Shown: positions 1 to 64,000 of the stretch, one piece after another
Layout of the letters: every line of letters starts with the position of its first letter
Numbering within the stretch: the first letter of the stretch is position 1
The notes under the pieces: generated by a model
Databases searched by the model: none
Told to the model about the DNA's origin: nothing
What the model saw: only the letters and a program-made list of their open reading frames with translations
Position numbers and translations under genes: made by a program
IMG/VR virus record: IMGVR_UViG_3300009502_000025
Location: 1-64,000 of that record
Length of the DNA: 64,000 bases
Strand: one strand, 5' to 3'
From: a virus

Positions 1-16
1 AAGGAGAAGAAACGCG

Positions 17-145
17 ATGTATAAGTTTTTCAAGACAATTGGACTAATTATCAAAGATGTCTGGTTTGGCGAAGACTCGCATTCCGCTAATAGATATCGC
101 AACCAAAAGAATTTTCACTTTCCTCGCCACATGTGGCTCCCCTAA
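17..145 (+). CDS. Small protein of 42 residues, unknown function
   Basis: A short open frame starts with ATG ten bases after the ribosome site AAGGAG at positions 1-6 and ends in TAA at 143-145. The product is rich in aromatic and basic residues (starts MYKFFKTIGLIIKDVWFG) and has no motif I recognise. The strong ribosome site at the right spacing is the main support. The promoter for the next gene lies inside its last codons, so the two are transcribed separately or by read-through. Confidence 0.5.
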   Translation: MYKFFKTIGLIIKDVWFGEDSHSANRYRNQKNFHFPRHMWLP

Positions 146-166
146 ACTTATATTATATACACGTAC
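124..166 (+). promoter_or_regulatory. Early-type promoter, copy 1
   Basis: TCGCCA at 124-129 is followed 17 bases later by CTTATATT at 147-154, then ATATAC. The same pair of boxes with the same spacing occurs at 660, 14790 and 27490, and with one extra base at 37625. It drives the gene at 184. The -35 box here has TCG instead of TTG. Confidence 0.7.
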
Positions 167-183
167 AAACGCGGAGGACATAA

Positions 184-636
184 ATGCCTAAGAAAGGTCG
201 ACCTCTCTCTAAGGACCATAAAAAGAAGATGGCTGACGGGCGAGAGAAAGCGAAGTCCAAGAAAGTTTTCCAGGAGAAGGAAGTCATAACGATGGCAGGC
301 GAAAAGCCCACCGTTATCATAACTGGCAAGGAAATGAATGGCTTCGACTTTTGGCCTTGTCTCCGCGATGCGCTTCGACCGATACATCAGTATAGGTCCT
401 GCCGCTTGATCGAACGCGAAATCGCAGATCCCGCTGTGTGGAACAATCTTGACCTCGTCAAAAGTATGCTCTCCAAGTATGTCGTTCTTCAGGTCGGTCC
501 TACGGTGAAGCCGAAAAAAGCGAAGAAAGAAAAAGAAAAGAAGCCAAAGAAGCCTATGTCTGATGAGAGAAAAGCACAACTTGTGTCTCAAATGGCGAAG
601 GCCCGCGCGGCAAAAATCGCTAAAAATACCATATAA
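184..636 (+). CDS. Lysine-rich protein with NUMOD3-like segments at both ends
   Basis: The ATG follows a GCGGAGGA ribosome site and the promoter at 124. The 150-residue product has a basic start (GRPLSKDHKKKMADGREKAK) and a similar basic end (MSDERKAQLVSQMAKARAAK) around a neutral middle of about 80 residues. The two ends resemble the short NUMOD3 DNA-binding motif seen beside nuclease domains, but no nuclease domain is visible. A lysine-rich linker sits near residues 110-125. Nucleic-acid binding is an inference from charge and motif resemblance; the function is unknown. Confidence 0.75.
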   Translation: MPKKGRPLSKDHKKKMADGREKAKSKKVFQEKEVITMAGEKPTVIITGKEMNGFDFWPCLRDALRPIHQYRSCRLIEREIADPAVWNNLDLVKSMLSKYVVLQVGPTVKPKKAKKEKEKKPKKPMSDERKAQLVSQMAKARAAKIAKNTI

Positions 637-659
637 GTTCTAAAAAATCAGCTTTTTCT

Positions 660-701
660 TTGCCGCCGACGTTTAATGCGGTCTTATATTATATATGTAA
701 G
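660..701 (+). promoter_or_regulatory. Early-type promoter, copy 2
   Basis: TTGCCG at 660-665, 17-base spacer, then CTTATATT from 683 running into ATATATGTAAG. It precedes the gene at 737 by about 40 bases. The box after the -10 region (GTAAGCA) is shared with the copy at 37625. Confidence 0.8.
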
Positions 702-736
702 CACGGAAAACGAAAGAAATACGAGCGGAGGACCGA

Positions 737-1210
737 ATGGATATGAAGATGGCGAGGAAGCTGGCCGAGGTTCTGGACGATGTCTCCGGTAACGGTGATC
801 TTGGCAGGGCCGAAGCGGCCGCAGTCCTCCTTCTTATTGAGGTCAAGCGTCTTGAGAGGGAACTCGCTCAGAAGAACGATCGCATCGAGGACCTTTCAGA
901 AAAGGTTGCTCGCGCCCGATACGCAATAAACGCAATAAAGGTTGCGGTTCCAGTTCGAACTCCCGAGCAGTGTGCACTCGATTTCAGTAAGCAGGTCTAT
1001 GAGGATCTTTGCAGGCGATACCCTTCCGGCACCGTACCCATGGAGGTTTTCAATCGTCTCGAGAACCAGATTCGTCCGTACATGCGTTCAAAGGGTCTCC
1101 GGGTCATCTATCGCGGTCCGCGCAAATCAAATAACGTCCATTCGTGGTCGAAGCCTTCAATGACTAGGCGCTGTGATGCGACTGGCGCGAGCATCGTTTA
1201 CTCGAAGTAA
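737..1210 (+). CDS. Hypothetical protein with N-terminal coiled coil
   Basis: The ATG follows GCGGAGGA. The 157-residue product has a helical, heptad-like stretch at about residues 25-70 (VLLLIEVKRLERELAQKN and on) and a mixed C-terminal half with many basic residues. I recognise no family. Base use is GC-richer than the replication genes further on. It is the first of a short set of co-oriented genes ending near 1525. Confidence 0.7.
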   Translation: MDMKMARKLAEVLDDVSGNGDLGRAEAAAVLLLIEVKRLERELAQKNDRIEDLSEKVARARYAINAIKVAVPVRTPEQCALDFSKQVYEDLCRRYPSGTVPMEVFNRLENQIRPYMRSKGLRVIYRGPRKSNNVHSWSKPSMTRRCDATGASIVYSK

Positions 1211-1221
1211 GGGAGAGATAC

Positions 1222-1422
1222 GTGCTGACTAAGCTTGACAAGCGCACTGGACGCAGAGTTGTCATCGAGGATGGAAGTGTCTTCAGTATGACTCGCATAA
1301 CTTGTTTCTGCGGCTCCGAGTTCGATCTTATTTCCGAGTGTTCTTGTCCCCGGTGCGGGGAACGGTTTAATATCTTCGGACAGAATCTCAAGTCCGATGA
1401 AGACTACGATGAGGACTACTAA
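1222..1422 (+). CDS. Small zinc-ribbon protein
   Basis: The start is GTG at 1222, seven bases after GGGAGA. The 66-residue product has four clustered cysteines in a CFCG...CSCPRCG pattern (about residues 28-45), typical of a zinc ribbon, and an acidic tail rich in Asp, Glu and Tyr. Small ribbons of this kind in phages often contact nucleic acid or RNA polymerase, but nothing here shows which. Confidence 0.7.
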   Translation: MLTKLDKRTGRRVVIEDGSVFSMTRITCFCGSEFDLISECSCPRCGERFNIFGQNLKSDEDYDEDY

Positions 1423-1423
1423 G

Positions 1424-1525
1424 ATGAAGGAAGAGAAAGACATCACGATATGGCGGGCGGCTCTGGAGCTTATCTCTTTCTTGTTTTGTGTGCTCGTCAT
1501 CTTCTCATTCGCACTATTTAGGTAA
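1424..1525 (+). CDS. Single-pass membrane peptide of 33 residues
   Basis: The ATG lies one base after the stop of the zinc-ribbon gene. The peptide has a short charged start (MKEEKDITIW) followed by a hydrophobic stretch of about 20 residues (LELISFLFCVLVIFSFALF) and a terminal Arg. This is the layout of a small inner-membrane peptide. The ribosome site is weak (GAGG further upstream), so translation may be coupled to the preceding gene. Confidence 0.5.
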   Translation: MKEEKDITIWRAALELISFLFCVLVIFSFALFR

Positions 1526-1529
1526 TAGA

Positions 1530-2060
1530 AAAATTGTCTATCACAGTGACGCTCCGACCGTGCAGGAAGGAGATGATGGTTTCCCCATAAGGAAGGCCCA
1601 GCCAAAGTAGCTCTTCTGCAAAATGGTTCACCGTGATAGATTGTTTTAAGTTGGAGATTTTACATCGAAGCCTAGGCTAACGCCCATCAGGCAGAGCGAT
1701 CTGATTTTGACGAATCGACGTCAAGAGCTTTGGTGCGAAATCTTCAAACTAGGTCCCCGTTACACTTGCTGTGGTTACACTTGCTGTGTGGCGGAGAGCA
1801 GGACTAATCACCCTGGGGCCTGGGAGGCTGATTACCTCATGAAGCGGTCTTGGTTTCCCACTTCCCGTTCTGCGCAGAAGAATGGAAAGTGGCTGAAAAT
1901 ACTTTGAGGCTTAGTAATCTTGTTGTGTATATCGGTACCGTAGTGCACGACCGGGTGATAGGTGGAAATGCTGAGAAGTCGACCAGCCTAAGCCTCTGAG
2001 TATTTTCAAAGGGTAAGACGTAAAGGAGGTATCCGGGTTCAAATCCCGGGGAATAACACA
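1530..2060 (+). ncRNA. Large structured RNA candidate beside tRNA genes
   Basis: About 530 bases hold no credible gene but many long complementary pairs: 1537-1549 with 1628-1640 (12 of 13 pairs); 1561-1570 with 1611-1620; 1651-1661 with 1737-1747 (11 pairs including two G-U); a hairpin around 1710-1735; 1801-1810 with 1829-1836; a hairpin at 1858-1892; and 1895-1914 with 1988-2007 (19 of 20 pairs). It ends in a perfect T-arm-like hairpin at 2033-2049. Giant phage RNAs such as GOLLD and ROOL are known to lie next to tRNA genes, so this is a candidate of that kind. The class is not proven. Strand is taken from the flanking genes and tRNAs. Confidence 0.6.
1759..1788 (+). repeat. Perfect tandem duplication of a 15-base unit
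   Basis: GTTACACTTGCTGTG occurs twice in a row with no mismatch (1759-1773 and 1774-1788), inside the structured RNA candidate and between two of its hairpins. It may be a recent duplication of a structural element. Confidence 0.9.
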
Positions 2061-2061
2061 T

Positions 2062-2149
2062 AGGGGAGATTAGTGTAAGGGCAGCACGGAGGATTATGGC
2101 CTGTCTAGACGTCCACCTCCAGAGCCGGTTCGAATCCGGCACTCCCACA
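2062..2149 (+). tRNA. tRNA-like gene with a disturbed anticodon arm
   Basis: A canonical T arm is present (GCCGG-TTCGAAT-CCGGC, 2124-2140), as is a D arm (GTGT with GCAC around 2072-2087) with a GG-containing loop. The acceptor pairs GGGAG with CTCCC, but the ends are imperfect. Between the D and T arms there are 36 bases rather than about 23. The best stem there is GGAGG with CCTCC closing a 23-base loop, so no normal seven-base anticodon loop is visible. It could be a decayed tRNA, a tRNA with an insertion in the anticodon loop, or a tRNA mimic. No CCA is encoded. Confidence 0.4.
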
Positions 2150-2243
2150 TTAGACGGGTCTTATTTTCTATCCCTGGCAGGAAAAGGAGATGAGTATCGT
2201 CCTACTTTAGTTCAGAGACATGCCAGTGTTGAGAACGGAGCAG
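2150..2243 (+). other. Structured spacer between tRNA-like genes
   Basis: No open frame of note. CTGGCA at 2174-2179 can pair with TGCCAG at 2221-2226, and AGGA with TCCT inside it. It may be part of the same structured transcript as the flanking RNA genes. Confidence 0.3.
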
Positions 2244-2314
2244 ATTCGCTTATTGTTAATGGTAGCAAACCTCCGGTTCAGGGGGTAGAGCAGGTTCGAT
2301 TCCTGCAGCGAATA
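2244..2314 (+). tRNA. tRNA gene, anticodon not assignable
   Basis: The acceptor ATTCGCT pairs fully with AGCGAAT. The D stem TTGT pairs with GCAA around a GG-containing loop, and the T arm is GCAGG-TTCGATT-CCTGC. The anticodon stem CCTCC/GGGGG encloses only six bases (GGTTCA), with no T in the place of the usual U33. The length is 71 bases. This is either a tRNA with an unusual loop (reading as Glu UUC or Asn GUU depending on register) or one that has lost function. No CCA is encoded, as with the tRNA-Arg downstream. Confidence 0.6.
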
Positions 2315-2326
2315 GAGATTACTTAC

Positions 2327-2563
2327 ATGACTGAGAAAGAAAAGAATATTCAGTTGAAAAAAATCCGCGCTAAGATAGCCAATCTTACCGAGGCGTATGA
2401 GAAGTCTGTAGGCTCCTTAGAAGATCAGCTTTATACCCTCGAGGCTGTGGTGACCGAAGAAGAAAAAGTCAGGATAGAACTTGCTGGGGTCGCCGAGGCC
2501 TACTATGATGAAGTGAAGTGGCGAAAGCACGTCGAAGAAAACCAGATTCATAATCTTTGTTAA
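2327..2563 (+). CDS. Small coiled-coil protein of 78 residues
   Basis: I start this gene at the ATG at 2327, just after the tRNA, because the frame upstream runs through tRNA sequence. The product is highly charged and helical (KKIRAKIANLTEAYEKSVG and on) with clear heptads over most of its length. The ribosome site is weak. Its place between two tRNA genes, all co-oriented, suggests one transcript. Function unknown. Confidence 0.6.
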   Translation: MTEKEKNIQLKKIRAKIANLTEAYEKSVGSLEDQLYTLEAVVTEEEKVRIELAGVAEAYYDEVKWRKHVEENQIHNLC

Positions 2564-2573
2564 CATTATTTTT

Positions 2574-2647
2574 GGCCTTATAGTATAACTGGATAGTACG
2601 GCAGTTTCCTAAACTGTCAAGTGGGGGTTCGAGTCCTCTTAGGGCTA
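2574..2647 (+). tRNA. tRNA-Arg (anticodon CCU)
   Basis: All arms fold. The acceptor GGCCTTA pairs with TAGGGCT, the D stem GTAT pairs with GTAC, and the anticodon stem GCAGT/ACTGT has loop TTCCTAA giving CCU. The T arm is GGGGG-TTCGAGT-CCTCT with discriminator A. It would read the rare Arg codon AGG. No CCA is encoded, so the host must add it. Confidence 0.95.
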
Positions 2648-2661
2648 TTTTGGGGGATTTG

Positions 2662-3051
2662 ATGACAAGCGAGAGAGAACAATATCTTGTCGAAATGTAC
2701 TCTAAGCTTTTTCCTCCTATGCCAAATATCCGACGGTTTGGTTTCGAGCATGGCGACGGCTGGTTTGGACTTATCGAAGGTCTCTGTAAGGAGATCGATT
2801 CCTTGGGCGATATCGGCTTCGAATTCGACCAGATCAAGGAAAAGTTCGGCTCCTTACGCATCTACTACCACGGCGTAAATGATATGCTCAGAAGCCGACT
2901 CGTGGATTACCTAATTGATAAGTATGAGAACATGAGCAAGTCAACCTGCGAGGAATGTGGTGATGTTGCCCAGATAGAAAATGTCAACGGTTGGCTTACG
3001 ACATTGTGTCCGTGTCATCTTGAATCGTTCAAGAGGGAGAGCCTCAAATGA
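2662..3051 (+). CDS. Conserved phage protein with C-terminal zinc-finger cysteines
   Basis: I choose the ATG at 2662 rather than the upstream TTG at 2650, because GGGGGA at 2652-2657 is a good ribosome site for it. The 129-residue product has the pattern GWFGLIEGLCKEID followed by KEKFGSLRIYY, which I recall from small conserved phage proteins of unknown role. The C-terminal CEECG...CPCH motif (about residues 94-116) should bind zinc. Its last bases overlap the next gene. Confidence 0.8.
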   Translation: MTSEREQYLVEMYSKLFPPMPNIRRFGFEHGDGWFGLIEGLCKEIDSLGDIGFEFDQIKEKFGSLRIYYHGVNDMLRSRLVDYLIDKYENMSKSTCEECGDVAQIENVNGWLTTLCPCHLESFKRESLK

Positions 3052-3374
3052 AGCGGTTGTTTTTAATTCTTACTATATCTCTTTTCTCCATGTACCTGTT
3101 TGCTCAAGATCCCTTTATCGGTAAGACATTTCGCGTAGAATGTATGCCGCCAGATTTGGTCACAGCCACGCTCATAAAGGTGTATCCAGATTGGATGCGC
3201 TTTTTGAATGACAAAGGTGTGACCAAGTCTTATCCTTATCGAGTCAGTGAAAACTTGGTGTGGATCAGCAATATGGCGTACAGGTTCAAGACTCTGAAGA
3301 CAGGGGTTGAACTGGTGCCATGTTTTGATTTCGCGGAGTACAAATCTCTGAAGCTTATTGAGGTAAAGAAGTGA
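3048..3374 (+). CDS. Exported small protein with signal peptide
   Basis: It overlaps the preceding gene by four bases (ATGA), so translation is probably coupled. The first 20 residues (MKRLFLILTISLFSMYLFAQ) are a textbook signal peptide with a likely cut after FA-Q. The mature part is about 88 residues, rich in beta-type residues, and matches nothing I know. It should act in the periplasm or outside the infected cell. Confidence 0.75.
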   Translation: MKRLFLILTISLFSMYLFAQDPFIGKTFRVECMPPDLVTATLIKVYPDWMRFLNDKGVTKSYPYRVSENLVWISNMAYRFKTLKTGVELVPCFDFAEYKSLKLIEVKK

Positions 3375-3469
3375 TCAAAGCTACTATCATTTTCGACAAT
3401 AAGATGGCCTCGAGCATGGGGCATTATTACTTAACTGCAGGTCAATATGAAAATCTAGACCTACTATAA
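3371..3469 (+). CDS. Possible 32-residue protein overlapping the previous stop
   Basis: A GTG at 3371 overlaps the stop of the exported protein and follows GAGGT at usable spacing. The peptide starts MIKATIIFDNKMASSMGHYY. There is no motif to test it, so this is a tentative call based on the coupled start only. Confidence 0.35.
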   Translation: MIKATIIFDNKMASSMGHYYLTAGQYENLDLL

Positions 3470-3545
3470 ATAAAGGATTTTCAGGATGGCAACCTTAACT
3501 CGCCAGAGTTCTTTTCCAGTAAGACTTAAACCGTGTCTAGGTTCT

Positions 3546-3585
3546 AAAAATCCCGCTTCCCCTAACACGAGGCGGGATTTTTTCT
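3546..3585 (+). terminator. Rho-independent terminator
   Basis: AATCCCGC and GCGGGATT form an eight-pair stem followed by a T run. It separates the 2.3-3.5 kb group from the Nudix gene. Confidence 0.9.
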
Positions 3586-3610
3586 TTATACTAATTCAAA
3601 GAGGGTGTAA

Positions 3611-4039
3611 ATGCGAATATCTGCCGGATTGATCCTATATACAAAAAATAAAGAGATGTTGGCATGTATACCTTACGGTAAAGCTAAGTTTAATCATAAT
3701 AACCTTGACCTTCCTAAGGGTGGTATTGAACCAGGAGAATCTCCTAAGGAAGGTGTTGTTCGAGAGGTCAAGGAAGAGACAGGATTGGACGTATCGAAGT
3801 GGGACCTCGTAGACGTAGGTGAATTTCCTTACATGGAAGAGAAAAGGTTACATCTATTTATTTGTAAGGTGCCCAATTTAAACTTTGTGTCGGCCTTGAG
3901 TTGTCACTCCACCTTTAGTTACTTTGGTCGTATAGTTCCGGAGCATGTAGGCTACCGGGTTATAAAGTTTGAAGATATAAGGACCTCCTTCTATCGGAAG
4001 TTAGTTCCTATTTTAGAGAAAATATGTCAGAAGCTGTGA
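3611..4039 (+). CDS. Nudix hydrolase
   Basis: Residues 37-59 match the Nudix box: G, five residues, E, seven residues, then REVKEETGL. The family cleaves nucleoside diphosphates linked to another group with a divalent metal held by the box glutamates. The length of 142 residues is normal. The substrate cannot be told from sequence; in phages these enzymes may clean damaged nucleotides or remove caps from RNA. The ribosome site is AGAGGG. An ACTAATTC motif lies just upstream at 3590. Confidence 0.9.
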   Translation: MRISAGLILYTKNKEMLACIPYGKAKFNHNNLDLPKGGIEPGESPKEGVVREVKEETGLDVSKWDLVDVGEFPYMEEKRLHLFICKVPNLNFVSALSCHSTFSYFGRIVPEHVGYRVIKFEDIRTSFYRKLVPILEKICQKL

Positions 4040-4054
4040 GGATATAATATATTT

Positions 4055-4339
4055 ATGAAGCCCATACACGACGTCTACCGCGATTTTATCAATGACCCCA
4101 GAACCCTGACCAACTTGACAGCCATGGGATTCTCCCATGTGTGTGAACAAAAGCAGCAGGGGTTTACTACTATGGAATTTGTTCCAGGACAAGGATTGGT
4201 GGAAGTAACGTCCTTCGATTATGGGAGTAGATATAAAGCCTTAACTTCGATGCTGTTGACTCTTATTCAGACCGAGTACCCGGAGTTCCTTGTATCTCCA
4301 GAGGATTTAAAAAGTGACAGTTCTAATAGATCTGGATAA
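4055..4339 (+). CDS. Hypothetical protein, 94 residues
   Basis: It starts 15 bases after the Nudix stop, behind a GAGGAT site with rather wide spacing. No recognised domain. Its end overlaps the start of the nucleotidase gene by 26 bases in another frame, so the two are translated in tandem. Confidence 0.65.
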   Translation: MKPIHDVYRDFINDPRTLTNLTAMGFSHVCEQKQQGFTTMEFVPGQGLVEVTSFDYGSRYKALTSMLLTLIQTEYPEFLVSPEDLKSDSSNRSG

Positions 4340-4865
4340 TACTTGTAATGATTTCACCGGCTTGTTTATCAAGTGGGTCGAAAAATTAGGTTACGAGTTT
4401 GATTATGATAAATACGATTCCTGGGATATTGAGGATGCTATCGTCGCAGATAATCCCAGGAAAGTTTTAGCTGAGATTCTTGACAATCTTAAGTTCTGGG
4501 ATGAGCTGACGCCCCTGCCTGGGTGTGTCGAAGCCATGAGAAAAATCAATAGCAAGTATACTGTAAAAATAGTCACGATCCCCTGGAAGCCTGAATCTGC
4601 GTTTCAAAATCAAAAGAAAAAATGGGTCCGCAAGTACTTCCCCTTCATATCAAATAATCAAATCTCTTTCGAATCTAAAAAATGGTTAGTAGATGGCGAT
4701 GTCATTATAGACGATAAACCTGCTATTCTTAAAAAATCTGCCGACCTAAAACTAACTATAAAGCACATACAGCCTTACAACGAAGATACTGACACGGACT
4801 ATGAATTTTCTAACTGGTCTGAGGTTCCTAGCATTCTAAGAAAAGCTGAGAAGGACTTGGCATAA
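4314..4865 (+). CDS. 5'(3')-deoxyribonucleotidase-like HAD phosphatase
   Basis: The start is GTG at 4314. The DLDNT motif at residues 6-10 is the HAD nucleophile motif, and a later DVIIDDKPAIL segment (about residues 128-138) supplies the acidic metal ligands. This matches the NT5C-type family that removes phosphate from deoxynucleoside monophosphates. In a phage it would tune nucleotide pools together with the nearby dUTPase. The length of 183 residues is typical. Confidence 0.85.
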   Translation: MTVLIDLDNTCNDFTGLFIKWVEKLGYEFDYDKYDSWDIEDAIVADNPRKVLAEILDNLKFWDELTPLPGCVEAMRKINSKYTVKIVTIPWKPESAFQNQKKKWVRKYFPFISNNQISFESKKWLVDGDVIIDDKPAILKKSADLKLTIKHIQPYNEDTDTDYEFSNWSEVPSILRKAEKDLA

Positions 4866-4909
4866 TTTTCTACAAATCTCTCTATATTAAAAATTAAGAG
4901 GATATACTC

Positions 4910-5185
4910 ATGGTCAAAGACAGCTCCGGTATGCACTTCGATTCTTGGGATCGAGCTATAGATTACTTATCTCAAAATAACATAGGGCTAAAAATCAATA
5001 GAAATAAGTACTTATGGGTATGGAATGAAAACACTGAGTCCATAAGTTACTTAGGTGAAGAAGGGGACGACGATAATCTCCTACGAGCTCTGGAAAGAGC
5101 TATAGACAACCTCTTCTATAAGGTAGAAACAGGTCGACTAGGAAAAACAATTGGTGAAGATATTTCAGGAGAAATAAATGTATAA
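4910..5185 (+). CDS. Hypothetical protein, 91 residues
   Basis: A good AAGAGG ribosome site precedes the ATG. The product is acidic with an aromatic patch (NRNKYLWVWNENTESISYLG) and no known motif. It overlaps the start of queD by eight bases, so it belongs to that operon. Confidence 0.7.
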   Translation: MVKDSSGMHFDSWDRAIDYLSQNNIGLKINRNKYLWVWNENTESISYLGEEGDDDNLLRALERAIDNLFYKVETGRLGKTIGEDISGEINV

Positions 5186-5723
5186 TATTACGAAAGAGTT
5201 TGAATTCGCCTACGCTCATAGAATCTGGAATCAGAAATTAAATGGCCCACAAAGTCTCAATGCTAAGCCTAAGTGTAGAAACATACACGGACATAATGCT
5301 AGAGTTATTGTGGCCCTAAGTTCGCCAGGACTACAAAGCCATGGTGTGGTCCTGGATTATAACGAGCTAAACTTCTTCAAGAAGTTCCTAGATGAGGTTC
5401 TTGATCACAAGTACATCATCGATGAGTCAGACCCTCTTCTTCCTCAAGATGTGCTTATGAGAAATAAGTCTTCCTACAAAGTATTCGACACCTCTAATTT
5501 TCGAGAGAGCTGGGGGCGTGATGTAGATGATTTCGATCAGCCCCATCTAGAGTATCTCGAGTCCTTTGTAATTGTTCCTTTCGTTCCTACCTCTGAAAAC
5601 TTGGCCAAATGGTTGTTTGAGAACATTGAGCAGTATTTGGGCAAGATGGTGGCTAGTGTTACGTTCTCTGAGTCTGCAAAGACGACAGCAACTTACTTCA
5701 AAGATATATCGGCAGGAGCTTAA
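5178..5723 (+). CDS. queD: QueD-like 6-carboxytetrahydropterin synthase
   Basis: Family motifs are clear: AHRIW with the first zinc His (residue 14), CRNIHGHN with catalytic Cys33 and zinc ligands His37 and His39, VLDHK near residue 75, and PTSENLAKWLFE near residue 145. QueD makes 6-carboxy-tetrahydropterin on the route to preQ0, used for queuosine in tRNA or for 7-deazaguanine bases in phage DNA. The 181 residues exceed the usual 120, because of inserts between the motifs. No other pathway gene is visible in this window. Confidence 0.9.
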   Translation: MYNITKEFEFAYAHRIWNQKLNGPQSLNAKPKCRNIHGHNARVIVALSSPGLQSHGVVLDYNELNFFKKFLDEVLDHKYIIDESDPLLPQDVLMRNKSSYKVFDTSNFRESWGRDVDDFDQPHLEYLESFVIVPFVPTSENLAKWLFENIEQYLGKMVASVTFSESAKTTATYFKDISAGA

Positions 5724-5724
5724 A

Positions 5725-6006
5725 ATGAGTAAAAATACAGCAGATCAACTAGTGAAGTGTCCTGTGTGCAACGCGATGTCTTATCCCTTGGTTAATAAAT
5801 CTCAAATAGATTTTCTTAAGGATGGCGAAGAGATTCTTCTTATGTGTGGAGCCTGTAAGCGGATCATGAATCCCTTCTTCAAATTGTTTCAGAAGTATGC
5901 TGCAGAGTTTGAGGAGCTGAAGAAAGCAACAGATCCTGAACCAGAGGAAAAGCAAGAGGAATTTGAAAAGACCGAAGAGGCAAAGGTAGCTACTACCGAT
6001 GTTTGA
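5725..6006 (+). CDS. Zinc-ribbon protein with acidic tail
   Basis: It starts two bases after the queD stop with AGGAG inside the queD end. Two CxxC pairs (KCPVC near residue 11 and CGAC near residue 42) form a likely zinc ribbon. The last 30 residues are a Glu/Lys-rich tail. Its end overlaps dut by eight bases. Unknown function. Confidence 0.75.
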   Translation: MSKNTADQLVKCPVCNAMSYPLVNKSQIDFLKDGEEILLMCGACKRIMNPFFKLFQKYAAEFEELKKATDPEPEEKQEEFEKTEEAKVATTDV

Positions 6007-6826
6007 GCATAATATGCCTCCAGTGAGGTTTGCATTCATAGAGGGATATGAATCTTTTCCTCCTAGAAGAGGAACACCTGATTCTGCAGGGATGGATGTA
6101 TATATTCCAATGTTTAACGACGCTTTCAATTTTGAATTCTTGGACAAGAATCAAGATCACAATAAAAGAGCTTTAATCGTTTCTTCAGCCGACAAGATTA
6201 TAGTAAAGGCTGGTGGACATATTCTTATCCCCACAGGGTTGAAATTAGATATTCCCAAAGGCACATATATTGACGTGTGCACCAAGTCAGGTCACTTCGC
6301 TAATTTCGGGATGAAGGTTGGCAGTCATGTTATCGATGCCGACTACCAGGGACAAGTTTACATATCCTTGTTTAATACCAACCCATACGAAGTACTTTTA
6401 GTACCAGGCAAAGCATGCGCCCAACTTATACATAAGCCCTGCATTATTCAAGACTGGGAGTTTACCACTGAAGACCACTTACATGAAGTCACGTCAGTGA
6501 GAGGCACTGGGGGTTTCGGTAGCACAGGAGAATCGGGCGGGAACGATGGAAGTTTCGATCCTTCAGCTTTACCAAATCACCTGAGGCGAGCGCCGTCTCT
6601 AAAGAATACTCTCGGCAAACCAGTGAAAGAACAGCGAGAAACTCCTGCTGACAAATTAAGACCTCCTCCTGATACTCCGGAGGAGATTCGAAAAGCCCTC
6701 GCGAATAAAAAGGGATCTAATATGGTTGATGGGGTTGATATTAGTTCGTGGGAAGGTTCGTGGGAAGAGGAAGATCAGCTAAGCCAAGATATAGACTGGG
6801 CTGACGAAGCTCGTCGGGTACTCTGA
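5999..6826 (+). CDS. dut: dUTPase with a C-terminal extension
   Basis: Trimeric dUTPase motifs appear in order: DSAGMDVY (28-35), TKSGH (95-99), GSHVIDADYQGQVYI (108-122) and RGTGGFGSTG (168-177). The enzyme turns dUTP into dUMP and keeps uracil out of DNA. The core would end near residue 177, but the protein continues to 275 with a Pro/Lys-rich stretch and an acidic end. That extension is not part of the usual enzyme. It overlaps the next gene through TGATG. Confidence 0.9.
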   Translation: MFEHNMPPVRFAFIEGYESFPPRRGTPDSAGMDVYIPMFNDAFNFEFLDKNQDHNKRALIVSSADKIIVKAGGHILIPTGLKLDIPKGTYIDVCTKSGHFANFGMKVGSHVIDADYQGQVYISLFNTNPYEVLLVPGKACAQLIHKPCIIQDWEFTTEDHLHEVTSVRGTGGFGSTGESGGNDGSFDPSALPNHLRRAPSLKNTLGKPVKEQRETPADKLRPPPDTPEEIRKALANKKGSNMVDGVDISSWEGSWEEEDQLSQDIDWADEARRVL

Positions 6827-7629
6827 TGGGAGCTTCCTACAGCTACAGTAAGATAGGAACTTTTGAGTCTTGCCCTCTTGCCTATGATCTGCAGTACGTC
6901 AGAAAAATTAAGTTGCTAAAAGACTTCGACTACGACGTCATTAAGGGAATAATCTTTCATCATTACGCAGAAGTATACAAGGGAAATTCTAGGGAGGCAG
7001 CAGATAAAGCTTTCCATGAACCAGAAGAAGTAAAGCCAGAGTTTCTTCAAATGATAACTCCAGTACAGCACAAGGCTATACAAGAAGCATTCGCCTCTTT
7101 TAATCACTTTTATGATACCTTCTTAAAGTCCCGAGAAAACTTTACCATGAAGGAATTTAGAATTTCTAGTAAGACTCCAAAAGGTCATACCTTCACGGGC
7201 TTCTTAGACCTAGTGGTCTTGCAGCCTAAGGAATACTGGATTATAGATTATAAGACTCCGAAGGGGTCAAAAGCTTCCTTTTATTCAGGCCAGCTGTACA
7301 CGTATATCCATTACATTATGGAGAAGTATAAGATACCAGTAGAAGAAGTGCGAGCTGGAGTATTCTTTCCTTTCGCTACGGATGTCAAAAGTGATGATGA
7401 TAGATTTAAAGAAATAAAAGTCACAGGCAAAAAGATAGAGGAGCAGATAACCAAATTAGACGACACCATTGCTTTATTGGAGTCGCCCGATAGATCCAAG
7501 GAAGCTAATATGCAATGGCTTTGTAACTACTGCCAGTATAAAGGTGTCCAAGAATTGTGTCCTCTATCAGTAATCGCAGGCGCCAGGCCTGTGAAGCACT
7601 ATGACGAAATTACAAAAACTCTAACCTGA
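6826..7629 (+). CDS. PD-(D/E)XK nuclease with Fe-S cluster cysteines (RecB/Cas4-like)
   Basis: The nuclease core is visible as GFLDLVV (Asp128) and WIIDYKT (Asp141, Lys143), followed by QLYTY. Cys16 together with Cys233, Cys236 and Cys245 gives the one-plus-three cysteine pattern that holds an iron-sulfur cluster in Cas4 and AddB proteins. The length of 267 residues is normal. It probably acts on DNA ends in phage replication or recombination. The start overlaps the dut stop. Confidence 0.88.
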   Translation: MGASYSYSKIGTFESCPLAYDLQYVRKIKLLKDFDYDVIKGIIFHHYAEVYKGNSREAADKAFHEPEEVKPEFLQMITPVQHKAIQEAFASFNHFYDTFLKSRENFTMKEFRISSKTPKGHTFTGFLDLVVLQPKEYWIIDYKTPKGSKASFYSGQLYTYIHYIMEKYKIPVEEVRAGVFFPFATDVKSDDDRFKEIKVTGKKIEEQITKLDDTIALLESPDRSKEANMQWLCNYCQYKGVQELCPLSVIAGARPVKHYDEITKTLT

Positions 7630-7657
7630 TTTGTACTGTCGCACTGGCTAAGTCAGG

Positions 7658-7688
7658 AAGGTCCCTAGCAATACTAGGGACCTTTTTT
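7658..7688 (+). terminator. Rho-independent terminator at convergent genes
   Basis: AAGGTCCCTAG at 7658-7668 pairs with CTAGGGACCTT at 7674-7684, then a T run for the plus strand. The same hairpin could slow minus-strand transcription of terL, though it lacks a long T run in that direction. Confidence 0.9.
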
Positions 7689-10600
7689 ATGCTGGTGCTC
7701 CTTCCGAAAGAACAAATCCTATTTTAGATATAAAGGCCTGAGCGCTATCTTTCAATTGTTTGGGAGTCAAAATAATATTATTGTCATCCCACACCTGAGT
7801 TAAACATCGAGGTTCCGTCGCTAATTTCATCCTAGCCAAGTACACTGCCCCGGCTACAGCGTCTGAGACGTCCTTCGCATTTATACCTAAAAGTGAGGTG
7901 TCCCAGTTTGTATCTGCGCCATTGGGATTAATAGTATCTCCTGGAGTATGATCTACTTTTAAAGTCCTTGTTTCCTTTCGCTGGACAATACGTAAGCTAC
8001 GTAAATTATTCTTAAAGAAAATATTACGCCCTATTTTTAAATTACCTTGTTCGATTAATTGAGTCAAGAACAAGTAAGGATCCATAGTCTTATCTACTGA
8101 CAACTGTTCCATCTCTACACCATAACGCTCCAGGAACTGAATATTAGCCTCTGACTGAAAACTATCAAAGGAACCAAATTCTATTGGCATATTGCCTTCA
8201 GATATAAAATCAGTTATGCATTCCTTAATGGAGTCCAGATTAATTCGGCCACCAAAAGGATGGATAGGTATAACAGCATCAATAACATATACGAGATCAG
8301 TTAATAAATCAAAAGCTTTTCCAGTAACTGCAGAGTCATATTTCTTTTCGACATGACAAAAAGCTATGGCTGCCATGTCTCCCGATATAGCTTGGTCAAC
8401 ATGAAATACTCTGGGAATTGTAGGCTTATAGTAGAAGTAATATCTATCACCAGATTTAATGAAGAAGGTATTTTTGACCTGATTCCATATCAATTTCTGC
8501 GGTGCCATTTTAGCATCGGATTTGATACAGGTATAGAGAGATTTTAATTGGTCAAAGAAACAATTCTCTATCTTATCCACTTGATAGAATAATTTATCTA
8601 TGGAGCCTTGAGGAATACCTGCAGTGTTCTTTAAAGCCTCGACTATATTATCCTTAAACAACTGCTCAATCTCTCTGGGCACCATTATAATGTCAGAAGG
8701 GTCGTATCCTTCTGTTGAATATAGTATCTCTGGCGGCTTACCATTACTACCCTTAAATACAGGGAACTTGTCATCTAAGTTTTTAAAGTCCTCAGGGGCC
8801 CATTCCCATCTAGACCCCTTCACTACGTAATTGGTTTTATCTTTGCTCGCTTCAAACATGCAATACTTATCAATAGGAGACTCGAGATCGTTAGGAGAGG
8901 AGTCCAAGATAGACCGGCCCCAGAATTTACCGAGAGGCGTCTTATCCATACGAGAACCAATACGTTCTTTTAATGACGTATAGAATTTCATTATGTATTC
9001 GTCACTGTTGGATGTAACAATAAAGTCATTAGCTAAAAATAGATGATCTTCATCCTCTATAGTGATGCATTGAGTTTCTTCCGACTCAATCTCTTTAATA
9101 GAGGAAAGTCTTAAGATCTGGCGATGACTCCGCTGCTTGCCTCTCCAGTACTCATCTATCCTTTTTTGTTTTCTACTCATCTTGAATAGAGGGATAGAGT
9201 TATCTTTAAAATGAATACAAACATGGTAGCCGTCGAAAAATATCTGCTCTCTTTTCTTTTGCATACTTAAAGTTGCAAAAGCCCCCAAACTTCTAGCTAA
9301 ATATACCACGTCTTCGGCCAAGGTTTTTGATACTGAGGAGAATACACCGCCTCCCTTGTTGACAGATCCATCGGTATCCATTAAGCCCTGCAATAATTCT
9401 ATTCGATTAAGAATGGAATCATATAGATATTCTTTGGGGATAAATTTATCATTGCTTCTCTTGTCGACCAGCCCTAATTTAATTATTTCTTCAGCATACA
9501 AATTTTTAATCTTAGTATTTTTTTCTTTTTTAATTATTCTAATATATCTACTAGGATATCCGCTGAAAGACCAGGTATAGTCTTTATTCAGGTCTTTTGA
9601 TACATTTAAAATACTCTCTTCCCTATCACCGTCAGAGCCCACGGACAAGATAAAAGTATTGTGTCTAAAACTCCCGTCTCCTAAGGCAAACCCCATAATA
9701 TATGGGGCTATGAAGTGACTTTTTTCGTTAAAGGGGGCGGGCTTAGACAGAGGAATACCCCACATATTTTTTAGGTTTGTAGATCCTTCAAATATTTCTT
9801 GAGTTGTTTTTTTATACCAGTATCTATCTTTTTTTATTATCCACTCGTGTTCTGGATTTGCTTTTATTTCTCTTCCATCTGAAAATACTAGTTTAAAGAC
9901 TCTCGTTTTTCCCTGGGGGATTACTCGGGAAACTTTTGAGACAGTACCCTTATGGGTAAGAACACTGTCTCCTACTTGTATATCTCTCATCAATGTAAAT
10001 CCAGACGGAGTGATTACTTCACTATCCATTGATAGTGCTTTGCCTGCCTCCCTGAAGAAGGCTAACTCCGTCATTGTTCCTGCGACAACCGTCAATCCTA
10101 AGAGATTATGTACGGATGATATGAGTTTAATATTTGTATTGTTGCTAAATTGTATAGCTGAAGTACCATTAGGAGAAGCTGTTGTCCAATAGATTCTATC
10201 GATAGAAGTTTTTCGCTGATAATCCTTTTCCATCTTAATCATGTCTTCTTTTGTTCTTACTTTTTCGAAGAAATCAGATACTTCTAGAAGACTTGTAAAT
10301 GGCTCCAAGAGTACTTCTGAGGCCTTCTTCAGGGAGTAAGACGCTAAGACTATAGCTAGCTGAGCAGAGGGTGCCTGAGCGAATGTCCTCTTAGCGTCTC
10401 TCATCATAGAAAGATGTGTTATGATGTATAAGTTTATAAGAACGGCGAGGGTAGAGTTATGTGTTACGGTATAATCGTCGACAAGAAATAGTTTTTCGTC
10501 TCCGCTTACCTCTATGCACAGACCCTCATCGTTAGGAGTTCGCTCAATCTTTTTTAGATAAAGATACATAGGCTTTCTTTTAATTCGGCTTCTATTGAAG

Positions 10601-11928
10601 TGATTGTCGATCAGTATTTGCTTTCTAAGAAGTGAGAAGATAGGAAAACTATTAGTTGGAAAAGTAATAAAAATTACATACCCCTCTTTTCCATTTTCAC
10701 AGTGGGGCCGCTTTCTGCTGTCTACATGATATGAAGATTTGCCTCCGAGGCCTCGAACCAAAGTAAGCATATTATCTCTTAAAAAGGGACTGGTAGTATA
10801 ATAAGAGGCGAGTCCTGATCTCTTCGACACAGTTCCATCTGTGTCCATCAGACCTTGTAATAGTGCTATTCTATTGGCTAGGCTATCATACAAGTATTCT
10901 TCGGGAATAAACTTAGTATGACTTCGAGTACGCCTCAAATCCAATCTCTCTAGTTCTACTTTATAAAGATTCAGAGTAGATTTTTCCTGAACCAAAGTTG
11001 TTATATAATTACAAGACGCATTAGGTCGCGTGTGAGTAAAAACTCCCTCAGGCACTTCAGATTTGATTCTAGAATGGATTTCCAGGTCATCCCCACAAAG
11101 AAATAGCGTGTTACCAAAATGACCGCCACCGAGGAGTGCTCCTAGGGTGTAAGAAGGTATGACGTGAATCCGCTGCTTATGTTCTACAGGATTCGTGAGA
11201 GGAATAAACCACCGTGCCTTGGGATTTTTTTCAATATCTTTTAGGATTTCACGAGATGATATTATTTTCCAACAAGGTTCCGGATACGCTGTTTTTATAT
11301 ATTTTTTTTGAGATGAGTCCCATCTCTTTGTATTATATGATTTTGCGGCTTTCCAATAGTGATCCAGTCCCGATGAGACCGATCGCCCATCTGCAAACTG
11401 CATATCGCAGAACTCATCATTAGACCAAGTCGCCCTGTTTATAACTCGGGCGATGTCGCCAGCAGGGGTACAAACTTCATCTCCCACACGTATATCATCT
11501 GCGATCTTATAGCCCTCAGGAGTACAAATCTTTGTCTTATAACGATTTATTTCTTTCCCCCAACCGATGTGAGGATACAAGACAGCATTTCTATATGAAG
11601 ATTTAGGGTCCAAGAATTCTTGGAAGCATCTACTGATCTTAGGTTGTACCATAGGAGCCATTCTACCGATATACTTATCGGTAAGAAATTCCTCTGGCGC
11701 TGGTGGCCTATCTCTATAATTGATTCTCCAACTATTAGACATCAGGTATAACTTTTGCTGATTTGATAATTTGGGGTTATTTAGTATAAAATCTAAAGCT
11801 AATCCTATTTTCCTAAGATCCACGTTTTCAAATACTTGGTATTTATCAAGTAAACTAGTATCTCCAGATATAACATCTATTAAAACAGGAATGAGTTCTT
11901 TTTTATTGGTAATACGAGAAGCTTCCAT
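7687..11928 (-). CDS. terL: Terminase large subunit carrying two inteins
   Basis: Removing the two inteins leaves about 703 residues. Walker A is split as GWGK (122-125) and STLAVL (492 on) by intein 1. A Walker B-like TELAFF lies at 620-625, just before intein 2 (631-974). The C-terminal part carries an RNase H-like nuclease with three Asp motifs: FHVDQAISGD, FGSFDSFQSE and KDVSDAVAGA. Terminase pumps and cuts DNA into the prohead. Both inteins must leave for ATPase activity. ACTAATTA-type sequence lies in the divergent region upstream. No small terminase gene is visible beside it. Confidence 0.93.
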   Translation of the reverse strand: MEASRITNKKELIPVLIDVISGDTSLLDKYQVFENVDLRKIGLALDFILNNPKLSNQQKLYLMSNSWRINYRDRPPAPEEFLTDKYIGRMAPMVQPKISRCFQEFLDPKSSYRNAVLYPHIGWGKEINRYKTKICTPEGYKIADDIRVGDEVCTPAGDIARVINRATWSNDEFCDMQFADGRSVSSGLDHYWKAAKSYNTKRWDSSQKKYIKTAYPEPCWKIISSREILKDIEKNPKARWFIPLTNPVEHKQRIHVIPSYTLGALLGGGHFGNTLFLCGDDLEIHSRIKSEVPEGVFTHTRPNASCNYITTLVQEKSTLNLYKVELERLDLRRTRSHTKFIPEEYLYDSLANRIALLQGLMDTDGTVSKRSGLASYYTTSPFLRDNMLTLVRGLGGKSSYHVDSRKRPHCENGKEGYVIFITFPTNSFPIFSLLRKQILIDNHFNRSRIKRKPMYLYLKKIERTPNDEGLCIEVSGDEKLFLVDDYTVTHNSTLAVLINLYIITHLSMMRDAKRTFAQAPSAQLAIVLASYSLKKASEVLLEPFTSLLEVSDFFEKVRTKEDMIKMEKDYQRKTSIDRIYWTTASPNGTSAIQFSNNTNIKLISSVHNLLGLTVVAGTMTELAFFREAGKALSMDSEVITPSGFTLMRDIQVGDSVLTHKGTVSKVSRVIPQGKTRVFKLVFSDGREIKANPEHEWIIKKDRYWYKKTTQEIFEGSTNLKNMWGIPLSKPAPFNEKSHFIAPYIMGFALGDGSFRHNTFILSVGSDGDREESILNVSKDLNKDYTWSFSGYPSRYIRIIKKEKNTKIKNLYAEEIIKLGLVDKRSNDKFIPKEYLYDSILNRIELLQGLMDTDGSVNKGGGVFSSVSKTLAEDVVYLARSLGAFATLSMQKKREQIFFDGYHVCIHFKDNSIPLFKMSRKQKRIDEYWRGKQRSHRQILRLSSIKEIESEETQCITIEDEDHLFLANDFIVTSNSDEYIMKFYTSLKERIGSRMDKTPLGKFWGRSILDSSPNDLESPIDKYCMFEASKDKTNYVVKGSRWEWAPEDFKNLDDKFPVFKGSNGKPPEILYSTEGYDPSDIIMVPREIEQLFKDNIVEALKNTAGIPQGSIDKLFYQVDKIENCFFDQLKSLYTCIKSDAKMAPQKLIWNQVKNTFFIKSGDRYYFYYKPTIPRVFHVDQAISGDMAAIAFCHVEKKYDSAVTGKAFDLLTDLVYVIDAVIPIHPFGGRINLDSIKECITDFISEGNMPIEFGSFDSFQSEANIQFLERYGVEMEQLSVDKTMDPYLFLTQLIEQGNLKIGRNIFFKNNLRSLRIVQRKETRTLKVDHTPGDTINPNGADTNWDTSLLGINAKDVSDAVAGAVYLARMKLATEPRCLTQVWDDNNIILTPKQLKDSAQAFISKIGFVLSEGAPA
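9007..10038 (-). mobile_element. Intein 2 of terminase with LAGLIDADG endonuclease
   Basis: Residues 631-974 of the terminase ORF (344 residues). It begins ALSMDSEVITPSGFTLMRDI, a Hint-domain start with Ala in place of Cys at position 1, and ends VTSN before Ser+1, with Ser rather than His at the penultimate place. Two LAGLIDADG motifs (MGFALGDG at 745-752 and LLQGLMDTDG near 846-854) keep both acidic residues, so the homing endonuclease may be active. Ala at position 1 implies the class of inteins that skip the first acyl shift. Confidence 0.9.
10456..11553 (-). mobile_element. Intein 1 of terminase, endonuclease probably inactive
   Basis: Residues 126-491 of the terminase ORF (366 residues), inserted in the Walker A loop between GWGK and ST. 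Hint motifs are seen in TKICTPEGYKIADDIRVGD and the C-terminal VTHN before Ser+1. If Walker A is to be restored exactly, the first intein residue is Glu126, which is not a usual intein nucleophile. The first LAGLIDADG motif reads LGALLGGG (262-269), with Gly268 where intein 2 has Asp751. The second motif (LLQGLMDTDG) is intact. It is clearly a paralogue of intein 2. Confidence 0.88.
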
Positions 11929-11937
11929 TTAATGTCC

Positions 11938-11957
11938 CACTAATTATATAGTTAGTG
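11938..11957. promoter_or_regulatory. Near-palindrome with ACTAATTA motif in the divergent terL region
   Basis: CACTAATTATATAGTTAGTG is almost its own reverse complement (two positions differ). It contains ACTAATTA facing the plus-strand gene and ACTAACTA facing terL. It may be a two-way promoter or an operator for both genes. The rest of 11929-12084 is AT-rich with no further clear signal. Confidence 0.5.
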
Positions 11958-12084
11958 ATTCTTTTATTCCGCCTCATATAGGCACATCTAAATCTCAAAT
12001 TATCTATATATGACTTGAGAAGAGCAATGTCTTTTATTTAAGAATTGCGAGAAGCATAACAAACAATCTAAATGGAGGATTGCA

Positions 12085-13650
12085 ATGTCAGGTTATAGAA
12101 CTTTTAAGCGGAAGCTTGAGTGGTGGAGAGAGGCGGGCGAGAGGCCGGCCGATACAAGAATTACAGAAGGAACTAATACGGATAGTCATCCCTTGAGTGT
12201 TAATGAAACTTATAGTGGTGTGGCTACGAAACCTGGTTGGGACGGAGTAGGCGGTGCCAAGCTCAAGTATGCAAGTGGCAAGGGCGCTGTCAGAGGGTCC
12301 GGCCAGCCTAGTTTCGGCAAGGATGGATACAACGCTTCTAAGGGTGTGGATATGAAAGACAACACCAAGAAGAAAGTTTCCTTGAAGAAGAAAGTAATCA
12401 AAGAAATGTTCGGAGATGAGGAACCAGAAGAGGACGAGTTTGAGCCTGCTGGTGGTGAATTTGAAGATCCCGATATGGGTGGAGATATGGAAGGGATGGA
12501 AGGGATGGAAGGCGGCGATGAGCTTCCTCCTGATCTAGAGAATCCCGATGAGCTCGAGGGCGGCATGGGCGACGAAGTTAATCCAGAAGATATCGTTATT
12601 ACTATTAACGGCGTGGATTACGGAGTTACTCCTCTTCCTGGAGCTGGTGCAGAAGGCATCGGCGGAGAGGGAGAATTCGAGGACGGGGGCGAGATGCCTG
12701 GCGAGGATATGGGTATGGGCGATGAAGACGACATGCCTGGCGAAGGCGAGGAAATGGAGTCTCCTGAGGAAGAAGAAGAGGAGCATCAGTTCGAGTCTCG
12801 CAAGAAAGTACAGAAGAGAGTTAAGGAAGCTAACAAGGTTGCTGAACTTCCCGACGGCGCACTATCAGGCACTGGTGACGGCCAGGTTCCCGAAGTTGCG
12901 GTTATGGGTAACCAGGCCTCAATGACTAAAGAATCAAGGAAGATTCTCATAAAGAGGAAGCTTGAGACTATTAGGAGAAAGAAAGTCCTAGAGAAGATCG
13001 CTCGGGCTAAGGAAGAGCGAGATACTCTGGGCGGCAAGAGAATCATGATATCTACAGAAGATGATACTCTTGAGAATGATACGGGTAAGCATGGCGATTG
13101 GGGCCAGGCGCCAAGAACACAAGGCGCGGCTTCCAAGAGGTCTGCTGTAAAGTTCTCTAAGTCCTCAGGTCAGCAAGAGCCCGGTGGAAATGGTGTTGGT
13201 CAGAAGGCCTCCGAGTCCACGAAGAAGCAGACTGCTGAGCAGAAGGAATTCAATGAGGCCCTTGCTAAGATTCGAGCTCGCAAGGCTCTGAAGGAGAAGG
13301 ATCTAGATAACCTGGAGCTGAGGGATGGCAACGGCACCGGAACTGTTAATAATAAACTTCTTCACCAGTTAGGCGATCTTCCTTTCGACGTGGGAGCAGA
13401 TCAGGGAACAGTAACAACACCTAAGAGTGCTTCCGGTGGAAATTATGCTGACTCTGATACAACTGTGAGGCACATGGTTACCGAGGCTAACTTCGATATG
13501 CGCGTAGATCCCAGCGTTGCTAGGAGAATCGAGAATATTCGAATTCGTCGAGAGCAGAGAGTCACGGAATCCAAAGCTGCCCCTAAGGCTGAGGAGACTT
13601 TGAACTTCAAGAAGCTTTTAGAGAACGGTTATAGCGGCTCAAAGAGATAA
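12085..13650 (+). CDS. Acidic and lysine-rich low-complexity protein, possible head-assembly protein
   Basis: AATGGAGGA precedes the ATG. The 521-residue product has a basic start (MSGYRTFKRKLEWWREAG), a very acidic, Gly/Met/Glu-rich middle (about residues 110-240) and a Lys/Arg-rich helical C-terminal half. There is no globular family signature. Charge pattern, size and place beside terminase fit a scaffold, prohead core or virion DNA-binding protein, but this is inference from context only. A strong terminator follows. Confidence 0.7.
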   Translation: MSGYRTFKRKLEWWREAGERPADTRITEGTNTDSHPLSVNETYSGVATKPGWDGVGGAKLKYASGKGAVRGSGQPSFGKDGYNASKGVDMKDNTKKKVSLKKKVIKEMFGDEEPEEDEFEPAGGEFEDPDMGGDMEGMEGMEGGDELPPDLENPDELEGGMGDEVNPEDIVITINGVDYGVTPLPGAGAEGIGGEGEFEDGGEMPGEDMGMGDEDDMPGEGEEMESPEEEEEEHQFESRKKVQKRVKEANKVAELPDGALSGTGDGQVPEVAVMGNQASMTKESRKILIKRKLETIRRKKVLEKIARAKEERDTLGGKRIMISTEDDTLENDTGKHGDWGQAPRTQGAASKRSAVKFSKSSGQQEPGGNGVGQKASESTKKQTAEQKEFNEALAKIRARKALKEKDLDNLELRDGNGTGTVNNKLLHQLGDLPFDVGADQGTVTTPKSASGGNYADSDTTVRHMVTEANFDMRVDPSVARRIENIRIRREQRVTESKAAPKAEETLNFKKLLENGYSGSKR

Positions 13651-13670
13651 GTCCAAATCTCTTTAAATAT

Positions 13671-13702
13671 AAAGTCCTCTCGAAAGAGAGGACTTTTCTT
13701 TT
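13671..13702 (+). terminator. Rho-independent terminator
   Basis: AAGTCCTCTC-GAAA-GAGAGGACTT followed by TTCTTTTT. Ends the 12085 transcript. Confidence 0.95.
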
Positions 13703-13705
13703 TAT

Positions 13706-13745
13706 TTGCAATTAAAAGTTGGACTAATCATATATTATATATGAG
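13706..13745 (+). promoter_or_regulatory. Early-type promoter, copy 6 (weaker match)
   Basis: TTGCAA at 13706-13711 is followed at the standard 17-base spacing by CATATATT at 13729, then ATATATGAG. The boxes deviate more than in the other copies. It sits right after a terminator and right before the phosphoesterase gene. Confidence 0.55.
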
Positions 13746-13752
13746 AGGTAAC

Positions 13753-14520
13753 ATGACACTTATACTGACATCAGATATACACTATGGCCACAGCACTCTC
13801 GGCGATAAGTCCTTGTTTAAGGTGATCGATGAAATCAAGACTAAAAGTCCAGATGTTCTTATTATAGCGGGTGACTTTGGGTCCTCCTCCGAAGCAGAGC
13901 GAGCGGACTTTCTCCGAAGAATGAGAGAGGACCATGAGTTCAGTGCTCCTGTAGGTATTGTAAATGGGAATCATGATTTTTGGGACTGGGATGGAGTTCG
14001 AACTAGCGCTGAAGAAGTATCGGCAATAAATGATTCCTTTTTTCTTCATAGGAATATCACTCATCTTCAAGAGAAGGATATGGTTACCGGTAATGTAGTC
14101 ATTACCGGATTCGACGGTTGGTACTCGAGTGATCCTCCCGTCAACGACCCCAGGTATATTCCAGGCTATTCTCGAGGAGGAAAGGAGTGGCTTAGGACTC
14201 GGGCTGAGACGGGCTTTGCTAGATGCCTAGGTACTTGTGCGGCAGCTAAGGCAGGTGGAAAAACTACTGTCATAGTTACGCACTTTGGATTCTTCGATCA
14301 CATAAAGGATTGGAAGTCTGGAACTATGAGAAACTGGGGCGCCGAGCCTGACTGGTTTGGGGGAAATCCCAAGTGGGAAGATTTCCTGGGGGACGTCGAT
14401 TATGTTCTCTTTGGGCATTCCCACCGAGCTTTCGATGGTCTTTCTAAGAATGGTCACACACGGTTGATCAATTGTGGTAGCGATTATAATAATCCCAAGT
14501 ACGTAGAGATTAAGATGTGA
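13753..14520 (+). CDS. Calcineurin-like metallophosphoesterase
   Basis: I use the ATG at 13753 because GAGAGGT just before it is a good ribosome site; an ATG at 13741 overlaps the promoter. The 255-residue product shows the family motifs in order: SDIHYGH near residue 8, AGDFG near 40, NGNHDFW near 73, VTHFG near 173 and FGHSH near 220. Such enzymes cleave phosphoesters with two metals. The substrate is unknown. It is separate from the gp47-like nuclease at 44695. Confidence 0.88.
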   Translation: MTLILTSDIHYGHSTLGDKSLFKVIDEIKTKSPDVLIIAGDFGSSSEAERADFLRRMREDHEFSAPVGIVNGNHDFWDWDGVRTSAEEVSAINDSFFLHRNITHLQEKDMVTGNVVITGFDGWYSSDPPVNDPRYIPGYSRGGKEWLRTRAETGFARCLGTCAAAKAGGKTTVIVTHFGFFDHIKDWKSGTMRNWGAEPDWFGGNPKWEDFLGDVDYVLFGHSHRAFDGLSKNGHTRLINCGSDYNNPKYVEIKM

Positions 14521-14531
14521 AGGAAAATTAG

Positions 14532-14732
14532 ATGACAGACAAAGAGTATGCTGAGGAAGCAAAGAACATAGAAGTTCATATCGATATGATGGTCGATGAT
14601 ACTATGAGGGCAGCTGCTTTTTGTTCTGTTGAGCATGATCTGCACTTCCAGGTATTCCGGCTTATTCAAGGTTACCGTGAGGCTCTTGAAGAGCTTGCTG
14701 AGTTGAAAAAGACCGTAAAAGATACGGTATAG
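14532..14732 (+). CDS. Hypothetical helical protein, 66 residues
   Basis: It starts 11 bases after the phosphoesterase stop with AAGGA upstream. The product is acidic and probably all-helical. No family recognised. Confidence 0.65.
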   Translation: MTDKEYAEEAKNIEVHIDMMVDDTMRAAAFCSVEHDLHFQVFRLIQGYREALEELAELKKTVKDTV

Positions 14733-14789
14733 AATTTCATATATACGGAAGAAAAAGAACAAAATAATTCCAAAAAATTCGACTTTTAG

Positions 14790-14831
14790 TTGCCACCGAA
14801 GGACTTCGTAAACTTATATTATATATGTAAG
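14790..14831 (+). promoter_or_regulatory. Early-type promoter, copy 3
   Basis: TTGCCACCGA from 14790, then CTTATATT from 14813 running into ATATATGTAAG. The TTGCCACCGA decamer is identical to that of copy 5 at 37625. It opens a GC-richer cluster of small genes. Confidence 0.85.
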
Positions 14832-14842
14832 GGGGTCAGGAA

Positions 14843-14998
14843 ATGAAAGAGTTCACGATTCAGTCCTTGACTGGTTGTACGCGCGGCATGGTTCAGAAAG
14901 TGTACGGCAACCGCGATTGGGTTCCTGGGCAGGAAGTCAAGCTCAACGCACTTCCGACCGCCATTCTTTACAAAGTCATCAAGGTGGCCCAAGCATGA
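14843..14998 (+). CDS. Small protein of 51 residues
   Basis: The ATG follows GGGGGTCAGGAA, straight after promoter copy 3. The product MKEFTIQSLTGCTRGMVQKV and on looks like a compact beta-rich fold (VPGQEVKLNALPTAILYKVI). Unknown function. Confidence 0.6.
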   Translation: MKEFTIQSLTGCTRGMVQKVYGNRDWVPGQEVKLNALPTAILYKVIKVAQA

Positions 14999-15057
14999 AA
15001 CTTTACTCAATCCGGTTCGTAAAGCCCTATAAGTGGAGCATCTGGTATGAGGGATGA
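14995..15057 (+). CDS. Possible 20-residue peptide
   Basis: An ATGA overlap with the previous gene gives a coupled start for a 20-residue peptide (MKLYSIRFVKPYKWSIWYEG). It could equally be chance. Low confidence. Confidence 0.3.
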   Translation: MKLYSIRFVKPYKWSIWYEG

Positions 15058-15117
15058 CTCTTGTAAAAAGGAGTTCTTCTCCATCGATCTCACTTCCATC
15101 CATAACGAGGAGCCACT

Positions 15118-15390
15118 ATGAACTCACGCAAAGGCGACTGCCCTGAGACCGACGAAGAGCTGTACCGCACTCTCGACAAAAGGAATAAGAAGCCTATGAA
15201 AATCAAGCCGTCGAAAATGTCTTTGGAAGAGTTTCTCGGGACTCTTGTTCTCGAGCGCGCCAAGTACAACGAGGACTTTAAACTCTCGGAGGTCGGATTC
15301 TGGATTGACCAGTATGAACTCTACCAGAGGGGTTTCAGGGACGGGGACATGCACGACAGCACCCTCGTCATTCTTTCGAGAATGGAGTAA
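15118..15390 (+). CDS. Hypothetical protein, 90 residues
   Basis: ACGAGGAGC precedes the ATG. The product has a basic start and a helical C-terminal half. No family recognised. It lies in the GC-rich cluster under promoter copy 3. Confidence 0.65.
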   Translation: MNSRKGDCPETDEELYRTLDKRNKKPMKIKPSKMSLEEFLGTLVLERAKYNEDFKLSEVGFWIDQYELYQRGFRDGDMHDSTLVILSRME

Positions 15391-15393
15391 ATT

Positions 15394-15603
15394 ATGAACG
15401 TGGCCATCACCATAAAAATCCCGTCTGAGGATGTTGCGGAGATACTGCGGACTTACTTTGCTGGCCAGTACCCAGGGTTGCGGCCGCTCGGAGCTGCGAG
15501 GATTGATATCGAGATGGTAACAGCGGACCGCCCAGGGGAGGTCGACAAGGCTATCTTCAAGGGAATCTCCATTGATTTCACGAAGAATCTTCCCGAAAGG
15601 TGA
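15394..15603 (+). CDS. Hypothetical protein, 69 residues
   Basis: It begins three bases after the previous stop. The pattern of alternating beta-type residues suggests a small alpha/beta fold. No known motif. Confidence 0.6.
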   Translation: MNVAITIKIPSEDVAEILRTYFAGQYPGLRPLGAARIDIEMVTADRPGEVDKAIFKGISIDFTKNLPER

Positions 15604-15605
15604 TC

Positions 15606-15888
15606 ATGAAAACATGGCTTCACTGTTGGTCAGCCAGCCACAATCGCGATAGGCAGCGACTCTTACCCTGCAGTCGTTGTAAGGGTTACACCTAAGACAG
15701 TCATAGTCCAGCATGTCAAGACCGGACCGAATAAGTGCCAGTGGCCTAATCAGGACTTCGAGGCCTACCTTGATCAGCCCGATGGATTCGATAAGATATT
15801 CTATAAGAACACGCGCGGCGGTTACCAGTCCGGTTGCTACCGACTTTATATTGGTCGGGCCGTGTTTTATCAGGACCCGGGCTTCTAA
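15606..15888 (+). pseudogene. Small conserved-looking gene with an apparent frameshift at AAAA
   Basis: ATG at 15606 follows AAGGTG, but its frame stops at codon 30. A long coherent protein continues in another frame from about 15610 to a TAA at 15886-15888 (VGQPATIAIGSDSYPAVVV through AVFYQDPGF) and has no start codon of its own. Losing one A in the AAAA run at 15609-15612 would join them into one protein of about 92 residues. This is either a sequencing or assembly slip, a real mutation, or ribosomal frameshifting at the very start. Confidence 0.6.
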
Positions 15889-15899
15889 GGAGTGGAGAA

Positions 15900-16247
15900 A
15901 TGAGTACACGAGCCGTTATCGTTCTCAGGGACTACTCTCAGCACGAATTGAGGTTCTACAAACATGGTGATGGTGGCCCGTCGGATACCCTACCTACTCT
16001 CGAGAAATTTCTCGACTGGGTTGAAACCCGACGGATTCGCAGCAATCTCCAGCAGGCGGCTGGCTGGCTCGTAATCCTTGGTAATACTGAACTCGGTGGA
16101 TTCAGAGAGCCGAATCCCGACGATAAGTTCATGGGCTGGAAAGCCAGTATTTTCGAACCCATGCCCGATTATGACAGCGGCGATGATGCTAGGTTCCAGT
16201 ACATCATCGACCTCGAAAAAAAGACTATTGAAGTAAAGGGAGAATAA
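15900..16247 (+). CDS. Hypothetical protein, 115 residues
   Basis: TAAGGAGTGGAGAA precedes the ATG at 15900; the frame is open further upstream, but this site decides the start. The product begins MSTRAVIVLRDYSQHELRFY and holds GDGGPSDTLPTLEKFLDW, resembling small phage proteins of unknown role that I cannot name. An acidic C-terminal part follows. Confidence 0.7.
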   Translation: MSTRAVIVLRDYSQHELRFYKHGDGGPSDTLPTLEKFLDWVETRRIRSNLQQAAGWLVILGNTELGGFREPNPDDKFMGWKASIFEPMPDYDSGDDARFQYIIDLEKKTIEVKGE

Positions 16248-16249
16248 AG

Positions 16250-16453
16250 GTGAGTAATGAGACGTCGACCTCGAATAATGGTGGTATTGGATTTACCGGG
16301 CTTTTGACGATAGTATTTATCGTCCTCAAGCTCTTGGGTAAGATAGACTGGTCCTGGTTCTGGGTGCTGAGTCCCCTTATTTTTAGCGCAGGTCTTGTAG
16401 TCCTGATTCTTATCATCGCTCTTATCATCGCTCTTCTCATCGAGCTTTCCTAA
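16250..16453 (+). CDS. Two-pass small membrane protein (Fragile-X-F type annotation)
   Basis: The start is GTG at 16250 after AAAGG. The 67-residue product has a polar start, then a hydrophobic segment (LLTIVFIVLKLLG), the motif KIDWSWFWVLSPL, and a second long hydrophobic segment. The WSWFWVLSP motif is typical of small phage membrane proteins that databases label transmembrane Fragile-X-F protein. The role is unknown. Confidence 0.8.
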   Translation: MSNETSTSNNGGIGFTGLLTIVFIVLKLLGKIDWSWFWVLSPLIFSAGLVVLILIIALIIALLIELS

Positions 16454-16501
16454 TAATAATTCAATAGACGATCTATATTCTTAAGGTACAAGGAGACATA
16501 T

Positions 16502-17389
16502 ATGTCAGATGTTCTTAATCGTAGACTGAGGGGTTCAGATCATAGTCTGGACCCCTATTTCTCTGTAAAAAGAGAGAGGCTACTTACTTCCAGTGGTGAG
16601 TATGTGGGATTCGATGCCCTCATCAATTCAAAACTCAACAAGACGCTCAGTGTCGTGGGAGAATCCTATCACTTCGTTCCTCACAAAACGGCATCTCAGA
16701 CGGTGCATGATTTTCTCGACGCGACAAAACTTAACTACGTGATTAAGTTTATTAGAACCGCCGCCAACGGAGCTCAGTACTTCGAGGTCATCGAATTCCC
16801 AGATCTGAAGTTCGAGGTTCTACCGAAGGGAAAGGATACGTCCTTAGACGCTGACAAGCATAAGCCAGACGAGTACGTGCCCACCATCACTGTTCGTAGC
16901 TCCTACGACAAGTCCTACCCGACTCAGTTTGCCTACGGCGCTTTCCGCTACATCTGCATCAACGGGGTAATGGTTGGAATCGATATCAGTAAGCTTTCGA
17001 TTCGTCATAATCAGAAACTCGTGGTCGGAGACGTCCAGAATAGCTTCGAGGAGAACCTCGAGAAGTCTATCGAAAGCTTGAAGGTTAGAATTCCTGAGCT
17101 CAACGAACTTGAGGGTCAGGAATTCGCTGAAGAGTTCCTTTTCAACAGGACCCTTCCTGCTAAGTTCAAGAAGGATATTGTAGAGATGGCGGGACCTGCA
17201 ATCTCTAGCTACTACGACACTATGACTTCACCTTCTGGTCGCACGAAGCAGGTTCTGAAGTCCATCGATACGGACATGTCTGCTTACGCAGTCATGAATA
17301 TCATCACCAGCCTTGTTTCCCATAAGGCTAAGAACGCTGCAAAGCAGCAGGGAATGTATAATATGGTGGCTAAAGTCTTTGATCTTTAA
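16502..17389 (+). CDS. DUF932-type phage/plasmid protein
   Basis: AAGGAGACATAT precedes the ATG. The 295-residue product has the layout I associate with DUF932 proteins: a GESYHFVPHKTASQTV segment near residue 54, FAYGAFRYICINGVMVG near 143 and a helical C-terminal third. These are found in phages and plasmids and their role is unknown. The assignment is by eye. Confidence 0.6.
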   Translation: MSDVLNRRLRGSDHSLDPYFSVKRERLLTSSGEYVGFDALINSKLNKTLSVVGESYHFVPHKTASQTVHDFLDATKLNYVIKFIRTAANGAQYFEVIEFPDLKFEVLPKGKDTSLDADKHKPDEYVPTITVRSSYDKSYPTQFAYGAFRYICINGVMVGIDISKLSIRHNQKLVVGDVQNSFEENLEKSIESLKVRIPELNELEGQEFAEEFLFNRTLPAKFKKDIVEMAGPAISSYYDTMTSPSGRTKQVLKSIDTDMSAYAVMNIITSLVSHKAKNAAKQQGMYNMVAKVFDL

Positions 17390-17400
17390 AAGGGGGTAAA

Positions 17401-17718
17401 GTGGGGCCTAACAACTACATAACAGCGAGTACAACGACTTACGCGACAAATACAGGGTATTACTATGATGCGCAGCCTCAGTATGTTTACTACGTTAATT
17501 CGGGCTTTGCAGCAAATAATCAAATATCGCCCGGGCCGATTTTCGAGCCGGTAGAGAAATCAGAACCAGAAAAACTATCGATTCGACAAACTATGATGGA
17601 GGAATTGATAAAGAGGTTGGAGTCTATATACATTAGTATAAGCAGTATTGAAATGCCTAAGCAGCGCTCAGACCTACGTGCAGACCTACGTGCCGAGCTA
17701 CTACTTAGGCTAGCTTAA
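17401..17718 (+). CDS. Hypothetical protein with Tyr/Thr-rich N-terminus
   Basis: GTG start after AGGGGGT. The first 50 residues are rich in Tyr, Thr and Asn; the C-terminal half is a helix with a short internal duplication (SDLRADLRAE, coded by a 12-base repeat). It looks like a flexible head with a coiled tail. Unknown function. Confidence 0.6.
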   Translation: MGPNNYITASTTTYATNTGYYYDAQPQYVYYVNSGFAANNQISPGPIFEPVEKSEPEKLSIRQTMMEELIKRLESIYISISSIEMPKQRSDLRADLRAELLLRLA

Positions 17719-17733
17719 AAGTGAGGAGAGAAT

Positions 17734-18042
17734 ATGAAGATGATTGATAAGATTCGTAAGGCTACGGATGAGGTGATCGATGAGCTCAAGTGGCCTCTTC
17801 GTGTAAAGCAGATTGAGAGGGCGGCCGAGTCCTTCCAAGACACCATCGAGAGTGATCGCCTGACATCAGAGCAGAAGCTGGTCGATCTCCAGAAGAAGCT
17901 TACCGAGGTGAAGACCGAGGACGAAGCTCGGAAGATTTGGAAGAGCATCGCAGAGGCTCGTATTGCCCTCGAGGAGACTGATCGCCTTGCCCAGATCGTT
18001 AAGAAGGAGCGTGATCTCCTCTTCGGCACTGTAAAGGAGTAA
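17734..18042 (+). CDS. Coiled-coil protein, 102 residues
   Basis: GAGGAGAG precedes the ATG. Almost the whole product is a charged amphipathic helix (AAESFQDTIESDRLTSEQKL and on). It may be a bundle or scaffold protein. No family recognised. Confidence 0.65.
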   Translation: MKMIDKIRKATDEVIDELKWPLRVKQIERAAESFQDTIESDRLTSEQKLVDLQKKLTEVKTEDEARKIWKSIAEARIALEETDRLAQIVKKERDLLFGTVKE

Positions 18043-18043
18043 C

Positions 18044-18214
18044 ATGAGGGTGCCTAAGCATATTAAATTTCAACGCAAGTTGGAAATCTACGCCAAGGTG
18101 CTACCTCTTCTCGAGGCCGGCTTGAAGCACTCCGAGGCATATAAGTGTGCTTCTCTTCTAACAGGGTATTCATACAGTACAGTATATAGATACTGCGAAA
18201 TACCTAATTACTGA
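18044..18214 (+). CDS. Small helix-turn-helix-like protein, 56 residues
   Basis: AAAGGAGTAAC gives an ideal ribosome site. The product MRVPKHIKFQRKLEIYAKVL and on ends in HSEAYKCASLLTGYSYSTVYRYC, which reads like a helix-turn-helix (small residues then an aromatic recognition helix). A DNA-binding role is inferred only. Confidence 0.6.
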   Translation: MRVPKHIKFQRKLEIYAKVLPLLEAGLKHSEAYKCASLLTGYSYSTVYRYCEIPNY

Positions 18215-18216
18215 AA

Positions 18217-18247
18217 AAAAACCCCGTCATTGAGACGGGGTTTTTTA
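18217..18247. terminator. Bidirectional terminator
   Basis: ACCCCGTC and GACGGGGT form the stem, with an A run on the left and a T run on the right. It serves both the plus-strand cluster and the minus-strand 1746-residue gene. Confidence 0.95.
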
Positions 18248-18251
18248 TACG

Positions 18252-21200
18252 TTAAAAATCTGTAATTTTTACGAATGGTGCTGATGTGTCAGTATTCTTT
18301 TTAGAGGCTATGAGCCACGACGTAGCTAGGTCATCTAATAGATTGTCATTTTTAGCCTTAGCGAATAATTCTCCATATACTAGGATTTGAAAAGTATTAA
18401 GAAAAGTTCTCATTTGATCAGGAGTTACTTTTTTAGGATTTGAGAACTGAGCAAGATAGTCTTTCAGATCTGAAGCCTCATAGCGAACTCCCGGAAGCAT
18501 TTTTTTAACAACTGAGGCTTTTTTAGAAAAATCTATCAGCACTTCTGGCGACAGTGTTTTCCACTTGGCCGTATCTACTCCATTGGGTTTATGCATCCCA
18601 TACTTCGCAAACCACTCAGCAACCTCTGGAGATCCCGTTGCCTTGCCTAAAGCAGCTTGGGCTCCTTTTTTCTTAAACTCTACTGTTACAGATCTGACCT
18701 CCGAAGAATTACTACCAATTCTCACGGTGTAGTCTCCGGATCCATTTAAATCTTTCATGACACCAGTTACTGTTACTGTTCCTAGATTAATAGGAAAAGA
18801 AATGAATTCTAGTTTAGGTAGAATGTGAGACTCTGGATCATCTCCGTACTCTACTTTTGCGGCCTTTTTAACTTTCTTTAAGCTAACCCCAATAATAGTT
18901 TTGCTCTCCAAAGCTTTAGCTAAGAAGTCATTTACTAACTGTAATTTTTCTTCTTTAGAATCGGTCGAATTTCCTATTCTCTCGAAAACACTGCGAATGT
19001 TATCTAGCTTAGTAGATTTACATATATAAATATCCGATGGATTCCAACTATCTGCAGATTTAAATCCCAAAGAAGTGGCCATGTGTTTTACTAGGTCGTG
19101 TATATCTCCACCGGCAGTTTTTGGGAACGTTGTCCGGCCCCTAGAGTAGATATACTCTTTTCTATTTCCTATCCATTTAGTAAAAGCTCTAGCAGATTCA
19201 GTTATGGAATGATGCCACCCCTTGTCGCAATCAGGAAATAATTTCTGAAGTTCTTTCAGAGAAGCTTCTACTCCTAATTCGTTTAATTTATATAAAGCAA
19301 ACGCTGTAGCAGTCTCCTGCTGCTCTGTTCTAGCCGTGGCGTCGCCCATCTTATTTCCTACTCCAGGGGTTGGTTTAAACTGGAGGGAGAAGGGATCTAA
19401 GGAAGGATCTTCTATGACAGGTCTATCACCTATTTTCATTACATGAATATGTAACTTAGCTGCAACTAAGTCAGCTGCTTCATTTCTATCAATGCCTGCG
19501 GTTGACCTAACATTCAATCTGATCTTTCCATCTTTACTATTTACCTTCTTAATAGTCTGCAGATTGTTCTTTGCTAAGAATTTATCCATTTGGTCTTGGG
19601 TCGTTTTTTCCTTTAAAGATTCGTGTACCTGCTGGAAATTCAAGGCAGAGAAAGTCAACCTGTCTACCAGTTTTATTATATTTCCGTCGATATCAGATAC
19701 GGCGAAACCCTCTTGTCCGGTCAGCTTGAATGATCCATCAGGTTCCCGTATGAAGGGAGTCACTCTAGGTAAATTATTTAACTTACCTATCAGGTAGTTC
19801 TTTAATTCAACAAGTCCAGCTTGAAACATAAGTAGGTTGCCGAATTCCTCTCGTTTTGTTTGTCCAAAGTATTCCTGCACACTCGCTATTTTAGACTTCG
19901 CTGAGTAATTTTCTGGTAGCCATTTCAAAAATTCTTCCACATATTTATTGATATCTCCGAACTGGAAATTCTGGCCTACGCCGTAATTTTCAAATCTGAT
20001 CAATAGGTCTCTTAAAGTAGGCTTTGCAGCTACCTCATTAGCGAAGTCTTTACACTTTTCAAAAGCTTCTGATGTCTTGTTCTGCAATCCGACGCACTCA
20101 TAGGATTCTTCTTCAGTTAAGGTTACTTTGCCAACCAGGGAAGGCAGATTAGAGTCTACCGCAAATAATCCTTGCACAGGATTTAATTTAGATATATCTA
20201 CATCTCCGAAAGACTTTGTTTCGGCTGCTGTCCTTAAGTCATTACCCCTTACGATTGTATGGAAGGCAACACCGGCATCACTAGATAAGATTCTCTGACC
20301 CAGATCCGTGTCTATTTCAACAGCGTACGTTAAGGTGTTAGGTGTAAATATAACCCATTGCTTACCCTGCTCATCCGTTCTTTGTTCTAGGTCTTCCTTT
20401 GTGAATAAGAAATCGCCGCACCATAACTCGCCATCAGGAATTCCTAATTGAGGAATATAATGCAAAGAGATTTTCAATTCATTAGCAAGGTTAGGCTTAT
20501 CTCCATATCGTGCGTCTATCTCTTCATCAGTTTGAAAAATCTGCGGCTGCTTGGGAGAAAATGTATTCTTCATACCGACGAAAGGCCCATTGACACCAGG
20601 ATAATTATTACCGAATACTGTAAAATGAGAACCATCCCATTTCATAGTAGCAGTGACTTCTTCTTCAGGGGTGTTGCCTTGTAGCTCCGAAAATAAAGAG
20701 CCGAGGTAGCGCATAGCCTTCTCACCGCCAATGGCACCTTCGTTGTATACAAGATCCTCTATGTGAGGGATATTAGCTCCACCTTTCTCGTTGAGCTCAT
20801 CTACTTTTCCAAGCCCTTGGCAATAAGAGCATTCGACTACTTCTCCGTTTAATTTTTGCCGGGTACCTTTGCCCTGGCATACAGGACACTTACCTACCAT
20901 CTCTGTCAGCCCAATAGGTGCTTTCTGATGCGTCAAGAAATCGTCAACGTAAGCTCTAAAATTCTCAGCTAGATCAGGGGGGAATGTCTGCTTTACTTTA
21001 TCCCAAATATATTCTAAGGGCTGCACTAAGTCTGTTGCGGTCCAGGGTTCACTAGACTCAGAAGAAATAAGTCCTGCTACCTCATCTGGATTCGTTATCA
21101 AAGGGATAGAGGGATCTTTCTTCCCATTCGCATCTCGCTTAAAGACTCCTTGATTATTTATGCCATAGCCTAGTTGTTTCATGATAGCTGCAAGAGCCCC

Positions 21201-23492
21201 TACTCTTCCAATAGGGCCATACTTAGACTCACCAAGGCCAAATCCAGCATACTTAAATGACAACCAGTTAAGCTCACCTAGCATTAAGTCTATCTGAACA
21301 TGCTTGTCTGTCTCATTACCGGCCTCATCGAATTGAGGAAACAATACACTCACCTGATTAAATCCTACAGATGGTGCACACTTAAAGCCTTCTTTTTCAA
21401 AAGCTGCCGTTATAGTTTTCAGATCTAAATCGCTTTGTACGCCTAAGTCGATATCTCCATTGTCAGGTTTCTTACCTGTAGATCCGATAGGCCGGTACTC
21501 AACTCCAGGTATGAGTCTTTGAAGAAAAGGGTCGAATTTCTCCAAAGTTGGCAGAATATATTCTCTCTTAATCCTATCACCGGAAACGGCGTGACCGCCC
21601 TCGACATAGTTTTCTAGAGAAGTGTATAATGATAATAACTCTTTTGCAGAATGCTCCTTTAAGGACAGAGCTAAATCATACATAGGTATGGATAAAGTTT
21701 CCGAGAGGTAAGTCAGTAGCTCATTGCGGATTGCTGTAGATTCCTGCACACCTAAGCCGTCTCTTGTTGCTTCAAACATTTCCATAGCTAATTCTTTATC
21801 ATCAGCTGTTATACGCTGGAATTCTTCAAAGTTACCATCCATTGCGGCGTTGCGTGCTTTCGTAGCAGAGAATCCGTTGACGTCGTTTGAGTCTGGATCT
21901 CTATCTCCGGTTGAAACGACCTGAATGGAATTAAATACGTAATATCCGTGGTTAGATTGTACATCATTATACTTTTCACATTGTATCTTTAACTGAGCCA
22001 CAGCATCTACGTCCTGGTAAATGATAAGATCAGTATACTTCTTATTGTAGAACCATACGAGAGCCTCGAAAATCGTAGTCACTTCAGGGTCTGCTAAGAC
22101 AGTTACACCTTGAGGAACCATCCTCGATAAGAAATTGACCTTCTGTTCCCAGGATAGGGGATTCTTTTTCTGATCATGAGAGTGGGTAGTCAACACATAA
22201 GCATCTGTCTGATACTTCTTAGCTGTTTCGAGAACGATATTGAAAGCCTTCATGTGCCCCTTGGTAGGAGGATTGTAGCGGCCCCAAATAAAGGTAGCTT
22301 TCTTCTTAGGCTCATCTTCGACAGCTTCATCTAAGTTTTTTGATATAACCTTTCCATTAGGCCCATCTATATCAATATCGACTGATTTTCTATCTTTTCC
22401 ATTGATATTGAATTTCTGAAGCATGTGAGGGTACTTTCCAGGATGAGCTACAGCGTCTAAACAGAACCTAGCTGCCATCTCTAGGCCGGGCTTCAAAGCA
22501 TCTTTTGCGTTGGGACCTATTTTCGCCCCATATAGAAGGGATTCAACATCCTGCTTATCTTTTGGTGTGACTTCGAATATAAAGTCCTTAGGATCAAACC
22601 CAATTCCACCCTTGGCCCAGTATGCTTTCGCCACCCCTGGTCCTAATTCTACCCAGATCTGATTATAATCAGGTGTCACGTATCCTTTGGTGGCTTCTCG
22701 TTTTATATTGTTCATTAGTTCCCCTGGTTCCTCTTCTTGTTCCTTAGGTGCTTCTTCTGTTGGCACACCCTCTTGTTCCATTTCTACGGGCTCGGTATTC
22801 TGCTCAGGTTCTTCTACTTGCTGCTGTTCTATAGGTTGTTCCTGCTCTTGTTCGATTGGTCGCTCTTCCTCAGGTTCTTCCAAAGGAATATTTTGAGGGA
22901 CTTTCTTCAGTAGGGATTGCGCAAACTGGTTGAGGTAGAAAGATAGATTTTTAACAACTTGATAAGTATGCTTATCAAGTAAAGTACTTCCGTGCCTTGC
23001 ATTCCACTTTCGCGGAGCTATAGTAGTAGGGAATAAGGATGCGTTTTTCTGAGACAAGTTATAATTAAATCCCTGATAATGGAATGAAGGGCTGTTGGAC
23101 CATAGCTTAATGCTGCATTTCTTGAAGGCGTTTACCACACCCTCTTTATTTAGCTCCCACCCATTATCATTCATCGTTTTCTGCATTGGGAAAAACCCTA
23201 CCCATACTTCATATAATTCGGAAGGATCATCCTGAAGTTTAAAAGTGGCATTATCCACGTCTTTATAGTCATATTCATCCCCATACTTATGTGTGGAGTT
23301 AACTAAAATTTTGAATATGGCTAGATCTTGATCTGCGTTGTATATTGAGCTTATGAATTTAGAAGATTTGGTCGCCGGTCCTTCTATGGTATATCTCTCA
23401 TCGGATGCCATTTGTATCGCACCAGATACTGGAGAGCTCGCGATCTGATTGAGGGACAGGTCCTCGTAGATTAAATGCATTTTACGTGTCAT
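18252..23492 (-). CDS. 1746-residue fusion of nucleotidyltransferase and ligase-like domains
   Basis: Readable blocks in order: an N-terminal block to about 200 with phage-structural look; a Glu/Gln/Pro linker (205-260); an NMN-adenylyltransferase-like fold with GRYNPPTKGH (404-413) and FSATKAR (541-547); a pol-beta-type nucleotidyltransferase (PIGSTGKKPDNGDIDLG near 668-684 with QIDLML near 733); a DnaJ-like double CxxCxGxG zinc module (869-895); and a ligase-like nucleotidyltransferase with MKWDGS (950-955, motif I lysine 951) and QEGFAV...IIKLVDR (1260-1278, motifs IV-V). The C-terminal 450 residues include SADSWNPSDIYI and GVSLKK, a possible nuclease-like fold. RNA repair or NAD-linked end processing is an inference. 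It is the last gene of the minus operon. Confidence 0.8.
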   Translation of the reverse strand: MTRKMHLIYEDLSLNQIASSPVSGAIQMASDERYTIEGPATKSSKFISSIYNADQDLAIFKILVNSTHKYGDEYDYKDVDNATFKLQDDPSELYEVWVGFFPMQKTMNDNGWELNKEGVVNAFKKCSIKLWSNSPSFHYQGFNYNLSQKNASLFPTTIAPRKWNARHGSTLLDKHTYQVVKNLSFYLNQFAQSLLKKVPQNIPLEEPEEERPIEQEQEQPIEQQQVEEPEQNTEPVEMEQEGVPTEEAPKEQEEEPGELMNNIKREATKGYVTPDYNQIWVELGPGVAKAYWAKGGIGFDPKDFIFEVTPKDKQDVESLLYGAKIGPNAKDALKPGLEMAARFCLDAVAHPGKYPHMLQKFNINGKDRKSVDIDIDGPNGKVISKNLDEAVEDEPKKKATFIWGRYNPPTKGHMKAFNIVLETAKKYQTDAYVLTTHSHDQKKNPLSWEQKVNFLSRMVPQGVTVLADPEVTTIFEALVWFYNKKYTDLIIYQDVDAVAQLKIQCEKYNDVQSNHGYYVFNSIQVVSTGDRDPDSNDVNGFSATKARNAAMDGNFEEFQRITADDKELAMEMFEATRDGLGVQESTAIRNELLTYLSETLSIPMYDLALSLKEHSAKELLSLYTSLENYVEGGHAVSGDRIKREYILPTLEKFDPFLQRLIPGVEYRPIGSTGKKPDNGDIDLGVQSDLDLKTITAAFEKEGFKCAPSVGFNQVSVLFPQFDEAGNETDKHVQIDLMLGELNWLSFKYAGFGLGESKYGPIGRVGALAAIMKQLGYGINNQGVFKRDANGKKDPSIPLITNPDEVAGLISSESSEPWTATDLVQPLEYIWDKVKQTFPPDLAENFRAYVDDFLTHQKAPIGLTEMVGKCPVCQGKGTRQKLNGEVVECSYCQGLGKVDELNEKGGANIPHIEDLVYNEGAIGGEKAMRYLGSLFSELQGNTPEEEVTATMKWDGSHFTVFGNNYPGVNGPFVGMKNTFSPKQPQIFQTDEEIDARYGDKPNLANELKISLHYIPQLGIPDGELWCGDFLFTKEDLEQRTDEQGKQWVIFTPNTLTYAVEIDTDLGQRILSSDAGVAFHTIVRGNDLRTAAETKSFGDVDISKLNPVQGLFAVDSNLPSLVGKVTLTEEESYECVGLQNKTSEAFEKCKDFANEVAAKPTLRDLLIRFENYGVGQNFQFGDINKYVEEFLKWLPENYSAKSKIASVQEYFGQTKREEFGNLLMFQAGLVELKNYLIGKLNNLPRVTPFIREPDGSFKLTGQEGFAVSDIDGNIIKLVDRLTFSALNFQQVHESLKEKTTQDQMDKFLAKNNLQTIKKVNSKDGKIRLNVRSTAGIDRNEAADLVAAKLHIHVMKIGDRPVIEDPSLDPFSLQFKPTPGVGNKMGDATARTEQQETATAFALYKLNELGVEASLKELQKLFPDCDKGWHHSITESARAFTKWIGNRKEYIYSRGRTTFPKTAGGDIHDLVKHMATSLGFKSADSWNPSDIYICKSTKLDNIRSVFERIGNSTDSKEEKLQLVNDFLAKALESKTIIGVSLKKVKKAAKVEYGDDPESHILPKLEFISFPINLGTVTVTGVMKDLNGSGDYTVRIGSNSSEVRSVTVEFKKKGAQAALGKATGSPEVAEWFAKYGMHKPNGVDTAKWKTLSPEVLIDFSKKASVVKKMLPGVRYEASDLKDYLAQFSNPKKVTPDQMRTFLNTFQILVYGELFAKAKNDNLLDDLATSWLIASKKNTDTSAPFVKITDF

Positions 23493-23503
23493 AGTTAATT
23501 AGT
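23490..23503 (-). promoter_or_regulatory. ACTAATTAACTATG at a start codon without ribosome site
   Basis: The minus strand reads ACTAATTAACTATG, whose ATG is the predicted start of the 1746-residue gene. The same 14 bases, with the same relation to the start, occur at 49694. There is no Shine-Dalgarno sequence. Confidence 0.55.
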
Positions 23504-23507
23504 AAAT

Positions 23508-23537
23508 TAAAAAAGCCCGACATAACATCGGGCTTTG
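23508..23537 (-). terminator. Rho-independent terminator
   Basis: GCCCGATGTTATGTCGGGC then a T run on the minus strand. It ends transcripts from the 57-residue gene, so the large gene downstream needs its own promoter, consistent with the ACTAATTA motif beside it. Confidence 0.9.
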
Positions 23538-23540
23538 TTT

Positions 23541-23714
23541 TCAATCTTCTACTTTAGTCTTCTTAGATCTAAACGTTGTCTTTTTAATTTCTTTTTCGCT
23601 GCTCCACGAGTCATCTTCTTGCTTGTTCGCTAGCTCTTTTTTTAGCTTAGCTATCTTGTCTTTCCATTCTTGACTCTCTGGATCCATTTTTATTATGATA
23701 GTCTTATCACTCAT
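23541..23714 (-). CDS. Small charged protein, 57 residues
   Basis: AAGGAGTTCACAC precedes the ATG on the minus strand. The product starts MSDKTIIIKMDPESQEWKDK and is Lys/Glu-rich, mostly helical. Unknown function. It is co-oriented with the split AAA+ genes upstream. Confidence 0.65.
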   Translation of the reverse strand: MSDKTIIIKMDPESQEWKDKIAKLKKELANKQEDDSWSSEKEIKKTTFRSKKTKVED

Positions 23715-23739
23715 GTGTGAACTCCTTAAGTCGGATCAA

Positions 23740-24336
23740 TTAACCTGGTAGATTTCTCATTTGTAAAAGTGCCCAGCGCTTCCATTCTGGATTGCCTGAG
23801 GCATATACTGAACATAGTGTCTTATATAACCTAAAGGATACGCGAGGAGCGTACTTCAAATAACTTCTTAAGAATTTTAAAACTTCTTTCTTTTGTGTCA
23901 TTGTAAGACTAGGCACCAGGTCAGCAAGCTGCGTCTCTATGAGGTCGGTGGCTTGCTCCTTTGTGTAGACGTATCGGATACAAGTTACACGGTCAGCTAA
24001 GGCCGTAGGAACATCCATATAGTTAGAGATAAAGATCATAAAAGATTCAAAGTAGAACTCTACTGGAATCTCGTCATCCTCTTCAGTATCCAGATCGCTC
24101 ATACCCTCGTCTTCGAATTCGCCACCACCACTAAACATATCTTCGTCATCTGGAGTTATGGTCGCCTTCTTTTTCGGAGCTTCTATCATTCTAGATATAG
24201 AATTGCTTGGATCATGCTCTGGAAAAATCTTTTCATAGATCCGAGAAGGAACTATCTCGGATCCTGCATACTGCTCGTTTAAGTAGATATCGACGCCCCG
24301 GACATTGGCGTTTTTAATTAGGTTTACTTTCATCAT
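23740..24336 (-). CDS. C-terminal part of a split AAA+ ATPase
   Basis: The first 95 residues are a poorly conserved, acidic segment. From about residue 95 the sequence EFYFESFMIFISNYMDVPTALADR continues exactly as the sensor-1 strand and following helix of AAA+ ATPases, then VTCIRYV and a helical lid. It lacks Walker motifs; these are in the adjacent upstream ORF (24354-25424). Its own ribosome site (AAAAGGA) precedes an ATGATG start. The two products probably meet to form one ATPase. Confidence 0.7.
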   Translation of the reverse strand: MMKVNLIKNANVRGVDIYLNEQYAGSEIVPSRIYEKIFPEHDPSNSISRMIEAPKKKATITPDDEDMFSGGGEFEDEGMSDLDTEEDDEIPVEFYFESFMIFISNYMDVPTALADRVTCIRYVYTKEQATDLIETQLADLVPSLTMTQKKEVLKFLRSYLKYAPRVSFRLYKTLCSVYASGNPEWKRWALLQMRNLPG

Positions 24337-24353
24337 TTTAATTCAGTTCCTTT

Positions 24354-25424
24354 TTAGTGTCGTCTCATCTTGGTGTAAGATATTCGTCTGTCTTCTTTAT
24401 CCGATTGAAGAGCTCCCTTGAGCATATTAGCCGCAGTCTGAACTTTCAATATAGCGTCATTATCATCCAGGATAACACAATAACCTTTTCTATAATCCCA
24501 AAGGATCTGCAATAAGCCAGTAAATCCAGCTATTCCTCCGGACTTATATACCGCCGGGCTATCTGTGCCATTGGAAGAACCCCATATACCTTCTCTTTTG
24601 AATACTTTTTTGACTGTGAAAGTCTTTCCAAGTCCAGGGTTACCATATACGAATAATCCCTTTGGGACGTCTTCAAGCTGGGCACCTTGTATCTCACCTT
24701 TAATAGCTTTGGACATCCTAGTTAATTCATAATTATAGATATCCATATTATGCTTTGCTTCATCAGCGAAAACGGACTGTGCAAATAAATCTTCTTCCGA
24801 TGGAGTTGTTACTTGCTGCGATGGACTAGATCCACCTCTAGTGACTTGGGCGCTACCTTCACCGTTACTCGATAGCCAGGCTTTTGCGTGTGTATTGAAA
24901 GCCATGCTGCTGATTTTTTTCTTGTCATTAATATCTGCCCATGCAAGATAAGACCGATAGAGGTGTGCCATTTTTTTGCCATAGGCTTCATTACCTAAGG
25001 AGCTCAAAAACTCACCTACGTCGTCTTTTATCGACTCGCGAAGCGGGATAGTATGGAGAATATATTGCTCTTCTTGTACCTGAGCTACATAATTTTCTCC
25101 CGCGCCTTTCATAACTTCAGCTATCATATCCAGTTGATCCTGGGGATCAGTTGCGGATAGGTCAATTCTAAAACCAGGTTTATCTAAGTCTCCGGGCTTA
25201 ACCCACACAGAAACACCTACGATGTCGCCGTCAGAATTCAACTCCACTCGTATGGCCTGGGTGCCAGTATACCCGTAGTAGGAATCCTTTATACCTGTTC
25301 TATCCTTTATCTGGATAGCCACTGGTGAAAAGGATATCTCAGCACCCAGAGCTTGAGATAACATTTGTATAAATGATTGAGCAGTCTGCGCAAATCGGTC
25401 ACCCATTTCCTGAAGTTTTTTCAT
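24354..25424 (-). CDS. N-terminal part of a split AAA+ ATPase with Walker motifs
   Basis: The 356-residue product has a unique N-terminal 220 residues, then GLFVYGNPGLGKTFTV (Walker A near residue 257-272) and GYCVILDDNDAIL (Walker B near 318). It stops soon after DRRISYTK, where AAA+ proteins of this type go on to the sensor region. That region is found in the next ORF, 17 bases downstream. The clamp-loader label is not supported, as the N-terminal domain is unlike gp44. ACTAATTA lies 18-25 bases upstream. Confidence 0.75.
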   Translation of the reverse strand: MKKLQEMGDRFAQTAQSFIQMLSQALGAEISFSPVAIQIKDRTGIKDSYYGYTGTQAIRVELNSDGDIVGVSVWVKPGDLDKPGFRIDLSATDPQDQLDMIAEVMKGAGENYVAQVQEEQYILHTIPLRESIKDDVGEFLSSLGNEAYGKKMAHLYRSYLAWADINDKKKISSMAFNTHAKAWLSSNGEGSAQVTRGGSSPSQQVTTPSEEDLFAQSVFADEAKHNMDIYNYELTRMSKAIKGEIQGAQLEDVPKGLFVYGNPGLGKTFTVKKVFKREGIWGSSNGTDSPAVYKSGGIAGFTGLLQILWDYRKGYCVILDDNDAILKVQTAANMLKGALQSDKEDRRISYTKMRRH

Positions 25425-25441
25425 ATATCATCCTTCTATTT

Positions 25442-25449
25442 TAATTAGT
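25442..25449 (-). promoter_or_regulatory. ACTAATTA motif upstream of the split AAA+ genes
   Basis: ACTAATTA on the minus strand, followed by AAATAGAAGGATG and the start of the AAA+ gene. It overlaps the stop codon of the preceding gene. Confidence 0.45.
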
Positions 25450-26183
25450 TAGGCGACGTTGGCCAGTCTATTTCTCAGCTCTAAAAGAGATAAGTTCAGT
25501 ATAGATTCCTCTTCCTCCTTCAGAGAGTTCACGTAAATCTTGTAGGTGCTACTTTTCCGGATAAATTGCAGCACCCCTATTACCACTTTCATCGCTGTTT
25601 TTAACGAAGACGTAGCGAAGACATCCTGAGTTACAGTTAGAGCAGATCTGATAGCGTCGTGTTCTTTGTTGAATAAGTAGTTTGCGGGATCCTCGACAGT
25701 CTTATCGTCTCCTGGCCTAAACATATACGTAAAGTTTAAGGTTTCAGCTAGGTCACCAAGCTCTATACTATTTGACTTAGTCTCTATGATGCTGTTTAAA
25801 GAAGCTACTCTATCCTCTTTCTGAAGCTTGTCGTTATACAAAGTTTCTTTAATCTTAAAGTAAAGATATCCCGCAAAAGATCTATCAATAAGAAAGCCAG
25901 GCCTATTGTACTGAGTCATTAATTTTATAGTAGAATCCACAGCTGCAGCGTCTACTATATCTGGTGGCAAAAATATCTTTCCTTTCGTTTGTTTCAGTAT
26001 AAGTGATCTTGCGTAGGGGACCATTTTTTGAAACATTTCTTTATAAAAAGGGCTTTTATCATAATTTACAATTCTTTGATCTCCCTCAACTGTTTCAATT
26101 TTACATTCTCTCGTCGTTAAGTACTTTTCCTGTAACTCTGATAAACACACTTCAGTCACAGGTTTGATTGCATATCTTGCCAT
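25449..26183 (-). CDS. Possible sigma-70 region 2-like protein
   Basis: Of the 244 residues, the stretch around 80-130 (PPDIVDAAAVDSTIKLMTQY then SFAGYLYFKIKETLYNDK) resembles the helices of sigma region 2 as seen in phage sigma-like proteins. No region 4 helix-turn-helix is clear. It lies between the clamp-like gene and the AAA+ genes. In T4 a late sigma (gp55) works with the sliding clamp, so the context is suggestive, but the sigma factor at 27547 is a better match. Confidence 0.4.
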   Translation of the reverse strand: MARYAIKPVTEVCLSELQEKYLTTRECKIETVEGDQRIVNYDKSPFYKEMFQKMVPYARSLILKQTKGKIFLPPDIVDAAAVDSTIKLMTQYNRPGFLIDRSFAGYLYFKIKETLYNDKLQKEDRVASLNSIIETKSNSIELGDLAETLNFTYMFRPGDDKTVEDPANYLFNKEHDAIRSALTVTQDVFATSSLKTAMKVVIGVLQFIRKSSTYKIYVNSLKEEEESILNLSLLELRNRLANVA

Positions 26184-26203
26184 TCGCGTTTCTCCAAAAA
26201 ATA

Positions 26204-26231
26204 AAGGGAACCAGAAACGGTTCCCTTTTAA
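26204..26231 (-). terminator. Rho-independent terminator
   Basis: AAGGGAACC and GGTTCCCTT form the stem with loop GTTTCT on the minus strand, then TTATTTTTT. It follows the clamp-like gene. Confidence 0.9.
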
Positions 26232-26255
26232 TATAGTATCTCTTTTGAATATTAT

Positions 26256-27443
26256 TTATCCAACGAGTTTTGCTAGATAGATTTCGAGATTACCAGCCTT
26301 AATATGAATTGCTTTCTTATCCATATCTGCTCTCAACTCCGCGGTTGTCTCCTTCTTTATCTTCCCTAAGAATTGCTTCAAAGAAGAATTAATAACGGTA
26401 ACTTCGAAGTTATCAGAGTCCATTATCACAGATAACTCCCTATCAATTGAGCAAGAGCCTCCTCTCACACCAGAATCCTTTAAAAGAACTTTTAGTGTCT
26501 CCTTGTTACTCTTGTCGTATGCTAGAATAATAGGATCTAAATCTAAGGAAGAAGAATAGAACCCGCTGAAGAAATTACTCGTGTCTCTCAGCGCGTTTAC
26601 ATTTATATCACATATCTTTTTCTTAGGGTATATAGCTTTGAGGTCATCTTCTGCAGGCGGCGCCACATTAGACATTGCGTTATTAAAAACACATTTCATT
26701 ACGCTAGTTTCCAGGTAGGCTTTATTTCTATTTTCAAACACTATGAAATTTACCACTAAGCCACTTGAGAAGGCCTGCACAAAAACCCTCGCGATCTTTT
26801 TATGCAGAGGAATGTACTCCTTTTTAAGGACTCCTGTCTCCAAGCCCCCATAAATGTATACGTGGGTTCTGTCATTAACAATAATCTTATCTCCGTATAT
26901 ACTAAGAGCATTATTCTTCTTTTCGTCAGAAGATATAAAAGGGAGGCAGGAACCAATAGCCTCCCCGAACTCAGCCGAATTCTTTATGCTCACTAGGGAC
27001 AGATCATAATTTTTGACTTTCATACTGTCTACTAACTGATCATGCAACTCTGAGATTTCAAAGAGTTGGCTGTCCTCCATAAGAATATGGGGGAGTGAAA
27101 GTTTATCCTTACCTACCTTAATATCGAAAGTCGAGTTGTCTCCATCTTGAGTTACTGCAATAGTCATTAGAGCGAGGTCATCGACTAGATAGCTATGCAG
27201 AATGTAAAAGAACTTTTGAGACTCGAGACGAATTCCTACGGGAGTCTTAAAGTCCTCAACCTCGCAGGGAATATCAAGTTCCACATATGCAGTCGAGTCC
27301 TTAACGACTAAGGTAACTGTCTTCTCATTTTGAATCCACAGGTTTAAGTTGAGAATATCTGCTGCGTCGAATTCGAACCCACTTAGGATTTTTTCGTGAT
27401 CAAACAGACCTTTAAAATCTATATTCTTTATCCTTAGGTTCAT
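26256..27443 (-). CDS. Possible DnaN-like sliding clamp
   Basis: The 395-residue product is beta-rich with repeated strand-turn patterns over its length. Its end (VTVINSSLKQFLGKIKKETT then LEIYLAKLVG) has the feel of the last clamp domain. The length fits a three-domain bacterial-type clamp rather than the 228-residue T4 clamp. No single diagnostic motif exists, so the call rests on overall pattern and on neighbours (sigma factor, AAA+ ATPase). The ribosome site is AAGGAG. Confidence 0.45.
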   Translation of the reverse strand: MNLRIKNIDFKGLFDHEKILSGFEFDAADILNLNLWIQNEKTVTLVVKDSTAYVELDIPCEVEDFKTPVGIRLESQKFFYILHSYLVDDLALMTIAVTQDGDNSTFDIKVGKDKLSLPHILMEDSQLFEISELHDQLVDSMKVKNYDLSLVSIKNSAEFGEAIGSCLPFISSDEKKNNALSIYGDKIIVNDRTHVYIYGGLETGVLKKEYIPLHKKIARVFVQAFSSGLVVNFIVFENRNKAYLETSVMKCVFNNAMSNVAPPAEDDLKAIYPKKKICDINVNALRDTSNFFSGFYSSSLDLDPIILAYDKSNKETLKVLLKDSGVRGGSCSIDRELSVIMDSDNFEVTVINSSLKQFLGKIKKETTAELRADMDKKAIHIKAGNLEIYLAKLVG

Positions 27444-27489
27444 TTGTGCTCCTTCATTAAATGAATATATGAGTTAATACCGTTTTTTA

Positions 27490-27530
27490 TTGCCACGACT
27501 CCTAGGACCTATCTTATATTATTTGTGAAC
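27490..27530 (+). promoter_or_regulatory. Early-type promoter, copy 4
   Basis: TTGCCA at 27490-27495, 17-base spacer, CTTATATT at 27513-27520, then ATTTGTGAAC, a weaker tail than in the other copies. It precedes the sigma-factor gene. Confidence 0.75.
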
Positions 27531-27546
27531 TATAAAAGGGGAATAC

Positions 27547-28158
27547 ATGCTAGAATATGATGTCGTGATGAAGTGCAAAGAAGGTCATAAGCCCTCTCTT
27601 CAGGCCCTATATTTTAAGTACATACCATTTATCAACAAACACTACTACAAGATGCAGAAGCAATTCTACTTCAAAATTCCCATGGAGCGAGAGGACTTCG
27701 AGGTCGAGGGGTATGCAGCTTTGGTCAAGGCTATCGAGTATGTGGACCCTGATAAGATTACCGATAAGGAGAAGTGGCTTTTTATCGGTGTGTTCGGTTA
27801 CTACCTTAACATGCTACGTAAGTCCTGTGTCATGTCATATATGCATCAGCAGGCAAATGAAACTCCTCTTTATGTCAAGTCCAGGAGCAGCAGCGACGAG
27901 TACTGTGTAGCAGATAATTACGCGGAAAATGAAAGTCGAGATATGACCAGGGGCATTGAGGAGGAGACTTTCATAGATCAGTTTAGATCTAATCTGAATG
28001 ACTTTGAGAGACTAATTCTTAGTAAGCGTTTGGAAATTAGGGAAGAGGGCAAGCCTCGATCACTGCAGTCTATAGCTGGTGAGCTCGGGTGCTCTTTTTC
28101 TAAAATTCAGTCCGCAAATAAAAGAATCGAGACTATCTATAGAACTATGAGGGAATAA
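27547..28158 (+). CDS. RNA polymerase sigma factor (sigma-70 family)
   Basis: The 203-residue product has region 2 (PMEREDFEVEGYAALVKAIE then WLFIGVFGYYLNMLRK, about residues 40-95) and region 4 (LNDFERLILSKRLE then RSLQSIAGELGCSFSKIQSA, a helix-turn-helix near 160-195). Such a two-region factor is the usual form of a phage late sigma. It could direct the host polymerase to the ACTAATTA motifs found ahead of many genes here; that link is inference. AAAAGGGG precedes the ATG. Confidence 0.85.
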   Translation: MLEYDVVMKCKEGHKPSLQALYFKYIPFINKHYYKMQKQFYFKIPMEREDFEVEGYAALVKAIEYVDPDKITDKEKWLFIGVFGYYLNMLRKSCVMSYMHQQANETPLYVKSRSSSDEYCVADNYAENESRDMTRGIEEETFIDQFRSNLNDFERLILSKRLEIREEGKPRSLQSIAGELGCSFSKIQSANKRIETIYRTMRE

Positions 28159-28818
28159 ATGGAATGGGCGAAGAAAGTAAACCAGCTACTGGAGAAAAGA
28201 TCAAAGGGATTCTTAAGATCGCAAAAACCGCCGCTGACTTCATTGGTAAGATCAAAGAATTGCCTCGTATTATTCATGCTATTATTCTTGCCGTTGCTTG
28301 CTTGGGCGCAGGCGGTGCCAGTGCCGTCTACGTTACCGAAAGAAGTGCTGATACAGAAGTTAAACGAATGCAATCAACAATTGCAAGTCTCGATAAGTCA
28401 ATTGCAGACCTCCAAGCAAACAATCGACAGCTTATTGCTGACAAAGACGGACTTGTTGCAACAAATAAGTCTCTTGCAACAGAATCAGATAAACAAAGAC
28501 AAACAATTACAACTCTTACAACAGAGCTTGGACAGCAGCACGGCATTATTGACCTCCTTACAGCAGAGTCAAAACGAAACCAACAAATTATTAGCGACCT
28601 TGCAGCAGCAGGAAGACAGTTTGACGAAGGACTTGGATCAGCAGGTACTGATATACAATCAACTATTAAAAGACTCCAACTTACTCAAAGTACAATTGCA
28701 AAGCTTATCGCTCAAATTAACAGCTCTCGAATTCAGTAATAAAGTAAAAGATTATGTTCTTGTGGGTAGTGGCGTTGCTATAGTACTAGAGACCGTATAT
28801 ATTATACTTAGGAAGTGA
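28159..28818 (+). CDS. Coiled-coil protein overlapping the spanin gene in another frame (outer spanin-like)
   Basis: The 219-residue frame starts one base after the sigma stop. It has a hydrophobic segment (CLVLFMLLFLPLLAWAQA, about 35-52) like a signal peptide with an AxA cut site, then a very regular Leu/Gln coiled coil (65-195) and a C-terminal hydrophobic segment (VLVGSGVAIVLETVYIILRK). A start at the internal ATG at 28276 would give a short signal peptide. It covers the whole of the 28164 gene in the +1 frame, as Rz1 does in Rz. No lipobox Cys is visible. Confidence 0.55.
   Translation: MEWAKKVNQLLEKRSKGFLRSQKPPLTSLVRSKNCLVLFMLLFLPLLAWAQAVPVPSTLPKEVLIQKLNECNQQLQVSISQLQTSKQTIDSLLLTKTDLLQQISLLQQNQINKDKQLQLLQQSLDSSTALLTSLQQSQNETNKLLATLQQQEDSLTKDLDQQVLIYNQLLKDSNLLKVQLQSLSLKLTALEFSNKVKDYVLVGSGVAIVLETVYIILRK
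28164..28739 (+). CDS. Inner-membrane spanin-like protein (Rz type)
   Basis: The 191-residue product has a short cytoplasmic start, one membrane segment (about 36-57, IIHAIILAVACLGAGGASAV) and a long coiled coil (65-160). This is the layout of the inner spanin that bridges to the outer membrane at lysis of Gram-negative hosts. The ribosome site GAGGGA is nine bases upstream. It is entirely inside the 28159-28818 frame. No holin or endolysin is seen beside it. Confidence 0.65.
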   Translation: MGEESKPATGEKIKGILKIAKTAADFIGKIKELPRIIHAIILAVACLGAGGASAVYVTERSADTEVKRMQSTIASLDKSIADLQANNRQLIADKDGLVATNKSLATESDKQRQTITTLTTELGQQHGIIDLLTAESKRNQQIISDLAAAGRQFDEGLGSAGTDIQSTIKRLQLTQSTIAKLIAQINSSRIQ

Positions 28819-28884
28819 ACTACCCTGAAACTAAAAAAGATTTCGAGGTTTTCTTGCGATGAAAAGTATAAATAGGAGAATACA

Positions 28885-29064
28885 ATGGATGCAGTTTCTA
28901 GTTTTAAAATGTGGATTGCTGAACAATTAGAGGAAGGCTCCCTTGTCACTTCCTGGGATGAAAGCTTAATGGGCCTTGGCGAGGAGTATATGGTTGATGA
29001 AAGTGAAATGGATGCCGTGATACAATTCGCCGCTAGGTTGGCTCAGAGTCTTCGGCGAAAGTAA
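28885..29064 (+). CDS. Small acidic protein, 59 residues
   Basis: AGGAGAATACA precedes the ATG. The product MDAVSSFKMWIAEQLEEGSL and on is acidic and helical. It ends one base before the HD-domain gene, suggesting a joint transcript. Unknown function. Confidence 0.65.
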   Translation: MDAVSSFKMWIAEQLEEGSLVTSWDESLMGLGEEYMVDESEMDAVIQFAARLAQSLRRK

Positions 29065-29065
29065 G

Positions 29066-29611
29066 ATGACTATTCTAATCGAAGGTGTTCCAGAGGATGC
29101 TCTAGTAACAGCTACCAGGGCTCACTCTGGACAATTTAGAAGAGGAGGCGCTCCTTACATATCTCACCCCGCACGAGTTGCTCAGCATGTACAACGTGTG
29201 AAAGGCGACTCTCATAAAGCTGATGACTTAATAGCTGCGGCCTATCTTCACGACACCCTCGAAGATACAGATATGACCGAAAAGCAGATTCTCGATCAAT
29301 TTGGTCCTAACGTCCTTAATCTCGTATTTGAATTGACTTCCGATGAGGAAGAGCTGAAACGGCTAGGTAAAACTGCATATTTACAAAAGAAGTTTTCGGG
29401 TATCAGTAGCTGGGCTTTAGTTATCAAATTGAGTGATCGCTTAGATAATGTGTCGGATCTTCTTGACGCTGATTACGACTGGGCTCTGAAGTATGCCAAG
29501 CAAACCCAAGACATACTAATTTACTTGATCGAGCATAGAAAACTAACGAGCACACAAAAAAGATTAGTAGGAGAGATACAGGAGATTTTAGACGAATTTT
29601 ATAAGAAATAA
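29066..29611 (+). CDS. HD-domain hydrolase, (p)ppGpp hydrolase-like (MESH1/SpoT type)
   Basis: The motifs are RRGGAPYISHPARVA (25-39), AAYLHDTLEDT (57-67, the HD pair) and VIKLSDRLDNVSDL (118-131). This is the pattern of small alarmone hydrolases that split ppGpp to GDP. The length of 181 residues fits a single-domain enzyme with no synthetase. A phage enzyme could lower the host stringent response during infection. It could also act on another nucleotide, as the family is wide. Confidence 0.85.
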   Translation: MTILIEGVPEDALVTATRAHSGQFRRGGAPYISHPARVAQHVQRVKGDSHKADDLIAAAYLHDTLEDTDMTEKQILDQFGPNVLNLVFELTSDEEELKRLGKTAYLQKKFSGISSWALVIKLSDRLDNVSDLLDADYDWALKYAKQTQDILIYLIEHRKLTSTQKRLVGEIQEILDEFYKK

Positions 29612-29618
29612 TCAACAC

Positions 29619-29626
29619 ACTAATTA
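29619..29626 (+). promoter_or_regulatory. ACTAATTA motif upstream of the Hsp20 gene
   Basis: ACTAATTA followed by TCTATAATG, about 90 bases before the Hsp20 start and oriented with it. The TATAAT-like element after it could also act as a -10 box. Confidence 0.45.
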
Positions 29627-29710
29627 TCTATAATGAAGTAAATAACGCGTTCCGTATGGAAGCGTAGATGTATTTCAGGCCGTATAAAAGGCCACGTAAA
29701 GGAGAAGGTC

Positions 29711-30187
29711 ATGACGACTTCAAGAGGTTTCAGGGTGCGTGGAGATGACATTTTATTTCCATTGCAGGAGGTTGCAGAGACAATGAGCGGATGGTTCGAT
29801 TTGCTTAGTGGTTGGGAGGCGCCGGTTTCCAAGCTTCCTCATTCCTTGGCTACAGGATCTTCGTTCCCGCCTTGCAACTGGTATTCAGATGAACAAAATA
29901 ATCTATATTATGAGTTCGCTGTGGCAGGCTTCAGTAAGGATGAAATCAATCTTTCGTTAAACGACGATCTGTTGATTCTAACAATCATTCCACTACCTGC
30001 AAAAGAAAAGGACACTAGAAAGCAACTACAGAAAGGCATCAAGCGATGTGAGTCTGTGAGCCAGTACAGAATTCCACTATCTAAGTACAATCTACAGAAG
30101 GTAGAATCAAAGCTAGAAAACGGAATTTTGTCCGTTATGATTCCTGCAAAGGAAGACACAAAGCCGATTAAAATAAATATCGGTTAA
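29711..30187 (+). CDS. Small heat-shock protein (Hsp20 family)
   Basis: The alpha-crystallin fold is visible: EFAVAGFSKDEINLSLNDDL (residues 73-92), LTIIPLP, then YRIPLSKYNLQKVESKLENGILSVMIP (117-143), and the ENGILSV strand is diagnostic. The N-terminal 60 residues are variable, as is normal. These chaperones hold unfolding proteins without ATP. T4-like phages of cyanobacteria also carry one. The ribosome site is AAAGGAGAAGG. Confidence 0.92.
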   Translation: MTTSRGFRVRGDDILFPLQEVAETMSGWFDLLSGWEAPVSKLPHSLATGSSFPPCNWYSDEQNNLYYEFAVAGFSKDEINLSLNDDLLILTIIPLPAKEKDTRKQLQKGIKRCESVSQYRIPLSKYNLQKVESKLENGILSVMIPAKEDTKPIKINIG

Positions 30188-30188
30188 A

Positions 30189-30220
30189 AAGAAAGCCACT
30201 CTGAAAAGAGTGGCTTTTAT
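30189..30220. terminator. Bidirectional terminator
   Basis: AAAGCCACTCT at 30192-30202 pairs with AGAGTGGCTTT at 30207-30217, with T-rich tails in both directions. It lies between the convergent Hsp20 and lipase genes. Confidence 0.93.
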
Positions 30221-30225
30221 TTTGC

Positions 30226-30933
30226 TTAAATTATTACTGCGATATCATCGGGATAATTGCGATAAGCGTGATCTCCGAATAATTCTACGTCATGCATGTC
30301 TCTCGGTTGCCTTCTCAAGGCCCACCAGATAGCTAAAAGAGTGTTGCCCAGTACCTGCAGTACTTTTCTTGGGCCAAAATGAAGCATTTGGATACCTTTA
30401 TATCCGAATAGCCTGGGCGGTACAAAGTGAACAATATCAGCACCATAATATATAGCTAAGAATCTCACTCTCTTCTCAAAGCTCTTAACAAAAGCCGCGT
30501 TGCCTACCCTCGGGGAAGAGCCTGGCAAGCAAAATATACTACATCCATCAAAATTATACTGCACGTCTAGGCTACATATAGTTGCCAAGGCGCCACCATA
30601 CGAATGGCCGGTGACGACGACAGTACCTGCTGGTTTTCTATCGTAGAATTCTCGAGCCCGATTGAGAATCACATCTCTCACGCCACTCTGCTTGTATTGA
30701 TCTAACCAACCGAAATGAATGCGAACTTTTGAGTCCGTATTATCATAAGGTATAACTGCGGTATCGAAAAGCATATGATTCCACCAATCTAATGTTGAAT
30801 CAGATGATCTGAATACTACAAAAAGGGATTCCTCGTCCTCTTTAAAAATAGCCTGTACGGTACCTTTATCAATGTCGGCCCTATCCGAAGACTCCGCAAA
30901 TAATTCTTTGAAAAACTTCAGATCATATGTCAT
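30226..30933 (-). CDS. Class 3 lipase (alpha/beta hydrolase)
   Basis: I start at the Met followed by TYDLKFFKEL because GGGGAT precedes it; the frame is open 16 codons further. The nucleophile elbow GHSYGGA is near residue 104, with VVFRSSDSTLDW before it, PRVGNAAF after it, and GDHAYRNYPD near the end for the catalytic His. The family cleaves acylglycerols or phospholipids. There is no signal peptide, so it works inside the cell or is released at lysis. It is unusual in a phage replication region. Confidence 0.85.
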   Translation of the reverse strand: MTYDLKFFKELFAESSDRADIDKGTVQAIFKEDEESLFVVFRSSDSTLDWWNHMLFDTAVIPYDNTDSKVRIHFGWLDQYKQSGVRDVILNRAREFYDRKPAGTVVVTGHSYGGALATICSLDVQYNFDGCSIFCLPGSSPRVGNAAFVKSFEKRVRFLAIYYGADIVHFVPPRLFGYKGIQMLHFGPRKVLQVLGNTLLAIWWALRRQPRDMHDVELFGDHAYRNYPDDIAVII

Positions 30934-30946
30934 TTTTATCCCCACA

Positions 30947-30954
30947 TAATTAGT
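30947..30954 (-). promoter_or_regulatory. ACTAATTA motif upstream of the lipase gene
   Basis: ACTAATTA followed by TGTGGGGAT on the minus strand. A second, plus-facing ACTAATTT lies at 30956, ahead of the gene at 30994, so this short divergent gap may hold a promoter for each direction. Confidence 0.45.
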
Positions 30955-30993
30955 CACTAATTTTATATCGCATGTACACAAAGGAGCTTCCCA

Positions 30994-31257
30994 ATGATGG
31001 CAATTACACTACACGACTGGAAGACTATTCGAGAACTGAGACTATGTACTGCTGCTGGTTTATTAAATCCCATGGAATTCAAGATACTGCTAGCTCCTAT
31101 GGTTTTTTTGGATCAAGGAGACGCGGGCGATGATGAAGAGGATAGTATTGCTGACGACCTACGACAAATAAAAAAGAATAAAAAAAGCTCCTCTGAAAAA
31201 GAGGAGCTTCCACCTGCTATAGGCTTTCATGTAGACTCAGAGGAAGAGGACGACTAA
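30994..31257 (+). CDS. Hypothetical acidic protein, 87 residues, coding over an opposing terminator
   Basis: AAAGGAGCTTCCCA precedes an ATGATG start. The product has a helical start and an acidic end with a KKNKKSSSEKEEL segment coded by a hairpin that is the terminator of the opposite operon. The gene end overlaps the nrdJ stop by four bases. Function unknown. Confidence 0.65.
   Translation: MMAITLHDWKTIRELRLCTAAGLLNPMEFKILLAPMVFLDQGDAGDDEEDSIADDLRQIKKNKKSSSEKEELPPAIGFHVDSEEEDD
31182..31210 (-). terminator. Terminator of the nrdJ operon inside an opposing gene
   Basis: On the minus strand AAGCTCCTCT pairs with AGAGGAGCTT and is followed by TTTTTATTC. It lies 45 bases past the nrdJ stop, wholly inside the plus-strand 87-residue gene. 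Confidence 0.9.
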
Positions 31258-32846
31258 CATTTTGACCATCCACACATACACGTGACACATCCCTCTTTAT
31301 ACATAAAGCCATCTTTACTACCACAAGAGGGACATTCCATAGATGTCTTTACTTGCTCGCCGTTCTTGATGTATCCTTTAAGAACTCTCGCTAAGGATTT
31401 TGACCAGGAACCGAAACCATCGCTTTTACCTAGCTGTTCAACGATGAACTCGATAGGTGTTCCGTGCCTCAGAGCTGTACTCAGTAGACGCGTTGGTCCT
31501 TCGTACTCGTGATTGAATGTTTGGGCAATATTCTCAATTACGACCTTATCTACTCCGTTAGGAATAATGAGGTCGTAATTGCCTTTGCCCTTCTTACGAA
31601 TGATACCTGTGTCTTTATCCTTTAGATAACTCCATTCTTCTCTTTGTTCAGATATGAATGTCTCATATATGGATCCGCTGTACTTGCCGATTAGAGTTAG
31701 AAACTTTTGTCCCTTAATAGAAGTGACATAAATATCACACTCCAAGTCCTTAGGTCTTTTTGGCGCACCAGACCTCTCAATGTACTCAGGTCTCTTATAG
31801 CATACTTCTTTCTTCACTGGCTTAGTAGATAATATTCCCTTCATACTTCCCTGTGGATTAAATGAAGTGAATCCTTTTAAGCCTTGCTTATAAGCAAACA
31901 TGAAAAGATCTTTATAGGCCTCCAAAGTATATCCTTCGGGTAGGTTAGCTGTCTTAGATATAGAGTGATCTATGTATTTTTGAAAAGCAGCCTGTACTCT
32001 TACCCCATCATAAGGATTCACTTCATTTGAAGTTATGAAGTACTCGGGAATTTTAGGTTCAAGCCCCGTCGATGTCATATGTGCTTTTGTATCATCGTAA
32101 GGGGTGTGAAGATATTCTAGCCAGGCCTTATCATACACAGTTTCTTTACGAGTCTCGTCTCCTTTTCCCGTCCTGATAGTTCTATCATACTGGAGAGCAA
32201 AGATGGGCTCAATACCTGAAGAGCAATTATTACCAACTGTCAATGAAATTGTTCCTGTTGGCGCACAAGTTAATATACCTATGTTCCTTAGACCACTTGC
32301 CCATATATCTTCATATAATTCCTCGGGGAGTGAGGTAATAAAAGAAGACTGATTAAGTCTTTTATCAAATGCAGGAAAGGTACCCTTTTCTCTCGCTAAC
32401 TCAGCAGATTCACTGTATGCTTCGTCACGGAGTATTCTACCTATTCCGTCTGCAAGATCTATACTTTCTTGGCTACCGTATTTTATTTTCATCATGGCAC
32501 AGACGTCACCAAAACCCGTGAAGCCTAGTCCTATCCGCCTCCACTGTTTGGAAAAATCTTCTATCCTCTTAAGAGGATATTTAGTTACATCTAAAACGTC
32601 ATCAAGAAATCTAACTGCTGTGCGAATAGTTTTCGATAGAAGATCCTGATTAATCATCGGGGAATCTCCAAAAGCCCCTGTCACAAAGGAAGGTAGGTTT
32701 AAGGATCCTAGACAGCATAAACTATATGCTGGCATCGAAATTTCGCCACAATTTTTAATAACAGTGCCATTTGCATAAAAATTATGAGTATTCTCCACTG
32801 TTATATCATATACATCTTCGTTATCAGATGTTTCTATAATTAGCAT
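31254..32846 (-). CDS. nrdJ: Class II ribonucleotide reductase, C-terminal half with split-intein C fragment
   Basis: The first 32 residues are the intein C fragment (ending NGTVIKN). The extein starts CGEISMPAYSLCCLGSLNL; this Cys is the catalytic thiyl-radical cysteine of the NPCGE loop. Further motifs: APTGTISLTVGNNCSSGIEP (class II signature), and a C-terminal CPSCG...CMCGWSKC redox/zinc tail. The enzyme makes deoxynucleotides with adenosylcobalamin. An AGAGGAG site precedes the ATG. The product is useless until spliced to the N-terminal half. Confidence 0.93.
   Translation of the reverse strand: MLIIETSDNEDVYDITVENTHNFYANGTVIKNCGEISMPAYSLCCLGSLNLPSFVTGAFGDSPMINQDLLSKTIRTAVRFLDDVLDVTKYPLKRIEDFSKQWRRIGLGFTGFGDVCAMMKIKYGSQESIDLADGIGRILRDEAYSESAELAREKGTFPAFDKRLNQSSFITSLPEELYEDIWASGLRNIGILTCAPTGTISLTVGNNCSSGIEPIFALQYDRTIRTGKGDETRKETVYDKAWLEYLHTPYDDTKAHMTSTGLEPKIPEYFITSNEVNPYDGVRVQAAFQKYIDHSISKTANLPEGYTLEAYKDLFMFAYKQGLKGFTSFNPQGSMKGILSTKPVKKEVCYKRPEYIERSGAPKRPKDLECDIYVTSIKGQKFLTLIGKYSGSIYETFISEQREEWSYLKDKDTGIIRKKGKGNYDLIIPNGVDKVVIENIAQTFNHEYEGPTRLLSTALRHGTPIEFIVEQLGKSDGFGSWSKSLARVLKGYIKNGEQVKTSMECPSCGSKDGFMYKEGCVTCMCGWSKC
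32751..32846 (-). mobile_element. Split intein C fragment (IntC) of nrdJ
   Basis: 32 residues: MLIIETSDNEDVYDITVENT then HNFYANGTVIKN. DVYDITVENTHNFYANG is the standard intein block F, and the final Asn precedes Cys+1. The penultimate residue is Lys instead of the usual His. It pairs with the fragment at 32877-33191. Confidence 0.92.
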
Positions 32847-32873
32847 TTTTAAACGTCTCCTCTGTTAATTCCT

Positions 32874-33980
32874 CTAGTCATGGATTAACTCATCAGTTGG
32901 TTGAAGGTGCTGTGCTTCTACCCATCCTCTATTTTTTGTAAGTATTTTGTGATCCGGAGTACATTTGATCTGATTGCCAGTGGAGGTATCTGTTATCCTG
33001 ATTATTTTCGTATTTTTTCTAGTGAGAAGAGCATTTGTTACTTTTTGGTATTCAGTTTGACGAGTCTCTTCGTTGAGAGACTTCGCAAATACTTCTTCCC
33101 CAGAAACTACCAATTCTACTAAGTCCTTCATTCTTATTTTTTGATTTACGCCCTTGAAAGAAATATCTACAACGGTATCTCCTGTTACGCAAGGATTGAC
33201 CGAATCTATATTAAAGGCGTACCAGCCGTTGTTATACCTATTTACTGTATCAATATTAAAGATGCCTGGTTCATTGTGCTCGAAGGCATTCTTGGCCAGG
33301 AGATCATAAAGATACTTAGCTTTAACTATTTTATAAACTTGCCCTTCCCAAACAAGAGGCCATTCACTATCTTCTTCTACAGCCCTGATAAATTCGTCTG
33401 TGAGAACTACAGAGAGGTTGAATTGGTCTAAAGCTTTTTTCTCGTCTCCGTGTTTTACTGTAATGAACTCTTCGATGTCAGGGTGATCTATGTTCATCAG
33501 AGCAATATGAGCAGATCGACGACCTCCTCCAGTCTGTATGACTTTTGCAGACTCGTTGAATATTTTAAGGAAAGAAATAGGCCCGGATGACTTGCCTCCC
33601 TTTTTAATAGCAGCATCTTTAGGTCTCAAGTACGAAATATTAAAGCCAACGCCTCCCCCTGAAGCACTGATCATGGCATCATCGTGGAGAGCTCCGAAAA
33701 TGCCCTCCATGCTATCTCCAACAGCTATAGTATAACAATTATTATAGTACTTCATTTTAGAATCCGGACGAGCATTAGCTAGGATTCTTCCACCGGGGAT
33801 AAATAAGCCTTTTTCCATAATGTCAAGAAATTCGTGTTCCCACTGAGCTCTTACTTTCGGTTTTTCAGCCATCGCTATTTCAGTCGCAACACCCCTAAAT
33901 ACATCCTCAGGGGTTTTTTCGCCGTTAATCATATACTTCTGGCGAAAGATTTCTTCGGAGATAGATTGAGAGAACATCAT
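32874..33980 (-). CDS. nrdJ: Class II ribonucleotide reductase, N-terminal half with split-intein N fragment
   Basis: Residues 1-263 are the reductase N-terminal part: PGGRILANA, NNCYTIAVGDSMEGIF, SASGGGVGFNISYLRP and DSVNP. Residue 264 begins the intein N fragment. The extein breaks inside the NPCGE loop, right before the active-site Cys. An AAGGAAGG site precedes an ATGATG start, and ACTAATTA lies 31 bases upstream. The two halves are adjacent, in order and co-oriented, separated by only 27 bases. Confidence 0.93.
   Translation of the reverse strand: MMFSQSISEEIFRQKYMINGEKTPEDVFRGVATEIAMAEKPKVRAQWEHEFLDIMEKGLFIPGGRILANARPDSKMKYYNNCYTIAVGDSMEGIFGALHDDAMISASGGGVGFNISYLRPKDAAIKKGGKSSGPISFLKIFNESAKVIQTGGGRRSAHIALMNIDHPDIEEFITVKHGDEKKALDQFNLSVVLTDEFIRAVEEDSEWPLVWEGQVYKIVKAKYLYDLLAKNAFEHNEPGIFNIDTVNRYNNGWYAFNIDSVNPCVTGDTVVDISFKGVNQKIRMKDLVELVVSGEEVFAKSLNEETRQTEYQKVTNALLTRKNTKIIRITDTSTGNQIKCTPDHKILTKNRGWVEAQHLQPTDELIHD
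32877..33191 (-). mobile_element. Split intein N fragment (IntN) of nrdJ
   Basis: 105 residues from Cys264 (CVTGDTVVDISF) to the stop. Block A and block B are present: IKCTPDHKILTKNRGWVEAQ and LQPTDELI. The length and site match my memory of the NrdJ-1 split intein reported from metagenomes. There is no homing endonuclease; the break is where one would sit. Confidence 0.92.
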
Positions 33981-34011
33981 ATGGTTTTTACCTTCCTTTT
34001 ATGCGTATGGC

Positions 34012-34019
34012 TAATTAGT
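34012..34019 (-). promoter_or_regulatory. ACTAATTA motif upstream of nrdJ
   Basis: ACTAATTA on the minus strand followed by GCCATACG and an AAGGAAGG ribosome site before the nrdJ N-terminal half. It overlaps the end of the 69-residue gene. Confidence 0.45.
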
Positions 34020-34224
34020 TGATCATCTCCTTTTTAAAGAATTTACGATAGCTCTTGAGGTAGGGCGCTAGCTTTTCGTCCATCTCCTTAAAGATAGCTG
34101 TGATTTTAGCAGCCTCCTCAGAATTCAACTTTGATAAATCGATGCCTTCGACATGAGTCTCATCATGATTCATAACAATCACCTTCCTGGGCTCGTTATG
34201 ATAAGTAAACTCCATTAACTTCAT
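34015..34224 (-). CDS. Hypothetical protein, 69 residues
   Basis: It overlaps the nucleotidyltransferase stop by four bases, so translation is coupled. The product starts MKLMEFTYHNEPRKVIVMNH and has a helical second half (SEEAAKITAIFKEMDEKL). No family known to me. Confidence 0.7.
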   Translation of the reverse strand: MKLMEFTYHNEPRKVIVMNHDETHVEGIDLSKLNSEEAAKITAIFKEMDEKLAPYLKSYRKFFKKEMIN

Positions 34225-34683
34225 TTTCTCTCCTTTATTAGCTGTGTATTATAGTCTTCGATTTGTTTCGGGGAAAAGTCTTTAGATGGTAAGGTGAGTT
34301 TCATCATCGTTACTAGACTCTCGAATAGTGCTATTTTCGCTGATCTATCAAGTATAGCCGTATCTTTGAGTATTGCTTTCACTGCTCTCGTCGCAAACAC
34401 CCAGGCAGGAAACTCTTGTGGATGCACTGGTATAAAATTAACTTTGCCAAACTTCAAATCTATCCAAAACCCTGAATTATAGTTCGAGGGAGCTCGAACG
34501 AGGCCGGTAGTCAAAGAGTTTATTTTACTATCATTATGCACACTGTATACAAGATCCCAATCACTGTCTGGGCGTTCCGTGCCAAACGCCCTACTTCCTG
34601 TTAGATAACACAGGTTTAAAAGGTCTTCAATTGGTATATCTTTATTTTTTTTTAATAAGACCTTCGAAAAGCTCATCAAACAT
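34221..34683 (-). CDS. Small nucleotidyltransferase, start frameshifted at a run of nine A
   Basis: The core LTGSRAFGTERPDSDWDLVYS is the pol-beta nucleotidyltransferase motif (GS, then two Asp). The best ribosome site (AAGGAG, six bases) belongs to the ATG at 34683, but that frame stops after 13 codons. Removing one A from the nine-A run joins MFDELFEGLIKKNKDIPIED smoothly to the rest. Without that, the start would be the ATG at 34676 with poor spacing. The enzyme would move a nucleotide onto an RNA, protein or drug; the target is unknown. Confidence 0.75.
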
Positions 34684-34718
34684 GATTTTCTCCTTTTTAT
34701 AATATAGCTAAACCTCTC

Positions 34719-34726
34719 ACTAATTA
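34719..34726 (+). promoter_or_regulatory. ACTAATTA motif upstream of the 34745 gene
   Basis: ACTAATTA followed by TGGTGAGGGAC, 19 bases before the start and in the same orientation as that gene. Confidence 0.45.
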
Positions 34727-34744
34727 TGGTGAGGGACAAAAATA

Positions 34745-35197
34745 ATGCCTACACCTTCTTCTATGGAATACCTTAGTTTATTATACAAGGAATTGACTCG
34801 AAAACTGGAAACTATTCATAAATACATAGATGCCATCGACAATCAGGTCGGTGACATATACCAGTCAGCTTATGAAGGCGTTTATATCTGTAAGCGCAAG
34901 TATGAGATCGTAGAAGACTATAAAGAAACAACTCCGAAGATTCATCCTCAAACTGAGTTCGCTTTTGAGCCGAGGCCCAATAAGCCTAAAAAAGGCGACA
35001 CTGGACAGGATGTTCAGGAAACTATAGAAGACCTCAACGAAGATTTGAAATCTACCTTCGCTGAGATCAATTTCCGATTCTCTAAGCAGCAAGGAAACCT
35101 AGACAACCTAGGAAAGGTCCACTTAGAGTTACAGAATATTATTAATGAAATATTCCAAAATTGGAAAACCTTAAATGGAGATGAAGACAAGTTTTAA
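34745..35197 (+). CDS. Coiled-coil hypothetical protein, 150 residues
   Basis: GAGGGAC precedes the ATG. The product is helical at both ends (YLSLLYKELTRKLETIHKYI; QETIEDLNEDLKSTFAEINF) with a proline-rich middle. Its end overlaps the polymerase stop by four bases. It is the only plus-strand gene in this minus-strand block. Unknown function; a structural role is possible. Confidence 0.7.
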   Translation: MPTPSSMEYLSLLYKELTRKLETIHKYIDAIDNQVGDIYQSAYEGVYICKRKYEIVEDYKETTPKIHPQTEFAFEPRPNKPKKGDTGQDVQETIEDLNEDLKSTFAEINFRFSKQQGNLDNLGKVHLELQNIINEIFQNWKTLNGDEDKF

Positions 35198-37326
35198 CGC
35201 TTAATTACCAGGGTATCTGTTTCCTTTAGATTCCTCGCCTTCACTTCTTCTGTCTTCTCACCCCTTTTAACTTTTACTGTCTCGTCGGCAAAGAATACAT
35301 ATTCTTTGCCGTCTTGATTTATAATGACTTCATTAATTTCAAATTCTTTATTCCTGCAGAAGACATTCCAACCCGTCGTACTATGTACATCAGCGTTAGG
35401 ATCTGTTTTATAGGCCTTCAGAAGGAACGCATCATTACCGTCCAAAGCTGCGAGCCTTAGTTGAAGCCCACTATAATCCATGGTTACTAGTTTACAGTGT
35501 TCTATATCAGGTACACTTACAATTTCTTTGACCAGATCAGATCCCAACGAATGAGATGGCAAATTCGTCCAATTAGGTTCTCGACAAGTATTGCGCCCGG
35601 TTTCCGCACCCATGACATTATATACAGGGTGGAGTTTGGACTTACCCAGATCCTCGTGAAACTTCAAGTGTTGTCTCCAACCCATATTCGTATCTGGTAG
35701 TCCTAAGAACGTCTTCTGCAACGTCTTGTATGCTCGGAGCTTCTTAAGAATAGTCGCTTCAGGTCTTCCCAATTGTTCCCACTGAGTTAACTGCTCGTCG
35801 CCTGTTAAATAATAGCCAGACTTAGACATACCACAATTTTCCCACCCAAGCCACTTAAGTATTTCACCTAATTGCTTACCACTATTAAAATTAGACTCGG
35901 GGTCATCTTCATCCGCGCAATCATCAAAGAAGCTATGAAAATCTAGACTCATTACCTTTAGTCCATGGCCGCCTAAGAATTCTTGTACCTTCAGCTTCTC
36001 GCTCAATTCTCTTTGAAGATCCTTCATCTCCTTATCTACATCGAGAGAATTCTTATCCCAAATATCCATGTCTACTTCGATACCCTGTATTTCAACAGGC
36101 ACAAACATTTTCATCGCTGGCATTCTTTTCTTTTCAAAGTACTCGCGCACAGTCCACCAACCCTCTACAGGCGGAGGCCAAGCGAGGTCAATCCAGTTTA
36201 TTCTTTTCTCCATCGCTTCATACACCTGGAAATTAATGATAGCGTCCATAGTCGCGTATTGTGATAAGATTTTTTCAGGTATGTCCAAGTACGTCTTTGG
36301 ATTGTATCTTTTTTTATAGTCGTCTAAGTCTCTATCATAACCTCCAAATTGCGTATAATAGAAAGCTAAAGACTTCAAACTATTAGATCGAGACTCATTC
36401 AAAGTCTGTGCCATGGGTAGAGTATCAATATCAATTTTCGCTGTAGATATGCCTGCATTCAAAAGAAACTTGACATCGAATTTTAAATTTTGTCCTATCT
36501 GGATCTTATTTCTAAAAAACTCGGTAAGTAGATTCTTATCTATTAGATACCAGGGAATATAGAAGCCTTCCCTGCCATCAAAAGACATCGTAATGCAACC
36601 TATGCGGTCATTAACAAAATCAAACCCTGATGTTTCCAAGTCCCAGCATACCTTACATGATACGGGAGTCCAAGCTTTAAGAAAATTATCAGCCTCATCT
36701 GCTTCCATAAGCTTGGTTATTTTTAAGCGCGTGGGACAAGGAGGTTCACTCAAGCCATCGTAATTTTTTAAAATCTTTTTGATTTGTATTTCTGCGAAAT
36801 GCATTCTAAAAGAATCTCTGGGCAAAATTCCCATTGGAGTTATTTTAAATATGTCTTCTAGAGCGTCAATAGGAAATACGTTACACTCATATTCTCTCGA
36901 GTAAAAGTATGTTTGCGTGAACACTATGTCATAAAAACTATTTATGTGAATATTAGAATCGCCGGTTATACCATAAATGGCACGACCGGACGTTATCATG
37001 ATAGTCTTGTCTGTCATGTATGAAAGAATATTCGCTGCGTTTCTCTTATAGTACTCCGCGACTCCCTCTTTTTTTATCTCTTCTGAAGTCTTGCTGTACT
37101 TCGAAAGACTCACAATTCTATAATTGTAGCCTTGAGGTATCTGCCTGTCTAACCATTTTGTAAAGGCATCCAAGTGCCTTTGATTAGGGAATGTCTCTAA
37201 GACAATAATGAGATGAGTCTCATCGTTACTATGAGCTCTCTCGTACAGAAGAGCTCCTTTTGTTTCCAAGCCGCTCCCCTTTTTAGAAGAGCCTAAAGAT
37301 ACATCGCCGAATGTGAATGCTGCCAT
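35194..37326 (-). CDS. polA: Family A DNA polymerase, truncated after motif A
   Basis: The 3'-5' exonuclease domain is intact: CWDLETSG near residue 227, GQNLKFDVKFLL near 278, YATMDA near 360. The polymerase domain begins with TGRNTCREPNWTNLPSHS near 575 and motif A LVTMDYSGLQLRLAALDG near 613, then DVHSTTGWNVFC. Motif B (K...NFG..YG) and motif C (HDE) are missing, so this ORF alone cannot polymerise. The last 53 residues look intein-like. The C-terminal half is not in this window. There is no clear ribosome site before the start. Confidence 0.9.
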   Translation of the reverse strand: MAAFTFGDVSLGSSKKGSGLETKGALLYERAHSNDETHLIIVLETFPNQRHLDAFTKWLDRQIPQGYNYRIVSLSKYSKTSEEIKKEGVAEYYKRNAANILSYMTDKTIMITSGRAIYGITGDSNIHINSFYDIVFTQTYFYSREYECNVFPIDALEDIFKITPMGILPRDSFRMHFAEIQIKKILKNYDGLSEPPCPTRLKITKLMEADEADNFLKAWTPVSCKVCWDLETSGFDFVNDRIGCITMSFDGREGFYIPWYLIDKNLLTEFFRNKIQIGQNLKFDVKFLLNAGISTAKIDIDTLPMAQTLNESRSNSLKSLAFYYTQFGGYDRDLDDYKKRYNPKTYLDIPEKILSQYATMDAIINFQVYEAMEKRINWIDLAWPPPVEGWWTVREYFEKKRMPAMKMFVPVEIQGIEVDMDIWDKNSLDVDKEMKDLQRELSEKLKVQEFLGGHGLKVMSLDFHSFFDDCADEDDPESNFNSGKQLGEILKWLGWENCGMSKSGYYLTGDEQLTQWEQLGRPEATILKKLRAYKTLQKTFLGLPDTNMGWRQHLKFHEDLGKSKLHPVYNVMGAETGRNTCREPNWTNLPSHSLGSDLVKEIVSVPDIEHCKLVTMDYSGLQLRLAALDGNDAFLLKAYKTDPNADVHSTTGWNVFCRNKEFEINEVIINQDGKEYVFFADETVKVKRGEKTEEVKARNLKETDTLVIKR
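35197..35358 (-). other. Intein-like tail on the truncated polymerase
   Basis: From the Cys of WNVFC (about residue 657) the ORF leaves the polymerase fold: VIINQDGKEYVFFADETVKV, RGEKTEEVKARNLKETDTLV. The ending VKARNLKETDTLVI parallels VEAQHLQPTDELI at the end of the nrdJ intein N fragment. A normal block A (Cys plus GDT) is absent, so it is either an unusual short N fragment or a remnant. Confidence 0.45.
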
Positions 37327-37624
37327 ACGAAATTATATGTTTTTTATTATGTAAATATTCGCTTGAAGAAAGATATGAGTTTCTAGATATTTGAATTTCG
37401 CATAACTAGAGGTTCGAATTTCGCACATCTATTAATATAAAAATAAGTAATATAAAATATATAAATATTAAGCCTTGCAGGCTAATTGTAAAAAGCCAGT
37501 ATTAAGACCTATCATTCTCTTCTTTTTGTATTATTATTCCGCGAAAAGGAACAGACCCGGACTTTTCGTAGGTATGATTTTTCCTATATACGCAGAAAAA
37601 AGAACAAAAGAATCCGCAAAATAC
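37327..37624. other. AT-rich divergent intergenic region with direct repeats
   Basis: No gene fits here. GAATTTCGCA occurs twice (37393-37402 and 37416-37425), 23 bases apart start to start, followed by a strongly AT-rich stretch (about 37431-37470). The region separates polA (minus) from the GC-rich plus-strand cluster. It could hold promoters for polA or a replication origin; neither is shown. Confidence 0.4.
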
Positions 37625-37667
37625 TTGCCACCGAGCACACAGCAAATGCTTATATTATATACGTAAG
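37625..37667 (+). promoter_or_regulatory. Early-type promoter, copy 5
   Basis: TTGCCACCGA from 37625, CTTATATT from 37649, then ATATACGTAAGCA. The spacer is one base longer than in the other copies. It drives the GC-rich cluster 37698-39797. Confidence 0.85.
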
Positions 37668-37697
37668 CAAGAAACGAAGAACGCAAGGAGCCAAGAA

Positions 37698-37922
37698 ATG
37701 GCACGAATCGCAATCGCGACCGGCAACAAAACCACGAATCACAGGACCGCACGGTCCGTCGTCACCCAGTACGACGTGAATTCGAAGGAGTGGCAGGACC
37801 GCATTACCAATCTTAATCGGGATCTCGATCGCAAGAACGACGGCTCGATTTCCAGGCTTCCCAACGGCAATACTCCGATGGTCGTCCCCGGCTACCGGAC
37901 TCGAAGCATCTCCAGTTTCTGA
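37698..37922 (+). CDS. Hypothetical protein, 74 residues
   Basis: CAAGGAGCCAAGAA precedes the ATG, about 30 bases after promoter copy 5. The product is basic and polar (MARIAIATGNKTTNHRTARS) with no clear fold. As the first gene of a strong early-type transcript it may act on the host early in infection; this is inference. Confidence 0.7.
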   Translation: MARIAIATGNKTTNHRTARSVVTQYDVNSKEWQDRITNLNRDLDRKNDGSISRLPNGNTPMVVPGYRTRSISSF

Positions 37923-37950
37923 ACCTGCACTCTAAAAGGAGAGTTTATAG

Positions 37951-38589
37951 ATGTCAATCAACGTGTGTTCCTATAAGATTACCGAGGCTGGTAGTCTTAC
38001 GAATCCCGAGCCGGCTTCGTTTGCCGAGGTGTCCAAGCCCGACATGAGTCTCCGCAAGGGAATCACGGTTTACTTCGATACGAAGAAGTATACGGTTCTC
38101 GGTCAGGCGCCCATCTACGCGCTTATCAGCGAGGCAGGGGAGGACGTGGCAATTCGAGTGCGCAAGAAGCACCTCTACGTCCCGAACGACGTTCTCAACG
38201 GCACCGCGATCGTGAAGATGGCGGCTCCTGCGAAAGTCAAGGTCGCCAAGGTCAAGGTCGAGAAGGCTCCTAAGGAGCCCAAGGCTCCGAAGGCGAAGAA
38301 GACACTCATTCCTGCTGTCGTGCAGGGTGCGTTCGAGACGCGCATGGCAGAGTTCCGTACCGACAGTGGTCGGAGCATCAAGGGCCTTCGCATCGAGAAC
38401 ACGGACGGTGCATCCTTCCGCGTCATTGTCGTGGATCCTACTAAGTCTGGCTGGGTTCTCATGGCCTCAGATAAGTGGGACATTGGAGCCTACAAGTTCT
38501 ACAACATCGATACCATGGCGTCGAGAGATTTCGATCGCGCGGCCGATAAGCCGGGCCCTGGCGATTCCTCGATTGTGTGGCCGAAGTGA
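37951..38589 (+). CDS. Hypothetical protein with Lys/Pro/Ala linker, 212 residues
   Basis: AAGGAGAG lies upstream of the ATG. Two small beta-rich parts (about 1-85 and 120-212) are joined by a linker of Lys, Ala, Val and Pro repeats (KVKVAKVKVEKAPKEPKAPK, about 92-113). The linker resembles histone-tail-like segments and may bind DNA. No family recognised. Confidence 0.7.
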   Translation: MSINVCSYKITEAGSLTNPEPASFAEVSKPDMSLRKGITVYFDTKKYTVLGQAPIYALISEAGEDVAIRVRKKHLYVPNDVLNGTAIVKMAAPAKVKVAKVKVEKAPKEPKAPKAKKTLIPAVVQGAFETRMAEFRTDSGRSIKGLRIENTDGASFRVIVVDPTKSGWVLMASDKWDIGAYKFYNIDTMASRDFDRAADKPGPGDSSIVWPK

Positions 38590-38592
38590 AAT

Positions 38593-38617
38593 AGAGGGGG
38601 ACCTTAGGTCCCCCTCT
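38593..38617 (+). terminator. Strong hairpin, terminator-like without T run
   Basis: AGAGGGGGACC and GGTCCCCCTCT form an 11-pair stem with a three-base loop. There is no T run, so it may be an attenuator or RNA-stability element rather than a full stop. Confidence 0.6.
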
Positions 38618-38634
38618 TAGGTGGAGAACATTAA

Positions 38635-38778
38635 ATGCGTAAGACGATTGACATTACGATGATGGACGGACAGGTGATCAAGGCTCCGCTGTGCCTGGTG
38701 TGGTGTGATATCAACGATACCCATACCGAACTCTATTTCGTATGGAAAACACCATATGGATGGATGCTTGTGTCTTAA
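38635..38778 (+). CDS. Hypothetical protein, 47 residues
   Basis: It follows GGTGGAG and starts MRKTIDITMMDGQVIKAPLC. It ends CDINDTHTELYFVWKTPYGW plus four residues and looks like a compact beta fold. Its end overlaps the next frame by 23 bases, so the two may be one frameshifted gene. Confidence 0.5.
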   Translation: MRKTIDITMMDGQVIKAPLCLVWCDINDTHTELYFVWKTPYGWMLVS

Positions 38779-38992
38779 TGAAGACAGATATCCATCCCTA
38801 TGGGACCACGCCGAGCCCATCGAGTTCCCGGACGTGTGGACGTTCGGCAAGGCGTGGGACGACGAACCAAATAATTTCGTATGGGGATATTTTAAGCTGG
38901 ACGATAATGGCAATTGGTTTCGCAAGAATAAGCGGGGTTCGTGGATCAACTTCACGCCCGGCCTCCCGCCCGCGACCATAGAGGGGGAATGA
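38756..38992 (+). CDS. Hypothetical protein, 78 residues, start uncertain
   Basis: I use the ATG at 38756; a GTG at 38705 is also open. The C-terminal part (FPDVWTFGKAWDDEPNNFVW and YFKLDDNGNWFRKNKRGSWI) is rich in aromatic residues and clearly coding. The ribosome site is weak. It may be translated by coupling to the preceding 47-residue gene. Confidence 0.5.
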   Translation: MDGCLCLNEDRYPSLWDHAEPIEFPDVWTFGKAWDDEPNNFVWGYFKLDDNGNWFRKNKRGSWINFTPGLPPATIEGE

Positions 38993-39375
38993 TGGACAGG
39001 TACACCGAGACGGCGCGGAAGATAATTGGGATTATTGACTACAACCGTGACGAAGGAAGCTACACCGATCCATCAAAAGTAGCCGCCATCCTCCGCGAGG
39101 AGTTCCCCGAGCCCGCGCAGGACGCAATGGGTGTTGCTCGGCAGATAGCGCCTATATTTTGCTATCCTGTCGATTATCCCGGTATCGACGAAGCCGCCGC
39201 CCTCATCGAAGCCTACGCTCGCAAGCGCGTGGGGGGGGCGGCGGATAGGGCAGGGACATGGCTGAATACGCAATTCGGTGGTGGTGGGTTTGAAGATAAT
39301 CCGGCAATCCAGCGGCTACGCAGCAGACAGCATATTTTCCTGCGCGCCGCGATCATCGGCAAGGAGGAAGTATGA
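38992..39375 (+). CDS. Hypothetical protein, 127 residues
   Basis: GAGGGGGA gives a good ribosome site for the ATG at 38992. The product starts MDRYTETARKIIGIIDYNRD and is mostly helical; base use is clearly GC-rich. The end overlaps the next gene by four bases. Function unknown. Confidence 0.65.
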   Translation: MDRYTETARKIIGIIDYNRDEGSYTDPSKVAAILREEFPEPAQDAMGVARQIAPIFCYPVDYPGIDEAAALIEAYARKRVGGAADRAGTWLNTQFGGGGFEDNPAIQRLRSRQHIFLRAAIIGKEEV

Positions 39376-39797
39376 CCAGGGATCAGATCGACAAGGTGCG
39401 CAATGCGATTGCATACGGCAAATGTCTGTCGGAACGCGAAAATGGTGAGCGATGTACTGTTACAGAGCTTTTTACGGAGGCCCTCGCCCTCCTCGACGCT
39501 GAGGCCGCGCAGGACAACGTAGACCGACATGTCTACAAGCTGACTGTGCAGCAACGTGATCTTGCATGGACGCAACTCAGGACAGCCGAGGTTGTGGAAC
39601 GAGAGCTTGAGGCAAGAATCAAGGATTGCGAGACCCGCGAGAAGGCGCTCAGGGAGGCGCTTGACAACGCGGCGGCACAAATCGAATCACTAGCGCTATC
39701 ATTTCAAAGCCACGGCATCATGGAGCATTACGACCGGGCTTTGAAATGCGCCTACGCTGCCCGTTCCGCCTTGCTCGGCCCAGGAGGCGAGGGATGA
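39372..39797 (+). CDS. Hypothetical coiled-coil protein, 141 residues
   Basis: Coupled ATGA start after AAGGAGG. Residues 55-120 form a long charged helix (VERELEARIKDCETREKALR and on). It ends the GC-rich cluster and is followed by a strong terminator. Base use is unlike the replication genes on either side. Confidence 0.65.
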   Translation: MTRDQIDKVRNAIAYGKCLSERENGERCTVTELFTEALALLDAEAAQDNVDRHVYKLTVQQRDLAWTQLRTAEVVERELEARIKDCETREKALREALDNAAAQIESLALSFQSHGIMEHYDRALKCAYAARSALLGPGGEG

Positions 39798-39819
39798 TCA
39801 GATAGATACATAACTTTCA

Positions 39820-39851
39820 AAAAGTCCTCTCTAAGAGAGGACTTTTTTTTA
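39820..39851 (+). terminator. Rho-independent terminator
   Basis: AAGTCCTCTC and GAGAGGACTT around TAA, then eight T. The stem is the same sequence as the terminator at 13671. Confidence 0.95.
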
Positions 39852-39958
39852 TGCCCGTATAGCTCTCCAAAGCGCCTTAGGTCCTCTCGTTATAACTCAA
39901 TTTTCCTAGTAAGAAGAGAGAATTTATGCCGTTACACTAATTGATAAGGAGCCTCAGA

Positions 39959-40555
39959 ATGTATATCGATGAGTATCAACCTATGTCAGAAATGCACACA
40001 TGGATGAAGGGACGTGGAGTTGATGTAAATGTATACATATGCATTCAATCGGTGCTGAGTTTGGGAGACGAACGAAAAAAAGATCTTGACGTCTTTTTAA
40101 AAACATTCGGAGGACCATTCACTCTCCAGCATAATGGATCTTTTCATGAATACGATTGGAATATTTACACGAAGCCTAGCATAGGATACTATTACAATAA
40201 ATACTTAGCCAGCGGCCCAGGGTATGATAATCCCGGAAAGCTTTACACTATAGATTTAAAAGATGGATCCTATGCATCAGAGCACACGCATGTTTTTATC
40301 AAAACAGCTTTATATGAAGTTTTAAAAAGACATGAGGATCTTCATTGGTATATCGTCAATGATTTCATGGACTCAGACTCCGGACCCTCTAATTCTAAAT
40401 TCAGAGGCCATGAAGTTCTATCGACGGAAGAAGTAAAACCGTTTCTTGAAGATGAGCTGGTCAAAGCGGTTGCGTCGTGGAAGATGAGCAAAGAGAATTA
40501 TAATGAAGGTGGGGCCGGACAAATGCCAAGAATGATTAAGTTAGGCCTATTATGA
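39959..40555 (+). CDS. Hypothetical protein, 198 residues
   Basis: AAGGAG fixes the ATG at 39959; an ACTAATTG motif lies 16-23 bases upstream. The product is rich in Tyr and His (DWNIYTKPSIGYYYNKYLAS; SEHTHVFIKTALYEVLKRHE). I see no known motif. It opens the primase operon. Confidence 0.7.
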   Translation: MYIDEYQPMSEMHTWMKGRGVDVNVYICIQSVLSLGDERKKDLDVFLKTFGGPFTLQHNGSFHEYDWNIYTKPSIGYYYNKYLASGPGYDNPGKLYTIDLKDGSYASEHTHVFIKTALYEVLKRHEDLHWYIVNDFMDSDSGPSNSKFRGHEVLSTEEVKPFLEDELVKAVASWKMSKENYNEGGAGQMPRMIKLGLL

Positions 40556-41034
40556 TTGATGTAGATTTTCTATATGCAGTATTCCAGCCCTGCCCTCCTC
40601 GTAACATAGTATGGTATTGGTTAGACCCTCAAAAACAAAGTTACAAACGAGTATCTAAAATTGATTCTTTCATAGAATTTGTTGAGAATAAAAATAGAAA
40701 AGTGCTACCTCAGATGAAGGAGGCCCTATGCACGTACTCTTTTTGGATGTGGAATCAAGTCGACAATAGGGTGATTTTATTACATCCTTCCGATGCACAA
40801 GACCGCACCTATAGAGATCCGCTCGCCAGTTACTTTAAGAAGGGGCTAAAAGGGCAGGACCCCTTTGCACCAGAAGAGCAAGATCCTTTGAGTCACTTAT
40901 ATAAACTCGGCTTTCAGATGCCCAATGAAGATGATATTAAAAATCTCAGAGTCAGAATGACCCCTACAAAACAAAAATCTTTTTTGGCGCGCATAGGAAA
41001 CATCTTACCAGGAAATACCTCGCGAAAAAAATAG
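40552..41034 (+). CDS. Hypothetical protein, 160 residues
   Basis: Four-base ATGA overlap with the previous gene. The N-terminal half has many aromatic residues (FQPCPPRNIVWYWLDPQKQS); the C-terminal half is basic. It lies directly before the primase, so a role in replication is possible but not shown. Confidence 0.65.
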   Translation: MIDVDFLYAVFQPCPPRNIVWYWLDPQKQSYKRVSKIDSFIEFVENKNRKVLPQMKEALCTYSFWMWNQVDNRVILLHPSDAQDRTYRDPLASYFKKGLKGQDPFAPEEQDPLSHLYKLGFQMPNEDDIKNLRVRMTPTKQKSFLARIGNILPGNTSRKK

Positions 41035-41046
41035 CTATATTCTAGT

Positions 41047-42027
41047 ATGAGGAATCATCCATATAGTACAGATCAAATAAAGTTAGCCCTGCGAAAACTC
41101 GGCGTCAAGTTTCCCTCGAGCATCGACTCTAAAGATAGAGCCATGGCTCATTGTCCTTTCCACTCTGACAGTACAGCTTCGATGTCTATCGATTTTACAC
41201 GTGGAATCTTTCACTGCTTCTCTTGTGACGCATCCGGCTCCATCAACACCTTATCTGAAAAAATGACAGGAAGAAAACTCGATGTTCTTCTAGGCGTCGA
41301 TACTTCTTTCTCCATGTTTTCAGGTCATATAAAACAAGAGTACACCCCAAAACCAATTAATGAAGAAGATGTCACGATTGATGTGCGAGGCATCGTCGCT
41401 CCTTGGACCCATGTGCCAGAAGCTATTGGGTATGTAAAATCTAGATTCATACCTCCAAGAATAGCAACGGCGATGCAAATGGGGTTCATCAAAGAAGCGT
41501 ATGTGAATGGCACGTACTATGAGGATCGCTTAGTGATTCCTATCTATGGAAAATCTGGCAAGCTTATCAATCTTGAAGGTAGGGACGTGACAGGAACTCA
41601 TAAACTAAAGTGCTTATATCCTCACGGTATAACGAAGACAATCTATGAATGGTATAAGCTTGACAAAGAGAAGCCTTTATATGTCGTTGAGGGACTGACG
41701 AAGATGGCTTGTCTTCGCGGCGATGATTATTTTGCGAATTCGACCACTATCTTCGGGGCATCCGTAACCGCATATCAGATGGATTTACTTAGCGAATTTA
41801 AGAAGGTCGTGTTAATACCGGACAATGATGAGCCTGGAAAAAAGGTTATCGATACCTTTAAAAATAGATTAAGAACTAAATTCGATGTTATGAGAATACA
41901 GGATACAGCAGCAAAAGATATTGATGAGATTCCTCGTAAGCTTGGTCTCGGCGTCGAGGAATACAGAAAGAAGGGCGGATTTCTCATACAAGGTTTCACT
42001 TCTTTTCTTTTCGGGGAATTTGCCTGA
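41047..42027 (+). CDS. DNA primase (DnaG / T4 gp61 type)
   Basis: The CHC2 zinc finger is at residues 36-60 (CPFH ... CFSC). The TOPRIM catalytic part follows: YVVEGLTKM near 220 and VLIPDNDEPGKKVIDTF near 258, giving the Glu and the Asp pair. The enzyme lays RNA primers for lagging-strand synthesis. The length of 326 residues is close to gp61. No helicase is present in this window. Confidence 0.92.
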   Translation: MRNHPYSTDQIKLALRKLGVKFPSSIDSKDRAMAHCPFHSDSTASMSIDFTRGIFHCFSCDASGSINTLSEKMTGRKLDVLLGVDTSFSMFSGHIKQEYTPKPINEEDVTIDVRGIVAPWTHVPEAIGYVKSRFIPPRIATAMQMGFIKEAYVNGTYYEDRLVIPIYGKSGKLINLEGRDVTGTHKLKCLYPHGITKTIYEWYKLDKEKPLYVVEGLTKMACLRGDDYFANSTTIFGASVTAYQMDLLSEFKKVVLIPDNDEPGKKVIDTFKNRLRTKFDVMRIQDTAAKDIDEIPRKLGLGVEEYRKKGGFLIQGFTSFLFGEFA

Positions 42028-42052
42028 CTAATTTAAATGAAGGAGATCAAAC

Positions 42053-42334
42053 ATGATCGAAGAGACTAAGATAGTCGAGCTCGTAGAGGTATTTGAGGAC
42101 GCGTACGACAAACAAGAATCTGCATCCGTCTTAACCAAGGAAGCAAGAGAGGAATTAAAAAGCTACGCAGAAAATAGTGAAATGGATCCTAAAGCCATTT
42201 CAGAGATTTATTCTACTTATGCAAAATGGAGGCGAGGTAAGTTTCACTGGGGTCCAGAAGGAGACGCAGACGACTTCACAGATATTCTTGTGGCCGTAAT
42301 GGACAGAGTAACTGGTGTAGATAAGGGAGTGTAA
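42053..42334 (+). CDS. Hypothetical protein, 93 residues
   Basis: AAGGAGATCAAAC precedes the ATG, and ACTAATTT lies at 42027. The product is acidic and helical, with a short KWRRGKFHWG segment. It is between primase and recombination genes; the role is unknown. Confidence 0.7.
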   Translation: MIEETKIVELVEVFEDAYDKQESASVLTKEAREELKSYAENSEMDPKAISEIYSTYAKWRRGKFHWGPEGDADDFTDILVAVMDRVTGVDKGV

Positions 42335-42339
42335 CATAA

Positions 42340-42903
42340 ATGTTATGTGAAAAAATAGACTCGCAATCGTATATGGAGGATTTTAAAAAGAGGTTTGTAA
42401 ACTTCGTAGAAAAATCTCCTGTTAAGCTAAGCATCATAATCACACCGACTGAAGTGCAAGTCATTGATGAGTATACACAACAAGGGCACGCGTTCACCTG
42501 GGACTTCTCAATTCCGGTTAAGTCCTTTATTCACGGCATTAAGCAAATCCTAGTAGAAAGATGCTACCCGGTGATTCATAAGGTAGAACATATCGAGGTT
42601 CCTGTTTCTGAGAAGGAGCAGATTGAACTTGCAAGCAAGGGCTTGCCTCTCGATAATATTCCTACGCGAGTATACAAAAAGAGAGTAACGGAGTATCTCA
42701 TAGACAAGGTAGTTATATACAAGGATATGTTTATTCTTGTGGACCGTGCAACAGGGCAATCCTATAGGTATAAATTAAATAAGAGCTCTGTGTTCTTCTT
42801 GAAGGATTTACGGAGTAAGAAGTTCAATAGGGAGACTGCAGGTGATTTCTTTTTTGCTAATGCAACTCTTATGAACGAGATTCACCAGAAAGAGAGTTTT
42901 TAG
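42340..42903 (+). CDS. Hypothetical protein, 187 residues
   Basis: It starts five bases after the previous stop. Mixed alpha/beta pattern (KLSIIITPTEVQVIDEYTQQ; YLIDKVVIYKDMFILVDRAT). No family recognised. It overlaps the GTG of the HNH gene by one base. Confidence 0.7.
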   Translation: MLCEKIDSQSYMEDFKKRFVNFVEKSPVKLSIIITPTEVQVIDEYTQQGHAFTWDFSIPVKSFIHGIKQILVERCYPVIHKVEHIEVPVSEKEQIELASKGLPLDNIPTRVYKKRVTEYLIDKVVIYKDMFILVDRATGQSYRYKLNKSSVFFLKDLRSKKFNRETAGDFFFANATLMNEIHQKESF

Positions 42904-43310
42904 TGGTGGCAAAAAGGTCCTCACAAGATCCAAAATGGGTAGAACTAAAAAAGAAAGTACGTAAGAGAGATAAGTCGTGTAGGTTGATGAAAATACTATC
43001 TGCAAAAGAAATGATTCTTTTGGCGAAGCATGCTCCCCGAGCTCAGCTGATGACTTGCGACACTGCTCACTGCTTTGGTGTTGGACCATACCCCCATATG
43101 TGTTACAACATAGAGAATACAGTTCTCTTAAATAGATTCAGTCATGAGTGCTTAGATTCTTTTAAGAGTCCTGTCACTGGGGAGAAGATAGAGGAAAGAG
43201 AAGTTGAGCTTTGGTGGGGTCGAATTCTTGGTGGCGGTATTTATTTAAAATTAAAAGAGGAGTCGACCTCACATAAAGTTAAGGAGACCATAAATGAGAG
43301 TGAAGCATAA
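42903..43310 (+). CDS. Putative HNH-type nuclease or zinc-binding protein
   Basis: GTG start. DPKWVELKKKVRKRDKSCRL (residues 9-28) is the usual lead-in to HNH domains. It is followed by a CDTAHCFGVG segment, NIENTVLLNRFSHECLDSFK and SPVTGEKI, giving His-Asn-His in order. The spacing is longer than usual. It could act as a nicking or structure-specific nuclease in recombination. The product overlaps the next gene by 17 bases. Confidence 0.65.
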   Translation: MVAKRSSQDPKWVELKKKVRKRDKSCRLMKILSAKEMILLAKHAPRAQLMTCDTAHCFGVGPYPHMCYNIENTVLLNRFSHECLDSFKSPVTGEKIEEREVELWWGRILGGGIYLKLKEESTSHKVKETINESEA

Positions 43311-43569
43311 GTTTGATGACAGCTTAGAATTAGAAGCGAGGCGGTATGCCGGCGGGGAGTTCGAGCCTGGCTTTCCCAAAGAATGGGTGCGCCTAGGTAA
43401 TTTTGATTTTGGTCTAGATGGATCATATCTAATAGCGCCTGTATTCAATGGCAATATAAGAGTAGAGAAAGGAGATTGGATTCTTCACAATAGGGATGGT
43501 AATTTTCTTTTTATGACGGATAGCGAATTCAAATTGCAGCACAATGAGGTAATGTATGGAACAGATTAA
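43294..43569 (+). CDS. Hypothetical protein, 91 residues
   Basis: AAGGAG lies inside the HNH gene end. The product ends in GDWILHNRDGNFLFMTDSEF, a beta-rich pattern. It overlaps the next gene by 14 bases. Unknown function. Confidence 0.65.
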   Translation: MRVKHKFDDSLELEARRYAGGEFEPGFPKEWVRLGNFDFGLDGSYLIAPVFNGNIRVEKGDWILHNRDGNFLFMTDSEFKLQHNEVMYGTD

Positions 43570-43705
43570 AGAAACAGTGGTCCTTGACAATAAGGAAGTC
43601 ACTAAGGACGAGCTTCAGGAAGCCAAAAAGCAAGATACTCCCACTCAGAAAATCTTGGAAGTGAACCCAGGTACCTTCAAGACTCTGAAGAGACTTCAGG
43701 AATAA
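43556..43705 (+). CDS. Small basic protein, 49 residues
   Basis: GAGGTAATGT precedes the ATG at 43556, inside the previous gene. The product MEQIKETVVLDNKEVTKDEL and on is charged and helical. Unknown function. Confidence 0.6.
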   Translation: MEQIKETVVLDNKEVTKDELQEAKKQDTPTQKILEVNPGTFKTLKRLQE

Positions 43706-43736
43706 CCGCTCATATAATATCATATATTATAGTTAA

Positions 43737-44702
43737 ATGATATTATATGATGTGTTAATTTTCGACAGTTTAAATTTTCTGTACCGAGTGAGAAGTGATA
43801 AGAATGTAGACTGCAGCAATCTTGTGAAGATAAGCAATAAGGTTGTTATGGTTGATCTCATTAGAGCCTACCTCGATACAGTCTTTTACTTAGAACAAAA
43901 ATACCTGGCCTCTGATGGTCGGGTATTTTTGTTGTTTGATAATGCCACTAGTAGGGACGAACTCAAGAAGATGTTCGCTCCTCTTGCGCCCACTAAGTCA
44001 AGAAAAGAAGTAGATAATGCCTACAAGGAAAATAGAATGACGGAGTCGAGAGAGTTTTATAATACTCTCGATTTAATCAAATACTATTACATGGTGTCTT
44101 CTTCAAAGTATCGTACGGCTCGCATACAGGGACTGGAAGCAGATGACTTAGTTAAGCCTTGTATTGATTCTATTCCCAATAGTAAAATTTTAATGATTAC
44201 TAATGACTCTGATTGGGCGAGATACTTAGATAGCAACACCCATTATCTTCCTCACACATTCGAGCCTCCTGTAACTGATGTGATGTTTCAAGCTAAGCGA
44301 GGGTTCTATCCAACTGAGGAGAAGATTATTTTAGATAAGATTCTTTTCGGTGACTCCGCTGATAATGTAAAAGAGGTCTTGCCTGAGCTACCGAAGGCTC
44401 TGAGAGAACAGATTCGCAGCGATTTCGATTGCATTCAAAATTTTATTCTAAATTATGAATTATATACACCGTTAAAAGAATACGTGACCTTAGTGAGAGA
44501 TAGACTACCAGAATTGCGAATCGCATATCAGATGGTGGCTACAATTCCTGTAAGTGACAAGCACTTTTTTTACAGTTGTTCAATAGGCCGGGATTCTAAG
44601 GTTCAGCGAACAGCTATAGAATCTGTCTTGAAGATAAACAATGTTAATGTCACATTTGAGTTCGGCGATATAAAGGTTCCGAGGGTTAATCCAGTTGGGT
44701 AA
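43737..44702 (+). CDS. 5'-3' exonuclease / RNase H of the FEN family
   Basis: LEADDLV (near residue 138), ITNDSDWARYL (near 160) and FGDSADNVKEVLP (near 203) supply the acidic metal ligands of the FEN family; an N-terminal IFDSLNFLYR supplies the first Asp. The 321 residues match T4 RNase H in size. It removes primers and flaps on the lagging strand. An AT-rich stretch lies just upstream (43711-43735). Confidence 0.88.
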   Translation: MILYDVLIFDSLNFLYRVRSDKNVDCSNLVKISNKVVMVDLIRAYLDTVFYLEQKYLASDGRVFLLFDNATSRDELKKMFAPLAPTKSRKEVDNAYKENRMTESREFYNTLDLIKYYYMVSSSKYRTARIQGLEADDLVKPCIDSIPNSKILMITNDSDWARYLDSNTHYLPHTFEPPVTDVMFQAKRGFYPTEEKIILDKILFGDSADNVKEVLPELPKALREQIRSDFDCIQNFILNYELYTPLKEYVTLVRDRLPELRIAYQMVATIPVSDKHFFYSCSIGRDSKVQRTAIESVLKINNVNVTFEFGDIKVPRVNPVG

Positions 44703-45681
44703 GATAGTATGTTTTGGCGATCTTCATCTTAGCGATAATAGACCGTGGTCTTTGGATGTTGCCAAAGAAATAGTGAAGTATTTATGCTCCCTGGAACATA
44801 ATAATGAAGATAACACCGGTGTCTTTTTAGGTGACATGACAGAGTCCGTTATCAACTCGGGTGAGGTAGTACAGCAATTATTAGAGCTCTTAACTTGTTT
44901 AAGGCTCAAAGAAACGTATGTTATCATGGGTAACCATGATCTTAAAATGAAGAAAGGTAAGATGACCTCGCCTCTGTCTTTCCTGAATGAGAAGGGTTTA
45001 GTACCTAAGAATATTCACCTTGTTAGAACCATGAGCACTGTGGTACTAGAAGGAATGACAGTTCTTATGTTACCACATATTCATAATGACGGCATTCATT
45101 CAGTAAAAGATTATGAAGACATTACCGCGTCAGTGCCTGTCGATATTGTCATGGGCCATTTTGCGGACGAGTCTGACAAGGCTATGAGGGAAATCCTAGT
45201 AAATATTAGCAATATAAATCCTAAGTATAGGTGTTTGGGGCACATACACTCCGCTATAACGCCTTCGTACACCGGGTCTTTAGTACCTAACTCTGTGTCC
45301 GAGAAAGGTAGAAATCGACATATTAGAATTTATGAGAAAGACAGGGAGCCTATCAATGAAGCTATACCTGTCATATGTGACTACTATGATGTAGAATATC
45401 CTAAAGCACTGCCGAAAGTAGATGCTATTATACCTATATGGACTGTTTATAAATGTAAGGACCCCTTCATAGCAAGACAAACTTACGGAGATATTTTCAT
45501 CAGAAAATGTGTATATGATATAGGAATTGATCTCACGAATTTCCATGAGTACTGTTCTTTAGGAAAATCCACGAATAAGAAAACAGTTAAGGATCTCATA
45601 GAATCCTTCCTGGACGAAAATCCCGAGGAAACTCCGGACGAAATAAAAGCAAAAATCCTGGAGTACTGTCCCACATACTAA
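44695..45681 (+). CDS. SbcD / T4 gp47-like recombination nuclease subunit
   Basis: The start is TTG at 44695; no in-frame ATG precedes the first motif. CFGDLHLSDNRPW (6-18), GDMTES near 46, MGNHD near 81, MGHFAD near 157 and LGHIHS near 182 are the metallophosphoesterase motifs of the Mre11/SbcD/gp47 group. With its ATPase partner (gp46, not in this window) it processes DNA ends for recombination-dependent replication. It overlaps the FEN gene by eight bases. Confidence 0.88.
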   Translation: MGKIVCFGDLHLSDNRPWSLDVAKEIVKYLCSLEHNNEDNTGVFLGDMTESVINSGEVVQQLLELLTCLRLKETYVIMGNHDLKMKKGKMTSPLSFLNEKGLVPKNIHLVRTMSTVVLEGMTVLMLPHIHNDGIHSVKDYEDITASVPVDIVMGHFADESDKAMREILVNISNINPKYRCLGHIHSAITPSYTGSLVPNSVSEKGRNRHIRIYEKDREPINEAIPVICDYYDVEYPKALPKVDAIIPIWTVYKCKDPFIARQTYGDIFIRKCVYDIGIDLTNFHEYCSLGKSTNKKTVKDLIESFLDENPEETPDEIKAKILEYCPTY

Positions 45682-45686
45682 CTATG
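45677..45686 (+). promoter_or_regulatory. ACTAACTATG variant before the tail cluster
   Basis: ACTAACTATG overlaps the gp47 stop and lies 4 bases before the first tail gene, in the place of ACTAATTA elsewhere. There is no ribosome site for the 45691 start. Confidence 0.4.
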
Positions 45687-45690
45687 AATA

Positions 45691-46767
45691 ATGGAAATCG
45701 TTGCCGATAGATTCTTTGATCAATCTAAATTCGCCAGTACTATTGCCATAGTAAGAATGAACCTCGAACAATTCCTCGCAAATAATATCTTGCGAGAGGA
45801 TGGTTCGAGGATTTTTTATGCATCGAAGTCCTGGGCTTTTCGACAGAGAATCAATCTGCTGAATATGAACTCTAGTCCTGACTACTCCTCCCTGAATTTT
45901 CCTTTTTGTGCTTATTACCGGAATGGTAATTGGACAGTAGGTCCTGAAGTAGCGCCAGGCGTACCGGCAGCAGATGCTGCTATACTGGGCACAACCGATC
46001 TAGGACCTAATGTACGATTCTTCAATGCTCAGTTCCCTTTCAGCGTCGTCTTCTTTTTTAACAGAGAAGACGACGCTCAATTAGCCTACGAGGCCTTAAT
46101 GTGGATTAAGCATCCTAGGCCTATTCAAACAACAGCCCCTGGCTTGGTGTATAAGGACACAGCTATTGATATACCTATACGATATAAGATAGAAGATATT
46201 CAATTTGCTCCCGAGTATAAAGAAAAAAATTGGCTGGAAATGAATCGCGTATTCCCTATTGAGGTCTCCTTGAAGGTAGACTCAGTAATAATACGAGCTC
46301 AGCCTCAGACTCCGAATGCTTTATATCCTACAGACGACGATACTATTTACATTACGAAGAAGGTCATTTTAGATTTCTTGTCCTTCAAAAACGATATGCT
46401 AGTGGATTCGGATGGGGTACAAGAGATTCTTTTGGGCTCTTTCATTCCAGACCCCGATTTAAATGGAACCTTCACAGCAGGAGTCTCAACAGACACAAGC
46501 GTAACTCTACATTGGACCTATAATCCTCTGTGTACGGCCCTGTATGAGCCGAATGTGACTATTCTTTGCAATAATGGTACTTCTGTGCAAGTTCCAAAGA
46601 CAGCGCTGACTGCAACCATAAGTGGATTGAATTTAGGCTCCACATATACATTTAAAATTCAATTTTTTGCTTTATCAGGAGCCATAAATCAATACTCAGT
46701 AACTGCGCTCACAACTGGTAGTCAATCCAATCTCAATCTCAAGGGAATGATAGGATACACCTGGTAA
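45691..46767 (+). CDS. Structural protein with C-terminal fibronectin III-like domain, before the sheath gene
   Basis: The N-terminal 250 residues hold a conserved-looking core (FNAQFPFSVVFFFNREDDAQ; EALMWIKHPRP; YKIEDIQFAPEYKEKNWLEM). Residues 255-345 (GTFTAGVSTDTSVTLHWTYN and TISGLNLGSTYTFKIQFFAL) fit a fibronectin III fold. Its place just before the sheath suggests a tail-completion, neck or sheath-stabiliser protein; that is from context. No Shine-Dalgarno precedes the ATG. Confidence 0.75.
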   Translation: MEIVADRFFDQSKFASTIAIVRMNLEQFLANNILREDGSRIFYASKSWAFRQRINLLNMNSSPDYSSLNFPFCAYYRNGNWTVGPEVAPGVPAADAAILGTTDLGPNVRFFNAQFPFSVVFFFNREDDAQLAYEALMWIKHPRPIQTTAPGLVYKDTAIDIPIRYKIEDIQFAPEYKEKNWLEMNRVFPIEVSLKVDSVIIRAQPQTPNALYPTDDDTIYITKKVILDFLSFKNDMLVDSDGVQEILLGSFIPDPDLNGTFTAGVSTDTSVTLHWTYNPLCTALYEPNVTILCNNGTSVQVPKTALTATISGLNLGSTYTFKIQFFALSGAINQYSVTALTTGSQSNLNLKGMIGYTW

Positions 46768-46777
46768 TAGCCAGAAG

Positions 46778-46785
46778 ACTAATTA
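46778..46785 (+). promoter_or_regulatory. ACTAATTA motif upstream of the tail sheath gene
   Basis: ACTAATTA then GATATGG, about 40 bases before the sheath start, in the same orientation. Confidence 0.45.
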
Positions 46786-46822
46786 GATATGGTGTTATTT
46801 ACTATAATAGAGAGGCTGCAAG

Positions 46823-48958
46823 GTGGAAAGTAATAGACTTATATTCACTACAGTTGATACAAGTGTATCAACGACCCAGAGTTCTAATAAAACGGGGTTG
46901 ACAGTAGTTAAAGCTCCCAAGGGAACCTCGACTCCTATATTCTTTTCGAAGAATTCGTCTGACGCAATACAGTCAGTGATTGGATCCCCTTCTTCTACGT
47001 ACCCGGGCATAAGAGAAGCCATAGAATTCAATCAAAATTATGGCTTATGGATTTCTGCTCCTGAAGGGGCAAAGACAAGTTACTCAAATTACTACGGCGG
47101 CGTTTATTTTATCGCTCCTGGAATTATTAAGCCCTTCTACCAGGTGACGGATCCTACAACTCCGAATTTCTTGACTGAGGCTTTTTGTGCAGGAACCTCC
47201 CTTTTAGAGTCTACATACAATGGCTCCGGCGTTATCACATCAACTGCTCAAGCTACTGTGACAGGAGCTTCTCCTAACACAGTAATTACTACCAGCAATG
47301 TGCCCACAGCCTACTTCACAAAGTATACTCCTCTTTACGTCAATCTTTATTATCCAGGGAACGGAACAACAGTTCCCTCCGCGGGAAGAGTTTCTTTGAA
47401 ATGCGTAGCCAATGGGCCGGACTGGATTCTTAAGACTCCAACAAACAATATCGTAGTCGGATCCATTACAACAAGCACAGCAACTATTCAGATAACCGGC
47501 ACTACTACAAACCAGTCAGACCCTGAGGTTATGGTGGTTGGGTGGAATTTTAATGCTGCCTTAAATACTTATATCAAGTCAGGCACGGGAGGAGCTTTCA
47601 CAGACAAGCTCTCCGGAGTCCCCGGAGCCACACTCAGCTGGGTACTACAAACTCAAACTGATACTCTGATGACCTTGTATCAGACTTCCCCCAGATCAAA
47701 TGTTACCACTTTAACAGTAACCGATGTAAATGTTTTAGTGTCGCCTAATAACTTATTGTTTAACTCCGTAACATTCTCCATGTCAGAGACGGCTTACAGT
47801 AATGTCATAAGGACACAAACTTTCACAGTAAGCCCAGACGTAAATGCGGTAGATGGTTACAACTCTTCATTGTATGTAGAAAACGTTCTATCAGGAAACT
47901 ACTTCATTAACGGACTGTCTTACGGTAACTTCACAAGGACCTCAGGTTCCAGCCCAGGATATGATCCCTGGGAGCTTATTAACGGCTTGACAGGAGCTAC
48001 TCCATTCATTATAAGCCCCTATGGTTCACGGGTAATGGACGCCATAGTCTCAACAAATGATAGCGCAAGCCTAATAACGTCTCTTCTATCCGGCTGGACA
48101 GCTAGCTCTACTAGCTTATTCTCTGACGTATCGATATTCTTTAATCCAGAGTTGACAATGGGTGATTTCCAGATTGCTACGCAAATGGGAAATATGAGAA
48201 CATCTACGTTCAAGAGAGCAACCTATATAGCAGGCTTGCGAGTAGCTGCTTCAGACGCCATTACTGCTATGAGTCAGTACGTAACGGCAAGATCATCTCT
48301 ACCTAAGATAACTGGCTTGGCATTCTACATCAATGAGTTCCTGGTTCAGACAGGAAGCACGAAGTTCTGGACAGTACCTATTGGTTCCGTAGCTACAATG
48401 CTTTGTCAGATTATGGACATCAAGAGAGGCGGCGCTGCTCCCATGTGGGTCAACACCTCCGACGGATTAGGCGGCCAGATTAATACTTCAGTGTTGAAGG
48501 CAAAATACGACTTTACAGCCGATCAGCTAGACACTTTAGATTTAACTCTAGGACTTAATCCTATCATTAAGGATAACACATACGGTTTGATGATCACTAG
48601 TCAGCGAACCGCACAAGATCCTCTAATGTTGACGGATTGGTCTAAGCTAGGTCATCAGATGTCCTTCGATCTCTTCATGAAGGACGTCAAGACAAATGTT
48701 ATGACGCCTCAGATCGGCAAGCCTATCAACGCGGATTACATGCGCTTGAGGAAACGACAAACTCAAGATATTCTTTCTCTAAGATTATCAGGGCCTACAG
48801 CAATATGGGATTCTGGCAAGGTACTTGTTGAGGAAGTCAATACTGATATAACAAGGGCAGCTAATACGTTCGTTATTAAGGTTCGGGTAAAAGTAAATCC
48901 ATTTGCCGAGTACGTTGAATTAATTTTTCAAAATGTAAGTCAGTCGGATACGGTGTAA
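46823..48958 (+). CDS. Contractile tail sheath protein
   Basis: GTG start after GAGAGG. The 711-residue product has the sheath start (VSTTQSSNKTGLTVVKAPKG then a SKNSSDAIQSVIG handshake-type segment). The conserved C-terminal fold holds LDLTLGLNPIIKDNTYGLMI, DYMRLRKRQTQDILSLRLSG and VKVNPFAEYVELIFQNVSQS. T4 gp18 is similar in size. It forms the contracting outer tail cylinder. Confidence 0.9.
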   Translation: MESNRLIFTTVDTSVSTTQSSNKTGLTVVKAPKGTSTPIFFSKNSSDAIQSVIGSPSSTYPGIREAIEFNQNYGLWISAPEGAKTSYSNYYGGVYFIAPGIIKPFYQVTDPTTPNFLTEAFCAGTSLLESTYNGSGVITSTAQATVTGASPNTVITTSNVPTAYFTKYTPLYVNLYYPGNGTTVPSAGRVSLKCVANGPDWILKTPTNNIVVGSITTSTATIQITGTTTNQSDPEVMVVGWNFNAALNTYIKSGTGGAFTDKLSGVPGATLSWVLQTQTDTLMTLYQTSPRSNVTTLTVTDVNVLVSPNNLLFNSVTFSMSETAYSNVIRTQTFTVSPDVNAVDGYNSSLYVENVLSGNYFINGLSYGNFTRTSGSSPGYDPWELINGLTGATPFIISPYGSRVMDAIVSTNDSASLITSLLSGWTASSTSLFSDVSIFFNPELTMGDFQIATQMGNMRTSTFKRATYIAGLRVAASDAITAMSQYVTARSSLPKITGLAFYINEFLVQTGSTKFWTVPIGSVATMLCQIMDIKRGGAAPMWVNTSDGLGGQINTSVLKAKYDFTADQLDTLDLTLGLNPIIKDNTYGLMITSQRTAQDPLMLTDWSKLGHQMSFDLFMKDVKTNVMTPQIGKPINADYMRLRKRQTQDILSLRLSGPTAIWDSGKVLVEEVNTDITRAANTFVIKVRVKVNPFAEYVELIFQNVSQSDTV

Positions 48959-48971
48959 GGAGTTTTAGAAA

Positions 48972-49637
48972 ATGGGTACAGGAATGATAACAACGCTCCT
49001 AAGTTCCGGAGCTGATACTTTTACTAATCTGTTTGATGTTGAGGTAACCTTCCCTACCTTCTTAGCGGACGATCCTATTATTATAGGGAATACGACGAAT
49101 GCCATCACAATGTCTGTCAGGGCCCAGGGATTTACTCCTCCAACGGGATTTACGGTACCGGAATATGAAGTCAAGTATAAAGCAGTAACTATAAAAAAGC
49201 CCGGCGCGACCATACAAGGCGACAGAACATTTTCTTTAAAATTCAGGGCCAACGCGACTCTGGGGCTATACGATTCTTTCATGAAATGGAAACATTTATT
49301 AGTTGATCCTTCGGGCGAAAGCAATCTAGCTTTAAATATTTTTTATACCAATCAATCCGGCGATGCTCGGGGGGGGAAGTACGTAGGTCACGTAGAAGTC
49401 AAAGCTCTTTTTCCAGATGACACTGCTTTTACAAGTGATCCTAATACCAGTGATTCCTGGATCTTTAGTAAAGTTCTTGTTTTAGATGTTACCTTAGATC
49501 CCTTCTCCAGGGATGGAGGAAATACGCCTCAAACTTTTGATGTTAAATTTATGTATGTGTATATGTCTGAGCCTGGGCATAATCCCGATGTTAATGTAGA
49601 TGATACCGTAGTTCCGGTCGTAGCTCTGAACTCCTAA
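48972..49637 (+). CDS. Tail tube-like protein 1 (T4 gp19 type)
   Basis: AAGGAGT precedes the ATG. The 221-residue product starts with a short helix then FTNLFDVEVTFPTF, the usual opening of tube proteins. The strand pattern and the segment RTFSLKFRANATLGLYDSFM fit the gp19 fold. Place directly after the sheath supports it. A terminator follows. Confidence 0.8.
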   Translation: MGTGMITTLLSSGADTFTNLFDVEVTFPTFLADDPIIIGNTTNAITMSVRAQGFTPPTGFTVPEYEVKYKAVTIKKPGATIQGDRTFSLKFRANATLGLYDSFMKWKHLLVDPSGESNLALNIFYTNQSGDARGGKYVGHVEVKALFPDDTAFTSDPNTSDSWIFSKVLVLDVTLDPFSRDGGNTPQTFDVKFMYVYMSEPGHNPDVNVDDTVVPVVALNS

Positions 49638-49656
49638 TTAGAAACTTTTAAAAGTA

Positions 49657-49692
49657 AATAACCCGAAGATGAATTTCTTCGGGTTATTTTTT
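49657..49692 (+). terminator. Rho-independent terminator
   Basis: AATAACCCGAAGA pairs with TTTCTTCGGGTTATT, then TTTT. It separates the first tube gene from the second and calls for a new promoter, which fits the ACTAATTA motif right after it. Confidence 0.93.
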
Positions 49693-49693
49693 G

Positions 49694-49707
49694 ACTAATT
49701 AACTATG
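49694..49707 (+). promoter_or_regulatory. ACTAATTAACTATG at a start codon without ribosome site
   Basis: The same 14 bases as at 23490 on the minus strand, again with the ATG as the predicted start. It comes straight after a terminator, so transcription must restart here. Confidence 0.6.
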
Positions 49708-50235
49708 GCGATAGCAGCTCTCAAAAACGAAACTTATAGTGTGGTAGGTAAGCTATCCACACTTATGTCCTGGAAGCCATCCTGGTCTAATTTATTTACG
49801 GTAGATATAGATCCAAATAATACTGGCATAGCGGGGCTCCTAGTAAAGTCTATAGATTTTGGTGGATACTCCTTGGAATGGGAGTACAATCAGGCGATGA
49901 GAAAACATGCTTTGAAGCTAGCAAAGTATGACACTGAAGCTACTATGACGATACGAGAAACAGACGTATATGACGTCAAAAAATACTTCTATGATTGGTT
50001 TAGTCTTTTTTGGAACAATGGAATTTATCAGGCAGGAGATTCGGGGCCTTTAAAAAAGAAAAGAGACATAGAGATATATACTCCTAAAGGTGGAGTCTAC
50101 GTCGCTTTCGCGAAATTGAATGGCTGTGTAATGACAAAGCAGCCAACACCGAAATTTTCCTGGGACAGCTCGGCTCCTATTGAATATACAATCTCTTTAA
50201 AAGTAGATTCTCAAACTTGGGAAACTTTAGCATGA
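49705..50235 (+). CDS. Tail tube-like protein 2 (gp19 or gp54 type)
   Basis: The 176-residue product has SWSNLFTVDIDPNNTGIAGL near the start, strands with ATMTIRETDVYDVKKYFYDW, and a beta ending IEYTISLKVDSQTWETLA. This is the gp19-like fold; T4 also has a paralogue (gp54) at the tube base. Its lack of a ribosome site is unusual. It overlaps the gp25-like gene by four bases. Confidence 0.75.
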   Translation: MAIAALKNETYSVVGKLSTLMSWKPSWSNLFTVDIDPNNTGIAGLLVKSIDFGGYSLEWEYNQAMRKHALKLAKYDTEATMTIRETDVYDVKKYFYDWFSLFWNNGIYQAGDSGPLKKKRDIEIYTPKGGVYVAFAKLNGCVMTKQPTPKFSWDSSAPIEYTISLKVDSQTWETLA

Positions 50236-50645
50236 TATATACTTATTTAAATACTCTTGTAGATTATGGAGATATCCATTACAAAGGGTATCTGACAACA
50301 GGTGGCACAACTCCCGATGGCCAACCATTCTTTCTTCAGCAAGAAGATGCAATTAATAACGCACTCAAGTTATACCTACTGAGCAAAAAAGGGGATTACG
50401 GTAGGTATGTGTCTAAAGGCGGCCCTCTCTTCGAGATCTTAAATTCTCCAGCAGACTTAAACACACAGGCTAAAATCAAAGAAGTTATTATAAAATCTTT
50501 GGCAATATACTCCAATATTCAAGTACAAGATGTCATTGTGACTACGGATGTCACTGGTGAAAAATGGAAAATTAAGGTTCAGTATATAGACCTTTATCAT
50601 AAGATGACATCATCCACTTCGATTACCCTAGTACAGAGGACTTAA
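50232..50645 (+). CDS. gp25-like baseplate wedge protein
   Basis: Start at the ATG of the ATGA overlap. The 137-residue product has QQEDAINNALKLYLLSKKGDYG (residues 33-54), RYVSKGGPLFEI and a beta-rich end, the layout of the gpW/gp25 family. It joins tube and wedge in the baseplate. It is directly before the gp6-like gene, as in T4. Confidence 0.85.
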   Translation: MIYTYLNTLVDYGDIHYKGYLTTGGTTPDGQPFFLQQEDAINNALKLYLLSKKGDYGRYVSKGGPLFEILNSPADLNTQAKIKEVIIKSLAIYSNIQVQDVIVTTDVTGEKWKIKVQYIDLYHKMTSSTSITLVQRT

Positions 50646-50648
50646 ATA

Positions 50649-52763
50649 ATGAAGCAATTTGATCAAGCCAGCATTCAAACCAGACTTGAAACCTTTCTTA
50701 AAGCACAGCCCGGATTTGCCCAGGTACTGAAGGACTCTGCAGTAGAAAGTGTTCTTTACTCCGTATCGGAGTCCGAGGCAGAACTAGCCCGTTACTTTGA
50801 GTACCTTTTTCAAGAATCGAAGTGGGAAACCGCTCAGAATGTATCCTCACTTATTTCTGCAGGTAAATTCCTAGGATACTCTCCTAAACGTCAGATAAGT
50901 GCTATGGGAAATATTTATATATCCCATGATTCCTTATTGAGCCAAGCGGGAACCTCTCTCATATTTGATTCTTCTGATCTTGCAAATGCAGGCTTATCTT
51001 CTTACCCCAATACAAGCTTTCTTATTCCCGCTCTAACAGCCGTAGTGTCATCCACAGGAATCCAATTCGTAACAATGTCTGACACCACGTATTATGGGCC
51101 AAATGACTTGTCTGGAAACGCAGCCTCAAAGTACGTAGAAGTACCAGTCATACAAGGTATCATACGAACTTTCAGGACCACATCTGGAGCAACTAGCACT
51201 GCATTTGAATCTATTAAGATTCCTAATCCCGGGATCGAGGCCGCATACACTTCCCTATCATCTCCGTTTTTTCAGGTGACCATATATCCCTCAGGAAACT
51301 CCAATCTAAATTATGCCTTGACCGAAGCTGCTGGAGATGTGGTCAGATACTCTGATATTAGACTGGCATCCGAAACAGAGTATGCCTACGACATTACTAC
51401 CTTAGACGATTACTCCGGAGTCATTATTCGATTCGGCGACGGGAATTCTGGTAGACTTCTGCCTCCAGGAGCTCTAGTAGCTGTTCGCTACTTGGAAACT
51501 TTAGGAACTAGTGGAAATCTTAATCAGAGATACTCCACAACGAGATTCGTAGTGCCCCTCTCCTCCACTCAAACTTTCTATGTTACCAATCTAGATCCTA
51601 TTTTAGGTGGATTAGGTAATGAGGGCATTGAAGAAATAAGAGTCAACGCTCCTAACGAGTATCTCATAGGTGGAAGCGTCATTACTACTGCTGACTACAA
51701 AGCCACCTTGAAACAAATTCCTAATATCCTAAAATCAAATGCTTACGCAGGAGATTATACGGGGTCTGATAGTATAACTAGAAGAGTTATCTACTTGACA
51801 GCTTTGGATTCCACACAGAATATTCCAGACGCAGCTACGTTAAATCAGAATATTTTAAATATTATTCTCGATAATAAATCTCCTTTGGATTTACTACAAG
51901 TTATAGACCCCAGTATCATAGAGTTAAAGCTACAAGCCAAAATAACATCTTCTGCTGATCAAGCATCCTTTTCTAATTTAGCAACAACTTTGGAAACAAG
52001 CACACTTAATTCCTTCGGAGTTCCTGCCTTTGATTTCACAAAGAGCTTCTATTCCTCTGATTTTATTACCTTGTTGAAGAACAATAAGACAGTACAGCAA
52101 GTATCACCCCTCCTCGAATCCGTTATAAATATCAAACCCAGTACCTTCCTTTCATCAGGAACTCACCCAGGATACTACTTCACTAACTTCACTTTTAATC
52201 CTATTCTGAGTCCTTTGTTAGATTTAAGTGGAACACGAAGCGACGGATACTGTTTAAAAATTAATATAATCTTTAATTGCGTAGCCTGCGAAGGTAGTAG
52301 TAGAACTTTAATGGTTAGACAGGATCCGCTGCATCCTGGAGTTCCCATAGATATGCAAGCTTATTCTGCAGGAACTCATGGAGGACTCGTCCTTAAACAG
52401 TACGCGCACATCTCAAGTATAACAGACCAGAGTTTCATAACAAATTCAATTGACACTTCAATAGTCCCTGAAATATTGTCATCTGCAGGCGCAACATACA
52501 TTCCATTCCTTCTAGACTTTACTTACTCCAATTTATCTAATTCTAGTAACTTAGGGCATGGAACTTTATACATTCCTCTCTACAAGAGCGACGGCACTTT
52601 GTATGCCGGCTTCACTTCTTTAGATTCTGTAACCTTGGATGAAACCATAACAGTGGAAATCATAGCTCAGCCAAGCTCAGCAAATATTACGCCTCAGAAT
52701 GAAAATGAATTTATAAAAGTAGGAACAAATGACGTTAGCGTTGAGGTGTATACAACACTATGA
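50649..52763 (+). CDS. Baseplate wedge protein, gp6 / baseplate J type
   Basis: The 704-residue product starts with a helical region (FDQASIQTRLETFLKAQPGF) and has the conserved IIRFGDGNSGRLLPPGALVAVRYLET block near 255-280. It also has YLIGGSVITTADYKATLKQI near 340, typical of baseplate J-like wedges. It forms the ring of the baseplate. It overlaps the next gene by four bases. Confidence 0.88.
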   Translation: MKQFDQASIQTRLETFLKAQPGFAQVLKDSAVESVLYSVSESEAELARYFEYLFQESKWETAQNVSSLISAGKFLGYSPKRQISAMGNIYISHDSLLSQAGTSLIFDSSDLANAGLSSYPNTSFLIPALTAVVSSTGIQFVTMSDTTYYGPNDLSGNAASKYVEVPVIQGIIRTFRTTSGATSTAFESIKIPNPGIEAAYTSLSSPFFQVTIYPSGNSNLNYALTEAAGDVVRYSDIRLASETEYAYDITTLDDYSGVIIRFGDGNSGRLLPPGALVAVRYLETLGTSGNLNQRYSTTRFVVPLSSTQTFYVTNLDPILGGLGNEGIEEIRVNAPNEYLIGGSVITTADYKATLKQIPNILKSNAYAGDYTGSDSITRRVIYLTALDSTQNIPDAATLNQNILNIILDNKSPLDLLQVIDPSIIELKLQAKITSSADQASFSNLATTLETSTLNSFGVPAFDFTKSFYSSDFITLLKNNKTVQQVSPLLESVINIKPSTFLSSGTHPGYYFTNFTFNPILSPLLDLSGTRSDGYCLKINIIFNCVACEGSSRTLMVRQDPLHPGVPIDMQAYSAGTHGGLVLKQYAHISSITDQSFITNSIDTSIVPEILSSAGATYIPFLLDFTYSNLSNSSNLGHGTLYIPLYKSDGTLYAGFTSLDSVTLDETITVEIIAQPSSANITPQNENEFIKVGTNDVSVEVYTTL

Positions 52764-55700
52764 GTAATTACGTTTGGTTAGAACCTAATAGTCTTTACGT
52801 CCCTGTAATCTCCGGTAGCGTTAATATTGCTAACACGTCTAGCATTGCCTGGACCCTAACTCTTACTATGGCCAACGCAACTGTTTATAATTTAGGCATT
52901 GCTGCTGCCTCTACTGGAGCCGGTATTGTATCTCAAATAAATAGCGCTCTAAGTGGAGCTTTATTAAATAAGTATATTGCGGCCTCTCTTACTGCAACAA
53001 CTAATCATTTAACTTTTACAGGGACTACCTTAGGTTTAGTAGATAGTATTTATGGCTATGACCCGGTGACTACAATATCCACTGGTATAACTTTAACGGG
53101 AACAAACTTAAGTGCTTTGATGGATAATACTCCTGGTCCGTGGTTGTTATATGGTATTGCTACAGCTACGGATATAGAATTGTACTCCGTAGATGTCGTG
53201 GATGATAACACAAGGAACTTTACGACAGGCTTCGAATTCTACCCCACTATAAAAGGACCCGTCGAGAATCTGCACTCAATAATGCAAACTACGTTTTATA
53301 AACAATTGATGGATTCTTTTAGAGAAGAATATCAGACATTCATAGATTATGTTCAACAATTGGGATCTTTATTTAAATTAGAGAACTTCCTGGGCGACTT
53401 AAATGAATTCAATTCTCGAACAGGAAATATATCAAATTATATGGCTTTCGAAGTTCCGCTAGCTTTAAAAAATTACTTCCTTGATATAACTAGAGGTAAT
53501 AATTGGGTAAGAGGTATCTTAGAATCTTTAGGCAAGCAAAGACAATGGGCCGGAAGTTCTTTAGCATACAGAATGCTACCGCATCTTCTTTTTAAGAGAG
53601 GATCTTATTTCTTAAAGTCAGTATATCCTACGGTAGCAGGATCATTGTATAGTGGTCAATCCTTCAAATATATTAATGGCGGAACGATTCCTAGAATTCT
53701 GCCTGGCACAGTGGACTCCATATACCCTACAAGCTCTACTATCTTTGGATGGCAAGATTTTAACATACTGCCTCCTAGTTATTATAAGTTCGATACGTTA
53801 CATAAATTTGATGAGTGGGTAAATCCACCTACGAATACTGTTCATAGTAAATTCGATACTGGTTTACCTATTCTCGACGCCGGCAAAGGACTTTTGGTTG
53901 AGTTAACTTTGGACGAAATTTTAACGCACTATAATACTATAGCCACACATAGTTGTCTGATGGATTTACCTTGGTTAACTACGCTCGGTAACTTGACAGA
54001 AACTGTTGCCAGAGCCTCTGATAGAATATCCATAGGATCTCAGTTGAATCTCGTAGCATTAAACACAGGTTACTACAATCAAGCTGGCGATAATGCAACT
54101 TATACTCACCCCAATATTCAGGCTAACTTTAGACAATTTAGAAGCAACTACTCTCCTTCAAGCGCTTCGTATGTAAAAGTAGGTACGGGAACTCTCAGTT
54201 CCCCTACCCAGTATTCCTCTACATTGAAAGATAATTCAAGCCAGGGGAATAACGGAACTTTAGTGGGGATGTCATCTGCTTCTATAGTGCCCAGAGGAGC
54301 CAATGCCTGCCTATATAGCCCAGGAGGGAAAAAAGTTACGTTGCCTGCTGCTCTCAATAGAACCACGGCTTCTGCCTGGTCCGTGAGTATTTGGTTAAAA
54401 ACAAACGCTTTAGGAAGCTTGCAATTCTTTCTCGGAGGAGCAGGAGACGGGTCTCATGGGGCTCTCTTAATAGATGCCTCCGGAGTTTTAAAATTCAGAG
54501 CAACAGGGGGAACTTACGCAACTCTCGGACCTCCAGTCACGGCACTGACCTGGAATCATGTTGTTGTGAATTGCGATGCAGCCGGGAATATGACGGGGTA
54601 TTTAAATGGGACGCTTGGATCTACAGTCGCCGTAGGGACTACTGATACGATATTTACTACACTATTTCAAGGATACCTCAGCGGCACACTATATGAATTC
54701 ATAGGATACTTAGACGAATTTAGATTATACAACAGAGTTCTGACATCCGCTGAGATAACTTCTCTGTATGCTATGTCTGACTTTACTTCGTCCGGAAATG
54801 GTCTCTTGGCGTGGTACTCAATGGATTTTGTCCCCACTGATATTGCAGCTCCAAAATTGAAGGCGGGTGTCGGCTCCTATGATACCTTTATAAACGGCCA
54901 GTTCTTAGGGATAACACCAGTAGTACATTCATTACAGTCAACTTTAGCCATAACATCCCCTGTAACTTTGAATCCCAATTATTTCATAGGAGATAAAACC
55001 ACAACTCCTCCTCAGACTACTATAGATCTCAATGGAAAAAATTTGTCCCCAGGCACACTGTCAGCAACTATAACCTTCAGCACGGGAACTACAACTCCAG
55101 GAAATATTATACCTCGAAGACTGGTGGTAGGAGAGAAACTCAACGTAGCTTTAAGCTTATATGATCCTGTGATATCTTTATACGCTCAAACAGTTCCTCT
55201 TGTATCGGTGGCTTGGTCCTCTCCAACTGTATACAATGTTGGCGACGAAGTAGTATATTCTCCCACAGGAGTTTACTATACCTGCCTCATATACCATACA
55301 TCCGGAACCTTTGCAACAGATTTGACAACTCACAAGTACTGGACAGAGTCTACCTGGTGGCCAACTCCATTTAGAAATTTCACGGATTATATCCAGACAA
55401 CTGCTGATTATACCTTACCTACAGAAAATTATATGCCATATATCTCTGGAGCAGGTCTAGATTTTCTTACGCTCTCAGGTAAATATGACTCTAATGGAAA
55501 TAATCCGGTTGTGTACTTAGATAGAGCAAACGGTCTTTTGTATCTATCAATGCGTATCAGTTCTGACGGCGCTTTTCAAAATTTCGTCGCTATAGGTGGA
55601 CCTAATTACGGAGACACATATCAATATAACGCCTCATTTTCATACTATTTAAATAGCAATAATAAAGGACAACATGTGGCTTTGACTGAGATCGGCCTAT

Positions 55701-55801
55701 TTGATGTAAATGACAACATGATGGCTTACGGAACCTTTCCACCTATCATATATGATTCTTATGTAAATCATTTATCCACGAATTTATTCTTGCAGATGTA
55801 A
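52760..55801 (+). CDS. Large baseplate wedge protein (gp7-sized) with inserted LamG and chitin-binding-like domains
   Basis: The 1013 residues and place after gp6 match T4 gp7. Residues 130-450 look like the wedge core (FRTGFEFYPTIKGPVENLHS-like region; RREEYQTFIDYVQ-type helices). Residues about 488-673 form a laminin G/concanavalin-like lectin fold (SVSIWLKTNAL, WNHVVVNCDAAGNMTGYLNG, GYLDEFRLYNRVLTSAEI). Residues about 815-864 (SPTVYNVGDEVVYSPTGVYY then HTSG) resemble a type 3 chitin-binding module. Such domains suggest sugar contact at the host surface. Confidence 0.8.
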   Translation: MSNYVWLEPNSLYVPVISGSVNIANTSSIAWTLTLTMANATVYNLGIAAASTGAGIVSQINSALSGALLNKYIAASLTATTNHLTFTGTTLGLVDSIYGYDPVTTISTGITLTGTNLSALMDNTPGPWLLYGIATATDIELYSVDVVDDNTRNFTTGFEFYPTIKGPVENLHSIMQTTFYKQLMDSFREEYQTFIDYVQQLGSLFKLENFLGDLNEFNSRTGNISNYMAFEVPLALKNYFLDITRGNNWVRGILESLGKQRQWAGSSLAYRMLPHLLFKRGSYFLKSVYPTVAGSLYSGQSFKYINGGTIPRILPGTVDSIYPTSSTIFGWQDFNILPPSYYKFDTLHKFDEWVNPPTNTVHSKFDTGLPILDAGKGLLVELTLDEILTHYNTIATHSCLMDLPWLTTLGNLTETVARASDRISIGSQLNLVALNTGYYNQAGDNATYTHPNIQANFRQFRSNYSPSSASYVKVGTGTLSSPTQYSSTLKDNSSQGNNGTLVGMSSASIVPRGANACLYSPGGKKVTLPAALNRTTASAWSVSIWLKTNALGSLQFFLGGAGDGSHGALLIDASGVLKFRATGGTYATLGPPVTALTWNHVVVNCDAAGNMTGYLNGTLGSTVAVGTTDTIFTTLFQGYLSGTLYEFIGYLDEFRLYNRVLTSAEITSLYAMSDFTSSGNGLLAWYSMDFVPTDIAAPKLKAGVGSYDTFINGQFLGITPVVHSLQSTLAITSPVTLNPNYFIGDKTTTPPQTTIDLNGKNLSPGTLSATITFSTGTTTPGNIIPRRLVVGEKLNVALSLYDPVISLYAQTVPLVSVAWSSPTVYNVGDEVVYSPTGVYYTCLIYHTSGTFATDLTTHKYWTESTWWPTPFRNFTDYIQTTADYTLPTENYMPYISGAGLDFLTLSGKYDSNGNNPVVYLDRANGLLYLSMRISSDGAFQNFVAIGGPNYGDTYQYNASFSYYLNSNNKGQHVALTEIGLFDVNDNMMAYGTFPPIIYDSYVNHLSTNLFLQM

Positions 55802-55811
55802 AGGAACAAAG

Positions 55812-57452
55812 ATGCCCACATATACAACTAATCTAGGCTCTCAGCAAGTAACCATATCATACCAGGAAGACATCACCGCTATAAATGCAAACCAATTATT
55901 CTTGGGTATGTCCCCGAAGGCAGATTCCTCTGGGCTTCCAAAATCTTTTGTACCAGCCTCAAGTATATCTGTGACAGTAGATACATCTAATATTAATGTC
56001 AGTATAAATGCTGGAACGACAATGATGTTCTTTAATACTGTCTCCTCCCAGCCCTTCTTGACAAAAGTATATCTCAATTCAACGGCCACTTTAACTTTAT
56101 CTAAAACCAATTATCTAGGTCAAGGCCCAATGAATATTTCGTCGGCAATAAATATTCTTGCCGACTGGGGATACTCCTCGGTTGATTCTACTGCCCATTA
56201 TGCGGGATTCAGTGCTGTAGATGATGCTACAGCCGTGACAAGCATTTTAGCCGGCCAAGTTCTTCTCGGTAGATTTTTGAATCAAGGCGCTATGGTAGCA
56301 GACTATGTGGCGAATGGAATATCAAGCACATTAAATGTTTACCGAGCAGACTATTCAACAGTTGTCGGATTAAATACAGTAACTAATTCTAATGTTTCCC
56401 TACAGAATCTAAGGCCAGAGTTCAGAGGCGACGGAGCCGGGATTAATTTAACAGCCGGTAATCTCTGGATATCAGATACTGTATGCTATTGGGCAGCAAC
56501 AGGCAATCAGAGTTACGCTACTTTAATACCCCCTCCTCCAAAACTGGGAGGAGCTGGAACTTACCAAGTAGACTTACTCAGACTTTACCTGGATGAAACT
56601 TCCAGTACTTACTTTACCGCTGGGTGGTCTTCAAACGTAATTACCACAGGGAATACTTGGAACTTTGATTCTATGAATTTCTCTAGGGACGCTCTCATGT
56701 CATTTCTGAGCGGACAAGAGTTGAGTACATCCATAAGATATGGAATGATAGGAATAACACAATTCTCTGCTGTCGGTACAGCAATAACTGCAACCTCTGC
56801 CGCAGGATCAACATATACAGTAGGTGACTCTATTATATTGTCAGGATTCGTAGGCACAGAGCAGATCAAGCTTAATGGGCTATCTACGACTATTACTGCT
56901 GTCGGTACAGGAACATTTTCATTCGTAGCTGGATCTTCTCTGGCAACTAATACATACACAACAGGAATGGGTGGATGCCTAAGATTGATGTCGGGTGGTA
57001 CTATAGGAATAACTAATTACACCGTTTCTTCCACGGGAATCACAGTAACTGCTAATACTCCTTCTAATGAAGTATCAGTAGGAGATGTAATTACTATATC
57101 AGGAGCAGTGGGAACAGAGCAGGCCAAACTAAATGGCGTATGGTCCGTAACCGCTACCGGAACTAATACTTTCACCTTCTTAGTTAATACTCAGGTGACC
57201 TCAGGAACCTACAACTCTGCTTTAGGTACTTGTGTTAAATCAGTTCCTCTTGTTTCTGGGCCAGGGTATACTGTTCTCGTCGAAGTGAGATCGTGTAACA
57301 GTAACCCGGGCTCGGGTGATTACTTCATACCTGGAGTATGGCCTCAGAATACTTATGCCCCTGAAACTTTTACGCCCCGCATAGGGGAAGTAGAGCGATT
57401 AGCTAAATTCAAACTGCCAGCATACGCCGGCATCACTACACAAGGAGCATAA
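55812..57452 (+). CDS. Baseplate or fibre protein with two tandem Ig-like repeats
   Basis: AAAGGAACAAAG precedes the ATG. Residues about 318-386 and 400-475 are two copies of one module (VGDSIILSGFVGTEQIKLNG and VGDVITISGAVGTEQAKLNG). They are followed by PGYTVLVEVRSCNSNPGSGD and a C-terminal tail with a PRIGEVERLAKF segment. The N-terminal part may attach to the baseplate. No exact T4 match is clear; gp8 or gp9-11 position is possible. Confidence 0.7.
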   Translation: MPTYTTNLGSQQVTISYQEDITAINANQLFLGMSPKADSSGLPKSFVPASSISVTVDTSNINVSINAGTTMMFFNTVSSQPFLTKVYLNSTATLTLSKTNYLGQGPMNISSAINILADWGYSSVDSTAHYAGFSAVDDATAVTSILAGQVLLGRFLNQGAMVADYVANGISSTLNVYRADYSTVVGLNTVTNSNVSLQNLRPEFRGDGAGINLTAGNLWISDTVCYWAATGNQSYATLIPPPPKLGGAGTYQVDLLRLYLDETSSTYFTAGWSSNVITTGNTWNFDSMNFSRDALMSFLSGQELSTSIRYGMIGITQFSAVGTAITATSAAGSTYTVGDSIILSGFVGTEQIKLNGLSTTITAVGTGTFSFVAGSSLATNTYTTGMGGCLRLMSGGTIGITNYTVSSTGITVTANTPSNEVSVGDVITISGAVGTEQAKLNGVWSVTATGTNTFTFLVNTQVTSGTYNSALGTCVKSVPLVSGPGYTVLVEVRSCNSNPGSGDYFIPGVWPQNTYAPETFTPRIGEVERLAKFKLPAYAGITTQGA

Positions 57453-57458
57453 TTAATC

Positions 57459-58391
57459 ATGTCAAACCCCACTCCGATATGGAAATATACTTGGAACACG
57501 TCAGGATATGAGCCCGTAGCTGTAACTCTCAATACCCTAAACAATCAGATATCTGATGTTATAAAACTACCTCACTCCTTTTTTAAACAAGAAGGTTTCC
57601 AGGCATCGTACTTAACATCAGAGGGATTTTATGCTCCTTTGTCAGTGGGAGTGGAGGATTCTTTATCTAGAGTAGATATTCTTTTATTCGGATTAGAGTC
57701 GGAATTATCTAGACTAGCGGGAGCCCAGATTTATTCTCGAATAAAACTTAATTCTCCTTTAGCTATAAACGCTAGCTTACAGATTTCCGTAGTGTATGTA
57801 GCAGACGCATTTGATCCCGCTGAATTTAATCAATCTCTAAACCAAGAAGCGAACGTTACTCATAAATCATTAACGGTATCTGACAGAATTATGACTTCGG
57901 AAATGGTAGCCGATAGTGCAGAGGTAGACGAATTTATCGGAAGCTTCGGGAAAATAAACGCCACAGAGATTAATTTCATAAGTGGTAAGGCCTCTTTCGC
58001 AGGAGCACAGTTCTCGGAAGAAGGATGTTCAATACCAGGTTCTAAGTGGTCTTTTGGTACCATTAATTTACGAGCCAATCAGTACGGAAGATTGACAGTC
58101 GAAGACCCTAATAATCATATATTTAAACCTTACGTTACTCTAGAGGAGATGAAAGACACTTCGTATATTCCTGTCGTTACAGCCAATAATCCTACTTCTT
58201 TGGCAGACAGTGGATTCATGTCGGTGGACTTGGATAATAAAAGAATATATGTAAACTCTATGCAAGTTAATCAAATTGTGTTGAGCGACGGAACATCTGG
58301 AATAGAGTTTACTAAAGCTTTACTAGTATCTCTTTTGGATAGAATAGCTTCTTTAGAACAGAAAGTCTTAGCTCTAGAGTCTAAGCAATAA
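57459..58391 (+). CDS. Tail fibre or baseplate-fibre connector, 310 residues
   Basis: AAGGAGCATAATTAATC precedes the ATG. The N-terminal half is globular (IWKYTWNTSGYEPVAVTLNT). The middle holds fibre-like strands, and the last 25 residues are a trimer-type coiled coil (LVSLLDRIASLEQKVLALES). Probably a short fibre or a collar between baseplate and long fibre. Confidence 0.7.
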   Translation: MSNPTPIWKYTWNTSGYEPVAVTLNTLNNQISDVIKLPHSFFKQEGFQASYLTSEGFYAPLSVGVEDSLSRVDILLFGLESELSRLAGAQIYSRIKLNSPLAINASLQISVVYVADAFDPAEFNQSLNQEANVTHKSLTVSDRIMTSEMVADSAEVDEFIGSFGKINATEINFISGKASFAGAQFSEEGCSIPGSKWSFGTINLRANQYGRLTVEDPNNHIFKPYVTLEEMKDTSYIPVVTANNPTSLADSGFMSVDLDNKRIYVNSMQVNQIVLSDGTSGIEFTKALLVSLLDRIASLEQKVLALESKQ

Positions 58392-58404
58392 AAAAGGATA
58401 GCGT

Positions 58405-60426
58405 ATGAGCTTATTATACTCCGACTTAAAAGTCCCAACATCCGCCTACAATCTAGATACTCCTACCACCTTAACCATAAGTGGTACTACAGTATCCAGA
58501 GCCACTATGGCAGGCACTGTAGCTTCTACTCCCCCTTTAACAGGGCAACAAATACACGATAACTTTTTAGTTGTTGCCTATGGAGTCAAGGCCGTAGAAA
58601 CTCGAGCCACTGCCTTGGAAGCTTTGGGGCAAGTAACAGGGGCGGCTGCAACTGGATATTTAAAGTATAATGGCTTAGTGGATCTCGATGGAGCTATGTT
58701 CGGGGGATCTCCTTGGTCAGTCACAGGTTCAGTCGCTATAACTGGGGGCGCTCTTACTGTAGCTTCTGCTTTAAGTACCCAAGTTCAAGTGAACGGAGGT
58801 ACTGTACTTGCCACCTTATACTTGCCTGCAGCTACGTACTCAAGTACGGCAAACTATATTTCTAGTATATGGCTCAAAGGATCCTCAGTAAGCGTGACGG
58901 ACGCCAATACCTTTACGATGACAGGAACTGTAAACTTATCTGGCGTAACAAAGACGGCCGGCTGGACTTTTACTGTATCTGTGAACGGCGGCGTTGCTAC
59001 TACAGTGACTGTTACACTTTCGTCAGGCAGTGGAGCTACTAATATTGCCTCGGATATTCAATCGGCTATCACCGCCGCAGGAGCTGGAGTTAGTTCCTAT
59101 CTATCGTGCGCTGCTTCAACAAACTTTATTAAGTTTACCGGTGCTGGAGGGGCGTATACAGTATCTATAGCGGGTACTGGAACTATACAAACAGTTATCA
59201 ATGGAATAGCCGGGCCTTGGAACCTCTGGGACTTATCCTCTAGAATAACATTCTCAAATCCCTCAGCGAATTATGTGGCGATAAGCGGTTATGCTACGGT
59301 ATCCTCTAACTTCATATTCACCAAGCCTGGCTCTAATGATTTGATGACAGCAATAGGTACTGTGGCTGGAATGGGATTCGTAGGAAATGTCACGCCGACA
59401 ATTTATCATACTGTGAGGCTTGTTTCCTCCTCCACGAATCTAAACTTCAAAGCTAACTTATACGCGCCTTCGATAACTACGAATACGCTAACAATATCTT
59501 CTTTGGCTATTACAGGCGGTCTCGCAGTAACCGGAAACGTTGTAGTAACAGGCGCAATATCTGCTACAACGGATATATCCGCTTCAGGCAACGTAACTGT
59601 AGGAGCATCTGTTTCTACTACTACACAGGTAACAGGATTATTTAAAGTCAAGTACCCCGGTTTCAACAATATTATTTCTGCAGACGCTTCTGGAAACTTA
59701 ATTGTCGTAGATATATACGCAGCAGCAACGTATGGTTCCTTTATTGTTCAGCCTGGTTACTGGGGAGCCTTACCTTCATTATCTGTAGACGCTGCCGGAA
59801 CTTTGAATGTTGGAAGCATAGGTGGGGTACCTGCAATGACAGTAAATGGTGCTGGATTACTGAAGACTAAAAATATTCAAGTCTTATCAGCTACTCCCTT
59901 AGCGGGAACTTCTTGCTTATTTCTCGCCACATCATACGCTGGTGCGGGATGGGCCGGGAGCTCTGATATCTTAGGATACTCTGGAGGTATTAAAGCAAAT
60001 ACCTTAGCTTCTGTATCTAACGCAACCTTCGGGGGCGTAACTACTCTTGGCGGTGGTTTAGTAGCGGCTACTCTTGGCACAGCTACTACTGGCACGACTC
60101 TCATTGTTGACGGCTCAGGAAATATTAGACCAACAAGTTCTGATATTCGATTAAAGAAGAATATACAGCCTATCAATTATGGGCTGAAAGACTTATTAAA
60201 TATCCGCGGAGTAACCTTTAATTGGAAAGATCCTACTGAAGGGCAGGAAACTTTAAGGAACTTGGGTTTTATTGCTCAGGAAGTTAGAGAGATATTCCCT
60301 GAAGTAGTATTCGGAGATGAAAGTAAAGAGATGCTTTCTATTAACGCTACTTACCTCATTCCCGTCATTGTCGAGGCAATAAAAACACTAAATAATAAGA
60401 TTGAAGAGCTAAAAAGCCTTCAGTAA
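58405..60426 (+). CDS. Tail fibre with C-terminal S74 peptidase chaperone
   Basis: The 673-residue product is Thr/Ser/Gly/Ala-rich and beta-repetitive, ending in SSDIRLKKNIQPINYGLKDL (from about residue 578), the start of the intramolecular chaperone domain. This domain folds the trimer, then cuts itself off just before the SDIRLKK Ser. The final helix (VIVEAIKTLNNKIEELKSLQ) is typical. AAAAAGGATAGC precedes the ATG. Confidence 0.9.
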   Translation: MSLLYSDLKVPTSAYNLDTPTTLTISGTTVSRATMAGTVASTPPLTGQQIHDNFLVVAYGVKAVETRATALEALGQVTGAAATGYLKYNGLVDLDGAMFGGSPWSVTGSVAITGGALTVASALSTQVQVNGGTVLATLYLPAATYSSTANYISSIWLKGSSVSVTDANTFTMTGTVNLSGVTKTAGWTFTVSVNGGVATTVTVTLSSGSGATNIASDIQSAITAAGAGVSSYLSCAASTNFIKFTGAGGAYTVSIAGTGTIQTVINGIAGPWNLWDLSSRITFSNPSANYVAISGYATVSSNFIFTKPGSNDLMTAIGTVAGMGFVGNVTPTIYHTVRLVSSSTNLNFKANLYAPSITTNTLTISSLAITGGLAVTGNVVVTGAISATTDISASGNVTVGASVSTTTQVTGLFKVKYPGFNNIISADASGNLIVVDIYAAATYGSFIVQPGYWGALPSLSVDAAGTLNVGSIGGVPAMTVNGAGLLKTKNIQVLSATPLAGTSCLFLATSYAGAGWAGSSDILGYSGGIKANTLASVSNATFGGVTTLGGGLVAATLGTATTGTTLIVDGSGNIRPTSSDIRLKKNIQPINYGLKDLLNIRGVTFNWKDPTEGQETLRNLGFIAQEVREIFPEVVFGDESKEMLSINATYLIPVIVEAIKTLNNKIEELKSLQ

Positions 60427-60445
60427 GTAACACATCGGAGATATA

Positions 60446-63400
60446 ATGGCCTACGTTCCCGAAAACCAAGATGTCTGGTTAGATACTAACAGAGCTCATA
60501 TGCGCTACAGATTAGGAAGTACCAATTATGGTATTACTCCTAACGTCTGGTATACTGTATGCTCAAAAGCGGGCTCCTCTGTTGCAGCCGGAGACATTTT
60601 AAGCGTCATAGACCAGGGATGGGCAACTTCCCTGGGAAGCTCCACTTATGCTGGGCAAGTCTTGCAGACTGATAACACAGTAATTGGCGCCACTATAGGA
60701 GTGGCTCTTCACGCAGCTACTGCTGGACAGCCTGTTGAAGTTCAAACAAGCGGAATGTATACCTGGCCTTCAGGAAAAGATACAGACTTAGGAACCTCCG
60801 ATATAGGAAAAGTAGTTTATGTTCTCAATAATACTTCAACTACGAGCACGATCTTAGGATTAACAACTGATAGAAATATTGCTGGAGCCGTGGGTGCCCC
60901 TATCATTCTCGGAAAGATTATAGCATGCACACCTTCAATGGCCGGACCACTTACTATCATCCTAGATCCCACGGGAGACAGCAGAGCTGCTTCTAGTCTT
61001 TCTCAGGCTATCTACATCGCCGGAGAAGCTATAACAATAACTGCTGCACAGGGATTTCCTGTAGTTTCAGAAGATGCCACGGATGGTAAAATATACGTAG
61101 CCGATAGAAGAAAGTCTCCTATGTCTTTCTTTGTGTCTGCGACAGGAACTGTAGGCACAATTTCTGGAGGTGGTCCTTGGACAGCAACTGTTTCAGGTTT
61201 AACTAACGTAACTAATATATCAATCGGCGCTACCCTTTCGGCTACAGCTGGAGTTGGTACTCTTTATGGTGGATCTCCAACTTCAGTAGCTGTAACAGGA
61301 TTTACTTCGACGTCAATAACTTACCAGGTAACAGGCGGAACCACTCCTACTGCAGGAAGTATCACCAATCTAACTGCCACCGACTATAAAAATCGACACA
61401 GAGTAGTAGGTTTCTGTATCGCGAACTCTACAGTTCCTCAAACCACATATCCTATTACCATAACTGCAGGTCAGCAAGTCGTAGTTGAAAGACTAGGCCC
61501 TATTACCCTAGGAACAGGAATTACTCTCACCTCCGGAAAGCAGCTATACGTAGATACGCTAGGAGCCGTTGTTCAGGATGACTCAACTTTCTCTGCTACA
61601 GACTGGAGATTAATAGTAGGTATTGCTACTTCTCCCTTAGGAACAGCAACTACAAACCCAGGCACAGCTTTAGTTCAAATAGCTCCACCAGCGACACCCT
61701 TGCCTGACGCCGTTCCTGTGGGCACTGTACAGGCTATTGGAAATTATGGTTGGGCATACGATTATGGTTTCTACCCTTGTATCACGAATGGTTCCGGAGG
61801 TTTAGTAGTAACGGGTTCAGGAGCTAATCAAGCGGGACAGCTATCTGCATATAATCCCGCAACAGTAGTAACTGCGCCAACCTCAAATCCCGCGGCTAAC
61901 GGTACTTTTGATTTTACTACCTTATACCAAGCTATAAATACAACGTATGGAGGATATACAGTTTGGTACGTAGCTGGAGCAGGCACTGCATCTGGGACCG
62001 TAAAGATCAACGGTGTAACCTACACGATGGCAGGCACAGAAAATTCTACCTCCCTAGTAGCAGCAAGAATCCAGTCTCAAATGGCATCTACGCAGGCAGG
62101 CTATGTTTGTTATAATCCCTCAACATTCTATGTAGCTATATCTAATGATAGCTCTCATGCTCCTCCTCTTATCGACGCTTCCGGTTTAGTTAATTACACT
62201 GTGAATGCGACAACTGCTTCTACCAATGGAGGAGCTAACGCCGGCGTCAGCAATATTTGCTCTACTTTTAGTCTTCCAAGTCTTTACACAGTAAATCCCC
62301 ACATTCAAATCAAGTACAAGAATTGGCAGTATCTACCTCTATCCAATGGAGCTCAATTAATAAAGACCACTCCTGTGGATTGGACACCATGGTCTAGTAA
62401 CCCCGGACTGAATTGGACTAACACGTCATTACAGAATATTTTGACGAATACTACTTGGGCTAATACTCCTCCGAATGGTATTGAGGACCTTGTATTTTCT
62501 CTCTATGTCAGGAGCAACGCTACTCCAAGTAAAGTATGGAAAATAGAGCCTCTGCCTTCTTCTCATTATTCCGGCGGAGAAACTTTATACGGTTACCAGT
62601 GCTACATAGACACGTCAACCCAGTATCTCTATATTAACTTCATGCCCGGTGGATTGGCAATCTTTGACACCCCCGGCTCAGGACCAACTGTTATTCCTAC
62701 GAATTCAACTTGGTCTTGGAAATTCGTCGTACAGAAGACAGACAGGTTCAATCGCTTTATAGATTACTCTTCTGATGATAAGAATCTACAGGCTTGGAAA
62801 GTTCTATATGGCGACTCCTCTTCTTACTCAATCAATTATGATCCTCTTACGGCAGTAACTGCAGGAAGATTCAATAGGCAGGTGTCAACAGCCCCTCTCA
62901 TTGGAAATACTACTAGGTTAAATTACGAAGGTGACTTGTATGTTACTGATCTCGTAGTAACTAATAACGTAACTAACACAGGTGTCGCTAATGTTTCCGG
63001 CAAAGCAGATGGATCAGGATACAATAGAATTCGTGGTTCCTTGAATCTAAGAAACACTGCGGATGGCGCAGACGTAATTTATACTGACAATACTGGTAAT
63101 CTTACTATGGTGGGAACTCTCACTGTAGGCGCGTCTGGCAATTCGTACATTAGAACAGCTCAAGCCGCAGGATCTTTGTTTGATACAGTTGCTACCACAA
63201 TAAATATTGGTGGCGTTGTCGCAAGTACCACTCTTAATTTATTAGGATCTACTGCAACTGGGGTCGTGAATGTAAATTCTACTTTAGATGCATCAAGCAC
63301 AATTGCAGCTGGATTCGTAGTCAAGGGCGGAGTAGGTGTTGCAGGTAAGATGTACGTTGGAACAGGGACGGGAGTCTTATACGTAGGAGCTACTGCAGGA

Positions 63401-64000
63401 ACAATAGATACTACTGGAGGAGCAAGCACCGCGTACCTGTTTAATACTAACGCCACGACAATCAATGCTTTCGGCGCAACCACGACTCTTCAAGCAGGTA
63501 CATCTGCCCAAGGCTTCGGGTATACTGGAACAACGACAAACATAGCGAATTCCACAACTGCCCAAATAATCAATATTGGAACAGGTGCCACAACTTCTAC
63601 ATCTGTGAAAGAAATAAACATTGGCACTAACACCGGCGCCAATGCCTTTACGAATGTTACCATTGGAAGTTCCACCGGTACAACCACAATAACTTTTAAC
63701 GGGCCTACTTCTTTCACTAACACAAATAGTATTTATATAATCAGCCCTGTAACAGGGGGCAATGGAGTCACAGGAGTTGCTAACTCTTTCGGTACCCTTC
63801 ACATAACTCCTTACGCCTACCTTAAGGTTATAAATAGCACAGGAACAAATACAAACGTCGCTAAGTTCAATCTATCTACCTTGCCAACTGATGGCTGGTC
63901 CATAGGAACTACGGATAGTACGGGAACCAACGCAAGAACTTTATCCCTGACAACAGGACACATAGCTCTCACAGGCAACGCTTCTACGTTCATAACCTCA
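60446..64000 (+). CDS. Large tail fibre protein, runs off the window
   Basis: The ATG at 60446 follows CGGAGATATA, and the frame stays open to the window end (1185 codons). The first 550 residues are globular beta modules (MAYVPENQDVWLDTNRAHMR; SVAAGDILSVIDQGW). A carbohydrate-contact type domain may lie near 600-820. From about residue 830 the protein turns into repeats of short strands (TLTVGASGN, TTINIGG, TTLNLLGS, IINIGTGATT) typical of fibre shafts. A chaperone domain may follow beyond the end. It is the likely main receptor-binding fibre. Confidence 0.85.
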   Translation, partial: MAYVPENQDVWLDTNRAHMRYRLGSTNYGITPNVWYTVCSKAGSSVAAGDILSVIDQGWATSLGSSTYAGQVLQTDNTVIGATIGVALHAATAGQPVEVQTSGMYTWPSGKDTDLGTSDIGKVVYVLNNTSTTSTILGLTTDRNIAGAVGAPIILGKIIACTPSMAGPLTIILDPTGDSRAASSLSQAIYIAGEAITITAAQGFPVVSEDATDGKIYVADRRKSPMSFFVSATGTVGTISGGGPWTATVSGLTNVTNISIGATLSATAGVGTLYGGSPTSVAVTGFTSTSITYQVTGGTTPTAGSITNLTATDYKNRHRVVGFCIANSTVPQTTYPITITAGQQVVVERLGPITLGTGITLTSGKQLYVDTLGAVVQDDSTFSATDWRLIVGIATSPLGTATTNPGTALVQIAPPATPLPDAVPVGTVQAIGNYGWAYDYGFYPCITNGSGGLVVTGSGANQAGQLSAYNPATVVTAPTSNPAANGTFDFTTLYQAINTTYGGYTVWYVAGAGTASGTVKINGVTYTMAGTENSTSLVAARIQSQMASTQAGYVCYNPSTFYVAISNDSSHAPPLIDASGLVNYTVNATTASTNGGANAGVSNICSTFSLPSLYTVNPHIQIKYKNWQYLPLSNGAQLIKTTPVDWTPWSSNPGLNWTNTSLQNILTNTTWANTPPNGIEDLVFSLYVRSNATPSKVWKIEPLPSSHYSGGETLYGYQCYIDTSTQYLYINFMPGGLAIFDTPGSGPTVIPTNSTWSWKFVVQKTDRFNRFIDYSSDDKNLQAWKVLYGDSSSYSINYDPLTAVTAGRFNRQVSTAPLIGNTTRLNYEGDLYVTDLVVTNNVTNTGVANVSGKADGSGYNRIRGSLNLRNTADGADVIYTDNTGNLTMVGTLTVGASGNSYIRTAQAAGSLFDTVATTINIGGVVASTTLNLLGSTATGVVNVNSTLDASSTIAAGFVVKGGVGVAGKMYVGTGTGVLYVGATAGTIDTTGGASTAYLFNTNATTINAFGATTTLQAGTSAQGFGYTGTTTNIANSTTAQIINIGTGATTSTSVKEINIGTNTGANAFTNVTIGSSTGTTTITFNGPTSFTNTNSIYIISPVTGGNGVTGVANSFGTLHITPYAYLKVINSTGTNTNVAKFNLSTLPTDGWSIGTTDSTGTNARTLSLTTGHIALTGNASTFITS

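What the first reader, a model, noticed from the sequence alone, without database searches (positions are those of the whole stretch)
1530..2060. A roughly 530-nt highly structured RNA beside phage tRNA genes
Seven or more long helices can be read by eye, the longest pairing 1895-1914 with 1988-2007 at 19 of 20 positions, and no credible protein frame covers the area. Giant ornate RNAs (GOLLD, ROOL and relatives) are found in phages next to tRNAs, and this fits in size and place. It may be a member or a new class.
Basis: partly seen in the sequence, partly recalled or inferred. Interest (0 to 1): 0.85.

Follow-up and report, generated by a model that had tools for sequence, protein, structure and literature searches.

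The report
Structured phage RNA with tRNA-like tail
At one end of a large set of unusual transfer-RNA genes, an uncultured phage encodes a roughly 530-letter RNA that is strongly predicted to fold, ends in a genuine piece of a transfer RNA, and resembles no RNA family on record, but no relative was found that could confirm the fold or show what it does.

Summary
Window 1530-2060 (+) folds at -201.9 kcal/mol, z = -6.3; each of its three parts is significant alone (z -3.7, -4.2, -5.9). The long helix 1895-1914/1988-2007 is 19 of 20 paired, and no credible protein frame covers it. Rfam 15 shows no GOLLD, ROOL, RNase P, tmRNA or intron match, even at E up to 5. It has no matching tRNA 5' half, whereas nearly every other T-arm tested in the array does. 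The RNA lies at the 3' end of a 24-kb, ~35-gene tRNA array in which several tRNAs carry insertions. A distant relative has a similar array but no recognisable copy; no homologue was found, so covariation cannot be tested. Best reading: an orphan, tRNA-processed structural phage RNA of the GOLLD/ROOL kind, not a member of either. Its function is inferred only.

The parts
1530..1647 (+). Domain A: long irregular hairpin, base AAAAT/GTTTT, GTCTATCAC/GTGATAGAT
   Evidence: pairing probability 0.87-0.99 for the basal helices; z -3.65 alone
1651..1747 (+). Domain B: hairpin TTGGAGATTTT/GAAATCTTCAA then CATCGAAGC/GCTTTGGTG with a small multiloop
   Evidence: pairing probability 0.93-1.0; 1649-1830 z -4.18
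1749..1823 (+). Domain C: three-way junction closed by CTAGGTCC/GGGCCTGG, holding hairpin 1757-1794 (tandem GTTACACTTGCTGTG copies) and 17-nt hairpin 1799-1815; alternative pairing 1811-1818/2044-2051 is nearly isoenergetic
   Evidence: constrained and unconstrained folds, -199.6 vs -202.2 kcal/mol
1833..2031 (+). Domain D: 199-nt compound helix (TACCTC/GAGGTA base; 1894-1914/1988-2008 long helix; side hairpins 1858-1892 and 1917-1956), in the position of a class-II tRNA variable arm
   Evidence: z -5.91 with the 3' tail; the model of 1833-2050 picks up variable arm plus T-arm of ordinary tRNAs
1957..1987 (+). Large purine-rich, mostly unpaired stretch inside domain D (candidate tertiary or ligand site)
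   Evidence: low pairing probability 0.23-0.54
2022..2030 (+). AAAGGAGGT, full complement of the 16S anti-Shine-Dalgarno; only copy in the window's + strand; partly held in the basal helix of domain D
   Evidence: sequence
2033..2049 (+). Canonical tRNA T-arm CCGGG-TTCAAAT-CCCGG
   Evidence: sequence; outside the tRNA array only one, A/T-rich, match to the same consensus in the region scanned
2050..2063 (+). Single-stranded tail GGAATAACACATAG, ends at the 5' end of the next tRNA; first 7 nt would be an acceptor 3' strand, but no convincing 5' partner exists
2063..2148 (+). tRNA with a 16-nt insert in the anticodon loop (read as Ile-UAU); an RNase P cut at its 5' end would make the 3' end of the long RNA
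   Evidence: Rfam tRNA 31.9 bits; ARAGORN intron mode
2244..2314 (+). tRNA with an 8-nt anticodon loop
   Evidence: Rfam tRNA 36.9 bits; ARAGORN relaxed
2573..2648 (+). tRNA-Arg(CCT), ordinary

Best explanation
A long (about 530 nt) structured non-coding RNA encoded on the + strand of a phage tRNA array. SHOWN: strong predicted multi-domain fold; a real tRNA T-arm at its 3' end, placed against a 199-nt helix just as a class-II variable arm sits against a T-arm; tRNA genes follow at once; no coding frame; no known family. INFERRED: it is transcribed with its neighbours (it starts 5 nt after a small ORF; the nearest copy of the phage's repeated promoter-like motif is at 683), and its 3' end is made by RNase P cutting before the tRNA at 2063/2064, leaving the T-arm domain as a stable cap. 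It then accumulates during infection as an architectural RNA in the manner of GOLLD/ROOL (self-assembly or ribosome/tRNA association), rather than as a messenger, intron or ribozyme. The T-arm was probably taken from a tRNA of the array whose 5' half was lost.
For: Fold z -6.3 on + and -3.1 on -; three independently significant parts; T-arm fits for only 2.6 of 202 kcal/mol; T-arm consensus otherwise found in tRNAs or array orphans, with one A/T-rich exception; 11 of 13 other T-arms rank their own 5' acceptor strand first, one more ties for first, one (the tRNA at 2063) ranks it third, and this T-arm has none of comparable score; the model of domain D plus T-arm aligns to variable arm plus T-arm of tRNAs; at 3' end of an array of about 35 tRNAs; GOLLD and ROOL, encoded in phages near tRNA islands, form RNA-only nanocages, and GOLLD is reported to bind ribosomes in pull-downs (PMC12286853); tRNA-linked lncRNAs of staphylococcal kayvirus phage K are abundantly transcribed (PMC9241854).
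Against: No homologue, so no covariation; the two contigs carrying it are identical over 1261 nt and may not be independent. No expression data. The 400-nt tile is only 4th of 159 in the window. A relative phage (DNA polymerase about 32-35% identical) with a homologous array lacks a detectable copy. No oligomer contacts or pseudoknots could be demonstrated; the best loop-loop match is 5 bp.
Confidence: 0.5

Rival explanations
1. An overgrown (insertion-bearing) tRNA: a real class-II-type tRNA gene whose D, anticodon and variable arms carry large structured inserts, the extreme case of what is seen elsewhere in the same array; either trimmed to a tRNA or no longer charged.
For: Same array holds tRNAs with 43-44-nt inserts in the anticodon arm, a 16-nt insert in the anticodon loop, and about 200 nt between acceptor strand and T-arm; topology acceptor-B-C-D-T is tRNA-like if 1641-1647 TTGTTTT pairs with 2050-2056 GGAATAA (7/7, three G-U).
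Against: The acceptor match is weak (score 10.1 against 14-18 for most others) and competes with domain A; no D-arm and no clean anticodon arm; Rfam tRNA model finds nothing in 1530-2060 at E up to 5.
Confidence: 0.2
2. A decayed group I-type intron or other mobile insertion in a tRNA gene, now without its 5' exon.
For: Another tRNA of the array is interrupted by about 700 nt holding a putative homing-endonuclease ORF; group I introns in tRNA genes are known in bacteria, and they also occur in phages (PMC3984707, abstract).
Against: No Intron_gpI or group II match on either strand at E up to 5; no 5' exon in 6 kb upstream; no endonuclease in it.
Confidence: 0.08
3. A cis-acting leader or spacer: structure that steers processing or transcription of the tRNA operon, not a stable RNA of its own.
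For: Directly upstream of tRNAs with no promoter-like site of its own found on the + strand before it; long structured spacers also lie between tRNAs of the relative (L138:13045-13556, z -3.3).
Against: 531 nt and four domains are far more than an attenuator needs; no terminator found directly after it.
Confidence: 0.17
4. A protein gene or folding artefact of base composition.
For: 103-aa minus-strand and 66-aa plus-strand ORFs exist.
Against: No Pfam match, overlap with a tRNA gene; z -6.3 against dinucleotide shuffles.
Confidence: 0.05

Closest known systems
ROOL RNA
   Same: Phage-encoded, non-coding, elaborately folded, often near tRNA islands (PMC12286853); length of the same order
   Different: No Rfam match; ends in a tRNA T-arm; no homologues found; oligomerisation untested
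GOLLD RNA
   Same: Phage-encoded, near tRNAs; some members carry tRNAs within the RNA (PMC12286853)
   Different: Shorter (531 nt against many above 800); no Rfam match; here only a tRNA 3' part, at the 3' end
lncRNAs of staphylococcal phage K (Kayvirus) and the ~800-nt RNA of vibriophage ICP1
   Same: Large non-coding phage RNAs, those of phage K beside tRNAs and abundantly transcribed (PMC9241854, PMC7567579)
   Different: No blastn similarity in the phage collection
Class II tRNA (Ser/Leu/Tyr) 3' half
   Same: Helix one base before a canonical T-arm
   Different: Arm is 199 nt instead of about 15; no acceptor partner, D-arm or anticodon arm identified

Membership tests
GOLLD | Match to the Rfam covariance model | tested here: not met
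   No match at gathering or E up to 5 with relaxed filters
GOLLD | Phage or prophage locus near tRNAs | tested here: met
GOLLD | Conserved 3' domain and closed oligomeric cage | not testable with these tools
   no homologues; needs biochemistry
ROOL | Match to the Rfam covariance model | tested here: not met
ROOL | Multiple pseudoknots | tested here: inconclusive
   only a 5-bp loop-loop match found; not resolvable from one sequence
tRNA | Canonical T-arm | tested here: met
   2033-2049
tRNA | Acceptor 5' strand followed by D-arm | tested here: not met
   6 kb upstream scanned; 11 of 13 control T-arms recover their partner at first rank, this one has none of comparable score
tmRNA | Rfam/ARAGORN tmRNA match | tested here: not met
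   only low-threshold permuted calls with no known tag, which also appear elsewhere in the stretch
RNase P RNA | Rfam match | tested here: not met
Group I intron | Rfam match and flanking exons | tested here: not met
Structured RNA family in general | Compensatory changes across homologues | not testable with these tools
   no diverged homologue found

The most novel reading that the evidence does not exclude
The RNA is a tRNA mimic built as a counter-defence: a class-II-like variable arm enlarged to 199 nt and stacked on a true T-arm, serving as a decoy or resistant substrate for host nucleases that cut the variable loop of tRNAs (Septu and retron-Eco7 cut tRNA-Tyr there; phage T5 tRNA-Tyr resists through its own variable loop, PMC13096335), in an array whose other tRNAs are also altered at the anticodon arm.
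Probability: 0.07. Interest if true: 0.9.

Novelty: new variant of a known kind. Interest (0 to 1): 0.55.

Why it matters
Large ornate phage RNAs beside tRNA genes are abundant and structurally striking but have no known function. An unrelated one that ends in a tRNA T-arm would suggest that such RNAs arise within tRNA arrays and use tRNA processing, and it gives a sequence on which nanocage formation, ribosome binding and tRNA mimicry can be tested directly. The array around it, with altered tRNAs partly conserved between distant phages, is a lead of its own.

Tried and rejected
Rfam at gathering and at E up to 5. blastn in phages and plasmids. Relatives through the neighbouring 157-aa and 133-aa ORFs: only the identical contig, or unrelated phages sharing one protein. 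Relatives through DNA polymerase alone, then through an alignment: G027, G028 and G029 found (32-35% identity in the best segment), but no copy by blastn, by models R1/R2 or in array-to-array comparison. Cellular genomes through the polymerase returned only cellular PolA-like hits. Exact 16-19-mers from internal loops in IMG/VR: besides the identical contig, ten loci that gave no significant match to either model. A 21-nt resemblance of 1962-1982 to L138:17404 (16 of 21) is about what chance gives and was not used. tmRNA and permuted-tmRNA readings rejected. Recoding of TAG, suggested by an amber-suppressor tRNA, was not supported by ORF lengths. A cloverleaf inside domain B and an anticodon arm in domain C (CAGGA-CTAATCA-CCCTG, 4 of 5 pairs) were considered too weak. 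The first script on the array gave no output because of a file name and was repeated.

Full report
WHAT IS THERE. Window 1530-2060 on the + strand folds at -201.9 kcal/mol; shuffles with the same dinucleotides average -161.0 (sd 6.5), z -6.29, none of 100 as good; the reverse strand gives z -3.1. Folded apart, 1530-1648, 1649-1830 and 1831-2062 have z -3.65, -4.18 and -5.91, so the signal is not due to a single hairpin. As a control, 159 tiles of 400 nt over the window average z -0.74 (sd 1.41); the tile here is 4th, so the fold is strong but not unique in this genome.

ARCHITECTURE. Four domains follow one another: A 1530-1647, B 1651-1747, C 1749-1823, D 1833-2031, then a T-arm 2033-2049 and a 14-nt tail up to the tRNA at 2063/2064. 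The unconstrained fold dissolves the T-arm in favour of 1811-1818/2044-2051, but enforcing the T-arm costs only 2.6 kcal/mol of 202 and lets domain C close. The T-arm is CCGGG-TTCAAAT-CCCGG. A scan of about 103 kb finds this consensus with five perfect pairs in tRNAs or array orphans, apart from one A/T-rich site, so it is a tRNA piece, not chance. Domain D ends one base before it, as a class-II variable arm does; accordingly a covariance model of 1833-2050 finds the variable arm plus T-arm of ordinary tRNAs (best E 0.04).

NOT A WHOLE tRNA. I asked for each T-arm of the array whether the 7 nt after it find their acceptor 5' strand upstream. Of 13 tested, 11 find their own partner at first rank, including the gene with the 43-nt insert, the gene whose two halves lie about 200 nt apart and the gene with an ORF of more than 600 nt between its halves; one more ties for first, and the tRNA at 2063 itself ranks its own strand third. 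The T-arm at 2033 finds only candidates inside a coding frame 700 nt away or the weak TTGTTTT at 1641-1647 (four A-U, three G-U); no convincing D-arm follows any candidate. The 1641 option would give a tRNA-like order of arms with every arm overgrown, and is kept as a rival.

SURROUNDINGS. The window is part of a 94-kb IMG/VR record; a 170.6-kb contig (G001) is identical over the 1261 nt compared. On G001, Rfam and ARAGORN together give about 35 tRNA genes between 71.4 and 95.8 kb, including an amber suppressor; the long RNA lies close to the 3' end of that array, with three tRNAs after it. Several tRNAs are unusual: 43- and 44-nt inserts in anticodon arms, a 16-nt insert in the anticodon loop just downstream of the long RNA, an 8-nt anticodon loop, one tRNA split by an ORF that looks like a homing endonuclease, one whose acceptor strand and T-arm lie about 200 nt apart. 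The phage is remote from named phages (best DNA polymerase matches about 22-26% identical among the hits listed). Its nearest IMG/VR relatives, G027-G029, have polymerases 32-35% identical in the best segment. G028 has a homologous array, with related inserts and a conserved odd tRNA-like gene, but no copy of the long RNA. It does have a non-coding 512-nt spacer between tRNAs with z -3.3, without sequence similarity.

WHAT IT MOST LIKELY IS. Shown: a significantly structured, non-coding stretch with a tRNA 3' domain, inside a phage tRNA array, matching no Rfam family. Inferred: co-transcription with the small ORFs and tRNAs (the nearest copy of the repeated promoter-like motif is at 683; no sigma-70-like site on the + strand directly before it); 3' end made by RNase P at 2063/2064; a stable architectural role of the GOLLD/ROOL type. 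Those RNAs are encoded in phages near tRNA islands, form homo-oligomeric cages and, for GOLLD, are reported to bind ribosomes (PMC12286853). The only copy of AAAGGAGGT on the window's + strand, a full anti-Shine-Dalgarno complement, lies in it at 2022-2030; this makes ribosome contact testable but is no proof.

COMPARISON AND NOVELTY. It works, at most, like GOLLD/ROOL; it is not a member of either by the only test available, the covariance models. It is not tmRNA, RNase P RNA or a recognisable intron. What is new is the combination of a large ornate phage RNA with a bona fide tRNA T-arm as its 3' domain. Because no diverged homologue was found, the secondary structure rests on thermodynamics alone and 'new class' is not established.

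SIDE RESULT. Inserts of 43-46 nt with a hairpin and an A-rich, CAGCGAG-like tail occur in tRNA anticodon arms of both G001 and G028. In one G001 gene removing 43 nt restores a perfect anticodon arm CGAGC-CTATTAA-GCTCG, but the short arm can also form with the insert left in place, so splicing is not implied.

Noticed in passing
L038:7774-7891 and L038:1156-1274 (G001); L138:16199-16320 and L138:17222-17340 (G028): Related 43-46-nt inserts (hairpin plus A-rich tail, ACAGCGAGTAA in G028) inside tRNA anticodon arms, shared by two phages with about 32% identical polymerases; no known RNA family.
   Followed up: partly
window 2063-2148 and 2244-2314: tRNA with a 16-nt insert in the anticodon loop (GGAGGATTATG also reads as a strong ribosome site plus start) and a tRNA with an 8-nt anticodon loop.
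   Followed up: partly
L038:8015-8825: tRNA gene split by about 700 nt that hold an ORF resembling a homing endonuclease (8081-8702); its family was not tested with a profile.
   Followed up: partly
L038:2758-2996: tRNA whose acceptor strand TGTTCTG and T-arm lie about 200 nt apart; by eye the extra stretch holds a second cloverleaf with anticodon CTG, as if one tRNA gene were nested in another.
   Followed up: partly
L038:3983-4060 and L138:15978-16054: Odd tRNA-like gene lacking a D-arm, with TATCCCCTCACTCTGATAAGGTGT.GAAAGGGTA conserved between the two phages (80% over 85 nt).
   Followed up: no
L138:13045-13556: 512-nt non-coding, significantly structured spacer (z -3.3) between tRNAs of the relative phage; its first 110 nt look like a tRNA-Tyr with an unusual T-arm.
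   Followed up: partly
window 31254-33980 (-): Ribonucleotide reductase in two ORFs, the junction with intein-like matches: probably a split intein.
   Followed up: no
window 7687-11928 (-): 1413-aa helicase/terminase-like protein with a segment matching unrelated phage profiles at about 623-990, probably an intein.
   Followed up: no
window 147, 683, 14813, 37649 (+): Repeated motif CTTATATTATATA before genes, more often than expected (14 vs 4.4 with up to 2 mismatches): likely the phage's promoter.
   Followed up: partly
window 30001-30400: Most strongly folding 400-nt tile of the window (z -6.0); not examined.
   Followed up: no
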